A DNA stretch of 47,839 nucleotides from NCBI GenBank assembly GCA_905182215.1, contig CAJJAI010000009.1:1-47839 (forward strand), read 5' to 3'. Below the pieces are notes generated by a model that saw only the letters and a program-made list of their open reading frames with translations, had not been told where the DNA came from and did no database searches. The position numbers were made by a program, and so were the translations under genes. Shown here piece after piece: positions 1-47,839 of the stretch (position 1 is its first letter; each line of letters starts with the position of its first letter). Source of the stretch: Flavobacteriales bacterium UBA6772. GTDB taxonomy: Bacteria > Bacteroidota > Bacteroidia > Flavobacteriales > UBA7430.

Positions 1-465
1 CTTTTGAGATTTTAAAAAATCCTCATACCCTTTATCCATAGGTAAATCTGGTCGTTTTGAAGCATTCACTGCTAAAGCGTCACAGCGTTCATTTTCTGGA
101 TGATTATTATGCCCTTTTACCCATTGGAATTTAACATTGTGTTTTTTGTAAATCTTCAAAAACCGCTTCCACAAATCTGGATTTTTCTTGTCTTTAAAAC
201 TCTTTTTAACCCAATTAAAAACCCAACCCTTCACAACAGAATCTATCACGTATTTAGAGTCTGAGGTCACTAAAACTTCAGCTCCCTCAGTTTTAATTTT
301 CTCTAGGGCTACAATTACTGCCAATAACTCCATTCTGTTATTGGTGGTGTGTCTAAAACCCTCTGCTAATTCTCTACGGAATTCTCCAGCAACCATCACA
401 ATTCCGTATCCACCAGGACCCGGATTTCCACTTGCTGCACCGTCTGTATAAATATATATTTTCAT
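1..465 (-). CDS. rnhA: Ribonuclease HI, C-terminal end cut off by the window edge
   Basis: RNase HI cleaves the RNA strand of RNA/DNA hybrids such as R-loops and lagging-strand primers. Reading leftward from the ATG at 465, 155 codons stay open to the window edge. The protein begins MKIYIYTDGAASGNPGPGG, which holds the first catalytic Asp (D8). The catalytic Glu (E46) is in NNRMEL, the third acidic residue is in TSDSKY, and the His/Asp end of the site is in GHNNHPENERCDALA. Bacterial RNase HI is usually about 150-160 residues, so only a few residues and the stop should be missing. The start overlaps the purN stop (TAATG), so the two genes are probably cotranscribed and translationally coupled. 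The family call is firm. Confidence 0.95.
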   Translation of the reverse strand, partial: MKIYIYTDGAASGNPGPGGYGIVMVAGEFRRELAEGFRHTTNNRMELLAVIVALEKIKTEGAEVLVTSDSKYVIDSVVKGWVFNWVKKSFKDKKNPDLWKRFLKIYKKHNVKFQWVKGHNNHPENERCDALAVNASKRPDLPMDKGYEDFLKSQK

Positions 466-1025
466 TAGAGTATCGATTCTATTACGGTTGGAAAATGAAT
501 TAGTTCTAGTTGCTGAACTTTTTGCTGAACTACTTCTGGACTATCAGAACTCAAAACTACGCAAGAAGTCTGAAAAATATACTCTCCCTCGTCGTATTGT
601 TCATTTACATAATGAATGGTAATCCCTGATTCCTTCTCATTATTCTCTACTACAGCCCTGTGTACATTCATTCCATACATACCTTTACCTCCATATTTAG
701 GCAATAAGGCAGGGTGAATGTTTACAATTCTATTGGGGAATTGTTTTACGAGAGATTCGGGTATTTTAAGCAGAAATCCGGCTAAAATTATAATGCTTGC
801 ATTCGATTTAAGGAGCACATCTACTACTTTCGAGCTATTTTGCAGCATATCTTTAGAAAAAGTAAAGGTAGGCACCGAGTACTTAGCGGCACGCTCTAAT
901 ACGAATGCTTCCTTATTATTTGAGAGCACTAAAACGACCTCAACGTCCTCTACACCTTGAAAATGCTCAATTATATTTTCGGCATTAGAACCCGAACCTG
1001 AAGCGAAAATTGCTATTTTTGTCAT
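465..1025 (-). CDS. purN: Phosphoribosylglycinamide formyltransferase (GART)
   Basis: PurN transfers a formyl group from 10-formyl-THF to GAR in the third step of purine synthesis. The 186-residue length is normal for the family. The phosphate-binding SGSGSN (about 9-14) is present. The catalytic triad is N102 and H104 in VNIHPALLPKYGG, and D145 in NEQYDEGEY. The upstream gene on this strand is absent: acpP is divergent, so purN starts its own transcript. A near-perfect -7 element lies 4 nt before the ATG, which would leave almost no leader. purH, another purine gene, is elsewhere in this window (11999). Confidence 0.96.
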   Translation of the reverse strand: MTKIAIFASGSGSNAENIIEHFQGVEDVEVVLVLSNNKEAFVLERAAKYSVPTFTFSKDMLQNSSKVVDVLLKSNASIIILAGFLLKIPESLVKQFPNRIVNIHPALLPKYGGKGMYGMNVHRAVVENNEKESGITIHYVNEQYDEGEYIFQTSCVVLSSDSPEVVQQKVQQLELIHFPTVIESIL

Positions 1026-1029
1026 GCTG

Positions 1030-1037
1030 TAAAAGTA
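1030..1037 (-). promoter_or_regulatory. Candidate -7 promoter element of purN
   Basis: On the minus strand this reads TACTTTTA, matching 5 of the 6 fixed positions of the Bacteroidetes consensus TAnnTTTG. Only CAGC separates it from the purN ATG. No TTTG at the -33 position was seen. If used, transcription would begin at or next to the start codon. Confidence 0.5.
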
Positions 1038-1093
1038 AATAACATTTCATTACTAGCTAATATCTATGAATCCTAATTTCATGGCTCAAAAAA

Positions 1094-1125
1094 TTTGGCT
1101 ATTTTTAAGATTCTGTATTTCTTTG
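1094..1125 (+). promoter_or_regulatory. Promoter of acpP-fabF-rnc
   Basis: A TTTG box at 1094-1097 is followed after 20 nt by TTTCTTTG (1118-1125). This fits the Bacteroidetes -33/-7 layout (TTTG, about 17-23 nt, TAnnTTTG) with one mismatch in the -7 box. The implied leader before the acpP ATG is roughly 25 nt. Confidence 0.6.
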
Positions 1126-1156
1126 CATCGAAATTATTAACCAAAATAAGAAAATC

Positions 1157-1387
1157 ATGTCTGACGTAGCATCTAAAGTAAAAGCTATTATAGTTGACAA
1201 ATTAGGAGTTGATGAAAGCGAAGTAACAAACGACGCAAGTTTCACTAACGACTTAGGAGCAGATTCATTGGATACTGTAGAATTAATTATGGAATTCGAA
1301 AAAGAATTCGATATCCAAATTCCAGATGACCAAGCAGAAGCTATCTCTACTGTAGGTACGGCTATCGAATACATTGAGAAAGCCTAA
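1157..1387 (+). CDS. acpP: Acyl carrier protein
   Basis: This is the small acidic carrier that holds growing fatty acyl chains on a 4'-phosphopantetheine arm. Its 76 residues are the usual ACP size. The attachment serine is S37 in the motif [10 protein letters not shown]. The protein is rich in Asp and Glu, as expected for four-helix ACPs. It is directly followed by fabF (21-nt gap), the classic acpP-fabF arrangement, with rnc behind. The promoter at 1094-1125 appears to drive all three. Confidence 0.98.
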
Positions 1388-1408
1388 TTTAAATCTTAAT
1401 TTGACGGT

Positions 1409-2662
1409 ATGCAATTGAAAAGAGTTGTTGTAACTGGCCTTGGAGCTTTAACTCCTATAGGTAATAATGTTTCAGAATATTGGGAAAACTTAACTAATGG
1501 AGTAAGTGGCGCTGCGCCAATTACTCACTTCGATGCGTCCAAATTCAAAACTCAATTCGCTTGCGAAGTCAAAGATTTTAATCCGACCGATCATATGGAT
1601 CGTAAGGAAGCCCGAAAACAAGACCCATACACTCAGTACGCTATGGTTGCTACAGCCGAGGCAATGGCGGATTCCAAAATTGACCTCGACGCTATAAATC
1701 CAGACCGTGCGGGTGTAATTTGGGGCTCGGGAATTGGAGGTATAAAAACCTTTTACGACGAGGTAACGAACTTCGCCAATGGCGATGGGACTCCACGTTA
1801 TAATCCATTCTTCATTCCTAAAATGATAGCAGATATCGCTGCAGGAATGATTTCGATTAAATACGATTTGCGTGGACCTAATTTCACAACCGTATCGGCA
1901 TGTGCCTCCTCTTCAAATGCTTTATTAGACGCCTTTAACTATATCCGCTTAGGTAAAGCAGATATTATTGTTACTGGTGGATCTGAAGCATCTGTTAACC
2001 AAGCCGGTGTTGGTGGATTTAACGCTATTAAAGCGCTTTCTACTCGCAACGACGACCCTAGTACAGCATCTAGACCTTTCGATAAAGATCGTGATGGATT
2101 TGTTTTAGGTGAAGGTGCAGGAACTTTAATTCTTGAAGAACACGAACACGCTATTAAAAGAGGTGCTAAAATTTATGCTGAAGTTATGGGTGGAGGTCTC
2201 TCTGCCGATGCACACCACATTACTGCTCCACATCCCGAAGGGAGAGGTGCAATAAGAGTGATGCTAAATGCTTTAGAAGATGCAGAAATGAAGCCCGAAG
2301 ACATTGACTATATAAATGTACACGGAACCTCTACTCCACTTGGAGATATTGCAGAATCGAAAGCTATAAAAAATGTTTTTGGTGAGCATGCCTACAAATT
2401 AAATATTAGCTCTACTAAATCTATGACAGGTCACTTATTAGGCGCTGCTGGAGCTGTAGAAGCAATTGCCTCTATTTTGGCTATTCAAAAGGGAATCATC
2501 TCTCCTACCATCAACAATCAAAATTTTGATGAGGATTTAGATGCTAAATTAAATTTCACCCTTAACAAAGCTCAAAAGAGAGACGTAAAAGCGATTATGA
2601 GTAATACTTTTGGATTTGGTGGTCACAATGCATCTATTATCCTTAAAGCTTACGAAGCTTAA
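1409..2662 (+). CDS. fabF: Beta-ketoacyl-ACP synthase II
   Basis: FabF condenses malonyl-ACP with acyl-ACP to lengthen fatty acids. At 417 residues it has full family length. The Cys-His-His catalytic set is visible: C165 in SACASSSN, H305 in VHGTSTPLGD and H342 in SMTGHLLGAAG. The N-terminus KRVVVTGLGALTPIG is typical. It partners with the adjacent acyl carrier protein. The stop codon overlaps the rnc start (TAATG), suggesting translational coupling. Confidence 0.98.
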   Translation: MQLKRVVVTGLGALTPIGNNVSEYWENLTNGVSGAAPITHFDASKFKTQFACEVKDFNPTDHMDRKEARKQDPYTQYAMVATAEAMADSKIDLDAINPDRAGVIWGSGIGGIKTFYDEVTNFANGDGTPRYNPFFIPKMIADIAAGMISIKYDLRGPNFTTVSACASSSNALLDAFNYIRLGKADIIVTGGSEASVNQAGVGGFNAIKALSTRNDDPSTASRPFDKDRDGFVLGEGAGTLILEEHEHAIKRGAKIYAEVMGGGLSADAHHITAPHPEGRGAIRVMLNALEDAEMKPEDIDYINVHGTSTPLGDIAESKAIKNVFGEHAYKLNISSTKSMTGHLLGAAGAVEAIASILAIQKGIISPTINNQNFDEDLDAKLNFTLNKAQKRDVKAIMSNTFGFGGHNASIILKAYEA

Positions 2663-3366
2663 TGATGAAGTGGCTTAATAAGCTTTTATCAACACCTTCT
2701 TCTGACCCCTTAGCAATAGAGCTAAGTTCTATTTTGGGATTTACACCTGAAAACATACAATTCTATCATCAAGCGTTTTGCCATAGTTCTATTGAAGAAC
2801 CTAAATACGGCGACAATGAGCGTTTGGAGTTTTTGGGCGACTCCATTTTAGACTCCGTAATTACAGAATACCTCTACCATAAATTACCAAACAAAGACGA
2901 GGGTATACTTACCGACATACGCTCAAAAATGGTAAGCAGAAGAACTCTTAATAGATTGGCAAAAGAATTTAAAATTGATCTTTTTGTTCAAACAAATCTA
3001 GGGGGAAAAATACCCGTTTCTGTATTAGGAAATGCTTTTGAAGCTTTAATTGCGGCAGTGTACCTAGATAAAGGAGAATCATTTTGTAGAAAATTTATTA
3101 TTGAGAAAATCATTAAAGCACATTTCTCTTTAACTAAATTAGAAAAAGAGATTAGTAGTTATAAAAAACACTTTATCCATTGGACTCAAAAAAATGGTAA
3201 AGAGTTCACTTTTGAACTACAAAGTGAAACTGGAGAATCGCATAATAAAAGCTTCGGAATGGCTTTAATTCTTGAAGAAGAAATAATAGCAAAAGCGACA
3301 GCAAGTTCAAAGAAAAAAGCAGAAGAAGCTACCGCAAAAATTGCTTGCGAAAGTCTAAATATCTAG
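2662..3366 (+). CDS. rnc: Ribonuclease III
   Basis: RNase III cuts double-stranded RNA during rRNA maturation and mRNA turnover. The 234 residues comprise an N-terminal RNase III domain with the signature NERLEFLGDS (52-61) and a C-terminal double-stranded-RNA-binding domain (about 165-232). By alignment to E. coli, E53, E56 and D60 correspond to E38, E41 and D45, and E127 to E117. The residue at the E. coli D114 position is Asn (N124, in LGNAFEALI). This may be usual in this phylum rather than a defect. Two ATGs are adjacent (2662 and 2665); either could be used. It overlaps fabF by one base. Confidence 0.96.
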   Translation: MMKWLNKLLSTPSSDPLAIELSSILGFTPENIQFYHQAFCHSSIEEPKYGDNERLEFLGDSILDSVITEYLYHKLPNKDEGILTDIRSKMVSRRTLNRLAKEFKIDLFVQTNLGGKIPVSVLGNAFEALIAAVYLDKGESFCRKFIIEKIIKAHFSLTKLEKEISSYKKHFIHWTQKNGKEFTFELQSETGESHNKSFGMALILEEEIIAKATASSKKKAEEATAKIACESLNI

Positions 3367-3388
3367 AATACCCCTTCTTATTTTAAAG

Positions 3389-3450
3389 TATATTTGGTTA
3401 ATAATACCTCATCATCCAATGGCTAAATTCTTAGTATATAACTATATTTG
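3389..3450 (+). promoter_or_regulatory. Two -7 elements upstream of the IPExxxVDY-pyk operon
   Basis: Two perfect TAnnTTTG matches, both TATATTTG, lie at 3389-3396 and 3443-3450. No clear TTTG at -33 was seen for either. The second ends on the TTG at 3448, so that TTG cannot be the start codon of a transcript made here. The ATG at 3478 is the better start. Confidence 0.55.
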
Positions 3451-3477
3451 GCATTAGAGAATAGATATTCACACGAA

Positions 3478-3981
3478 ATGGCAAAAAAGAGTTTAAGCAT
3501 AGATTTTGAGTACGACTACAATTTTCTACTAATTGGAATTTGCAGTCCGCTTAAAGACTATACTATTTGTTATAAGCTAAATAAGACTCTAAATAAAAGC
3601 TTTAAAAGGAGTAAACTAGATGTTCTCATGAATTTTACAGACGCTGTAGAAGAAGCTAATTTTGCGCAATTTGAATGCTGGGATGAACAATACCAAAATC
3701 AGTGGTATTTACTAGCCAATAAATGCAAAATACTTTGTAGCGATGAGAACCAAAATCAAGGTACTATTTTTGATGGATTAAACCAAAATAGGAAAAAAAC
3801 AAAGCACTTAGTACCCGAAAATCCAAAAGTAGATTTCTACATTCAAATACATGGAATTTACAATGAGAAGGCTAAAAAAGCGCTCATTAAACACATAAAA
3901 AACATAGACAGAATTGTAAGTGTTCACGAAATAGACATTAACAATTTACGGTCTAAAGAAAATCTAATCATCGATGAATAA
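3478..3981 (+). CDS. IPExxxVDY family protein
   Basis: This is a 167-residue cytoplasmic protein of unknown function, conserved between rnc and pyk in Flavobacteriales. The family-naming motif appears in a variant form as VPENPKVDFYIQ near residues 119-130. No catalytic motif or membrane segment is visible. The ATG at 3478 was chosen over a TTG at 3448 because the TTG lies inside the -7 promoter element. Its 3' end overlaps the pyk start by 8 nt, so coupling with glycolysis gene expression is likely. The family assignment is from motif and gene order. Confidence 0.8.
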   Translation: MAKKSLSIDFEYDYNFLLIGICSPLKDYTICYKLNKTLNKSFKRSKLDVLMNFTDAVEEANFAQFECWDEQYQNQWYLLANKCKILCSDENQNQGTIFDGLNQNRKKTKHLVPENPKVDFYIQIHGIYNEKAKKALIKHIKNIDRIVSVHEIDINNLRSKENLIIDE

Positions 3982-5392
3982 CACTAAAATAGTCGCTACC
4001 ATAGGTCCATCGTCATACGATAAGGCCATTTTAAAAGAAATGTTTGCCGCAGGACTCAATGTAGTACGTATAAACTTTTCGCATAGTAATCACGAACAAG
4101 CAATCCAGATTTTTAATTGGGTACAAGAACTCAATACTGAGGAAGATAGGAATGTAGCCGTTTTAGGCGACTTACAAGGGCCAAAACTAAGACTCGGAGA
4201 TGTTAAGCCTGATCAAATTTTAAAAAGAGGTAAAGAAGTAATTATTACTACTGATGAATGTATTGGTGATGTTTCTAAAATATACATTACCTATCCAGAT
4301 TTCCCCAAAGATGTAAAAGTTGGAGATCGTATTATGCTCGACGATGGTAAACTTATTTTGAAAGCCGAAGCTACCAATGGCGAAAATGAAGTACGAGCAA
4401 AAGTTGTACAAGGGGGTCCATTAAAGTCAAAAAAAGGTGTAAACCTACCGAATACTAAAATTTCGTTGCCTTGTTTAACCCCAAAAGATTTAGCCGATTT
4501 AGAATGTGCTCTAGAAATTGGAATTGAATGGATAGGCTTATCTTTTGTGCGAAATGTACAAGACGTAAAATTACTTCAAAAAATAATTAAAGAGCGTAAA
4601 TCGCCCGCACGTGTAATAGCTAAAATTGAAAAACCTGAAGCTATTAGACAAATAGATGCCATTATAAAACAATCGGGTGCTGTAATGGTAGCTCGTGGAG
4701 ATTTAGGGGTAGAAGTACCAATGGAAAGAGTCCCTAATTTACAGAAAATGATTACCCGAAAGTGCATCAAGTACTCTACTCCAGTAATTATAGCTACACA
4801 AATGATGGAGTCTATGATGGATAGTTTGAGTCCAAGTAGATCGGATGTAAACGACGTTGCAAATGCAGTACACGATCGAGTAGATGGTGTAATGTTGAGT
4901 GGAGAAACTTCGGTGGGTAAATATCCTATTCGAGTAATTAAAGCCATGAGTAAAGTGGTGAAAAATGTGGAAAATTATGCGGATTTAGAAATGGAAGAAT
5001 TTATGCCAATCGATAAAAATGATGGTAGATTTCTTTCGGACACTATATGCTATAACGCTTGTAAAATTGCGGAACAAGTAGGAGCTAAAGCAGTAATGAC
5101 CATGACACATTCGGGTTATAACGCATTTAAAATTGCCAGTTTCAGACCTCCTAGTAAAATTTGCATATTCACTAACAATAGGAAAATTATGAATACCCTA
5201 AGTTTACTATGGGGAGTTCGTGGATACTATTACGACAGTTTTGCAAGTACAGACGATACTATGTCTGAGATTAAAAATATAATTAAAGCAAAGGGAATTA
5301 TACAAAAGGATGATTTAGTGGTAAATATTGCCAGTATGCCTATTACCGAAAAAGGAATGACCAATATGTTAAAGCTAAGCTCCGTAGACTAA
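3974..5392 (+). CDS. pyk: Pyruvate kinase
   Basis: Pyruvate kinase converts PEP and ADP to pyruvate and ATP at the end of glycolysis. At 472 residues it is full length. Visible landmarks are the N-terminal KIVATIGPSS, the nucleotide/K+ site VRINFSH (31-37), DLQGPKLR, the active-site stretch IAKIEKPEA and the Mg-binding ARGDLGVEVP. The C-terminal regulatory domain is present. The ATG overlaps the end of the IPExxxVDY gene, and the TAATG at the end overlaps the M42 peptidase start. Confidence 0.98.
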   Translation: MNNTKIVATIGPSSYDKAILKEMFAAGLNVVRINFSHSNHEQAIQIFNWVQELNTEEDRNVAVLGDLQGPKLRLGDVKPDQILKRGKEVIITTDECIGDVSKIYITYPDFPKDVKVGDRIMLDDGKLILKAEATNGENEVRAKVVQGGPLKSKKGVNLPNTKISLPCLTPKDLADLECALEIGIEWIGLSFVRNVQDVKLLQKIIKERKSPARVIAKIEKPEAIRQIDAIIKQSGAVMVARGDLGVEVPMERVPNLQKMITRKCIKYSTPVIIATQMMESMMDSLSPSRSDVNDVANAVHDRVDGVMLSGETSVGKYPIRVIKAMSKVVKNVENYADLEMEEFMPIDKNDGRFLSDTICYNACKIAEQVGAKAVMTMTHSGYNAFKIASFRPPSKICIFTNNRKIMNTLSLLWGVRGYYYDSFASTDDTMSEIKNIIKAKGIIQKDDLVVNIASMPITEKGMTNMLKLSSVD

Positions 5393-6444
5393 TGAAGAAT
5401 TTAGATATCCCATTACTCAAAAAAATATGTGAAATTGCTGGAGCCCCAGGATTTGAACAAAGAGTTCGCACATTGGTAATTGAAGAAATAAAAAATTATG
5501 TTGATGAATATTCCATCGATAATTTAGGAAACCTTACTGCCCTAAAAAGAGGGAAATCGTCCGCTAAAAAAGTGATGATTGCAGCTCATATGGATGAAAT
5601 AGGATTCATTGTTACGCATATAGACGACAATGGATTTGTACGGTTCCATACCTTAGGAGGTTTTGACCCTAAAACACTCACTGCCCAAAGAGTAATTATT
5701 CACGGTACTAAAGATCTAATCGGTGTAATGGGTTCAAAACCTATACATGTGATGTCGGCAGCCGAAAGAACTAAAGTGCCTAAAACTACCGACTACTTTA
5801 TAGACATGGGAATGTCGAAAGAGGAAGTTGAAAAACACATCACAGTAGGAGATTCTATTACTAGACAGCGTGAATTAATTGAAATGGGCGACTGTGTAAA
5901 CTGCAAATCTATCGACAATAGAGTATCGGTTTACATCCTTATAGAAACCCTTAAAAGGTTGAAGGATTTCCCTTACGATGTATATGGCGTATTTACTGTT
6001 CAAGAAGAAGTAGGGATTCGTGGCGCACAAGTTTCGGCAATGCAAATACAACCCGATTTTGGCTTTGGATTAGACACAACCATTGCCTATGATGTTCCGG
6101 GAGCAGCAGCACACGAAAGAATAACAGAATTAGGAAAAGGAGCTGCCATAAAGATTATGGATTCTCAAACAATCTGCGATTATCGCATGGTTCGTTATAT
6201 GAAAGAAATTGCAGCTAAAAAGAAACTTACCACACAAGTAGAAATTCTTCCCGCTGGCGGAACCGACACTATGGGCGTACAAAGATCTACTCCTGGAGGC
6301 TCAATAGCCGGAGCAGTTTCTATTCCTACAAGGCACATTCATCAAGTGATAGAAATGGCGCATAAGGAAGACATAAAACAGTCGATTGAACTTTTACAAG
6401 TCTGTATAGAAAACCTAGATCAATACGACTGGAGCTTTAGATAA
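5392..6444 (+). CDS. M42 family metallopeptidase (glutamyl aminopeptidase type)
   Basis: M42 enzymes are di-metal cytosolic aminopeptidases that form tetrahedral shells and trim peptides. The metal and catalytic residues can be followed: H66 and D68 in AAHMDEIGF, D175 in SIDNR, the E205-E206 pair in VQEEVG, D228 in GLDTT, and H315/H317 in PTRHIHQVIEM. Length (350) is normal. There is no signal peptide. The gene overlaps pyk by one base and seems to be last in this operon. Exact peptide preference cannot be read from sequence. Confidence 0.93.
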   Translation: MKNLDIPLLKKICEIAGAPGFEQRVRTLVIEEIKNYVDEYSIDNLGNLTALKRGKSSAKKVMIAAHMDEIGFIVTHIDDNGFVRFHTLGGFDPKTLTAQRVIIHGTKDLIGVMGSKPIHVMSAAERTKVPKTTDYFIDMGMSKEEVEKHITVGDSITRQRELIEMGDCVNCKSIDNRVSVYILIETLKRLKDFPYDVYGVFTVQEEVGIRGAQVSAMQIQPDFGFGLDTTIAYDVPGAAAHERITELGKGAAIKIMDSQTICDYRMVRYMKEIAAKKKLTTQVEILPAGGTDTMGVQRSTPGGSIAGAVSIPTRHIHQVIEMAHKEDIKQSIELLQVCIENLDQYDWSFR

Positions 6445-6470
6445 AAATTAGCCAAATTGAAATCTGAAAA

Positions 6471-8018
6471 ATGACACCTTTTAAATGCCTTTTTTTTACT
6501 TTTATGAGTGCCTGTTTTCTATGGCAATGTGCTACAATGCATAGCCCTTCTGGCGGAGAGAAAGATGTTTTTGCTCCGACAGTTCTGAGTACTATACCAA
6601 ATCAAGGCGCAACAAATGTTAGCCCTACAATTATAGAAATTCATTTTGATGAGTACTTTAAATTAAATAACCTTCAGAATGAGTTACTCATCTCACCTCC
6701 CTTAGAAATAAAGCCTTTGATTTCTCAAAAGGGAAAAAGCCTATTCATAGAATTACAAGAATCGCTTAACGAAAACAGCACCTATACCTTCAATTTCGGA
6801 AAAGGTATTGCCGATTTTCACGAAGGGAACGTACTCAAAGACTTTACTTTAGTATTTAGTACTGGAAACGAATTGGATTCTCTTACGATAAGTGGGAAGC
6901 TTAACGCTTGCCTGAATAATAACTTGCCTGAGAATGTAATTGTTGGGATTTATCAAAAAAACAGATTGAACAAAGACTCTACTATTTACCAGCAAAAACC
7001 AAATTATTTTGGTTTAACAAACGAAATGGGTGAGTACAAAATTGAGAACATTAAAAATGGCGATTATGAATTGATTGCTTTTGAAGATGTAAATACAAAT
7101 TACCTATACGATGGAGCTTCAGAGCAAATTGCTTTTTGCGATAGTCTAATTACTATCGGAGATAGTACAGTAGTAGATATATGGCTGTTTAAGGAAGAAA
7201 TGGAAGTAAAACTTCTAGAAGCTAGAGCAAAAGAAAACGGTAGAATCCACTGGACTTACAACAAAGAAATTGACTCTTTAAAAATTCATTCTAACACCAA
7301 TACTGAGTTTTACTCCAAAATTAAAGGAGACAGTCTTTTGATTTGGCCTAAGTACAGTGTAGACTCATTTTATATATGGACAGAAATTGACTCGCGTTTA
7401 GACTCTGTTTTAGTAAAAAACGATTCTCTAAAAACACAGCAACTAAATTTAACTTTAGAGAGTAAATACTTAAAAGCTACATCTAATTTAGTGCTACAAT
7501 CTGACGCTCCAATTATTGGAATCGACACAACGAAAATAGATTTATTTATAGACTCCGTTCAAGTGGATTATTCTATTATTTATTCTGACTTTAATCTAGA
7601 GCTTGAATTTCTACACGTAGGAGCAAGCAACTATAATTTAATCCTACAAAAAGGAGCCGTTTTAAGCACATATAGCAATCTAAACGACAGTACACACTTT
7701 ACTTTCTACACGAAAGCTGAAAGCGCCTTAGCTGGCTTATATATAAACGTAAGTTCAAGCTATAAAAACTTTTATATAGAATTGCTTAAAGATGATAAAT
7801 TACTCGAAACCCGTACATCTGTAGAAGAACTGAAATTTACGAATCTATTACCTACCAAGTACCAAGTAAGACTGGTGATAGATTGTAATTTAGATGGAAA
7901 ATGGACTCCCGGAAGTTATTTCGAAAACAAACAGCCCGAACAAGTAATTTACTACGACAAAGAAATAAACTTAAGAGCCAATTGGGAATTGGAAATAGAT
8001 TTCAATCCAACAAATTGA
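6471..8018 (+). CDS. Ig-like domain lipoprotein (SbsA-type Ig domain)
   Basis: A 515-residue envelope protein. The N-terminus is a lipoprotein signal with a probable lipidated Cys at C20 (FLWQC). It is followed by an SbsA-like bacterial Ig domain (about 35-130), recognisable from PTVLSTIPNQGATNVSPT and the STYTFNFGKGIAD stretch. The middle contains a segment like a carboxypeptidase regulatory beta-sandwich (GEYKIENIKNGDYELIAFED, about 187-206). Such proteins are common in Bacteroidetes and their function is largely unknown. The 3' end overlaps the convergent GDPD gene by 17 bp. Confidence 0.82.
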   Translation: MTPFKCLFFTFMSACFLWQCATMHSPSGGEKDVFAPTVLSTIPNQGATNVSPTIIEIHFDEYFKLNNLQNELLISPPLEIKPLISQKGKSLFIELQESLNENSTYTFNFGKGIADFHEGNVLKDFTLVFSTGNELDSLTISGKLNACLNNNLPENVIVGIYQKNRLNKDSTIYQQKPNYFGLTNEMGEYKIENIKNGDYELIAFEDVNTNYLYDGASEQIAFCDSLITIGDSTVVDIWLFKEEMEVKLLEARAKENGRIHWTYNKEIDSLKIHSNTNTEFYSKIKGDSLLIWPKYSVDSFYIWTEIDSRLDSVLVKNDSLKTQQLNLTLESKYLKATSNLVLQSDAPIIGIDTTKIDLFIDSVQVDYSIIYSDFNLELEFLHVGASNYNLILQKGAVLSTYSNLNDSTHFTFYTKAESALAGLYINVSSSYKNFYIELLKDDKLLETRTSVEELKFTNLLPTKYQVRLVIDCNLDGKWTPGSYFENKQPEQVIYYDKEINLRANWELEIDFNPTN

Positions 8019-8814
8019 GCAAGTGAGACAACTTATCTGCCTGAATACAATCTGGACTTTTTAGAATTGCCTCTTTATTTCTTGAGCGTGTATGTACATT
8101 CCACAAGCTAACCCATAAGCCATTACTGTGCGCAAGCTCCACTTCGTCTGCAGTAATTTTATCCGTAGCAATGCTTAAACCATGAAAACCATTCACTAGA
8201 GCAACCTCTAAGCCTGCCTCAAAATTAGTGGGATAATATAACAGTTGTGAACTTGGGCTTTTATCTTTAAAAAGCGCTAGGAATTGAGCGTCTTGAGACT
8301 CTATAAAACAATTGGATCCTAAGTCTTCTGTTAAATTACTAAGAGCGCTTGAGTACTCCTCAAAATAGGCCTCCATATCTTCTTCATCTGTATAAAGCTT
8401 GCAGTCGAAACTAAATATCAATTCACTATACGCTTCAATAATTTCAGAGACTAACATCAATCTATAATTTGATATTATATTGTAATCTGTATAACAAACA
8501 TTTGCCAAATCCTCCCAATTAGCACTTCTAATCAAACCAGAACCACAACTACTTTCAGTAAGATTTTCATCGTGATAAGCTACCAGATATCCATCTTTTG
8601 TAAGCTGTACATCTAACTCGGTTCCATCTGAACCTGTATCAACACATCTCTCTATAGATTCTAAAGAATTCATGGGTAACAAGCTATGTATTCCCATTCC
8701 AGCATGTCCTAAAACCTGAATTTCATCATTGTTTAAATTCTCGATTTGAAATGAAAACTTTTCACAAGAAGAAAAAATTAGGATACATAAAGTGAAAAAT
8801 AAAAACCGCTTCAT
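8002..8814 (-). CDS. Glycerophosphodiester phosphodiesterase family lipoprotein
   Basis: GDPD enzymes hydrolyse glycerophosphodiesters to glycerol-3-phosphate and an alcohol. The protein has a lipoprotein signal (FSSC, C17), so it is probably anchored in the envelope. The domain signature is present as GHAGMG (H37), TELDVQLTKDG with E66 and D68, and YHDENL with H81. The usual His-Arg pair of the active site is His-Ala here, and the later ELK-type motif is altered to FDCKLY. Activity should therefore be treated with care. It is the second gene after the nitrilase-family gene, 1 nt apart. Confidence 0.8.
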   Translation of the reverse strand: MKRFLFFTLCILIFSSCEKFSFQIENLNNDEIQVLGHAGMGIHSLLPMNSLESIERCVDTGSDGTELDVQLTKDGYLVAYHDENLTESSCGSGLIRSANWEDLANVCYTDYNIISNYRLMLVSEIIEAYSELIFSFDCKLYTDEEDMEAYFEEYSSALSNLTEDLGSNCFIESQDAQFLALFKDKSPSSQLLYYPTNFEAGLEVALVNGFHGLSIATDKITADEVELAHSNGLWVSLWNVHTRSRNKEAILKSPDCIQADKLSHLLNLLD

Positions 8815-8815
8815 A

Positions 8816-9592
8816 TTAGTATGTTAATTCGAATAAATCGCGGTCTTCTACGAAGGGAAAACGCTTTCGGAAATCATCTAAATGCTTTTTTGACAGGGCA
8901 AATTCTACCCAACCCACTTCATTTTCTGGAGCAGTGGCTATTACATCACCCATCGGATCTAAGACCTGAGAATGGCCAGAATACGAAGCTTTATAACCAT
9001 CTACACCAACTCTATTTACCCCAATTGTATACGCCTGATTTTCTACAGCTCTGGCTTGTAATAATATATCCCAAGCGGCAATTCTTTTGCTAGGCCAATT
9101 GGCTATATAGAAACACAAATCGTAGTTCACATCGTTTCTAGAAAAAACTGGAAAGCGTAAATCGTAACAGATTAGTGGGCAAATTCGCCAGCCTTTATAC
9201 TCTATAATTAATCTTTTTGTTCCTGCAGTAAAATGTTTTTGTTCGTTTATTAAACTAAACAAATGTCTTTTATCGTAAGTTTTAATTAGTCCGCTAGGCT
9301 CTACCCATACTAAGCGATTGTAAATATTTCCGGCTTCATTTATCATGAGAGAACCACAAATAACAGTCTGTTGTTTAATAGCCATTTCTTTCATCCATGC
9401 CACAGTCTCACCATCCATAGACTCTGCCAAATGAGTTGCTTCTACAGAAAAACCGGTTGTAAACATCTCGGGTAGCAGAATGATGTCGGCTGTTTTAACC
9501 GAGGCAAAATATAGTTCTATTTTATTCCTGTTTTTTAATGGATACTCCCAAGTTATATCAAATTGAAGTAAGGCTATTTTTAAATTTTCCAT
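8816..9592 (-). CDS. Nitrilase-family amidohydrolase, omega-amidase (YafV/Nit2) type
   Basis: Carbon-nitrogen hydrolase of 258 residues. The Glu-Lys-Cys triad is E42 (LLPEMFTTGFS), K108 (TYDKRHLFS) and C142 (PLICYDLRFP). The pattern resembles YafV/Nit2 omega-amidases, which hydrolyse alpha-ketoglutaramate or alpha-ketosuccinamate formed by transaminases and in methionine salvage. The protein is cytoplasmic. It is the first gene of a two-gene unit with the GDPD lipoprotein, though no functional link is evident. Family call firm; substrate inferred. Confidence 0.88.
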   Translation of the reverse strand: MENLKIALLQFDITWEYPLKNRNKIELYFASVKTADIILLPEMFTTGFSVEATHLAESMDGETVAWMKEMAIKQQTVICGSLMINEAGNIYNRLVWVEPSGLIKTYDKRHLFSLINEQKHFTAGTKRLIIEYKGWRICPLICYDLRFPVFSRNDVNYDLCFYIANWPSKRIAAWDILLQARAVENQAYTIGVNRVGVDGYKASYSGHSQVLDPMGDVIATAPENEVGWVEFALSKKHLDDFRKRFPFVEDRDLFELTY

Positions 9593-9670
9593 GCAAATAG
9601 AATTTGATTAATCAGAATATCAAATCTACTCTAATTAATATTTGAGCTAATGGAAAAACAGAATAATTCC

Positions 9671-9678
9671 TATCTTTG
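9671..9678 (+). promoter_or_regulatory. -7 element upstream of the T9SS cargo gene
   Basis: TATCTTTG is a perfect TAnnTTTG match. A TTTG at 9641-9644 is 26 nt upstream, slightly farther than usual for -33. The implied leader is about 17 nt before the ATG at 9702. Confidence 0.5.
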
Positions 9679-9701
9679 AAAGAATCAATAAATATTTCGA
9701 A

Positions 9702-10658
9702 ATGAAAAAACATATATTTCTTCTAATCCTACTATTTGTGAGCAACTACATTTTTTCTCAAAGTGTAAATTACTATTTTGAGCAGTTCACACATACTTAT
9801 AGCAATCTATCCAATCCTATCAGCATAAATAATGGTGAGGTTTGGGATGATCCAGACTATGGTATACCTATAGGATTTGACTTTTCAATATTCAACCACA
9901 CCACAGATTCACTCTTTTTTGGAGGTGGACTTGGTGGCTCAATATTGGACACAACGCTGAATAACATTATATATGCTAGCGGTGCAGACCTTGCAGACAG
10001 AGCATACAATATGAATAGTAATACTTCATTATCACCCATTTCGTATCAAACTAATGGTGAGCTCGGGAAAAAGATTCTCAAAATAGAATGGCAAAATGCA
10101 GGGTTTTATGAAGATGAAAATGGGGATTATTATACAAACCTTCAATTGTGGTTATATGAGGGCTCTAATATGATTGAAATTCATCACGGGGCTTCTAATG
10201 TAGAAGCAATCTTTTACCTTTGGGAAGAAGATTTATGCGCACTCTTAGAAATGGATTGGGATACGGAGACTGCTAACGGATATGTGTTAGAAGAAACAGA
10301 TGAAAGCTATCAATTTGGGTTCCAAAATGTAGATGATTTTTTCGAACCTAACACTTTTATAAATCCACCGCAAGAGGGTTCAGTATTCCGTTTTTATCCT
10401 GAAAACGCAATTGGCTTAATTGAAAAAGAAATATCAAACATTAAAATATTCCCCAACCCTACTTCCGATTTCTTAAGCATCAAAAATGATAAAAAAGTAG
10501 AAATGAATTATAAGATCATTTCTATTGATGGGCGTACTATTATTCAAGGAAAATCATCAAAACAAAATATGCAAATTGATCTGAGAAGCTTGGATGCCGG
10601 GATGTACTTTTTTCATCAAAACACTCGAGCTAAATCTATTTCCTTTATCAAAAACTAA
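9702..10658 (+). CDS. Secreted protein with type IX secretion sorting domain
   Basis: A 318-residue exported protein. A signal peptide spans about residues 1-19 (MKKHIFLLILLFVSNYIFS). The C-terminal 75-80 residues form a type A T9SS sorting domain, with IKIFPNPTSDFLSI and the closing LDAGMYFFH stretch. Such domains route proteins through the outer membrane for surface attachment or release. The body (about 20-235) is beta-rich and acidic and was not matched to a known enzyme. The gene appears monocistronic or leads the following GNAT gene by 4 nt. Confidence 0.87.
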   Translation: MKKHIFLLILLFVSNYIFSQSVNYYFEQFTHTYSNLSNPISINNGEVWDDPDYGIPIGFDFSIFNHTTDSLFFGGGLGGSILDTTLNNIIYASGADLADRAYNMNSNTSLSPISYQTNGELGKKILKIEWQNAGFYEDENGDYYTNLQLWLYEGSNMIEIHHGASNVEAIFYLWEEDLCALLEMDWDTETANGYVLEETDESYQFGFQNVDDFFEPNTFINPPQEGSVFRFYPENAIGLIEKEISNIKIFPNPTSDFLSIKNDKKVEMNYKIISIDGRTIIQGKSSKQNMQIDLRSLDAGMYFFHQNTRAKSISFIKN

Positions 10659-10662
10659 ATTC

Positions 10663-11166
10663 ATGACTGTAGTTTTTGAAACAGAAAGACTTAATCTCCG
10701 ACACTTGCAGGAAAATGATGGTGATGACTTCTACAAATTAATGAGCAATCAAAATGTTGTAATTTACACACCTAGTGCGGTTTTAAATCGAAAAGAAAGC
10801 GATTTAAAACTAGCATCATTAATGAATACAAATCACCATTTTTGGGCAGTTGAATTAAAAACCACAAAAGAGTTTATTGGCATCGCTGGATTAAAGATTC
10901 AATCTACCGCCATTGCTGAAATAGCCTACAGTATAAGAGAACAGTTTTGGTCAAAAGGTTATGGTGGAGAAATTGCCAAAGGCCTAATTAAATATGGATT
11001 TACTCATTTTAATTATTCCAAATTGTTAGCTTTTGCAGATCCAAAAAACAAAAACTCTCTTAAAATACTTTCTAAGCAAATGAATTATTTAGGCTGCTTT
11101 TACAGTGAGGAATACAAATGTGATGATGAAACTTTTGAGCTCACAAAAAAACAGTGGACACAATAA
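10663..11166 (+). CDS. GNAT family N-acetyltransferase
   Basis: A 167-residue GNAT of the RimJ/RimL-like type, transferring an acetyl group from acetyl-CoA to an amino group of unknown identity. It begins FETERLNLRHLQENDGDDFY, typical of this subgroup. The acetyl-CoA loop is in the region REQFWSKGYGGEIAKGLI, followed by NKNSLKIL. The ATG at 10663 is preferred over an earlier in-frame start at 10594 because the earlier one would overlap the T9SS domain coding region. The stop sits 1 nt from the convergent MmcQ gene end. Confidence 0.85.
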   Translation: MTVVFETERLNLRHLQENDGDDFYKLMSNQNVVIYTPSAVLNRKESDLKLASLMNTNHHFWAVELKTTKEFIGIAGLKIQSTAIAEIAYSIREQFWSKGYGGEIAKGLIKYGFTHFNYSKLLAFADPKNKNSLKILSKQMNYLGCFYSEEYKCDDETFELTKKQWTQ

Positions 11167-11167
11167 A

Positions 11168-11524
11168 TTAATCTAACAAAAATTCACTTTTCACTTTTTT
11201 AGACAACTTAGAAACAACTAATTCGTACGAATGATCTACTAATTCTTCAACGAGTTCTTTAGAAAGCTCCCCATCTATAACTAGAGTGTTCCAATGCTTT
11301 TTATTCATATGATAGCCAGGAATTACAGACTGATAACGCTCTCTTAGGTCAATTGCTTTTTCTGGATCACACTTCAAATTTACCTGCAATGGATGTTTTT
11401 CTAAACTGAACAATGCAAACATTTTTCCGGCTACTTTAACAACCAACGTATGCTCATCGAAAGGGAAACTTTCTGCTACGGTAGCTTTAGCTAAACAATA
11501 GCTTCTTAAATTTTCAATAGGCAT
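11168..11524 (-). CDS. MmcQ/YjbR family protein
   Basis: A 118-residue cytoplasmic protein of the MmcQ/YjbR fold, a small CyaY-like family described as DNA-binding but with unclear role. Supporting features are the N-terminal LRSYCLAKATVAESFPFD, the LKCDPEKAIDLRERYQSVIPGY block and the KHWNTLVIDG segment. It is convergent with the GNAT gene and divergent from the small membrane protein gene. No terminator was seen between the convergent pair. Confidence 0.88.
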   Translation of the reverse strand: MPIENLRSYCLAKATVAESFPFDEHTLVVKVAGKMFALFSLEKHPLQVNLKCDPEKAIDLRERYQSVIPGYHMNKKHWNTLVIDGELSKELVEELVDHSYELVVSKLSKKVKSEFLLD

Positions 11525-11577
11525 AATTTGTATATTTAGAGAGATTGTCTAAATTTAATCACAAATTATTAAATCTG

Positions 11578-11856
11578 ATGGACTTAGAAAACTTAAAAAA
11601 GGAAAATCTTCCTGAGCTTTTAAAGAGTATTAAAAAGAATAGGAATAAGATAAAAGCGACCAGAGCAATCACCTATGTTTTTGATGTGATTATAATTATG
11701 GCTGCATTGTTGTATTTTTTCGACATCAACTTCTCAAAATGGCTTTTACTTCCAGCAGCAGCATCTGTAATATTACACACAAGACTTGCAGAATTATACG
11801 AACGAAAATGCATCCTAAAACAGCAAGAAGTGATTTTAAAACACCTAAATAAATAA
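11578..11856 (+). CDS. Small hypothetical membrane protein
   Basis: A 92-residue protein I do not recognise. A Lys-rich N-terminal helix (about 1-30) is followed by two likely membrane segments (about 31-48 and 54-68) and a charged C-terminal helix. I chose the ATG at 11578. A TTG at 11545 would start near the expected transcription start of a weak -7 element, TATATTTA at 11531-11538. The gene stands alone between divergent mmcQ-type and purH genes. No function is assigned. Confidence 0.65.
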   Translation: MDLENLKKENLPELLKSIKKNRNKIKATRAITYVFDVIIIMAALLYFFDINFSKWLLLPAAASVILHTRLAELYERKCILKQQEVILKHLNK

Positions 11857-11959
11857 GGGTGAATTTATCCGTTTTTAGGCTTAATCATTCCTTCCATTTT
11901 CTTCCTAAAATAGTTTTAAATTTGAGCTACTATTAAGCAATATTTTAAAAGCGAATTTC

Positions 11960-11967
11960 TACTTTTG
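11960..11967 (+). promoter_or_regulatory. -7 element of purH
   Basis: TACTTTTG is a perfect TAnnTTTG match. It places the transcription start near 11972, leaving about 27 nt before the TTG at 11999. No in-frame ATG exists between them, which supports the TTG start. The 142-bp gap also holds a weak inverted repeat, TTTTAGG (11873-11879) with CCTAAAA (11904-11910). Confidence 0.6.
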
Positions 11968-11998
11968 CATAAGTATTAAGCATCTCAAAATTAAAGCT

Positions 11999-13513
11999 TT
12001 GAAAAAAATTCAAAACGCCCTTATCTCGGTTTTTCACAAAGACCGATTAGAACCAATTATTGAAGAATTAAACCGTTTAGGTGTAACTATTTACTCTACT
12101 GGAGGAACTCAAAAATTTATTGAGGATCTTGGAGTTTCCGTTGTACCGGTAGAAGACCTTACAAGCTACCCTTCTATTTTAGGTGGTCGTGTAAAAACAC
12201 TTCACCCAAATGTATTCGGTGGTATTTTAGCTCGTAGACATGAAGCCAACGATTTAAAACAATTAGAGGAATACAAAATACCTGAGCTTGACTTAGTGAT
12301 TGTAGATCTTTATCCTTTTGAAGACACCGTTTCTTCGGGTGCGTCAGAGCAAGATATAATTGAAAAAATAGACATCGGTGGGATTTCTTTAATCCGTGCG
12401 ACTGCAAAGAATTTTAGAGATACTCTAATCGTTCCTTCGAGAGAAAATTACCAAGAGACTTTAGACATTTTATCAAGTCAAGATGGTGCAACTACCTTAG
12501 AGCAGCGGAAAGCATTTGCTTCTAAAGCATTCAATATTTCTTCGCATTACGACACCGCAATTTTCAACTACTTTAACGATGGTTCTATTACTGCATTAAA
12601 GCAGAGTATACAAGAATCTAAAACACTTCGCTACGGAGAAAACCCTCACCAAGAAGGTACTTTCTACGGTAAGCTAGACGAAATGTTTGATAAATTGAAC
12701 GGTAAAGAATTATCGTACAACAATCTATTAGATGTAGATGCAGCTGTAAATTTAATGGCTGAATTTACCGACACTACTTTTGCGGTACTAAAACACAATA
12801 ATGCTTGTGGTTTAGCTACTCGCGAAAACCTTACAGACGCTTGGAAAGATGCACTTGCTGCAGATCCAGTTTCTGCTTTTGGTGGTGTGTTGATAACTAA
12901 TAGAAAAGTGGACGCAAAAACTGCGGAGGAAATTCATAAATTGTTCTTCGAAGTAATTATTGCTCCAGCTTACGACGAGGCTGCTTTAGACTTATTTAAA
13001 ACAAAGAAAAATCGCGTCGTTCTTGTACAGAAAGAAGTAGTAATGCCTACTAAAACAGTACGTACTATTTTGAACGGTGTTTTAGAACAAGACAAAGACA
13101 CGAAAACAGATGCCATTGCAGACATGAAAGATGTGTGTAATGTACTTGCTACAGAAGATCAAAAATCTGATTTAGCCTTTGCTTCTAAACTTTGTAAAAA
13201 CACTAAATCAAACACAATAATTTTTGCTAAAAACAAGCAATTAATTTCTTGTGGTGTAGGACAAACTTCTCGTGTAGACGCTTTAAAACAAGCAATTGTA
13301 AAAGCAAAAGCTTTTGGTTTTGATCTTAACGGTGCTGTAATGGCTTCAGATGCATTTTTCCCTTTCCCAGACTGTGTAGAAATTGCAGACAATGAAGGAA
13401 TAAAAGCAGTTATTCAACCAGGTGGATCAATTAAAGATCAATTATCTATTGATTACTGTAATGAAAATGGAATGGCGATGGTATTTACCGGAACTAGACA
13501 CTTCAAACACTAA
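11999..13513 (+). CDS. purH: Bifunctional AICAR formyltransferase / IMP cyclohydrolase
   Basis: PurH performs the last two steps of IMP synthesis. At 504 residues it is full length. The N-terminal MGS-like IMP cyclohydrolase domain is seen in ALISVFHKD, TGGTQKFIEDLG and GGRVKTLHPNVFGGILARR. The AICAR formyltransferase domain has LRYGENPHQ and the catalytic Lys-His in LKHNNACG (about 265-272), and ends in TGTRHFKH. Translation appears to begin at TTG, since no in-frame ATG lies upstream. A hairpin terminator follows at 13527, so it is probably monocistronic. Confidence 0.97.
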   Translation: MKKIQNALISVFHKDRLEPIIEELNRLGVTIYSTGGTQKFIEDLGVSVVPVEDLTSYPSILGGRVKTLHPNVFGGILARRHEANDLKQLEEYKIPELDLVIVDLYPFEDTVSSGASEQDIIEKIDIGGISLIRATAKNFRDTLIVPSRENYQETLDILSSQDGATTLEQRKAFASKAFNISSHYDTAIFNYFNDGSITALKQSIQESKTLRYGENPHQEGTFYGKLDEMFDKLNGKELSYNNLLDVDAAVNLMAEFTDTTFAVLKHNNACGLATRENLTDAWKDALAADPVSAFGGVLITNRKVDAKTAEEIHKLFFEVIIAPAYDEAALDLFKTKKNRVVLVQKEVVMPTKTVRTILNGVLEQDKDTKTDAIADMKDVCNVLATEDQKSDLAFASKLCKNTKSNTIIFAKNKQLISCGVGQTSRVDALKQAIVKAKAFGFDLNGAVMASDAFFPFPDCVEIADNEGIKAVIQPGGSIKDQLSIDYCNENGMAMVFTGTRHFKH

Positions 13514-13526
13514 ATTTACATTTCAC

Positions 13527-13554
13527 AAGGAATACTCTTTGGAGCATTCCTTTT
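13527..13554 (+). terminator. Rho-independent terminator after purH
   Basis: AAGGAAT (13527-13533) pairs with ATTCCTT (13546-13552), and inside it CTC (13535-13537) pairs with GAG (13542-13544) around a 4-nt loop. A short T-run follows. It separates purH from mreB. Confidence 0.75.
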
Positions 13555-13586
13555 ATACTTATTAATACCCTAAACAAGAATAAATC

Positions 13587-14612
13587 ATGGGATTGTTCGA
13601 CTTCATGACTCAAGATATTGCAATAGATCTTGGAACAGCAAATACACTTATCATTCATAACGATAAAGTTGTTGTAGATCAACCATCCATTGTTGCCATT
13701 GACCGAAAAACCGATAAAATAATTGCGGTAGGTACAAGGGCACAACAGATGCATGGAAAATCTCATGATGGTATTAAAATAGTTAGACCTCTTAAAGATG
13801 GCGTTATTGCCGATTTTGGTGCTTCAGAACAAATGATTCGAGAATTGGTGAAAAGCATTCCCAATCTTCGCAATAGATTCTTCTCTCCATCTTTGAGAAT
13901 GGTTATTTGTATTCCTTCGGGAATTACGCAAGTAGAAGAAAGAGCTGTAAAAGATTCTGCAGAACAAGTTGGCGCTAAAGAAGTCTACTTAATTCACGAG
14001 CCTATGGCAGCAGCTATAGGTATTGGAATTGATGTTCTTGAACCTAAAGGAAACATGATTATTGACATAGGCGGTGGTACTACAGAAATTGCTGTATTAG
14101 CATTGGGTGGTATTGTATGCGACAAGTCTATTAAAGTTGCTGGAGATGTATTTACCAGCGATATTGTTTACTATATGCGTACCCAACACAATTTATTTGT
14201 GGGTGAAAGAACCGCAGAGAAAGTTAAAATTCATGTGGGTTCTGCAGTAGAAGATTTGGAAAACCCTCCAGAAGATTACCCCGTTCAAGGGCGTGATTTA
14301 ATGACTGGAAAACCAAAACAAATTACAGTGTCGAGTGGTGAAATAGCGAAGGCATTAAACAAATCTATTATTCAGGTAGAAGATGCTGTTATGCAAGCAC
14401 TAGCATTAACTCCTCCGGAATTAGCAGCCGACATTTACAATACGGGTATTTACTTAGCCGGTGGTGGATCAATGCTTAGAGGATTAGATGATAGAATATC
14501 TAAAAAAACTGAACTTCCTGTTTACGTTGCCGAAGATCCACTTAGAGCAGTAGTTCGTGGTACAGGTATAGCACTTAAAAATATTGAATCTTTCAGTTTC
14601 TTAATGAAATAG
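13587..14612 (+). CDS. mreB: Rod shape-determining actin homologue MreB
   Basis: MreB polymerises under the inner membrane and guides the elongation peptidoglycan machinery. The 341 residues carry actin-fold nucleotide motifs: phosphate 1 in IAIDLGTANTLI, phosphate 2 in IIDIGGGTTEIAVLALGG, and the adenosine loop in GIYLAGGGSMLRGL. The N-terminus MGLFDFMTQD provides the membrane-contacting region. It leads the operon mreB-mreC-mreD-mrdA-rodA, all in one direction with short gaps or overlaps. Confidence 0.98.
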   Translation: MGLFDFMTQDIAIDLGTANTLIIHNDKVVVDQPSIVAIDRKTDKIIAVGTRAQQMHGKSHDGIKIVRPLKDGVIADFGASEQMIRELVKSIPNLRNRFFSPSLRMVICIPSGITQVEERAVKDSAEQVGAKEVYLIHEPMAAAIGIGIDVLEPKGNMIIDIGGGTTEIAVLALGGIVCDKSIKVAGDVFTSDIVYYMRTQHNLFVGERTAEKVKIHVGSAVEDLENPPEDYPVQGRDLMTGKPKQITVSSGEIAKALNKSIIQVEDAVMQALALTPPELAADIYNTGIYLAGGGSMLRGLDDRISKKTELPVYVAEDPLRAVVRGTGIALKNIESFSFLMK

Positions 14613-14625
14613 CCCATTACTAAAC

Positions 14626-15429
14626 ATGCGTAATTTAATTGCATTTTTCATCAGGCATCACGTATTCTTCGTGTTTTTCCTTCTGGAAATTATCGCTGTA
14701 GGGATGCTAATTCAAAGCCATTATTATCAAGCTTCTCGATTTGCCAGCTCATCATCTGCTTGGTCCGGACAGATGCTCGAAGGCTACAATAATTCTACAG
14801 AATACTTTTCTCTAAAAGAAATAAATCAACTTTTAGCAGAAGAAAACGCGAGATTAAAAACAATGAGAACTAGTACTAAGTCTGATTCTATTGTTTTTAC
14901 AAACAATCAATACCAGTACATTTCCGCGAAAGTAATAAAGAACTCGTACAACAAACGAAACAATTATTTAAGCCTAAACAAAGGGTCTTTACACGGTTTA
15001 GAAAATGGGATGGGAGTTTGCACCCAACAAGGTGTAGTAGGTATTATTAGAGATGTGAGCGAACATTACGCAACTGTAATGAGTATACTTAATAAAAACA
15101 CCGTTATCAGCACCCGATTTAGTAAATCAAACCACTTTGGAGAATTACATTGGGATGGTAAATCTGCTGATTTTGCGCAACTACAATCGATAGAAAAGTA
15201 CGTGCAAATTTCTGTTGGAGATAGCCTGGTAACCAATAGTTATTCGAGTATTTTTCCAGAAGGAATACCAATTGGAACCATAAATAGGTTTGAACGAGAA
15301 AGCACAGAAAACTTCTATTCCATTGAGGTAGATTTAAGTGTGGACTATAGAAATATAGACTTTGTATACGTCATCAAAGACATGCTAAAAGAAGAACGTA
15401 AAACCTTAGAAAAGAATCAAATTGAATAA
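14626..15429 (+). CDS. mreC: Rod shape-determining protein MreC
   Basis: MreC is a periplasmic scaffold that activates PBP2-RodA. The 267 residues contain one N-terminal membrane segment (about 10-30), a coiled-coil region (about 58-75) and the beta-rich MreC domain, seen in LSLNKGSLHGLENGMGVCTQQGVVG and VGDSLVTNSYSSIFPEGIPIG (each read in parts). It follows mreB by 13 nt and overlaps mreD by 8 nt. Confidence 0.95.
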   Translation: MRNLIAFFIRHHVFFVFFLLEIIAVGMLIQSHYYQASRFASSSSAWSGQMLEGYNNSTEYFSLKEINQLLAEENARLKTMRTSTKSDSIVFTNNQYQYISAKVIKNSYNKRNNYLSLNKGSLHGLENGMGVCTQQGVVGIIRDVSEHYATVMSILNKNTVISTRFSKSNHFGELHWDGKSADFAQLQSIEKYVQISVGDSLVTNSYSSIFPEGIPIGTINRFERESTENFYSIEVDLSVDYRNIDFVYVIKDMLKEERKTLEKNQIE

Positions 15430-15931
15430 GACCTTAACACATATTATTCGCTTTTTCAGTTTAGTAGCATTTCAGGTGTTTTTCTTAAACAATGTTCAAA
15501 TTAGCGGTTACCTAAACCCGTACGTTTACATTCTATTTATCATGTTACTTCCACCAAAGCTACCCAAAGCGATGGTTTTAATATTGGGTTTTGGGATGGG
15601 ATTAACAATGGATATTTTTGCCGACAGTTATGGTATTCATACGGCAGCTACTGTTTTACTGGCCTATATAAGACCAAATATTCTAGCACTCGTTTCTATT
15701 AAAGGTGGAGAAGATTTAGAAGCAATTAGTATTAAACAACTTCGTTTTGGTAGATTCTTTACCTACACTGGGCTATTATGTTTGATCCATCATTTTACTT
15801 TATTTTACTTAGAAGCTTTTCGACTAAATGAATTTATAGACACTTTTGGAAGAGCATTTTTTAGTACTATCATAAGCTTATCGCTAATCCTACTTATGGA
15901 ATCGCTTCGCTCAAATAAAAATAAGCGATGA
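15422..15931 (+). CDS. mreD: Rod shape-determining membrane protein MreD
   Basis: A 169-residue hydrophobic protein with about five membrane segments, in the canonical position between mreC and mrdA. Sequence conservation in MreD is low; the call rests on position, size and topology. Translation starts at a TTG inside the mreC stop region (8-nt overlap). The next in-frame ATG would remove about 40 residues. Its stop overlaps the mrdA ATG. Confidence 0.9.
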   Translation: MNKTLTHIIRFFSLVAFQVFFLNNVQISGYLNPYVYILFIMLLPPKLPKAMVLILGFGMGLTMDIFADSYGIHTAATVLLAYIRPNILALVSIKGGEDLEAISIKQLRFGRFFTYTGLLCLIHHFTLFYLEAFRLNEFIDTFGRAFFSTIISLSLILLMESLRSNKNKR

Positions 15932-17760
15932 GCAGAAATAAATTTGCAGATAGAAGACTCTTTTTTTATTTCCTTTTTGGTGGGAGCGCCGTACTCTTAT
16001 TAATTACTCTTTTTGGAATTCAGGTAATTAATAATTCATACAAAATTTCGGCAGAAAACAATGTTATAAAAGCGGTTACTATATATCCAGAACGAGGCTA
16101 TATATACGATCGAGAAGGGGTCTTATTAGTAACTAACCAAAGGGCATACGACTTAATGGTTACCCCAAGGCAAGTAAGACTATTAGACACATTAGCGCTT
16201 TGCGAAATTATCAATATAGACCTTGAGTATTTTAATAAAAATATTAAAATAGCCAAGCGCTATTCTACCCGGAAAGCCTCATTGTTTCTAAAAGAGATTT
16301 CCAAACAAACAGCAGCACAGCTGCAAGAACGCTTATACGAATTCCCTGGATTTTACCTACAAGAACGCACCATGCGACAGTACCCCGAAAGTAGTGCTGC
16401 ACATATTTTGGGCTATGTAAGTCAGGTACCAGACTATATTTTAAAAAAAGACGATTACTACAAGAGGAACGATAATTATGGAATCTCTGGAGTAGAGAGT
16501 TCTTATGAAAAAGACCTTCGTGGTGTGCAAGGAACACAATACCTTATTAGGGATGTATGGAACCGTCCAAAGGGTAGTTTTGCCAATGGGGAATACGACA
16601 GTCTAGCAGTAAACGGAAAAGATATTGAACTCAGTATCGACATTCAATTACAGGAATACGCCGAGCAATTAATGCTAAATAAAAAAGGAAGCATTGTAGC
16701 TATAGAACCATCTACCGGAGAAATTCTTTCTTTGGTAAGCAGCCCCTATTACGACCCTAACCTACTTGTAGGACGCTCGCGATCACCCAACTTTAACAGA
16801 ATGTATAAGGATGCTAACAAAGCCTTATTCGATAGAAGTTTATTAGCTGAATATCCACCAGGCTCAACCTTTAAATTGGTAAATGCACTTATTGGACTGC
16901 AAGAAGGGGTAATTTACGATGGAACACGATTTACCTGCGATGAGGGTTGGCGTTTTAGTGCCAAACTGAAAATTGGCTGTCATGCTCATAGATCGCCCTT
17001 AAACCTAATAGAATCTATCGAGCAGTCTTGTAACGCTTACTACTGCAATACATTTAGACGGATTATTGAAAAATATCCTACAGCTGCAGCAGGTTATGAA
17101 AATTGGAGAAACCATGTACTCAGCTTTGGTTTAGGGAAATTTCTAGACAACGATTTATACACTGGGAGACCTGGGAGAGTTCCCACTGTAGATTTTTACA
17201 ATAAACAATACGGAGAAAAAAGGTGGAAAGCACCAACTGTTATTTCTCTAGCGATAGGACAAGATGCTTTGGTAGTATCTCCAATACAAATGGCTAATAT
17301 GTGTGCAGTTATTGCAAATCGTGGACATTACTACACGCCACATATAGTTCGAAAAGTGGATGGAGCACCTCTAAACGACAGTACATATAGCGTTCCAAAA
17401 TATACGAGCATAGGTAAAAAACACTACAGCACCATTATAAACGGAATGGAAAGAGTGTTTATTGGTAAGCATGGAACGGCAAAAACAGCTCGTTTAAAAG
17501 ACATTGAAATATGTGGTAAAACAGGGACTGCAGAAAATCCACATGGCGATGACCATTCTATATTTATTGCTTTTGCACCTAAAGACAATCCGAAAATTGC
17601 ATTGGCAGTATATGTTGAAAACGGTGGCTGGGGTTCTACCTGGGCTGCACCAATAGCGAGTTTAATGATTGAGAAATACCTCACTGGTAAAATAAGCAAT
17701 ACCAAGCAGGAAGCATTTATCTTGAATGGAAACTTAATGAATACTGAAGATGCGAAATAA
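15928..17760 (+). CDS. mrdA: Penicillin-binding protein 2 (elongation transpeptidase)
   Basis: PBP2 cross-links new peptidoglycan during side-wall elongation, acting with RodA. The 610-residue protein has an N-terminal membrane anchor (about 11-32), a dimerisation/pedestal domain and a C-terminal transpeptidase. The active-site serine is S313 with K316 in PGSTFK, the second motif is SCN in EQSCNAYYCN, and the KTG motif is in CGKTGTAEN. The ATG overlaps the mreD stop (ATGA), and the end overlaps rodA by 11 nt, suggesting tight coupling of the pair. Confidence 0.97.
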   Translation: MSRNKFADRRLFFYFLFGGSAVLLLITLFGIQVINNSYKISAENNVIKAVTIYPERGYIYDREGVLLVTNQRAYDLMVTPRQVRLLDTLALCEIINIDLEYFNKNIKIAKRYSTRKASLFLKEISKQTAAQLQERLYEFPGFYLQERTMRQYPESSAAHILGYVSQVPDYILKKDDYYKRNDNYGISGVESSYEKDLRGVQGTQYLIRDVWNRPKGSFANGEYDSLAVNGKDIELSIDIQLQEYAEQLMLNKKGSIVAIEPSTGEILSLVSSPYYDPNLLVGRSRSPNFNRMYKDANKALFDRSLLAEYPPGSTFKLVNALIGLQEGVIYDGTRFTCDEGWRFSAKLKIGCHAHRSPLNLIESIEQSCNAYYCNTFRRIIEKYPTAAAGYENWRNHVLSFGLGKFLDNDLYTGRPGRVPTVDFYNKQYGEKRWKAPTVISLAIGQDALVVSPIQMANMCAVIANRGHYYTPHIVRKVDGAPLNDSTYSVPKYTSIGKKHYSTIINGMERVFIGKHGTAKTARLKDIEICGKTGTAENPHGDDHSIFIAFAPKDNPKIALAVYVENGGWGSTWAAPIASLMIEKYLTGKISNTKQEAFILNGNLMNTEDAK

Positions 17761-19012
17761 TAAAACTTTTTTTGCAAACATCGACTGGACATTGGTTACC
17801 ATCTATTTTTGTATGCTCCTTTTTGGATGGCTAAATATTTATGCGGCTAACTACGGCGAGGGAGCCTACAATTTAATTTCGATGCAAGCTGAACCTGGAA
17901 AACAGTTGTTTTGGATCGCTACTTCTTGTGTATGGATTTTCTTCATTCTACTATTAGACGGGAAATTCTACACCACTTTTTCGTATCTTATTTATGCATT
18001 TATGGTCCTCTTATTAATTGGAGTACTCATTGTAGGGAAAGAAATCGGCGGTGCTAAATCCTGGTACGACCTAGGTAGTTTTAGTATGCAACCTGCAGAA
18101 TTTGCAAAAGTTGGAGTACTCCTAGCCCTCAGTAAATATTTGAGTCAATTAAATCTCAACTTAAATAAACTCGAAACTCAACTTCGTGCTTTAGCTATTT
18201 TAACGCTACCTATATTACTTATAATGCTGCAGCCCGATGCAGGCTCGGCCATTGTTTTTGCTTCCTTATTTTTAGTGCTTTTTAGAGAAGGTATTCCTGC
18301 AGTTTATCTCACAATAATTGGACTTGCAATTACACTATTTATCATAACACTCAAGTTCGAAATACTAACCGCAACAATTATTACTACAGTTGTAACCATA
18401 CTATTTGGCTACTTACTTAAAAAAGGTAGAAACTCTATAAAACCAGCTATTTTTAGTCTGATAATAGGTTTAGGATTTATACAGTCTGTAGGTTATTTAT
18501 ACAACGACATTTTAAGACCTCATCAGCGAAGTAGAATAGATTTGATATTAGGTAAAATAGATGATATTCACGGAGCAGGCTACAATTTACATCAGTCTAA
18601 AATAGCCATTGGCTCTGGTGGGTTTACAGGAAAAGGATTCTTAGACGGAACTCAAACGAAATTCAATTTTGTACCGGAACAAAGTACAGACTTCATCTTT
18701 TGCACCATTGGAGAAGAATGGGGATTTATAGGTTCCTTTATTACAATTAGCTTGTTTGTAGGACTATTATTCCGTTTAATTATTTTAGCCGAAAGACAAC
18801 GATCTACCTTTAGTAGAGTGTATGGCTACGGAGTAGCAACCATTTTATTTTGTCACTTTTTTATAAATATTGCTATGACTATTGGTATAATGCCAGTAAT
18901 AGGAATCCCGCTACCCTTCTTTAGTTATGGAGGATCCTCACTCTGGGGCTTTAGTATTTTGCTGTTTATTTTTATAAAGTTGGATGCCTATAGAATGGAT
19001 ATTTTACGTTAG
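17750..19012 (+). CDS. rodA: Peptidoglycan glycosyltransferase RodA
   Basis: RodA is the SEDS-family polymerase that extends glycan strands using lipid II. The 420 residues form about ten membrane segments. The SEDS signature residues appear in GAKSWYDLGSFSMQPAEFAK and in the GEEWGFIGS and GIPLPFFSYGGSSLWG regions. It overlaps the 3' end of mrdA and closes the operon. The 174-bp gap before the next gene holds only the next promoter; no terminator was identified. Confidence 0.97.
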   Translation: MRNNKTFFANIDWTLVTIYFCMLLFGWLNIYAANYGEGAYNLISMQAEPGKQLFWIATSCVWIFFILLLDGKFYTTFSYLIYAFMVLLLIGVLIVGKEIGGAKSWYDLGSFSMQPAEFAKVGVLLALSKYLSQLNLNLNKLETQLRALAILTLPILLIMLQPDAGSAIVFASLFLVLFREGIPAVYLTIIGLAITLFIITLKFEILTATIITTVVTILFGYLLKKGRNSIKPAIFSLIIGLGFIQSVGYLYNDILRPHQRSRIDLILGKIDDIHGAGYNLHQSKIAIGSGGFTGKGFLDGTQTKFNFVPEQSTDFIFCTIGEEWGFIGSFITISLFVGLLFRLIILAERQRSTFSRVYGYGVATILFCHFFINIAMTIGIMPVIGIPLPFFSYGGSSLWGFSILLFIFIKLDAYRMDILR

Positions 19013-19147
19013 TAATAATTATCAAAATAGTCGCTCTGTCACTAATGTCGTTAAAGACGAATGTAAAAAGTTTTGAGTTTTAAATTGAAAAAACCCACTG
19101 CCTTCTTAAATCTTTTCTTTCTGACTCCTTTATCTTCTTTTTCCAAC

Positions 19148-19155
19148 TATATTTG
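19148..19155 (+). promoter_or_regulatory. -7 element of the aminopeptidase P gene
   Basis: TATATTTG is a perfect TAnnTTTG match, 31 nt before the ATG. No TTTG was found at the -33 distance. Confidence 0.55.
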
Positions 19156-19186
19156 TTAAATCAAATAAATTGAAAACACAGTTCGC

Positions 19187-20476
19187 ATGAAATACGAGAA
19201 AATAGACAGCCAGTTATTTGTTAGAAACAGACAACGTTTTTCCGCAGAATTAAAAGCAAAATCTATTGCTATATTTAACTCTAACGACATCATGCCAACC
19301 AATGCAGATGGTACGATGGATTTTCGTCAGAACAACGATATATTCCACCTTTCTGGAGTAGATCAGGAAGAGTCTATCCTAATTGTTTTTCCAGACTCTT
19401 TTCATGCAAAGCACAAAGAAATTTTATTCCTAAAAGAAACCAACGAGCATATTGCCGTTTGGGAAGGAGCAAAACTCAATAAAAAACAAGCTTTCGAAAC
19501 TTCTGGAATTAAAACGGTGTATTGGCTCGACCAATTTGAATCTGTTTTAAAAACTTTGATGAGCGAATGTGAGTGCGTTTACTTAAATAGCAACGAACAT
19601 TTACGCGCAAACATAGAAGTAGAAACACGCGATGCCCGTTTTGGAAAATGGATTCGCAAAACCTATCCTATTCACCAATACGAAAGAGCTGCGCCTATAA
19701 TGCATAAAATACGTGCCATTAAAGATCCTGTAGAAATAGAGTTGATCCAAAAAGCCTGTAACCTTACAGAAGGTGCTTTTAGAAGAATTTTAAAGACCAT
19801 TAAACCCGGTGTGATGGAATATGAAATTGAAGCTGATGTAATACACGAATTTATTCGTAATCGCTCTCGTGGATTCGCCTACACCCCTATTATAGCATCT
19901 GGAGAAAGCGCTTGTATACTACATTATATAGACAATAACCAGCCCTGTAAAGACGGCGATGTTATTCTTATGGACTTTGGTGCGGAATACGCAAACTATG
20001 CTTCAGATATGACACGTTGTGTTCCTGTAAACGGAAAATTTACTCCTCGTCAGAAAGAGGTTTATAATGCAGTTTTAAGAGTGATGAAAGCGGCTACTAA
20101 AATGCTAATTCCTGGAAATTACCTTCACGAATACCATGTTGAAGTGGGCTTGCTGATGGAAAAAGAACTCCTCGGATTAGGCTTAATCTCTCAAGAAGAC
20201 ATAAGCAATCAAAAGCCAGAATGGCCAGCGTATAAAAAATACTTTATGCACGGTACTTCTCATTATTTAGGATTAGATGTACACGATGTTGGTTCGTGGA
20301 CTACTCCTATTGAAGCCGGAATGGTCTTTACTTGCGAACCAGGAATATACATTCCAGAAGAGAATTTAGGGATTCGTTTAGAAAACGATGTACTCGTTAC
20401 CGAAAATGGGCCCAACGACTTAATGAAAAACATTCCTTTAGAAACCGATGAAATTGAAGCTCTTATGGCTGAGTAA
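19187..20476 (+). CDS. pepP: Aminopeptidase P family protein (M24B)
   Basis: Metallopeptidase that removes N-terminal residues preceding proline. The 429 residues include an aminopeptidase P N-terminal domain (about 1-150) and a pita-bread catalytic domain. Metal ligands are visible: two Asp in MDFGAEYANYASDMTRC, His in HGTSHYLGLDVHD, Glu in CEPGIYIPEE and Glu in GIRLENDVLV. It has its own promoter. Immediately after the stop, the same frame runs on into a potassium-channel-like tail (20477-20605), described separately. Confidence 0.95.
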   Translation: MKYEKIDSQLFVRNRQRFSAELKAKSIAIFNSNDIMPTNADGTMDFRQNNDIFHLSGVDQEESILIVFPDSFHAKHKEILFLKETNEHIAVWEGAKLNKKQAFETSGIKTVYWLDQFESVLKTLMSECECVYLNSNEHLRANIEVETRDARFGKWIRKTYPIHQYERAAPIMHKIRAIKDPVEIELIQKACNLTEGAFRRILKTIKPGVMEYEIEADVIHEFIRNRSRGFAYTPIIASGESACILHYIDNNQPCKDGDVILMDFGAEYANYASDMTRCVPVNGKFTPRQKEVYNAVLRVMKAATKMLIPGNYLHEYHVEVGLLMEKELLGLGLISQEDISNQKPEWPAYKKYFMHGTSHYLGLDVHDVGSWTTPIEAGMVFTCEPGIYIPEENLGIRLENDVLVTENGPNDLMKNIPLETDEIEALMAE

Positions 20477-20605
20477 TCTAACTTACTTCTTTCAGTTAAA
20501 ACTTTCATTGTGTTTATTGGATTAGCTTTAGTCGCTGTTCCAACAGGATTATTGGCTACAGCTTTTTCCGACACGTTCAAAAAAAGTGATGATCAAATTA
20601 AATAA
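20477..20605 (+). pseudogene. C-terminal remnant of a tetrameric ion channel gene
   Basis: After the pepP stop, the same frame stays open for 42 codons. It encodes a hydrophobic helix, IGLALVAVPTGLLATAF, then the polar tail SDTFKKSDDQIK and a stop. This resembles the inner pore helix and C-tail of two-TM/six-TM potassium-type channels. No pore loop (TVGYGD) or start codon is present, apart from a GTG at 20510 giving about 31 residues. The most likely reading is the decayed 3' end of a lost channel gene. An unrecognised small membrane peptide is the alternative. Confidence 0.45.
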
Positions 20606-20612
20606 CTGACAA

Positions 20613-21392
20613 ATGCCTTTTTTCAATTTCAAAGAAAAAAACATACACTACATTACTGAGGGTTCGGGCGAAGTTGTGGTGTTTCTACACGGCTTCCTAG
20701 AAAACGGGAGTATGTGGGAGGAGATAACCTTAGACATTTCCAAAACACATCAGGTCATTCGACTCGACTTACCTGGTTTTGGTAAATCAGATTGTATTCA
20801 AGCAATTCATTCTATGCAATTATTTGCAGAATATACCAAGCATCTACTATCAGAACTTAAGATAGATTCCTTTACAATTATTGGACATTCGATGGGTGGG
20901 TATGCTGCACTAGAATTAGCAAAAATTTGCCCTAAAAAAATCAATGCACTTATTTTATTTCACGCCACAGCTAGTTCAGATTCTGAGCAAAAAAAGAAGG
21001 ATAGAGATAGAGCGGTAAAAGCGGTAAACAAAAAACAAAATGTATACCTCAAAACTACCATCCCTTTATTATTTCCTTTGCAATTTCAAAAAGCCTGCGC
21101 TCCACAAATTAAAAAGATGATTGTGGAAGCTGAAGCACTAAATCCAATAGGAATTATAGCAGCTTTAAAAGGAATGCAAGAGCGAGATAATAACAATGAA
21201 ACTTTAAGTAATTTAAGCTGTAAGAAAATATACATTGCAGGAACGTTAGACCCAATTCTTTCTATTGAAGTGCTAAAAAAAGAAGCTAAAAACAATGGAG
21301 CTGACTTTATAGAAATAGAGAACGCAGGACATATGAGTCATTGGGAGAATACGAAGATGGCATTAAAGGAAATTCAGAAAGCACTGAGCTAG
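20613..21392 (+). CDS. Alpha/beta hydrolase
   Basis: A 259-residue soluble alpha/beta hydrolase. The oxyanion region is in VVFLHGFLENGSMW, the nucleophile is S93 in IGHSMGGYAAL, the acid is probably D213 in AGTLDPI, and the histidine is H240 in NAGHMSHWE. The substrate is unknown; small esters or lactones are plausible. It starts 7 nt after the channel remnant, and a strong hairpin terminator follows. Confidence 0.92.
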   Translation: MPFFNFKEKNIHYITEGSGEVVVFLHGFLENGSMWEEITLDISKTHQVIRLDLPGFGKSDCIQAIHSMQLFAEYTKHLLSELKIDSFTIIGHSMGGYAALELAKICPKKINALILFHATASSDSEQKKKDRDRAVKAVNKKQNVYLKTTIPLLFPLQFQKACAPQIKKMIVEAEALNPIGIIAALKGMQERDNNNETLSNLSCKKIYIAGTLDPILSIEVLKKEAKNNGADFIEIENAGHMSHWENTKMALKEIQKALS

Positions 21393-21424
21393 TCCTTGAG
21401 ACTAATCTACAAAAGTATAGACAC

Positions 21425-21458
21425 AAAAAAAGGGAAGCAAAGCGCTTCCCTTTTTTTT
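21425..21458. terminator. Strong hairpin terminator, probably bidirectional
   Basis: GGGAAGC (21432-21438) pairs with GCTTCCC (21444-21450), flanked by seven A on the left and eight T on the right. It lies between the convergent hydrolase and thiL genes and could end transcripts from both. Confidence 0.85.
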
Positions 21459-21465
21459 GTATTAA

Positions 21466-21516
21466 CTAAAATCTTCCACTAAATCCCCCAATGTAATAGA
21501 AGTACAATTTAGATTG
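21466..21516 (-). other. Short frame ending like an outer-membrane beta strand
   Basis: On the minus strand 16 codons between stops read QSKLYFYYIGGFSGRF. The alternating aromatic pattern and terminal Phe are typical of the last strand of outer-membrane barrels. No start codon is present. It may be a gene remnant or chance. Confidence 0.2.
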
Positions 21517-21617
21517 CTAAGGCTTTAAAAAAACCACTTAAAAAAGTAATCTTAACATCTTACAAACCGTATTAACAATTAGCGTGCCAAACTTTTATTT
21601 TCACTAAAATAATTAAT

Positions 21618-22673
21618 CTATTTCTCATCGTGAGAAGTCCAACCTTGGGCTGTCAAAGGGAAAATCTTAGCATCATGACTAATTAAATTTGTTCCAGAAT
21701 TTTTATCTGCCATATAACCGATCACGGTCATATTCGGATTTGCCTTAATTTTATCGTAGTCTTTTTGAGCTACCGTAAAGAGCAATTCGTAATCCTCTCC
21801 TCCATTTAATGCACAGGTAACACCATTCAGCTTAAACTCTTCAGCAACTGTCATTACTGTCGGGTCGCATGGAATTTTCTCTTCATAAACCTGAACACCC
21901 AATTTAGATGCTTTCGCCAAATGCAACAACTCAGATGACAAGCCATCAGAAACATCAATCATAGAAGTAGGTTTTAAATCCATTTCTTTAAACATCTTTA
22001 CAATATCTAATCGAGCTTCCGGCTTCAACTGTCTTTCTAAAACATACTCCTGACCATGTAAATCGGGCTGCATATTTTTATCTTCCATAAAAACAGCCTT
22101 CTCTCTTTCTAGAATTTGCAATCCTAAATAAGCAGCTCCTAAATCGCCAGAAACTACAATTAAATCTTTTTCGGCTGCACCAGAACGATACACTATATCT
22201 TCTTCTTTAGCAGTACCCAATGCAGTAACACTTATCATTAATCCAGAAGTTGAACTAGTAGTATCGCCACCAATTAAATCGACCTTATAAAAATCACAAG
22301 CCAACTTAATTCCATCGTACAATTCTTCTACAGCCTCAACTGGAAAACGATTAGACATCGCTATAGAAACCGTTATTTGTGTAGGAATCACATTCATTGC
22401 ACAGATGTCAGATAAATTTACGACAACCGCTTTGTACCCTAAATGCTTTAAGGGAGCGTAAGCCAAATCAAAATGAACACCTTCCACCAATAAATCAGTA
22501 GATACCAACTGGCATAAATCGCCAATTTTAATTACTGCAGCATCATCCCCTACACCTTTAACAGTCGTGTCGTGATATAACTTTACGTCTTTGGTAATCA
22601 AATCGATTAAACCAAATTCACCTAATTTAGAAATAGGCGTAAACTCTTGTTCTTTGTTTTCGAATATACTCAT
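21618..22673 (-). CDS. thiL: Thiamine-monophosphate kinase
   Basis: ThiL phosphorylates thiamine monophosphate to the active cofactor TPP. The 351-residue protein has an AIRS/PurM fold. Markers are the N-terminal GEFGLIDLIT, the Mg-binding GVGDDAAVI, STDLLVEGVHFD, GGDTT and the IDVSDGLSSE motif, with GGEDYELLF in the C-terminal half. A perfect -7 element lies only 4 nt before its ATG (see 22678), so a leaderless mRNA is likely. It stands alone with no other thiamine gene in the window. Confidence 0.95.
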   Translation of the reverse strand: MSIFENKEQEFTPISKLGEFGLIDLITKDVKLYHDTTVKGVGDDAAVIKIGDLCQLVSTDLLVEGVHFDLAYAPLKHLGYKAVVVNLSDICAMNVIPTQITVSIAMSNRFPVEAVEELYDGIKLACDFYKVDLIGGDTTSSTSGLMISVTALGTAKEEDIVYRSGAAEKDLIVVSGDLGAAYLGLQILEREKAVFMEDKNMQPDLHGQEYVLERQLKPEARLDIVKMFKEMDLKPTSMIDVSDGLSSELLHLAKASKLGVQVYEEKIPCDPTVMTVAEEFKLNGVTCALNGGEDYELLFTVAQKDYDKIKANPNMTVIGYMADKNSGTNLISHDAKIFPLTAQGWTSHDEK

Positions 22674-22677
22674 GTGG

Positions 22678-22685
22678 CAAAATTA
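22678..22685 (-). promoter_or_regulatory. -7 element of thiL next to the start codon
   Basis: On the minus strand this is TAATTTTG, a perfect TAnnTTTG match, followed by CCAC and then the thiL ATG. A TTG lies 22 nt upstream, compatible with a -33 box. Confidence 0.6.
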
Positions 22686-22740
22686 CATTTTTATCCTGTA
22701 TAGACCTCAATAAATTAAATCCAAAACCAGATATATTTCG

Positions 22741-22748
22741 TATATTTG
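22741..22748 (+). promoter_or_regulatory. -7 element of the suf operon
   Basis: TATATTTG is a perfect match, about 53 nt before the sufA ATG. No clear -33 TTTG was found. No IscR-type or other operator was identified in the leader. Confidence 0.55.
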
Positions 22749-22800
22749 CAGCCTGAAAGCGCCTTATTTAGAATTAGTTAAAATAAAAATAAGCAATACA

Positions 22801-23127
22801 ATGGTTAGTGTAACAGAAACAGCAAAAAAGAAAATATTCTCTTTACTAGAAGAAGACGGGTTGGGGACTAATGCCTACGTAAAAGTAGGGGTTTCTAGTG
22901 GTGGGTGTTCTGGCCTATCTTATAAGCTAGATTTCACTAGTGAACGCGACGAAAGCGACAAGCTTATCGAAGATAATGAGGTCCGTATTTTAGTCGATAA
23001 AAAGAGCCTTTTATACTTAGCAGGTACCGTTTTAGATTTCTCTGGAGGTTTAAACGGGAAAGGATTTACTTTTAACAACCCAAATGCCACAAGAACTTGT
23101 GGATGTGGAGAAAGTTTTGCGATTTAA
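22801..23127 (+). CDS. sufA: A-type iron-sulfur carrier
   Basis: A-type carrier that accepts Fe-S clusters from the SUF scaffold and passes them to target proteins. The 108 residues have the three invariant cysteines C36 (SGGCSGLS), C100 and C102 (TCGCGESF). It is the first gene of the suf operon, 114 nt ahead of sufB. It could equally be named ErpA- or IscA-type; the suf context favours SufA. Confidence 0.93.
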   Translation: MVSVTETAKKKIFSLLEEDGLGTNAYVKVGVSSGGCSGLSYKLDFTSERDESDKLIEDNEVRILVDKKSLLYLAGTVLDFSGGLNGKGFTFNNPNATRTCGCGESFAI

Positions 23128-23183
23128 AGACTATAATCTTCAATAAGAATTGAAGAAATTGAACAAAAAAAACGAGTTAAATA

Positions 23184-23208
23184 TTGAAATTCAATCTTGA
23201 ATTTTCAA
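23184..23208 (+). other. AT-rich inverted repeat in the sufA-sufB gap
   Basis: TTGAAATTCAA (23184-23194) pairs with TTGAATTTTCAA (23197-23208) with one bulged base and a 2-nt loop. It has no T-tract, so it may stabilise or process the operon mRNA rather than terminate it. Confidence 0.4.
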
Positions 23209-23241
23209 TTTTCAACTTTTAACCTTGAAACTTCTTAGAAC

Positions 23242-24684
23242 TTGACTGAAGAAGATAAATTATTAGAAGAAGTAACCTCAGCCGAATACAAATACGGCTT
23301 TGTTACCGACATAGAATCTGATACCATTAAAAACGGTTTAAACGAAGATGTAATCCGTTTGATTTCGTCTAAGAAAAACGAACCCGAATGGTTATTAGAA
23401 TGGAGACTGGAAGGATTAAAAAAATTCCAACAGCTCGTTGAACCCGAATGGGCAAACGTGCACTACAAAAAACCAGATCTTCAGTCTATTTCTTATTACT
23501 CTGCACCTAAGGCTAAAAAAACTTTAAATAGTTTAGACGAGGTAGATCCTGAGTTATTGAAGACTTTTGAGAAACTTGGTATTTCATTAGATGAACAAAA
23601 GATGCTTACTGGAGTTGCAGTAGATATCATTGTAGATTCTGTTTCGGTGGCTACCTCTTTTAAAGAAAAACTAGGAGAACTCGGAATTATATTCTGTTCT
23701 ATTAGTGAAGCTATACAAGAGCATCCAGAATTGGTGCGAAAATACTTAGGAACAGTTGTACCACAATCCGACAACTACTACGCAGCATTAAACTCTGCTG
23801 TATTTACCGACGGGTCATTCTGCTACATTCCTAAAGGTACTCGTTGCCCAATGGAGCTTTCTACGTACTTCCGTATTAACCAAGCTGGAACTGGACAATT
23901 TGAACGAACGCTTCTTATTGCCGACAAAGGATCTTATGTTTCTTACCTAGAAGGCTGCACTGCTCCATCGAGAGATGAGAATCAATTACACGCCGCGGTA
24001 GTAGAATTAATTGCTATGGACGAGGCGGAGATTAAATACTCTACCGTTCAAAACTGGTACCCTGGAAACAAGGAAGGTGTTGGTGGAGTTTTCAACTTCG
24101 TTACCAAAAGAGGTATTTGTCATGAAAGTGCAAAAATTTCTTGGACTCAAGTAGAAACTGGTTCTGCAGTAACTTGGAAATATCCTTCTTGTATTTTAAA
24201 AGGAGATAACTCTATTGGAGAATTTTTCTCAGTAGCTGTAACCAACAATTTCCAACAAGCAGATACAGGTACCAAAATGATACATATTGGTAAAAACACC
24301 AAAAGCACCATTATCTCTAAAGGTATTGCTGCAGGAGAAAGTAACAGTAGTTACCGTGGTCTCGTAAAAATTATGAAAGGTGCCGAAAATGCTCGTAATT
24401 TCTCTCAATGCGATTCGCTATTGATGGGAGATAAAAGTGGCTCGCACACCTTCCCTTATATAGAAGTAAAAAATAAAACGGCTCGTATAGAACACGAAGC
24501 TACAACCTCGAAAATTGGTGAGGATCAACTTTTTTATTGCAACCAAAGAGGAATTAGTACAGATGCAGCAATTGGACTTATCGTAAACGGTTATTGCAAA
24601 GACGTACTCAACCAACTTCCAATGGAATTTGCCGTGGAAGCACAAAAATTACTATCACTTTCTCTTGAAGGAAGCGTAGGATAA
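23242..24684 (+). CDS. sufB: Fe-S cluster assembly scaffold SufB
   Basis: SufB forms the SufBC2D scaffold on which Fe-S clusters are built. The 480 residues match family length and features, such as the N-terminal [33 protein letters not shown] (in parts), LEGCTAPS with the conserved Cys, and the C-terminal [16 protein letters not shown] region. The start is a TTG at 23242; the first in-frame ATG would remove more than 100 conserved residues. A 17-nt gap leads to sufC. Confidence 0.97.
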
Positions 24685-24701
24685 CACCCAAAGAAAAAGA
24701 T

Positions 24702-25454
24702 ATGCTTAAGATAAAAGACCTGAGAGTAGAAATTGAGGGTAAAGAGATCATAAAAGGACTTAGCTTAGAAATAAACAAAGGAGAAGTTCACGCTATAATG
24801 GGACCTAACGGTGCTGGTAAAAGTACATTGTCTGCAGTAATTGCTGGGCGTGATGAATACGAAGTTACTGGAGGTTCTATAGAATTTGAGGGGAAAGACA
24901 TTATGGATATGGCTCCCGAAGACAGAGCTCATGCAGGTGTATTCTTATCCTTCCAATATCCAGTAGAAATTCCGGGTGTTTCGGTTACCAACTTCATTAA
25001 AACGGCACTCAACGAAAGTCGTAAGGCTAGAGATTTAGATCCTATGCCTGCAAAAGACATGTTAAAGTTGATGCGCGAGAAACAAGCTCTTTTAGAAATG
25101 GACAAGCAGTTTATGTCGCGTTCATTAAACGAAGGATTCTCTGGTGGAGAGAAAAAGCGTAACGAAATATTCCAAATGGCAATGTTAGATCCTAAACTAG
25201 CCATTTTAGATGAAACAGATTCTGGTTTAGATATTGACGCATTGCGTATTGTTGCAAACGGTGTGAATAAACTAAAAAATGAAGACAATGCGGTTATGAT
25301 AATTACCCACTACCAAAGACTTCTAGATCATATAATCCCAGATTTTGTACACGTTTTATATGATGGTAAAATTGTAAAGTCGGGCGACAAAAATCTAGCT
25401 ATTGAGCTAGAAGAAAAAGGTTACGACTGGATTAAGAAAGAAATAGAAGCTTAA
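24702..25454 (+). CDS. sufC: Fe-S assembly ATPase SufC
   Basis: SufC is the ABC-type ATPase of the SufBCD complex, soluble rather than a transporter. The 250 residues show Walker A GPNGAGKST (about 34-42), the signature FSGGEKKRNEI, Walker B LAILDETDSGLD and the switch His in IITHYQRLL. It lies between sufB and sufD, which it binds. Confidence 0.98.
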   Translation: MLKIKDLRVEIEGKEIIKGLSLEINKGEVHAIMGPNGAGKSTLSAVIAGRDEYEVTGGSIEFEGKDIMDMAPEDRAHAGVFLSFQYPVEIPGVSVTNFIKTALNESRKARDLDPMPAKDMLKLMREKQALLEMDKQFMSRSLNEGFSGGEKKRNEIFQMAMLDPKLAILDETDSGLDIDALRIVANGVNKLKNEDNAVMIITHYQRLLDHIIPDFVHVLYDGKIVKSGDKNLAIELEEKGYDWIKKEIEA

Positions 25455-25465
25455 AAAACGACCCA

Positions 25466-26782
25466 TTGAAACTACAAGATAAACTTATAAACTCTTTTGA
25501 GAAGTTTGGTCAAAGTCTTAGTGGCTCCGAAACCGACAGCTTACGTAAAATGCGTACTGAAGGAATTGAAGTTTTTAAAAACTTAGGCTTTCCTACCACA
25601 AAAGACGAAGAGTGGAAATACACTTCTTTAAATAAATGCATCAAACGCGATTACGATTTTGGAGCTGAATTCAGTTTAGACATTCGTTCGGAAGACGTAG
25701 ACCGTTTCTTATGTACTGGAATAGATTCTTATAAACTCGTTTTTGTAAACGGTGTTTTTAACGCTTCTTTATCCAACACTACCCAACAAGACAAATTCTT
25801 TGTAAGCAACTTAAAAGATGCTTACGAAGGGAACTCTGAATTGTTTAACCAATACTACGGGACTATTGCTGACAAAGAGTTAAGCATGGTTGGTTTAAAT
25901 ACTGCATACGCACAAGAAGGTGCTTTTATACACGTAAAAGCTGGTGCGGTAGTAGATAAGTTAATTCAGATTCTATACATAAACAGCGACAGTAGTCGTT
26001 CGATGATGAACCAAGCGCGTAACCTGATAATTGCGGAAGACAGAGGGGAAGTTCAAATTTTAGAACGTCACCAATCTTTAAGTGATGAGTATGTGTTTAC
26101 AAATTCGGTTACCGAAATTAGCGTTGGAAACGAAGCTAATGTTAAGCACTTTAAAGTGCAAAACGATATAGATACCGCTTCACTTGTTGACAGTACATTC
26201 GTAAAGCAAGGCACTAAAAGTACTGCTTTGGTAGATACTTTTGTGTTTAGTGGAGAGCTTACTCGTAACAACCTACATTTTGAATTTACAGGTGAACACG
26301 CCGAAGCTCATATGGATGCGATTACCTTATTAAAAGGTTCTAGCTTGGTAGACCATCATACTTTTGTAGATCATGCAGTTCCAAACTGTCAATCGTTCCA
26401 GATGTACAAAGGAATATACGATGAAAAGTCTAAAGGAGTGTTTAATGGAAAAGTAATGGTGCGTAAAGACGCTCAAAAAACCAATGCCTACCAACAAAAC
26501 AACAACCTCTTATTAAGCGATTTTGCTAGTATCGACACCAAACCTCAATTAGAGATTTTTGCGGATGATGTAGCGTGTTCTCACGGTTGTACCATTGGTC
26601 AACTAGACGAAGAAGCATTATTCTATATGCAGTCTAGAGGGATTCCTTTAAAAGAAGCCAAAGCATTTTTAATGTTTGCTTTTGCTGGAGATACCTTAAA
26701 GAACATCACTATTCCAGAACTTAAAGAGCAGTTGGTAAACCTAGTTGCTAGAGAGTTAAAAGTAGACTTAGAATTGAATTAA
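25466..26782 (+). CDS. sufD: Fe-S cluster assembly protein SufD
   Basis: SufD is the SufB paralogue that completes the scaffold and helps iron entry. The 438 residues include the N-terminal TTKDEEWKYTSL block and the beta-helix core ending in ACSHGCTIGQLDEEALFYMQ, with the conserved Cys and His. The start is a TTG at 25466, 11 nt after sufC; the nearest in-frame ATG would remove about 28 residues. sufS follows after 11 nt. Confidence 0.97.
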   Translation: MKLQDKLINSFEKFGQSLSGSETDSLRKMRTEGIEVFKNLGFPTTKDEEWKYTSLNKCIKRDYDFGAEFSLDIRSEDVDRFLCTGIDSYKLVFVNGVFNASLSNTTQQDKFFVSNLKDAYEGNSELFNQYYGTIADKELSMVGLNTAYAQEGAFIHVKAGAVVDKLIQILYINSDSSRSMMNQARNLIIAEDRGEVQILERHQSLSDEYVFTNSVTEISVGNEANVKHFKVQNDIDTASLVDSTFVKQGTKSTALVDTFVFSGELTRNNLHFEFTGEHAEAHMDAITLLKGSSLVDHHTFVDHAVPNCQSFQMYKGIYDEKSKGVFNGKVMVRKDAQKTNAYQQNNNLLLSDFASIDTKPQLEIFADDVACSHGCTIGQLDEEALFYMQSRGIPLKEAKAFLMFAFAGDTLKNITIPELKEQLVNLVARELKVDLELN

Positions 26783-26793
26783 GAAAATCTTTA

Positions 26794-28014
26794 ATGGCTT
26801 TAGACATTCAAAAAATACGCGCACAATTTCCGGTTCTTCATCAAGAAGTGAATGGTAAACCCTTGGTCTATTTCGACAATGGGGCTACCAGCCAAAAGCC
26901 ACAAATGGTTATTGACGCAATTACGCATTATTACAGCAAGGAGAATAGCAACATTCACCGTGGGGTGCACTTTTTGAGTCAACAAGCAACCGATAAATAC
27001 GAAGCTGCCCGCGAGGCAACACGTAGGTTTATTAATGCCGATTCTATAGAAGAAATTATCATTACTCGAGGAACCACTGAGGCCATAAACCTTGTAGCTT
27101 CTTGTTTATCCAAATCGCTATTTAAAAAAGGAGATGAGATTCTTATTTCTACTATCGAGCATCACTCCAACATTGTTCCTTGGCAAATGGCTTGTGAACA
27201 AACCGGTGCGGTGCTAAAAGTAATTCCTGTTTTAGATTCTGGTGAGCTCGACATGGATGCTTACCGCGATTTACTAAACGAGAAAACTAAATTGGTTGCT
27301 GTAAATCATATTTCGAACGCTTTGGGAACGATAAACCCAATCGAAGAAATGATTCCTCTGGCACATGCAAAAGGCGCATTAGTTTTAATTGACGGAGCCC
27401 AAGCAGTACCGCATACTAAAGTAGATGTACAAGTACTAAATGCTGATTTCTACTGTTTTTCTGCCCATAAAATGTACGGTCCAACTGGGATTGGTATTTT
27501 ACATGGAAAGAAAGAAATTCTAGAGAAAATGCCTCCCTACCACGGCGGTGGAGAAATGATTAAAGAGGTGAAGTTTGAAGGCTCTACTTACAACGATTTA
27601 CCGTTTAAATTTGAAGGTGGAACACCAAATATTGCTGGTGGTATTGGCTTGGAAGCTGCAATCCGTTTTATGGAGGAAGTTGGTGTAGAAAACATTGCCA
27701 AGCAAGAAGCTGAATTATTGGCTTACGCGACCCAAAAATTAAAAGAAGTTGGTGGAATTCGCTTTGTAGGTGAAGCAAAAAATAAGGCGGGACTGGTTTC
27801 TTTCCTTATGGAAGGTATTCACCCATACGATGCCGGAACCATCTTAGATAAACTAGGAATTGCAATCCGTACAGGGCACCTCTGTGCACAACCTGTTATG
27901 GCTCGATTTGATATTACTGGTACAATGAGAGCTTCTTTTGCAGTGTACAATACCAAAGAGGAAATTGATGTTTTTATTGCCGCTATTAACCGAGTTAAAA
28001 TAATGTTCGGCTAA
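26794..28014 (+). CDS. sufS: Cysteine desulfurase SufS
   Basis: SufS takes sulfur from cysteine, leaving alanine and an enzyme persulfide. The 406 residues place the PLP lysine at K226 (FSAHKMYGP) and the persulfide cysteine at C364 (TGHLCAQPVM), in the short-loop arrangement of group II desulfurases. TRGTTEAINL and EHHSN are also typical. Its stop is directly followed by the sufE ATG, in keeping with the SufS-SufE partnership. Confidence 0.98.
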   Translation: MALDIQKIRAQFPVLHQEVNGKPLVYFDNGATSQKPQMVIDAITHYYSKENSNIHRGVHFLSQQATDKYEAAREATRRFINADSIEEIIITRGTTEAINLVASCLSKSLFKKGDEILISTIEHHSNIVPWQMACEQTGAVLKVIPVLDSGELDMDAYRDLLNEKTKLVAVNHISNALGTINPIEEMIPLAHAKGALVLIDGAQAVPHTKVDVQVLNADFYCFSAHKMYGPTGIGILHGKKEILEKMPPYHGGGEMIKEVKFEGSTYNDLPFKFEGGTPNIAGGIGLEAAIRFMEEVGVENIAKQEAELLAYATQKLKEVGGIRFVGEAKNKAGLVSFLMEGIHPYDAGTILDKLGIAIRTGHLCAQPVMARFDITGTMRASFAVYNTKEEIDVFIAAINRVKIMFG

Positions 28015-28428
28015 ATGACTATTCAAGAGATCCAATTAGAAATAATCGACGAATTTGACATGTTCGACGACTGGATGCAGAAATACGATTACTTAATAGA
28101 ATTAAGTAAAGACCTGCCTGCTATAAAAGAAGACCTAAAAGTTGACGACAATCTTATTAAAGGATGTCAGTCTAAAGTATGGCTTCACGCTAGTAAAAAT
28201 GGCGATAAAGTGAGTTTTACTGCCGATAGTGATGCGATTATTACCAAAGGAATTGTAGCGCTTTTAGTACGCGTTTTTGATGATCAGAAGGCACAAGACA
28301 TACTCGAAAACGAATTGCATTTTATTGATGCTATTGGATTAAAAGAACATTTATCGATGACTCGTTCTAATGGACTGGTTTCGATGATTAAACAAATGAA
28401 GTTTTACGCTATTGCTTTTTCAAGCTAA
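28015..28428 (+). CDS. sufE: Sulfur acceptor protein SufE
   Basis: SufE accepts persulfide sulfur from SufS and hands it to SufB. The 137-residue protein has the acceptor cysteine at C51 in LIKGCQSKVWL, the same number as in E. coli. It begins on the base after the sufS stop. A 63-nt spacer follows before sufT, containing GCTGAAAG-type near-repeats (28454-28480). Confidence 0.96.
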   Translation: MTIQEIQLEIIDEFDMFDDWMQKYDYLIELSKDLPAIKEDLKVDDNLIKGCQSKVWLHASKNGDKVSFTADSDAIITKGIVALLVRVFDDQKAQDILENELHFIDAIGLKEHLSMTRSNGLVSMIKQMKFYAIAFSS

Positions 28429-28491
28429 AGGCAAACAAAAATAAGTATTGATTGCTGAAAGTGCAAGCTGAAAGCAGAAACCTACATTACG

Positions 28492-28812
28492 ATGAACGAA
28501 GAACAGATGCAAGCCTTAGGCGAGAAAGTAGTAGAAATGATAAAAACTATTTACGATCCAGAGATTCCTGTAGATATCTACGAGTTGGGTTTAATATACG
28601 ATGTTCGTGTAAGCGAAGAGGCTGACATAGAAATCGACATGACCTTAACCTCTCCATCTTGTCCGGTTGCAGAATCTATGCCCGCAGAAGTACGAGAAAA
28701 AGTGAGCTCAATAGATGAAGCTAAGAAAGTAGAAGTTATCATGGTTTTTGAACCGACTTGGGATAAAGACATGATGAGCGAAGAAGCGAAATTGGAATTA
28801 GGGTTTCTTTAA
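28492..28812 (+). CDS. sufT: SUF system protein SufT (MIP18/DUF59)
   Basis: A 106-residue MIP18-family protein, a group that assists Fe-S cluster maturation. Key features are YDPEIPVDIYELGLIYDV and the conserved Cys C57 in TSPSCPVAESMP. It is related to PaaD, but the suf operon context supports the SufT role. It is separated from sufE by 63 nt and from the DUF2480 gene by 92 nt. Confidence 0.93.
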   Translation: MNEEQMQALGEKVVEMIKTIYDPEIPVDIYELGLIYDVRVSEEADIEIDMTLTSPSCPVAESMPAEVREKVSSIDEAKKVEVIMVFEPTWDKDMMSEEAKLELGFL

Positions 28813-28904
28813 AAATTGTCATGCTGTCGTTTAGTCATTTAAAGACTAGCATTGAAAGCTGCTAATAATTGACTCCTGTATTCTTAGTCCTTACTCCTAA
28901 AAAA

Positions 28905-29417
28905 ATGAGCGAAATAATTAACAAAGTAGAACAGTCTGGACTCATTACCCTTAACCTCGAAGACTATTACAACGAGGATAAGCGAGTATTCATCGACTTG
29001 AAAGAAAATCTATACGAAGGGTTTATTCTTCGAGAGCGAGATTTTCGTGCTTTTGTTAAATCGCATGATTGGTCGCAGTACCAAGATTGTAGGATTGCTA
29101 TAGATATTACTACGGATGCGATTGTTCCTGCTTGGGCATTTATGTTGGTTGCAGCAGCTGTTTCAACCTATGCTAAAACGGTTATTAAAGGCTCGCTAGA
29201 AGACTTAAACAAGTACCTATTTACTGAGGCACTCCAAAAAATAGACCTCACAGAATTTCAAGATAAATTTGTAATTGTGAAAGGCTGTTCCAATCGTCCT
29301 GTGCCAGAATCTACTTATGTGGAATTGTGTACATTACTGCAACCTGTAGTAAAAACACTTAGCTACGGCGAGGCATGTTCTAAAGTACCTTTATATAAAA
29401 GAAGAACTAATTATTAG
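28905..29417 (+). CDS. DUF2480 family protein
   Basis: A 170-residue cytoplasmic protein of unknown function that belongs to a Bacteroidetes family often found next to suf genes. Recognisable blocks are DLKENLYEGFILRERDFR and CRIAIDITTDAIVPAWAFML (each in parts). It contains four Cys, including VIVKGCSNRP and YGEACSKVPL. I chose the ATG at 28905; an earlier in-frame start at 28869 lies in low-complexity spacer sequence. Position at the end of the suf operon suggests a link to Fe-S biology, but no role is known. Confidence 0.82.
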   Translation: MSEIINKVEQSGLITLNLEDYYNEDKRVFIDLKENLYEGFILRERDFRAFVKSHDWSQYQDCRIAIDITTDAIVPAWAFMLVAAAVSTYAKTVIKGSLEDLNKYLFTEALQKIDLTEFQDKFVIVKGCSNRPVPESTYVELCTLLQPVVKTLSYGEACSKVPLYKRRTNY

Positions 29418-29436
29418 TAAATGAAATCAACAATCA

Positions 29437-29470
29437 TTTTCAAATAAACACATTCTCAAATCTTCAAATT
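29437..29470 (+). repeat. Copy 1 of a 34-nt intergenic TTCAAAT/CACATT motif
   Basis: The stretch begins TTTTCAAAT, has CACATT in the middle and ends TCAAATT. It matches the copy at 42189-42223 at 28 of 34 positions. A shorter relative lies at 44099-44126. All are between genes or at a gene end. Confidence 0.5.
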
Positions 29471-29590
29471 AAAGCTTCCAAGCACTTTTAAAATTATTGT
29501 TTTTAGCATAGCAAATAGTCTTTGCTAAACAATCTTCCACGTTATATACTGGCATAGGAACAATAGATTCTAAGAGTGTTGTATCGAAGG
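29469..29590 (-). pseudogene. C-terminal fragment of an unrecognised protein
   Basis: On the minus strand an open frame reads FDTTLLESIVPMPVYN, then VEDCLAKTICYAKN and NNFKSAWKL, then a stop at 29469. The composition is protein-like, with no start codon. Upstream, the frame runs directly into the 85-bp repeat copy (29584 onward). It therefore looks like the last 39-40 residues of a gene truncated by the repeat element. The family was not recognised. Confidence 0.4.
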
Positions 29591-29710
29591 AGATAATTTG
29601 ATGCAAACTGATGTACTACCTATAGATACACTTCGACAAGCTCAGTGTGACAAGTAACCTTTAATTAAACACCAGTCCTTAAACGATTTTTTGACAGCAT
29701 GAATTTTGAC
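29584..29710. repeat. Direct repeat copy 1 (REP-like element)
   Basis: The first 85 bp (29584-29668) match 29774-29858 with a single difference (T at 29614, C at 29804). Similarity continues with small gaps to about 29710. It ends its core with the arm at 29631-29652 (CTTCGACAAGCTCAG then TGTGACA). The left inverted arm seen in copy 2 is missing or degenerate here. Confidence 0.85.
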
Positions 29711-29756
29711 AGTAAAAGAAGTTTTAAGAATTTAGATATTTAAGGATAAACCCAAT

Positions 29757-29909
29757 TGTCATCCTGAGGTTTCTCGAAGGAGATAATTTGATGCAAACTG
29801 ATGCACTACCTATAGATACACTTCGACAAGCTCAGTGTGACAAGTAACCTTTAATTAATAAACAACTAAACACCAATCCAAACGATTTTTTGACAGCACG
29901 AATTTTGAC
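29757..29909. repeat. Direct repeat copy 2 with full inverted arms
   Basis: The core is 29757-29842. The left arm (29757-29779: TGTCATCCTGAG, then TCGAAG) is the imperfect inverse of the right arm (29821-29842: CTTCGA, CTCAG, TGTGACA), giving a long hairpin with a middle of about 41 nt. The shared direct-repeat tail runs to 29909, 4 nt before the stop codon of the cyclase gene. Related arms are common in Bacteroidetes intergenic DNA. Confidence 0.85.
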
Positions 29910-29913
29910 TGTT

Positions 29914-30663
29914 TTATTCCAATGCATAAAGAACAGGTTTGCTAGGAGCAGCATCGTTTTCGAAAGAGGCGAAACTAAGATGTAATAAATAGAGTCCATC
30001 TTTAATTGCATTTGGCACAAAAATAAGCTCTGTAATACAGGCATTAGCACGAGGGTTTTCTGGGTAATTCCAGAAAGCTTTATGTGACAATAAAGCGCCA
30101 CCATCTTCCTCCCTATCTACCGAAGGCGTGTCAATAAGTAATTGCTCAACACCTTGCTCTCGCAGCCAAATAGCCGCCTTAACATCTAAATAAGTAGGAT
30201 TGGTATTCGAATAGTTTTTAATCAACTTCTCAATATCATTTGGACTGGTACGAATAATTACTGCTTTTGGTATCTCAATTCCCAAAGACTCTTTTAAAGA
30301 CTCTAGCTGAATTACCCCATCTCCATTTTCAATAATTTCGGGAACAATTGTACAAACTTTAGCCGTAAACGCAAACTGTTTTAAAGCTTGGTTTATACTA
30401 AGCACTTCCTTACTTATATGTCCGTAACATTCGGTGTGCGTACCGTGACCGTGGGGATTAAAAAATATATTGTTGAAATTTACGGAAGCACCACTATTTA
30501 CTGCAGCTACCCAATTGCCCATTACAACAGGCTCTATACGTAAGGGATCTACATACCATGCTCTTACACTCTTTTCGGAGGCGAACATAGGAATCGAAAT
30601 ATCGAGTGGTTTAGATAAGTCTGCCTTATAGGTTTTTGTAGCGTGCTCTAGTAGAATCTTCAT
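29914..30663 (-). CDS. Cyclase family protein (kynurenine formamidase-like)
   Basis: A 249-residue metal-dependent hydrolase of the cyclase/kynurenine formamidase family. The metal motif is NPHGHGTHTECYGH (about 69-82), a variant of HxGTHxDxPxH with Glu for Asp. SVNFNN precedes it. I chose the ATG at 30663 (MKILLEHATK); the frame is open up to 30756 but the extra 31 residues are not family-like. No kynurenine pathway neighbours are present, so the substrate is open. The 3' end abuts the repeat at 29757-29909. Confidence 0.82.
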   Translation of the reverse strand: MKILLEHATKTYKADLSKPLDISIPMFASEKSVRAWYVDPLRIEPVVMGNWVAAVNSGASVNFNNIFFNPHGHGTHTECYGHISKEVLSINQALKQFAFTAKVCTIVPEIIENGDGVIQLESLKESLGIEIPKAVIIRTSPNDIEKLIKNYSNTNPTYLDVKAAIWLREQGVEQLLIDTPSVDREEDGGALLSHKAFWNYPENPRANACITELIFVPNAIKDGLYLLHLSFASFENDAAPSKPVLYALE

Positions 30664-30762
30664 GCTAGCAAGATATAAAAATTGAATTTTAATAGAGTAG
30701 ATTCTACTCAGTTTTGAAACGCATATTGAATATTGACAATTATTATATATCTTCATAACCTT

Positions 30763-30833
30763 GTTAGGCTATAATTAATAGATACGCTATTATACAATAA
30801 TGTTTGCGGAAAACAATTCACAAACAAATAGCG
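30763..30833 (+). other. Gap with GTTAGGC box and nested hairpin
   Basis: GTTAGGC (30763-30769) fits the integron right-box consensus GTTRRRY. Next, CGCTAT (30785-30790) pairs with ATAGCG (30828-30833), and inside it TGTTTG (30801-30806) pairs with CAAACA (30821-30826). No gene is present. This may be a folded recombination site or an RNA structure. Confidence 0.3.
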
Positions 30834-30886
30834 ATTTATACTCGGTAAACAGTACTAACAAAGAAAGGAAGAAATAGTAACTAGAA

Positions 30887-30922
30887 GCGTATAAACGCAT
30901 AGTGCGTTTATATGTACGTTAT
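30887..30922 (+). other. Perfect palindrome followed by CGTTATGTG, attC-like
   Basis: TATAAACGCA (30890-30899) and TGCGTTTATA (30903-30912) are perfect inverse copies around TAG. GTAAC (30877-30881) and GTTAT (30918-30922) form a weak outer arm. The layout recalls attC hairpins of gene cassettes. It lies 20 nt before the orphan gene at 30942. Confidence 0.5.
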
Positions 30923-30941
30923 GTGTAATCCAAAATAAAAT

Positions 30942-31496
30942 ATGTTACGTCATTTAAAGAACTTAATTAAAGGTAAAAAGTCAGAAACAATATCCGATAT
31001 TAGTATCAATACTGATGAAAATACTCCTTCGTATCTCTTGAATTATGAATACTTTAGTCTAGCCTGTGGTAGGAAACACCGAGGATACTTTATTGACCCA
31101 GTGCAAGGCTCATTTATTGAATATCAAAACCCAAAAGATTGGATATTTTTTTCATCATCAGAAGAATATAGTACTAACGTCTTTTGGGGCTATGAAACTG
31201 ATGGGCTTATCAAAAGAAAGGGCTTACTCAAAAATATAACTAATTCAAAAAAGAGAACTGTGGAGCCTATTATTACTAACATCAATTTAGGTAAAATCAT
31301 AAAAGACCTTGATGAATCGGGGTTTGACCATTTGGGTGGTGGTTGTGATATGGGTATTATTTCTTATTCAATTTTAATATACAATCCTATAAAAGATGAG
31401 TATAGAAGAAATATTCTTAAAACTGAAGGTGATAAAGATTTGACAAGTAAATCATCATTTACATCAGAACTATTAAGCTATTTTATATATACATAA
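30942..31496 (+). CDS. Hypothetical orphan protein
   Basis: A 184-residue protein I do not recognise. It has no signal peptide and no membrane segment. The N-terminus is Lys-rich (MLRHLKNLIKGKKSE). The middle has an aromatic-rich part (SPSYLLNYEYF-like, SSEEYSTNVFWGYETDG) and a Gly-rich DHLGGGCDMGIISYS stretch near 135-150. No Bacteroidetes -7 element was found directly upstream. Both flanks hold inverted repeats (30887-30922 and 31503-31528). It looks like recently acquired accessory DNA. Confidence 0.6.
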   Translation: MLRHLKNLIKGKKSETISDISINTDENTPSYLLNYEYFSLACGRKHRGYFIDPVQGSFIEYQNPKDWIFFSSSEEYSTNVFWGYETDGLIKRKGLLKNITNSKKRTVEPIITNINLGKIIKDLDESGFDHLGGGCDMGIISYSILIYNPIKDEYRRNILKTEGDKDLTSKSSFTSELLSYFIYT

Positions 31497-31502
31497 CTAA
31501 AC

Positions 31503-31528
31503 CTAAACTGTATTAAAACGAAGTTTAG
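31503..31528 (+). other. Inverted repeat after the orphan gene
   Basis: CTAAACT (31503-31509) pairs with AGTTTAG (31522-31528) across a 12-nt loop. A second pair GAGGC / GCCTC lies just downstream (31531-31565 region). It has no T-run, so terminator function is doubtful. Confidence 0.35.
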
Positions 31529-31580
31529 CCGAGGCGTAGAAAATCTCACAAGCCCATAATAAGCCTCTACTATACCCAAC

Positions 31581-32981
31581 CTACGAGTTAGATTCTACCA
31601 TAGTAGTTGATAATACTGGATTCTTTTCTACGAAATCTTCTAGTACTTTAAAGAAATTTAAAATATCCTGTTTCGTATTCGTAGCATTTATGGTTACCAA
31701 TCTAATAAAGGTGTCTTCGTTAAAGGAGCCAAATCCAACAACAGTAATTTGATGCTCATAGAGTGCAGTACAAAGTGCGGTAGGGTCTATATTCTTATAA
31801 TTAAAACAGATAGAGATTGAATCATCAAAACTGTATAAGGTATAATCGCTATTGTTTCTTACGTATTCTCTAGCAACATCAGCTAAATTAAATTGTTGAT
31901 CTACAATGCCTTGAAGTCCATTTGTTCCAACAGACTTCCATAATGTCCAGAATTTTAAGGCATCATTTCTTCTTCCACATTGAAAGGAAGTTTTACCTAG
32001 ATTAAAATCGTCCCCATCTGTTTGGTATAGATAATCTGCATCATTACTAAACGAATCATGCAAGTGTTTTTTGTCCTTCACCAAAATAACAGAACAAGTC
32101 ATGGGAGTCCCAATCATTTTATGCGCATTATAGCTGAATGAATCTGAACGGGAAATTCCATTTACCAGGTGCTTATATTCATCACTAAAAATTACACTTC
32201 CACAGTAAGCTCCATCTACATGCAGCCAAACTTTATATTTTTCAGTTATGTCTGCAATTTCATCAATTGGATCAAAAGCACCCAATACAGTAGTCCCAGC
32301 AGTTGCGTTTACATAAGTTGGAATAAAGCCATTACTTAGATCTTCAATAATTTGTTCTTCCAGTTTAGATGGAATCATTTGCCCTCTTGAATCTGCCTGA
32401 ATATATCGGATATTGTTTCTTCCAATTCCGGCAAAACTAACATTCTTAGCATTCGAATAATGCGATTCTTTAGAGGTATAAACAACCAATGGTTTAGAGA
32501 TTCCTTCTGTTTTACACAGAGGATCCTTAGCGTCTCTCGCCATTACTAAGGCCATATAATTACTCATAGATCCACCAGTAGGGAATGTACCGTTACTTTG
32601 AGAACCGTAACCAATAAGCTCACACGATTGTCTGATAATTTCTTGTTCAATTCCAACTTGCGGACCTGCTACCTTGTAGGTATACATACTGTTATTAAGC
32701 ATCACAGCAAGTAAATCGCCCAAGACGGCCTTGCTTTGTCTACCGCCAAAAAGTTGATTAAAGAATAATTTAGTAGCGGTTTTAGGAGTAGAAATAAGTA
32801 CGTCTTTAAGTACTTGCTTAAACTCCTGGTCTACCATAGCACCATCATTTAAGGAAAGGTCTATAGAATCGTAAAGCGCATTAGCCTCTATTCTATCGGC
32901 TACAGGATGTTTTTTTTCTTCGTTTAGTAAGACTTCAACTAATTCGTTAAACAACCCTAAATCACTATTTATATCAGACAT
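31581..32981 (-). CDS. Group II PLP decarboxylase, probable cysteine sulfinate decarboxylase
   Basis: A 466-residue PLP-dependent decarboxylase. The PLP lysine is K288 in SYNAHKMIG, the Asp contacting the pyridine N is D256 in HVDGAY, and the stacking His is H174 in SKESHYS. The segment SFQCGRRNDALKFWTLWK (332-349) closely resembles animal cysteine sulfinate and glutamate decarboxylases. Alternative substrates are glutamate, aspartate or cysteate. The decisive context is the cysteine dioxygenase 15 bp upstream, whose product is cysteine sulfinate; decarboxylation would give hypotaurine. Confidence 0.85.
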   Translation of the reverse strand: MSDINSDLGLFNELVEVLLNEEKKHPVADRIEANALYDSIDLSLNDGAMVDQEFKQVLKDVLISTPKTATKLFFNQLFGGRQSKAVLGDLLAVMLNNSMYTYKVAGPQVGIEQEIIRQSCELIGYGSQSNGTFPTGGSMSNYMALVMARDAKDPLCKTEGISKPLVVYTSKESHYSNAKNVSFAGIGRNNIRYIQADSRGQMIPSKLEEQIIEDLSNGFIPTYVNATAGTTVLGAFDPIDEIADITEKYKVWLHVDGAYCGSVIFSDEYKHLVNGISRSDSFSYNAHKMIGTPMTCSVILVKDKKHLHDSFSNDADYLYQTDGDDFNLGKTSFQCGRRNDALKFWTLWKSVGTNGLQGIVDQQFNLADVAREYVRNNSDYTLYSFDDSISICFNYKNIDPTALCTALYEHQITVVGFGSFNEDTFIRLVTINATNTKQDILNFFKVLEDFVEKNPVLSTTMVESNS

Positions 32982-32996
32982 GTAATTTTACTTATT

Positions 32997-33545
32997 TTAA
33001 ATTTTATACGAAGTAGCAGTGGTATTATAACTCATAGATCTAGGCACAAACTTACCCAAGGCTGCATCGAATGCGTTGCAAGTACGAATTGGTTTTGCAT
33101 AAAGGTGCAAAGACATACTTCTAGTATTAGATCGATTTTCTAAACTGTGGAATCCCATAAAATCGATCATATAAGTTACCTCTCCAACACTTGAGTCCAT
33201 TGAATCAATAGTGTCCAATTTACCTACAGCATCTACTTTATAAATCGTTTCTCTAAATTCACCCTGAACAACTTTCACCCAACATTCTTCGCCACCATGA
33301 TCGTGTATGGGCGTAATTTGCCCTGGCTCCCAACAAAGCAAGATCAGTTCAAATTTCTCAGTATTAATAATACAATTTCGGGTATACAAATCTTTAGACC
33401 AAGAACAGTATGCTTCAAAAGCACTGCTAGGAATTTTTATAGAACGGATTATGTCGTTAAAGGTCGTCCTCTCCCCTTCTGAAAGAGCAGAAATTAAATC
33501 GTCTAATGAATGAAGTGTACGTGAATTTTCGGGATTTGAATTCAA
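32997..33545 (-). CDS. Cysteine dioxygenase type I
   Basis: Oxidises cysteine to cysteine sulfinate with O2 at a non-heme iron. The 182 residues carry the three-His iron site H81 and H83 (PIHDHGGEECW) and H133 (GFHSLEN). The carboxylate-binding Arg is R56 (YTRN). C88 and Y149 (SLHLYAKPI) align with the Cys93-Tyr157 cofactor pair of the mammalian enzyme. Translation starts at TTG (33545-33543); an in-frame TAG lies just upstream and no ATG is available. It heads an operon with the decarboxylase and has a -7 element about 100 nt upstream. Confidence 0.93.
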   Translation of the reverse strand: MNSNPENSRTLHSLDDLISALSEGERTTFNDIIRSIKIPSSAFEAYCSWSKDLYTRNCIINTEKFELILLCWEPGQITPIHDHGGEECWVKVVQGEFRETIYKVDAVGKLDTIDSMDSSVGEVTYMIDFMGFHSLENRSNTRSMSLHLYAKPIRTCNAFDAALGKFVPRSMSYNTTATSYKI

Positions 33546-33648
33546 AATGGTCTATCGCTTTTCTTTGTTCATAAAATGTACAAATCCAAGGGTTATGCCC
33601 TAAATTCAACACATAATTCCGATGTTTTTACCGAAATTATTGGAGTAG

Positions 33649-33656
33649 CAAATATA
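33649..33656 (-). promoter_or_regulatory. -7 element of the cysteine dioxygenase operon
   Basis: On the minus strand this is TATATTTG, a perfect TAnnTTTG match. It gives a leader of roughly 95-100 nt before the TTG start. No -33 TTTG was seen. Confidence 0.5.
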
Positions 33657-33701
33657 GTGATTTTTATACGTTTTTGAAGTGTTTTATATAGATTTATAGA
33701 T

Positions 33702-33716
33702 AATATGAATCATATT
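33702..33716. promoter_or_regulatory. 15-bp palindrome between divergent dioxygenase and symporter genes
   Basis: AATATGA, one central A, then TCATATT: a perfect palindrome with 7-bp arms. It lies 46 bp upstream of the dioxygenase -7 element and about 100 bp before the symporter ATG. It is a candidate operator serving both directions. In AT-rich DNA, chance is not excluded. Confidence 0.4.
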
Positions 33717-33818
33717 TCAGTTTTTTTACGCATTTTGTACGCTCTTATAAATTCAGTAAACATTGAGTTTAAGGCTATAAACATCAATAATTGCCCCTAA
33801 TCACAAACTATATTTTTT

Positions 33819-35363
33819 ATGATAGATCAAGAATTCTTAATCAAGGTTTCGGTACTAGCGATATACGTTGGTGTCTTATTTTTAATTGGAATACTAGCCT
33901 CTCGTAAAATAAAAGGCATGAGCGATTATTATGTAGGCGGAAAAAATATGGGATTCTGGGCAGTCGCCTTTTCTGCAAGAGCTACAGGAGAGTCTGGCTG
34001 GTTACTTATAGGCTTAACAGGAATGGGTGCCATAGCGGGATACTCGAGCTATTGGGTAGTAATAGGTGAGCTTTTAGGGGTTTTTATCTCCTGGCAGTTT
34101 ATGGCCAAACGATTTAAAAGACGATCTGATAAATACGGTGCGATTACGATACCCGATTACCTACAAAGCCATTTTAAATCTACAAACCACACACTCAGAA
34201 TTATTTCTGCATCCATCCTAGTTCTATTTATTGTAATTTATGTAGCCTCACAAATTGATGTAACCGGAGTTGCATTTAACTCTATGCTTGGAATTGATTA
34301 TAAAGTTGGTGCATTAATAGGCTTTATAATTGTGATTACTTACATCTTTATTGGTGGCTTTGTGGCGGCTGTTTGGTCCGATTTATTTCAAGGGCTTCTT
34401 ATGTTTTTTGGGCTTGTATTACTCCCTATAGTCGTTTGGTTTTCTATGGATCATGGTACTGGTATTACAGAAGGACTTAAAGCCATAGACCCAAGCCTAA
34501 TACAAATAATGGGTAGAAGCGACGATGCGTGGATGAACCTATTTACAGTTTTAGGTTTCTCAATGATTGGACTAGGCTTTCTTGGTTCGCCGCAAGTATA
34601 TGTTCGGTTTATGTCTATAAAGAGCGAAAAAGAAATAGGGAAAGGGAAATGGGTAGCTGTAATTTTCACGCTACTTACCGATGCTGCAGCAGTAACTATT
34701 GGAATATTAGCCCGTATTTACTTCACAAAAGAAGGACAAGATCCAGAAGCGATACTAGGAAACAATGGTCAAGATGTACTGAGTATGGTAACCGAAAGTT
34801 TCTTGCCTACATTACTGGTCGCCTTGTTTGTTGCAATTGTTTTATCTGCAATTATGTCTACCATAGATTCTCTATTAATACTTGCCTCAAGTGCTATAAC
34901 ACGCGACTTCTATCAGAAAATATTTAAACCTCACTTGAAAGATTCGGAACTCACAAAAATATCTAGAATTTCTACTGTTATAATGGCATTTACGGCTTTA
35001 ATAATTGCTATGATAATGAATTATGTATCACCCGACAGACAAATATTTTGGGTTATAATTTTTGGGTGGTCGGGAATTGCAGCTACTTTTTGTCCGGTAA
35101 TTATTCTCACTCTTTTTTGGAAAGGGTATTCTGAAGTGGGTGCCATTGCATCAATGATCTCTGGATTTATATCTGTTATTTTGTTCAATTTTGTATTTAA
35201 AGAAATGGCGAATATTGGTGAATACTTAGTCGCACTTGATGTGCTCGCACCCTCATTTGCAGTTGCAATGATTGTTGGTGTATTGGTCTCTAAAATGTAC
35301 CCTCCAAGAGCAGAAGCTATAAAAATGATTACAGAAATTGATGAAGACTCCGAAGAGAACTAA
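33819..35363 (+). CDS. Sodium:solute symporter (SSS family, PutP-like)
   Basis: A 514-residue membrane protein with about 13 hydrophobic segments and a charged C-tail. Features of the SSS family are DYYVGGKNMGFWAVAFSARA, ESGWLLIGLTG (PutP-like sodium site region), GAITIPDYLQ and the AIVLSAIMSTIDSLLILASS helix (read in parts). The substrate cannot be read directly; proline, taurine/hypotaurine or another small osmolyte are possible. It is divergent from the cysteine dioxygenase operon with a 273-bp shared gap, suggesting coordinated regulation. Confidence 0.88.
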   Translation: MIDQEFLIKVSVLAIYVGVLFLIGILASRKIKGMSDYYVGGKNMGFWAVAFSARATGESGWLLIGLTGMGAIAGYSSYWVVIGELLGVFISWQFMAKRFKRRSDKYGAITIPDYLQSHFKSTNHTLRIISASILVLFIVIYVASQIDVTGVAFNSMLGIDYKVGALIGFIIVITYIFIGGFVAAVWSDLFQGLLMFFGLVLLPIVVWFSMDHGTGITEGLKAIDPSLIQIMGRSDDAWMNLFTVLGFSMIGLGFLGSPQVYVRFMSIKSEKEIGKGKWVAVIFTLLTDAAAVTIGILARIYFTKEGQDPEAILGNNGQDVLSMVTESFLPTLLVALFVAIVLSAIMSTIDSLLILASSAITRDFYQKIFKPHLKDSELTKISRISTVIMAFTALIIAMIMNYVSPDRQIFWVIIFGWSGIAATFCPVIILTLFWKGYSEVGAIASMISGFISVILFNFVFKEMANIGEYLVALDVLAPSFAVAMIVGVLVSKMYPPRAEAIKMITEIDEDSEEN

Positions 35364-35435
35364 TTTGAACTAAAGGCACTAACCTAAATTAACCCTTGTT
35401 AACGACCTGTTAAGATAAAGCTCCGGATAGAATTC

Positions 35436-35467
35436 TACATTTGCTCTTGTAATAGGGTAGACAAGAG
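35436..35467 (+). promoter_or_regulatory. -7 element plus adjoining hairpin, no downstream gene
   Basis: TACATTTG (35436-35443) is a perfect TAnnTTTG match. CTCTTGT (35444-35450) pairs with ACAAGAG (35461-35467). No protein gene follows on this strand before the terminator at 35598. A short non-coding RNA or an operator is possible. Confidence 0.35.
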
Positions 35468-35518
35468 ATTAGTAGAGAGTAGATTCTTTTTCGTTCTTTT
35501 CGTAGCAGTTTTTCAATA

Positions 35519-35533
35519 ATCCCAATTTGGGAT
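35519..35533. other. 15-bp perfect palindrome in the symporter-sdhB gap
   Basis: ATCCCAA, a central T, then TTGGGAT. A second small palindrome CCAATTGG follows at 35538-35545. There is no coding sequence here. Confidence 0.45.
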
Positions 35534-35597
35534 ACCACCAATTGGATTTACTTTTTACTTTTCTACTGTCGTTTTACATTTTATAAAATTTTAGCAC

Positions 35598-35630
35598 AAA
35601 AAAAAGCCTTTCGATTTCTCGAAAGGCTTT
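35598..35630 (-). terminator. Terminator of the sdhC-A-B operon
   Basis: A 12-bp perfect stem, AAAGCCTTTCGA (35603-35614) with TCGAAAGGCTTT (35619-35630), has a 4-nt loop. On the minus strand it is followed by an eight-T run. It lies 17 bp after the sdhB stop. Confidence 0.9.
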
Positions 35631-35647
35631 GTAATATAAAGAAAAAT

Positions 35648-36409
35648 CTATTTTTCTGACTTCAAGGAAGCACCTAAGAACTCACGGTTCATTAAGGCAA
35701 TATTCTCTAAAGAAATTCCTTTAGGACATTGTACTTCACAGTCTCCAGTGTTGGTACAGTTACCAAATCCAAGCTCATCCATCTTCTCAACCATGTTTAA
35801 AGCACGTTCTTGCGCTTCCACCTTACCTTGCGGTAAAAGTGCTAGGTGAGAAATTTTAGCCGCAGTAAACAACATCGCAGAAGAATTTTTGCAGGTAGCC
35901 ACACAAGCACCACATCCAATACATGTAGCCGCATCAAACGCCTTATCAGCATCTGCTTTAGGTACAGGTAAAGAGTTTGCATCTTGCGTATTACCAGAAG
36001 TGTTTACAGAAACGTAACCACCAACCTGAATAATCGCATCAAAAGCAGTACGATCTACCACTAAATCTTTAATTACCGGAAAGGCAGCTGCTCTAAAAGG
36101 TTCAACGTAAATAGTATCGCCATCTTTAAACGAACGCATGTGTAACTGACAGGTAGTAATTAAATCTTCAGGACCGTGTGGCTCTCCGTTGATGTACATA
36201 GAGCACATACCACAGATTCCTTCACGACAATCGTGATCGAAAGCTACAGGATCGTCTCCTTTAGTAATTAATTCCTCGTTTAATACATCCATCATTTCTA
36301 AGAAAGACATATCAGGAGAAATATCAGACATTTTGTATTCTACAATACGTCCTTTATCATCGGCTCCGTTCTGACGCCAAACTTTAAGTGTAATATTCAT
36401 CCCAGCCAT
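35648..36409 (-). CDS. sdhB: Succinate dehydrogenase/fumarate reductase iron-sulfur subunit
   Basis: Electron-transfer subunit of complex II carrying three Fe-S clusters. In its 253 residues the 2Fe-2S motif is [16 protein letters not shown], the 4Fe-4S motif is [15 protein letters not shown], and the last cluster uses [15 protein letters not shown]. It is the final gene of sdhC-A-B and overlaps sdhA by one base. Whether the complex works mainly as succinate dehydrogenase or fumarate reductase cannot be settled by sequence; an aerobic respiratory role is likely. Confidence 0.96.
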
Positions 36410-38349
36410 TATTTGTAGCTTCTTTGTTTCAACTCAATATTTTCGAACTTCAAGTCTTCTTTATGAAGCTCAGGTGTCTCGTTATCACCTTTATATTTCC
36501 ATGCAGCAACGTATGCATAATCATCATCGTTACGCATAGCTTCACCTTCTTCAGTTCTGTGTTCCTCACGGAAGTGACCACCACAAGATTCCTCACGGTT
36601 TAAAGCATCACGACACATCAAATCACCTAACTCGATGAAATCTGCTACACGACCTGCTTTTTCCAATTCTTGGTTGAAGCTGTTTTGAACTCCTGGGATT
36701 TTTACATCTTTCCAGAATTCATCGCGGATAGCTTTAATCTCAACAATCGCTTCTTCAAGACCTTGTTTATTACGAGCCATACCACATTTCTCCCACATTA
36801 CTTTACCAAGTTTTTTGTGGAAATAGTCAACCGTTTTAGTTCCTTTATTATTCATAAAGAAGTCTAAGCGATCTTGTACATTTTTCTCTGCTTGCTCAAA
36901 TTCTGTATGCTCAGTAGAAATCGCTCCTGTACGGATATCATCTGCTAAATAGTTAGAAATTGTATAAGGCAATACGAAGTAACCGTCGGCTAAACCTTGC
37001 ATTAATGCAGAAGCACCTAAACGGTTAGCACCGTGGTCAGAGAAGTTAGCTTCTCCAGCAGCAAACAAACCAGGAACGGCTGTTTGTAAGTTATAATCAA
37101 CCCAAACACCACCCATTGTGTAGTGAATAGCAGGATAAATTTTCATTGGCATTTCGTACGGATTCTCAGCTGTAATCTTCTCGTACATCTGGAATAAGTT
37201 TCCATAACGAGCTTCAACACCGTCTTTTCCGAAACGAGCAATAGCATCAGCGAAGTCTAAGAATACTGCCTGACCTGTCTTGTTAACACCAAAACCAGCA
37301 TCACAACGTTCTTTAGCAGCACGCGAAGCAACATCTCTAGGAACCAAGTTCCCGAATGCAGGGTATCTTCTTTCCAAGTAGTAATCTCTATCGTCCTCAG
37401 CAATGTCAAGAGCTGTTTTTTCGCCTTTAGCAATTGCTTGAGAATCTTCTTTTTTCTTAGGAACCCATATACGTCCATCGTTACGCAAAGACTCCGACAT
37501 CAAAGTTAACTTCGACTGGTGGTCTCCTGTAACAGGAATACAAGTTGGGTGAATTTGAACGTAACAAGAGTTGGCAAAATGAGCTCCACTCTTATACGAT
37601 TTCCATGCTGCGGTAACATTTGACCCCATAGCGTTTGTAGAAAGGAAGAATACGTTTCCGTATCCACCAGAAGCTACAACTACAGCGTGAGCTGAATGTC
37701 TTTCTACTGCACCAGTAATTAAATTACGAGCAATAATACCACGCGCTTTACCGTCGATCTTTACAATTTCCATCATTTCATGACGGTTGTACATCGTTAC
37801 GGTACCTTTATGTATTTGACGACTTAAAGCTTGGTAAGCACCAATCAATAATTGTTGTCCGGTTTGACCTTTTGCGTAGAACGTACGTTGTACCTGTACA
37901 CCACCAAAAGAACGGTTGTCTAAAAGACCTCCATATTCACGAGCAAAAGGAACCCCTTGAGCTACACATTGGTCAATGATGTTTGCAGAAACTTCTGCCA
38001 AACGGTAAACGTTTGCTTCACGCGAACGGTAGTCACCACCTTTTATAGTATCGTAGAACAAACGGTACGTACTGTCACCGTCGTTTTGGTAATTCTTAGC
38101 AGCGTTAATTCCACCTTGTGCAGCAATAGAGTGTGCACGACGAGGAGAATCTTGGAAACAAAATGCTTTCACATTGAATCCCATCTCACCAAGAGAAGCA
38201 GCAGCAGCACCACCAGCTAAACCAGTACCAACAACAATAATGTCGATGTTTCTACGGTTAGAAGGGTTTACAAGCTTTGCTTCAGCTTTGTATTTAGTCC
38301 ATTTGTCAGCTAAGGGACCGTCTGGAATATTATCGAATAAATCTTTCAT
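36409..38349 (-). CDS. sdhA: Succinate dehydrogenase/fumarate reductase flavoprotein subunit
   Basis: Catalytic FAD subunit of complex II, oxidising succinate to fumarate. The 646-residue protein has a dinucleotide-binding motif [21 protein letters not shown] (in parts), the FAD-linking His region [17 protein letters not shown], and the active-site region HPTCIPVTG and [13 protein letters not shown]. The length matches the longer Bacteroidetes/epsilonproteobacterial-type SdhA. It follows sdhC by 4 nt and overlaps sdhB. Confidence 0.97.
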
Positions 38350-38353
38350 ATCC

Positions 38354-39028
38354 TTATAGTTGAATAATGTAGAAATAGATTGGGAAAGAGATGAATCCTA
38401 AAGTCATCGCCAAAGCAAATGCAGTTCCTACTTTTTGAATCGTAGGAGTGTATTTTTTATGACGCAATCCCATAGATTGGAAAGCTGATTGGAATCCGTG
38501 ACTTAAGTGTGTTCCTAAAAGGATCATACCAACCACATATATTGCAGCGTACCACCATTGACTAAATGCAGCCAACACCATTGTGTACATATCTTTTATG
38601 GCAGCACCCGAACTATCTTCAGCCATTTCTATAACACCAAACTTATAACCGTACCAAAACGACTGTAAGTGAATTATTAAGAATACTAAAATAATAGTAC
38701 CCGTAAGTCCCATGTTTCTAGAATACCAAGTACTCTTTTTCTTGTCCATCGCATACTTTACTGGTTGTGCAGCTTTGTTTGCTTTGGTCAATAAAATCGC
38801 ATCTATAATATGCGTTAAAAAACCAACTACAAGTACAATTTCCATTATACGGATTAGCGGATTTGATGACATGAAACGAGTGTACTCGTTAAATTGTACA
38901 GGGTCTGTAAACAAGGCTACATTTCCTATAAGATGTATAACAAGAAAACTGCAAAGGAATAAACCTGTAAGGGCCATTAAATATTTCCTTCCCAGTGATG
39001 ATGAAAACAATCCAGCGCTATTGCTCAT
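38354..39028 (-). CDS. sdhC: Succinate dehydrogenase cytochrome b subunit
   Basis: Single large membrane anchor of the B-type complex II, expected to bind two hemes and reduce menaquinone. The 224 residues have five membrane segments, with candidate heme histidines in [22 protein letters not shown] and [13 protein letters not shown]. No separate sdhD is present, consistent with this type. It is the first gene of the operon, with a well-formed promoter about 40-80 nt upstream. Confidence 0.94.
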
Positions 39029-39073
39029 GATGATTTCCTTTTCAAGGGTGGTTAATTTTTTCTTTTAAACACG

Positions 39074-39105
39074 CAAATTTAACACACCTACTACAAGCAC
39101 ACAAA
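39074..39105 (-). promoter_or_regulatory. Promoter of the sdhC-A-B operon
   Basis: On the minus strand TTTG (39105-39102) is followed after 20 nt by TAAATTTG (39081-39074). Both boxes match the Bacteroidetes -33/-7 consensus perfectly. The implied leader is about 40 nt. Confidence 0.75.
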
Positions 39106-39180
39106 CCAAGAAGCAATTAATAATGGTTCTATATAAGAAGTGCGTGAGCGGAATTGATTTGAGGATAAAATTGGATAGGT

Positions 39181-39204
39181 CTTCGACGAGCTCAGACTGG
39201 TACA
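39181..39204. repeat. Single diverged arm of the REP-like element
   Basis: CTTCGACGAGCTCAG followed by ACTGGTACA resembles the right arm of the repeats at 29631-29652 and 29821-29842. No partner arm is nearby, so this looks like a decayed copy. Confidence 0.5.
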
Positions 39205-39257
39205 AATGAACAAACAAAGCTCATTGTATTTGAGTTTATTGAAGGTTACCAGCTAAG

Positions 39258-39359
39258 GTTCACAATTTCCATTTTAAACATACTAAAGCGATTTAATACT
39301 AGCTATACTTCCCTCCTTACGTTTTACGATTCACAATTTTCGTTTTCCATTTTAAAACA
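39258..39359. repeat. Diverged direct repeat in the sdhC-ispG gap
   Basis: TTCACAATTTCC then ATTTTAAA (39259-39278) recurs with an insertion as TTCACAATTTTC then CCATTTTAAAA (39330-39357). The 345-bp gap otherwise holds the sdh promoter and a REP arm; no gene is seen in it. Confidence 0.45.
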
Positions 39360-39373
39360 CGAAATTTGAGCCT

Positions 39374-41308
39374 ATGAATACGAACCATAACTATTGCACG
39401 AGTCTTACGACTTATCAACGCTATAAAAGTCACGAAGTAAAAATTGGATCCATCGGGATAGGTGGAGACAATCCGATACGTTTACAATCGATGACCACCA
39501 CTAACACGATGGACACAGAAGCTACAGTAGCTCAATCTATTCGAATGATAGAGGCGGGATGTGAATTGGTACGTATTACAGCTCCAAGTAAAAGGGAGGC
39601 GGAAAATCTGCAAAACATTAAAGATGAATTAGTAAAAAGAGGTTATAATACTCCTTTAGTAGCTGACATTCATTTTACACCTGCAGCTGCAGAAGTGGCT
39701 GCACGAATTGTAGAAAAAGTTCGTGTAAACCCAGGTAATTACGCGGACAAGAAAAAATTTGAGAACATAGAATATACTGAGGACAGTTATGCAGCTCAAC
39801 TCGAAAGAATCGCAAAACGTTTCTCTCCACTTGTAGAAATTTGCAAGGAAGAAGGAACAGCAATGCGCATAGGAACCAATCACGGATCTTTATCAGATAG
39901 AATACTCAGTAGATATGGCGATACACCAATGGGAATGGTAGAATCGGCTTTAGAATTTTTACGAATTTGCAAAGCTTTAGACTACCACGATGTAATCATT
40001 TCTATGAAAGCCAGCAATACCCAAGTGATGGTTCAAGCCTACCGTTTGCTCATTAATAAGATGCAAACTGAAGGCATGACTTATCCACTACACTTAGGAG
40101 TTACCGAAGCTGGAGAAGGAGAAGATGGTAGAATAAAATCGGCCGTTGGAATTGGAACTTTACTAGAAGATGGAATTGGAGATACTGTTCGTGTTTCTTT
40201 AACCGAAGAGCCAGAATTTGAAATCCCTGTTGCTAAAAGTTTAGTAGATCGTTATGAAGATAGACTTCCGCACGAGGGGATAAGTCAAATTACAGAAAAC
40301 CCTATCAATCCTTTTGAATACAGTAAAAGGGATACCTCAGAAGTGTTAAATATTGGTGGGAAACATGTGCCCGTTGTAATGGCAGATTTCTGTTTGAAAA
40401 AGAAAATCACACCCGCTAGTTTATTTGCATTAGGTTACACCTACTCGGTACCAACAGACAAATGGACTATTGGCGATAGAGCTTGTGATTATGTTTTTGT
40501 TGGAGACAATAAAGTAGATTTTGCCATTCCTGGGACTTTGGGAATTGTTTATAATCACAAAACATGGTTGCAAAATAAAGGAGAGCGTTGCTACCCATTT
40601 ATAGATGTAAAAACCTATTTGAGTGCTGTGGAACTTTCAACTAAGCTAAACATCGTTTATGTATGCTTGAGTGATGTAAACAAGGTGCTGCTCAACAAAT
40701 TGAAAGCTGACACTACCGCAGTATTAATGATAGACACCTACAACAAGCACGGAATGGCAGAACAACGTAAGTTGTTTATAGAATTGATGAATGCTAACTG
40801 CAACAATCCAGTTATCATAGGTAGAGCTTACGGCAATCTTACGGAAGAAGAATTACAATTACAAGCTTCTACCGATATGGGAGCACTTTTACTCGATGGC
40901 TTAGGTGATGGCGTATTTATAGCAGCCGAAAATTGCGGAGGCGACCAGTTGATTATGCAAACTGCCTTTGGGATTTTACAAGCAACACGAACACGAATTT
41001 CAAAAACAGAGTATATTTCTTGTCCTAGTTGTGGCCGTACCTTATTCGATTTACAAGAAACTACCGCAAAAATACGCTCTAAAACGAGTCATTTAAAAGG
41101 ACTTAAAATTGGTATTATGGGCTGTATAGTAAACGGTCCTGGAGAAATGGCGGATGCAGATTATGGATATGTTGGAACAGGAGTTGGGAAAATTACGCTT
41201 TACAAAAAGAAAGAAGTAGTACAAAGAAATATACCAGCCGAAGATGCTGTAAACGCGTTAATTGATATAATAAAAACACATGGTGATTGGATTGAAGCAA
41301 AAATCTAA
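39374..41308 (+). CDS. ispG: 4-hydroxy-3-methylbut-2-enyl-diphosphate synthase, long form
   Basis: IspG (GcpE) is the 4Fe-4S enzyme of the MEP isoprenoid pathway that converts MEcPP to HMBPP. The N-terminal TIM barrel is clear from IGGDNPIRLQSMTTTNT and VADIHFTPAAAE. The C-terminal cluster domain has the cysteines in SCPSCGRTLFDLQ and GCIVNGPGEMADADYGYVG. At 644 residues it is the three-domain form with an extra middle domain, as in plants, Chlamydia and Bacteroidetes. A -7-like GAAATTTG lies 5 nt before its ATG. Other MEP genes are not in the window. Confidence 0.97.
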   Translation: MNTNHNYCTSLTTYQRYKSHEVKIGSIGIGGDNPIRLQSMTTTNTMDTEATVAQSIRMIEAGCELVRITAPSKREAENLQNIKDELVKRGYNTPLVADIHFTPAAAEVAARIVEKVRVNPGNYADKKKFENIEYTEDSYAAQLERIAKRFSPLVEICKEEGTAMRIGTNHGSLSDRILSRYGDTPMGMVESALEFLRICKALDYHDVIISMKASNTQVMVQAYRLLINKMQTEGMTYPLHLGVTEAGEGEDGRIKSAVGIGTLLEDGIGDTVRVSLTEEPEFEIPVAKSLVDRYEDRLPHEGISQITENPINPFEYSKRDTSEVLNIGGKHVPVVMADFCLKKKITPASLFALGYTYSVPTDKWTIGDRACDYVFVGDNKVDFAIPGTLGIVYNHKTWLQNKGERCYPFIDVKTYLSAVELSTKLNIVYVCLSDVNKVLLNKLKADTTAVLMIDTYNKHGMAEQRKLFIELMNANCNNPVIIGRAYGNLTEEELQLQASTDMGALLLDGLGDGVFIAAENCGGDQLIMQTAFGILQATRTRISKTEYISCPSCGRTLFDLQETTAKIRSKTSHLKGLKIGIMGCIVNGPGEMADADYGYVGTGVGKITLYKKKEVVQRNIPAEDAVNALIDIIKTHGDWIEAKI

Positions 41309-41395
41309 TTATAGAGAATCGTAAATAGAGGTGTCTTTTAAATAAGCAACTCTACACCTTACTTCTTTAGGGCTTATTTTTACGTTATATTTCAT
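41309..41395 (-). CDS. Possible 28-residue peptide
   Basis: An ATG-to-stop frame on the minus strand encodes MKYNVKISPKEVRCRVAYLK and eight more residues, ending one base after the ispG stop. No promoter or family was recognised. The rest of the 299-bp gap (41309-41607) contains nothing else that I can support apart from the tag promoter. Confidence 0.2.
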   Translation of the reverse strand: MKYNVKISPKEVRCRVAYLKDTSIYDSL

Positions 41396-41595
41396 TCTTA
41401 AAAAACGACAAATCAGCTATGTGCGATCCAACACATTTCTGTGTTTTACTAAAGCGATGGTATTTGTAACCTTGTCGTGCATGAGAGTAATTAATTGTAT
41501 TTACAAAACGTATGCCAAGCATAACTTTCAACTATATTGGCAGTGCAAAAACAAATTACACCAAGTCAATATGACAGAGTTCAAATTTAGATTAC

Positions 41596-41603
41596 TATCT
41601 TTA
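41596..41603 (+). promoter_or_regulatory. -7 element of tag next to the start codon
   Basis: TATCTTTA matches 5 of the 6 fixed consensus positions and is followed by AGCT and then the tag ATG. This repeats the spacing seen at purN and thiL. Confidence 0.5.
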
Positions 41604-41607
41604 AGCT

Positions 41608-42183
41608 ATGGAAAAAATACGCTGCGACTGGTCTACTAAAGACCCACTATTTATAGCTTACCACGACAATGAATGGGGAGTACCACTACACGATGAGCGA
41701 CAGCTTTTTGAATTTCTAATATTAGAGACTTTTCAGGCAGGCTTAAGCTGGATAACTGTGCTCAGAAAAAGAGATAACTTCCGCAAAGCATTCGACAATT
41801 TCGAGTTTAAAAAAATTGCTTTGTACGATGAGGATAAAGTGCAAGAACTTTTACAAAATGCGGGAATTATTCGCAATAAACTAAAAGTCAGAGCAGCCAT
41901 TAGTAATGCAAATGCATTTATGGAGATTCAAAAAGAATTTGGTTCTTTTGATAAATACATCTGGGGTTTTGTAAATGGGAAACCAATTCAAACAAACAGA
42001 AAGTTGATGAGCGAAATTACAGCGACTACAGAAACATCAGATAAATTAAGTAAAGACTTAAAAAAGAGAGGATTTAAATTTGTTGGATCCACCGTTATTT
42101 ATGCACACATGCAAGCTACAGGAATGGTAAACGACCATATAGAAAGCTGTTTTAGGTTTGACGCCTTGAAAGGTGAAGATTGA
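41608..42183 (+). CDS. tag: DNA-3-methyladenine glycosylase I
   Basis: Tag removes 3-methyladenine from alkylated DNA. The 191-residue protein begins MEKIRCDWSTKDP. The zinc ligands are likely C6, H18 or H19 region (AYHDNEWG), and His and Cys in VNDHIESC near the C-terminus. The substrate-pocket block LETFQAGLSWITVLRKRDNF and the VNGKP segment are typical. It probably has its own promoter with an almost absent leader. Confidence 0.95.
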   Translation: MEKIRCDWSTKDPLFIAYHDNEWGVPLHDERQLFEFLILETFQAGLSWITVLRKRDNFRKAFDNFEFKKIALYDEDKVQELLQNAGIIRNKLKVRAAISNANAFMEIQKEFGSFDKYIWGFVNGKPIQTNRKLMSEITATTETSDKLSKDLKKRGFKFVGSTVIYAHMQATGMVNDHIESCFRFDALKGED

Positions 42184-42188
42184 AATCA

Positions 42189-42223
42189 TTTTCAAATTGT
42201 CACATTATCAAATTATCAAATTG
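42189..42223 (+). repeat. Copy 2 of the 34-nt intergenic motif
   Basis: It runs TTTTCAAAT, CACATT, then ATCAAATT twice. It matches 29437-29470 at 28 of 34 positions and lies directly upstream of the M1 peptidase gene, before a weak -7 element TACTTTAG (42233-42240). Confidence 0.5.
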
Positions 42224-42260
42224 AATTTTACCTACTTTAGCATTTCTCAATAAACCAACC

Positions 42261-44087
42261 ATGAACAAAATACTCAGCTTTCTAGTTACAGCATTATTAT
42301 TCACTTCTTGTGGAGCAAAAAAAGACCTACGCGTGGACAAACATAGCTTCTCGGAACCGCATAATGTGCGAACTACCCACTTAGATTTAGATGTAAAAGT
42401 TGACTTCGAAACAGAACGTATTTCTGGTATTGCTAACTATACAATAGAAAACATAAACGGTAGCAAAGAATTAATCCTTGATGCCAACGGACTTCGTATA
42501 GACAAAGTTACAAGTGGAGGAAAAGATTGTGCATTTAAGTTAACTGAGAAAGACTCCATTTTAGGTCAGGGTTTGATTATAGAAATTGAAAAAGGGGCAA
42601 AACAAGTTGCAATACATTATCAATCTGCCCCAAACTCTAAAGCCTTACAATGGCTTAATCCAAAGCAAACAGCTGGAAAAAAACATCCTTTCTTATTTAC
42701 ACAATCGCAAGCAATTTTAGCTAGAACATGGCTTCCTTGCCAAGACTCTCCAGGTGTACGCTTTAGTTATACAGCAAAAGTGCAAGTTCCCGCAGAGCTC
42801 TTAGCAGTGATGAGCGCAGAGAATCCTACAGAAAAAAACACAGAAGGGATTTATACTTTTAAAATGGAGCAGGCAATCCCCGCCTATTTAATGGCTTTAG
42901 GAGTAGGTAATTTAGAATTTCAAAACTTAGGAGAACATACAGGAATTTATGCCGAACCAGAAATGATCGAAAAGGCGGCTTACGAATTTGCTGAAACAGA
43001 AAATATGCTTGAAATTGCTGAGAGTATGTATGGGAAATATGCCTGGGATAGATACGATATGCTCTTACTTCCTCCAAGTTTTCCTTTTGGAGGAATGGAA
43101 AACCCGCGTTTAACTTTTGTAACACCTACTATTCTTGCTGGAGACAGATCGCTTACAGCTCTTATAGCACACGAACTTGCACACTCTTGGTCGGGGAATT
43201 TGGTTACCAATAAAACATGGGATGACTTCTGGCTAAATGAAGGTTTTACCGTTTATTTTGAACGTAGAATTATGGAACGCATGGAAGATAAAGACTATGC
43301 GGATATGTTAGCTTTATTAGGAAAACAAGATTTAGAGCGCGAAGTGGAATCTTTAGGGCACAACCATAAAGACACGCATTTAAAACTCGATTTACTACAA
43401 AGAGACCCAGACGATGGGATGACTGATATTGCCTATGAAAAAGGATTTTTCTTATTGCGCTTAATTGAAGAGACAGTAGGTAGAAAACAATTTGATTTCT
43501 TCCTGAATAACTACTTCACAGAAAATGCTTTTAAAGTAATGGACACCGAAGAATTTATAGTGTATATAAATGAAAAGCTACTTGATACTGATATAGAAGC
43601 GAAAGAAAAAATTCGTTTAGAAGAATGGATTTACAGAGCTGGAATTCCAGACAACTGTCCGGAGGTAAATTCTACTAAGTTTAAGAATGTAGACAATGCA
43701 ATCCATTCATTTGAAAAAGGCTATCCATTAGCTAATATAAATTCAGCAAAATGGTCTTCTCACGAATGGTTACACTTTTTAAGAAAGCTACCAAAAGACA
43801 GTTCTCTAAAAGATTTAAAAAAATTAGATACTGCTTTCGAATTTACCACAAGTGGCAATTCAGAAATTCTAAATGCATGGTTTCAACTCACTATTCCTAC
43901 AGGCTATAAAGCAGCAGACAATGCATTGGAGGATTTCTTAATGACTGTAGGAAGACGAAAATTTTTACAGCCTCTTTACGAAGCTTTGTACATGAAGGAT
44001 CCTCTTAGAGCAAAAAGAATCTATAAAAATGCTAGGGAAAATTATCACTCAGTTTCTACACAAACTCTAGATGCAATTGTACTTTAG
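42261..44087 (+). CDS. M1 family aminopeptidase lipoprotein (LTA4 hydrolase-like)
   Basis: Zinc aminopeptidase of 608 residues with a lipoprotein signal (LLFTSC, C17), so it is probably tethered in the periplasm or to the outer membrane. The substrate motif GGMEN is at 277-281. The zinc site is H304, E305 and H308 (HELAHSW) with E327 in WLNEGFT. A C-terminal helical domain (about 480-605) resembles that of leukotriene A4 hydrolase. Its likely job is trimming imported peptides. No operon partners are evident. Confidence 0.94.
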   Translation: MNKILSFLVTALLFTSCGAKKDLRVDKHSFSEPHNVRTTHLDLDVKVDFETERISGIANYTIENINGSKELILDANGLRIDKVTSGGKDCAFKLTEKDSILGQGLIIEIEKGAKQVAIHYQSAPNSKALQWLNPKQTAGKKHPFLFTQSQAILARTWLPCQDSPGVRFSYTAKVQVPAELLAVMSAENPTEKNTEGIYTFKMEQAIPAYLMALGVGNLEFQNLGEHTGIYAEPEMIEKAAYEFAETENMLEIAESMYGKYAWDRYDMLLLPPSFPFGGMENPRLTFVTPTILAGDRSLTALIAHELAHSWSGNLVTNKTWDDFWLNEGFTVYFERRIMERMEDKDYADMLALLGKQDLEREVESLGHNHKDTHLKLDLLQRDPDDGMTDIAYEKGFFLLRLIEETVGRKQFDFFLNNYFTENAFKVMDTEEFIVYINEKLLDTDIEAKEKIRLEEWIYRAGIPDNCPEVNSTKFKNVDNAIHSFEKGYPLANINSAKWSSHEWLHFLRKLPKDSSLKDLKKLDTAFEFTTSGNSEILNAWFQLTIPTGYKAADNALEDFLMTVGRRKFLQPLYEALYMKDPLRAKRIYKNARENYHSVSTQTLDAIVL

Positions 44088-44098
44088 AGAATGTGGAG

Positions 44099-44126
44099 AA
44101 TTATCAAATCGACACATCTTCAAATT
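44099..44126 (+). repeat. Short relative of the 34-nt intergenic motif
   Basis: AATTATCAAAT, ACACAT and CTTCAAATT are spaced as in the copies at 29437 and 42189. It fills the gap between the convergent M1 peptidase and nadD genes. Confidence 0.4.
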
Positions 44127-44712
44127 ATTTACTGTAATAATTCATTTCGTCTATGTACTCCCACACATTTGCGGGCAACATAGGACGAACATCCATCTTG
44201 TCTCTTATAGCATTTCGAATAAAGCTAGAAGATATTTGTATAATCGGAGCTCCCACCAAATTCACTCTCTCATCATTATCTAAAGAACCCGGCATGGTAG
44301 CCAATCGCGGATACACATATAATTGATGATTTGCCAGTATATGTTCGTGATTTTTCCACTTATGAAAGGTATTCAAATTATCGCCTCCCATTATAAGCGA
44401 AAAATTATGATCGGGATATTTTTCGCAGAGACTTACTAAAGTATTTACGGTATAAGACGGTTGCGAAAGACTAAATTCTATGTTGGAAACACGGAGTTTA
44501 TCAAAGCCTTTAATAGCTCTATCTACCATCTCTAAACGAGCGTAATCGTCAAGTAAATTTTTTTTATTCTTAAACGGATTGTGAGGGCTCACTATAAACC
44601 ACACCTCATCGAGATTGGTATAATTAGCCATATGATTGGCAATAATAAGATGCCCAATGTGTATTGGGTTGAATGTCCCAAAATACAAACCTATTTTCTT
44701 TTTACTACCCAT
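44125..44712 (-). CDS. nadD: Nicotinate-nucleotide adenylyltransferase
   Basis: NadD adenylates nicotinate mononucleotide in NAD synthesis. The 195 residues have the nucleotidyltransferase motif GTFNPIHIGHLIIANHM and the C-terminal ISSSFIRNAI motif. Markers such as VWFIVSPHNPFKN and MGGDNLNTFHKW also fit. It overlaps gmk by 8 nt and is the last gene of yicC-gmk-nadD, a gene order familiar in Bacteroidetes. Confidence 0.96.
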   Translation of the reverse strand: MGSKKKIGLYFGTFNPIHIGHLIIANHMANYTNLDEVWFIVSPHNPFKNKKNLLDDYARLEMVDRAIKGFDKLRVSNIEFSLSQPSYTVNTLVSLCEKYPDHNFSLIMGGDNLNTFHKWKNHEHILANHQLYVYPRLATMPGSLDNDERVNLVGAPIIQISSSFIRNAIRDKMDVRPMLPANVWEYIDEMNYYSK

Positions 44713-45274
44713 TTATAAAGTCTGTTACTTTTTGAAATGCTTCTTCTTGAGCCGTTTTCAAATCGTCGTTAACAATTACGATATCAAAATCATTAGCGAA
44801 AGTCATTTCCTCTTCTGCCTTTTCTAAACGCATATTTAGGTTGACTTCGTCTTCAGTATTCCTCGCTACTAATCGTTCTTTTAAAACCGCTACCGAAGAA
44901 GCTTTAATAAATACAGAAAGTGCTTGTGCTCCGTATTGCTTTTTAAGGTTTACACCACCTACTACATCAATATCAAAAATCACTTGCTTTCCCTTTGCCC
45001 AAATACGTGATACCTCCGAACGTAGAGTTCCATAATAACGACCAGGATACACTTCTTCCCATTCTAAAAACTCACCTGCTTCTATCTTAGTTCGAAATTC
45101 TTCTGGAGAGAGGAAATAATAATGTTCTCCGTTTTTTTCTTCTCCTCGAGGATCTCTACTACAAGCCGAAATAGAAAACTCTATAGGTACTCCTTGCGCT
45201 AATAAATAGTTCACAATGGTGGATTTACCAGAGCCCGAAGGAGCAGAAAAAATGATGAGTTTACCTTTAGACAT
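44705..45274 (-). CDS. gmk: Guanylate kinase
   Basis: Gmk phosphorylates GMP to GDP. The 189-residue protein has the P-loop SAPSGSGKSTIV near the N-terminus, the GMP-binding SRDPRGEEKNGEHYYFL region, and FDIDVVGG. It overlaps yicC by one base and nadD by 8 nt, suggesting translational coupling through the three genes. Confidence 0.97.
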   Translation of the reverse strand: MSKGKLIIFSAPSGSGKSTIVNYLLAQGVPIEFSISACSRDPRGEEKNGEHYYFLSPEEFRTKIEAGEFLEWEEVYPGRYYGTLRSEVSRIWAKGKQVIFDIDVVGGVNLKKQYGAQALSVFIKASSVAVLKERLVARNTEDEVNLNMRLEKAEEEMTFANDFDIVIVNDDLKTAQEEAFQKVTDFING

Positions 45275-46143
45275 TACAACACGTTAAGAACTTGTTCTTT
45301 AATTTTCTCTAAAGCATCCTTCATCTCAACCACCAATTTTTGTATTTCAGTATGGTTAGCTTTCGAACCCATCGTATTAATTTCTCTACCTAATTCTTGA
45401 GAAATAAAACCTAATTTTTTACCACTAGATTCTCCTGAATTCATGGTTTCGATAAAATACTCACAGTGATTTTTTAAACGAACTTTTTCTTCTGAAACAT
45501 CTAGTTTCTCGATGAAATAAATCATCTCTTGTTCTAATCGGTCTCTATCGAAATCTACCGATTGTAATACATCAGTAAGTTTAGTGGAAATACGTTCTTT
45601 TATAGTAACAATACGCTCTTGCTCGTATTTAGGTACTTCGTTATGAAGTCTATCTATAGTTGCAATTTGATGTTTAATATCTTTCTCTAAAGAAAGTCCT
45701 TCGGTTTGTCTGTAGTCTACCAAAGCAGCAACCGCTTCTTTAACCACATTCATTACAGAACTCCACTCCTCTTTATCAAATTCTTCACGTTCTACCTTCA
45801 TAGCATCAGGTAATCGCATAGCCATTGCCAATAAATCGCCATTAGAAACGGCATCTGAACCCACCTCTTTTAAAGCAGCCATATAAGTAGATACGAGCTC
45901 TTTATTTATTTTATGCTGAGAATCTATTCCAGTATTTTCAACAAAAATCGCCAATTCAATCTTCCCTCTTCTTAGTGTGTTTGTAAGGTGAGAACGCACT
46001 TCTAATTCCTTTTCTTTATAAAAAGAAGGGATACGGGTATTTATATCTACCTGCTTAGAGTTTAAACTCTTCACCTCTACAGTTACTTTCTTTTTAGGTA
46101 AAACTAAAGTAGCTCTACCAAAACCGGTCATCGATTGAATCAT
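45274..46143 (-). CDS. YicC/YloC family endoribonuclease
   Basis: A 289-residue protein of the YicC family, which has been shown to include endoribonucleases acting in small-RNA turnover. Family markers are the N-terminal MIQSMTGFGRA, EVKSLNSKQVDI and the C-terminal EKLDVSEEKVRLKNHCEYF with GKKLGFISQELGREINT. It leads the yicC-gmk-nadD operon, with a perfect -7 element 16 nt before the ATG. Confidence 0.94.
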   Translation of the reverse strand: MIQSMTGFGRATLVLPKKKVTVEVKSLNSKQVDINTRIPSFYKEKELEVRSHLTNTLRRGKIELAIFVENTGIDSQHKINKELVSTYMAALKEVGSDAVSNGDLLAMAMRLPDAMKVEREEFDKEEWSSVMNVVKEAVAALVDYRQTEGLSLEKDIKHQIATIDRLHNEVPKYEQERIVTIKERISTKLTDVLQSVDFDRDRLEQEMIYFIEKLDVSEEKVRLKNHCEYFIETMNSGESSGKKLGFISQELGREINTMGSKANHTEIQKLVVEMKDALEKIKEQVLNVL

Positions 46144-46159
46144 AATTAAATATTTGATG

Positions 46160-46167
46160 CAAAAATA
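46160..46167 (-). promoter_or_regulatory. -7 element of yicC-gmk-nadD
   Basis: On the minus strand this is TATTTTTG, a perfect TAnnTTTG match. The implied leader is only about 10 nt. No -33 TTTG was seen. Confidence 0.5.
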
Positions 46168-46191
46168 AGGAAATTTGTTGGTCTAAATAAT

Positions 46192-47088
46192 TTATTGTTT
46201 TTGTGATTTTGGATTTCTCCCAACTAAATATACTCCTACAAATATTAAACTAGCAGCAAACACTTTTATAGGGTCTAATTTATCGGAGCCTACAAAAAGA
46301 GCAATTACTGTTGCCAATACTGGTTGCAAGTAAATATAAAAACTCACAGTAGAAGCTCTTAAATTAGACAAGGCATATACATTAAACATATAAGCCAACA
46401 CCGAAGTACCGAAGACAACAAAAGCAATTTCTCCCCAAATTTTCGAGCTAATTTGTCCCCATTCCACAAGCTGCACATCAGCAAATCCAAAAGGAAGAAC
46501 CACAACAAAACCTATTGTAAACACCCATTTCATAATGGTAAGGAAATGATATTTTTTCATTAGAGGCTTCACAAGAGTTAAATACAAACCATAAGATACT
46601 GCGTTTAAAAACACCAATAAATTACCAAAAGCTAAATTGGGGTTAGACAATTCAAAATCTTGTCCGTAAACAGCCAATACAATAGCACCTACGGCGCCGA
46701 GGGCAACACCCAATATTCGCGAAGGCAAGGTTTTTTCTGCCTGAAAAAAGATAGCTAAAATAAATACGATTATAGGAGTGGAAGTCATCGTAACAGAGGC
46801 ATGGATTGGAGTCGTAAAGTTGAGTCCTTTAAAAAAGAGCATCATATTTATGGCAACTCCAAAAAGAGCGCAGAGTGTGATAATTCCGTAATCCTCTCGC
46901 TTTACTTTTTCACGGATCCAAATTCTATGTACAATTTGAAAAACGATCATGGCACCAGTTACACGAACCAATATAAACCCTAAAGGCTGAATGGTATCGG
47001 GCATCACATCTTTTGCAAAAGTAAAAGTGATGGCATAAATTAAATTAGCTAGAAATAAAGCTAGGTGAGATTTTGCGATATTATTCAT
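46192..47088 (-). CDS. DMT family transporter (EamA)
   Basis: A 298-residue inner-membrane protein with ten hydrophobic segments arranged as two EamA repeats (about 8-140 and 155-290). Typical pieces are LALFLANLIYAITFTFAK at the N-terminus and STVSFYIYLQPVLATVIALF in the second repeat. Such proteins export or exchange metabolites, and the substrate is unknown. It overlaps the upstream ArsC-family gene by 8 nt. Confidence 0.92.
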   Translation of the reverse strand: MNNIAKSHLALFLANLIYAITFTFAKDVMPDTIQPLGFILVRVTGAMIVFQIVHRIWIREKVKREDYGIITLCALFGVAINMMLFFKGLNFTTPIHASVTMTSTPIIVFILAIFFQAEKTLPSRILGVALGAVGAIVLAVYGQDFELSNPNLAFGNLLVFLNAVSYGLYLTLVKPLMKKYHFLTIMKWVFTIGFVVVLPFGFADVQLVEWGQISSKIWGEIAFVVFGTSVLAYMFNVYALSNLRASTVSFYIYLQPVLATVIALFVGSDKLDPIKVFAASLIFVGVYLVGRNPKSQKQ

Positions 47089-47431
47089 CGGATAAATAAG
47101 TGTTCAGTGAATCAATTACCTTTTTAGAGTTACCGACAAAAATAGTATTGTCTACCAAAAAAACAGGTCGTTTAAGGAAAGTATATTCTTGGAGAAGCAA
47201 TTTTTTAAAGTCTACTTCTTGTAAGTTTTGCTCTTTTAAACCCATACTCTTATATTTCTGAGCTCTCTTACTAAACAATGCCTCATAAGAAGAAGTATGT
47301 GTGTACATTTCGTCTAATTGCTCTGCTGTAACAGGATTTATTTTTATGTCTTGTAATTCAAATTCGTGATTTATGTCTTTGAGAATACGCACACAGGTGC
47401 TACAAGTAGAAAGGTAAAAAGCTTTTTTCAT
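47081..47431 (-). CDS. ArsC/Spx-family thioredoxin-fold protein
   Basis: A 116-residue protein of the ArsC/Spx family. It has a CxxC pair, C10 and C13 (STCSTCVR), and the closing KRPVFLVDNTIFVG, which fits the RP motif of the family. True arsenate reductases have a CX5R-type site, so reduction of arsenate is not assured. I chose the ATG at 47431: the frame is open to 47473, but the -33/-7 promoter lies at 47448-47478, inside that extension. It is coupled to the EamA gene. Confidence 0.85.
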   Translation of the reverse strand: MKKAFYLSTCSTCVRILKDINHEFELQDIKINPVTAEQLDEMYTHTSSYEALFSKRAQKYKSMGLKEQNLQEVDFKKLLLQEYTFLKRPVFLVDNTIFVGNSKKVIDSLNTYLSDE

Positions 47432-47447
47432 ATTTTTAAATCTAATA

Positions 47448-47478
47448 CAAAAATAGACAATAGCCAAGTGCAAACAAA
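47448..47478 (-). promoter_or_regulatory. Promoter of the ArsC-like/EamA unit
   Basis: On the minus strand TTTG (47478-47475), 19 nt, then TATTTTTG (47455-47448). Both boxes are perfect. The leader is about 10 nt to the ATG at 47431. Confidence 0.7.
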
Positions 47479-47482
47479 TTTC

Positions 47483-47490
47483 TACATTTG
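47483..47490 (+). promoter_or_regulatory. -7 element of the TrkA-type gene
   Basis: TACATTTG is a perfect match, 23 nt before the ATG at 47514. It is only 4 nt from the -33 box of the divergent ArsC-like promoter. Confidence 0.55.
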
Positions 47491-47513
47491 TAAGAACTAA
47501 TTAAAAAGAGATT

Positions 47514-47839
47514 ATGTCAGATCAACGCTTTGCAGTAATAGGATTAGGTCAATTTGGAATGGCAATAGCGAAAAACTTAGCACTTCGTGGAGCAGAAGTT
47601 TTAGCTATAGATAATTCTCTAGAGAAAGTAGAGACTATAAAAGATGAAGTATCGCATGCAGTAGCATTAGACGCTACCGATAAGAAAGCATTATTATCGC
47701 AGAACATTCAAGACATGGATGCGGTGGTCGTAGCAATAGGTGAGAATTTTCAAGGACTGTTACTCTGTACATTCCTCCTTATGGAACTGAATGTAAAGCG
47801 TATTATTACTCGTGCAATGGTGAGTGATCAAAGACGTAT
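47514..47839 (+). CDS. TrkA/KtrA-family potassium uptake regulator, cut by the window edge
   Basis: RCK-domain protein that gates a Trk/Ktr potassium channel in response to bound nucleotide. The 108 visible codons cover a Rossmann fold with VIGLGQFGMAIAKNLA (GxGxxG at about 9-14), the acidic residue after the second strand (LAIDNS), and ALDATDK. The C-terminal part and stop lie beyond the window. The membrane partner (TrkH/KtrB) would be expected next to it. Confidence 0.9.
   Translation, partial: MSDQRFAVIGLGQFGMAIAKNLALRGAEVLAIDNSLEKVETIKDEVSHAVALDATDKKALLSQNIQDMDAVVVAIGENFQGLLLCTFLLMELNVKRIITRAMVSDQRR

Follow-up and report, generated by a model that had tools for sequence, protein, structure and literature searches.

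A conserved operon of cysteine dioxygenase and a predicted cysteine sulfinate decarboxylase, with a divergent SSF symporter, in marine Flavobacteriales

Organisation and conservation of the locus

The window analysed here, a stretch of 47,839 nucleotides, corresponds to contig C9 in an incomplete assembly (62 contigs, 1.26 Mb, 62% complete). Among named genomes it is closest to those of Flavobacteriales bacteria, UBA6772 being one. Three open reading frames occupy positions 31581–35363. An earlier note on this DNA had placed a dioxygenase and a decarboxylase 15 bp apart on one strand, with a sodium symporter diverging across 273 bp. We found the same coordinates for the enzyme pair, on the minus strand, and an SSF-family frame on the plus strand beyond a gap of exactly that length; the sequence motifs named there (HDHGGEEC, SLHLY and QCGRRNDALKFW) are all present. 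The Pfam scores of the three proteins lie far over the cut-offs. The features of the locus are as follows.

31581–32981, minus strand: PLP-dependent decarboxylase, predicted CSAD; 466 aa; PF00282 Pyridoxal_deC, 5.8e-74
32997–33545, minus strand: cysteine dioxygenase (CDO) of the Arg type with a Cys93/Tyr157 pair; 182 aa, TTG start; PF05995 CDO_I, 6.1e-25
33558–33610, minus strand: conserved 52-nt cis element in the CDO 5' leader; model R1, 65 bits
33649–33656, minus strand: TATATTTG, which fits the TAnnTTTG pattern of Bacteroidota promoters, read from the sequence
33819–35363, plus strand: SSF sodium symporter, PutP-like, with a changed substrate pocket; 514 aa; PF00474 SSF, 5.6e-77

The start of the CDO gene is ambiguous, and an in-frame ATG 27 bp upstream runs into a stop codon (MNKEKR, then stop). 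The reading frame upstream of CDO varies inconsistently across relatives, and a leader peptide encoded there was ruled out because the frame is not conserved. Downstream of the operon lie a plus-strand frame without a Pfam or NCBIfam match (30942–31496) and a minus-strand putative cyclase (PF04199; 29914–30756), which is not found beside the cassettes of relatives.

Conservation of the layout was examined in the best 80 of 409 candidate loci from named Bacteroidota genomes, which are thus close relatives by selection. In this sample CDO adjoins the decarboxylase in 74/80 loci, a divergent SSF gene is present in 56/80 and both occur together in 54/80, while six loci have the decarboxylase without an adjacent CDO and 24 have no adjacent SSF gene. 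The three-gene layout is thus conserved in relatives, and the frequencies of CDO adjacency and of the divergent symporter argue that it does not reflect chance. Clustering of neighbouring families at the relatives' loci revealed no other family with similar conservation; the next-largest clusters consisted mostly of antisense reading frames. The hosts include Flavobacteriaceae, Crocinitomicaceae, Saprospiraceae and Cyclobacteriaceae. A second clade, at 57–60% identity, has the same three families in another order, with CDO divergent and the SSF gene directly downstream of the decarboxylase (for example L094, L096, L100, L103 and L105).

Individual loci depart from these patterns. CDO is absent between the SSF gene and the decarboxylase in L035 (303–1171) and L037 (284–1152), where the spacer length and the leader element are retained. 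In L036, which lacks the SSF gene, a frame resembling SulP-family anion transporters (7635–9260) lies just upstream of CDO, and related frames occur in five other loci.

The two enzymes and their predicted substrates

The top PDB matches of the decarboxylase are mouse CSAD (1.1e-81) and human CSAD (5.7e-81), followed by GADL1 and GAD67. The PLP lysine, Lys288, is conserved in 110/110 decarboxylase relatives, as the PLP fold of CSAD requires. CSAD is told from glutamate decarboxylase by an F-x19-S-x-Y motif; mutagenesis has demonstrated that this motif affects cysteine sulfinate turnover, and its last Tyr was reported to be crucial for substrate binding (PMC4754659). The window enzyme carries the motif exactly, spacing included, as F78, S98 and Y100. 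At these three selectivity positions mouse CSAD has F/S/Y, GADL1 has Y/S/Y and GAD67 has S/N/F. A glutamate decarboxylase yielding GABA would share the fold and family of the window enzyme, and the GAD67 match is itself strong (1.8e-75). However, the F/S/Y residues, in place of the S/N/F of GAD, and the linkage to CDO in 74 of the best 80 of 409 loci both speak against glutamate; we consider this reading extremely improbable and regard it as ruled out by the motif residues.

The best PDB match of the window CDO is rat/human CDO1 (3e-21). Equivalents of His86, His88, His140, Arg60, Cys93, His155, Tyr157 and Cys164 are kept in essentially all of 85 relatives. The three iron histidines, Arg60 and the Ser-His-Tyr residues of Arg-type CDOs are present, Ser153 being replaced by Thr in 16/85 relatives. 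Since both the Cys and the Tyr of the Cys93–Tyr157 pair occur in 85/85, these proteins are predicted to be able to form the animal-type crosslink. The position of Cys93 is occupied by Gly in the Bacillus subtilis CDO and by Cys in a Vibrio CDO, so this trait is not restricted to animals and Bacteroidota. CDO is rare, being present in 9 of 396 sampled Bacteroidota genomes, and a plasmid search recovered distant bacterial CDOs only. Separately, four f8 genomes encode second CDO-like cupins (L122–L125) in which HDF or HNF replaces the HDH of CDO, and whose iron site looks altered.

Taken together, the substrate-motif residues, the CDO active-site residues, the conserved adjacency and a separate panD that argues against aspartate (see below) suggest that the cassette converts cysteine to hypotaurine, a reading to which we assign a probability of about 0.85. 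CDO would oxidise cysteine with O2, and the decarboxylase would release CO2 from the resulting cysteine sulfinate to form hypotaurine; the earlier note had joined the two reactions in this way, and these sequence features agree with it. We infer the two activities and the hypotaurine product from properties that can be read directly in the genomes, namely protein families, residues, gene adjacency and the separate PanD. Hypotaurine may then oxidise to taurine, enzymatically or non-enzymatically. Searches of the motif-bearing genomes turned up neither TauD nor a true Xsc, nor an FMO-like enzyme that recurs consistently: FMO-like matches were weak and confined to part of these genomes, and matches to the Xsc model all fell far under its cut-off and occurred in control genomes too. 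A dedicated hypotaurine oxidase was thus not found, in keeping with the absence of such an enzyme from the window recorded earlier.

CSAD accepts cysteate as well (PMC8153620), and the decarboxylase occurs without CDO in some genomes; cysteate could therefore be the main substrate and be converted directly to taurine, if the CDO product were oxidised first or cysteate were made elsewhere. CDO itself forms the sulfinate, though, and is adjacent in most loci, which makes this alternative improbable. Among complete motif-bearing genomes, CDO is absent altogether from three (G184, G162 and G096), where another source of cysteine sulfinate or cysteate may exist.

Aspartate deserves closer attention. 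Human CSAD slowly decarboxylates it (PMC8153620), and a nested subclade of the decarboxylase family probably supplies beta-alanine, so the window enzyme might be an aspartate 1-decarboxylase feeding beta-alanine to coenzyme A, with CDO as an accidental neighbour for cysteine disposal. We surveyed panD and panC in 26 genomes. The window's genome has its own panC and panD (G000:C4), unlike what is expected where a decarboxylase substitutes for PanD, and panD is also present in 12/12 complete F/S/Y-type genomes. In contrast, panD is absent from 12/12 genomes of family f12, which still carry panC; among the F/S/Y-type and f12 genomes surveyed, the incomplete G006 alone yielded no panC. The f12 enzymes that were examined, which represent part of the f12 genomes in the survey, have Ala in place of the motif Tyr in all cases but one (L088); the Ala-bearing decarboxylases are L087, L089, L092, L093, L097–L099, L101, L102, L104 and L106–L110. 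In the tree the f12 clade sits inside the F/S/Y enzymes, and the window enzyme, which retains the Tyr, lies outside it. Because the motif Tyr is mostly lost, panD is absent and panC is kept, the f12 decarboxylases have probably turned into a beta-alanine source replacing PanD; as these genomes all belong to one family, they represent one evolutionary event and not twelve independent ones. For the window enzyme, the panD/panC distribution and the motif residues rule out the aspartate reading, which we hold to be very improbable, and favour cysteine sulfinate.

The earlier note had also called both enzymes animal-like. Their best PDB matches and the Cys93/Tyr157 pair bear this out, but the decarboxylase tree does not place the window enzyme among its animal counterparts: it falls in a separate bacterial clade beside animal CSAD/GADL1/GAD and is not nested there. 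Recent transfer from animals is accordingly unsupported by this tree, and the CDO tree is unresolved and too weak to judge. Within the bacterial clade the host groups Flavobacteriaceae, Crocinitomicaceae, Saprospiraceae and Cyclobacteriaceae are intermixed, which suggests that the cassette may have spread by horizontal transfer.

The divergent symporter and the conserved leader element

The closest NCBIfam model to the symporter is that of the Na+/proline symporter PutP (TIGR02121), against which it scores 351.7 bits; the cut-off is 515.5, so the protein does not qualify as a PutP equivalog. Identity to E. coli PutP is 31% over 487 columns, and the sodium-site residues Ala53, Ser57, Ser340 and Thr341 are kept, as in the SSF family. 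The substrate pocket is different: Trp244, a proline-site residue of PutP, is Ile in 61/61 symporters, and Asp55 and Met56 are Gly and Glu, respectively, in 60/60. An SSF orthologue (at least 57% identity) is present in 9/12 complete motif-bearing genomes versus 1/21 others (p=5e-5, a value that ignores relatedness), and it co-occurs with the pathway even where unlinked (G039, G184 and G237). The neighbours of the unlinked copies gave no clue to the substrate, and a literature search for an SSF transporter of hypotaurine found nothing among the papers available. We know of no SSF member whose substrate is hypotaurine or taurine.

These observations bear on a proposal that the symporter serves for uptake. 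Its link to the pathway is borne out by co-inheritance. As a weaker inference, the divergent SSF protein may be a sodium-coupled carrier of hypotaurine, taurine or a similar solute, in one direction or the other. The symporter might instead import proline or another osmolyte and share with the operon just its osmotic control, as the match to the PutP model and the conserved sodium site would allow. A deficit of more than 160 bits to the PutP cut-off, the replacements of Trp244, Asp55 and Met56, and the co-occurrence with the pathway of unlinked copies count against proline, leaving it as a possible but doubtful explanation.

In most relatives a TAnnTTTG site precedes the start of CDO by about 85–119 nt, and the interval between it and the start contains a conserved stretch with the consensus GTTGGATTTAGGGAnTGACCTTGGATTTGTACATTAAATGAACAAA. 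Two hairpins can be drawn; over all 34 aligned leaders, helix 1 is paired in 92.4% and helix 2 in 87.4% of cells. Covariation in this alignment is modestly above that of shuffled controls, 42/500 and 35/500 shuffles attaining the observed score. When 25 leaders were recounted with the combined structure, 95.5% of cells were paired and 0/500 shuffles attained the double-change cells and score; this set, the 34 minus nine divergent or near-duplicate rows, and its structure were picked after seeing the data, and the fairer test is provided by the counts over all 34 rows. A model built from the 25 leaders locates the element where expected in 48/81 sources (E<0.01, training rows included), among them the non-training loci L028, L056, L014, L065 and L059. 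In L035, L037 and L082, which lack CDO, it also matches ahead of the decarboxylase, at 35–40 bits. The element was not found in the rearranged clade at 57–60% identity. Rfam gave no match at gathering score in the window, and relaxing the limit to E = 1 gave none in 33500–33830 either. Two further matches of the model, inside a ClpC-like coding gene (G034) and before a secreted-protein gene (G006), were read as probable chance.

The element is a candidate structured RNA or DNA operator. TTGGATTT is present twice, about 21 bp apart, and since GGATTT self-pairs through G-U, a direct repeat could mimic helix 1; helix 2 is nearly palindromic and would do just as well as an operator. Whatever its form, the conserved leader may control the operon. 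A bolder scheme, a self-regulated hypotaurine/taurine unit with a metabolite-sensing two-hairpin RNA, an SSF protein for hypotaurine/taurine and a Tyr-less side branch replacing PanD, seems to us speculative and rather unlikely.

Relation to known pathways and implications

The core of this pathway is not new: CDO–CSAD taurine synthesis in bacteria was already published in 2013. Agnello et al. are said to have described operon linkage of CDO and CSAD in bacteria in that work. Two later papers cite Agnello 2013: one reports a taurine route in bacteria and the expression of a Synechococcus CSAD (PMC8153620), and the other lists marine flavobacteria for the route (PMC12585060). The prokaryotic pathway (Agnello et al. 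2013; Synechococcus sp. PCC 7335) resembles the present cassette in its two reactions and in the F-x19-S-x-Y motif. The animal CSAD/CDO1 pathway, the more familiar setting of this route, is alike in motif residues, the Cys93–Tyr157 pair and reaction order; unlike it, the bacterial decarboxylases form a clade of their own and the genes form an operon. Apparently new are the conserved symporter without Trp244 and the 52-nt CDO leader element.

Little has been mapped of the bacteria that supply taurine, an important marine organosulfur compound. In sea water the cassette may produce or salvage a sulfur-containing osmolyte or antioxidant. It is common in marine Flavobacteriales and extends to Saprospiraceae and Cyclobacteriaceae, which raises the possibility that these abundant bacteria are producers. 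The symporter and the leader element offer direct handles on transport and control, and the Tyr-less subclade provides a natural test case for the shift of a decarboxylase from a role in sulfur metabolism to one in CoA metabolism.
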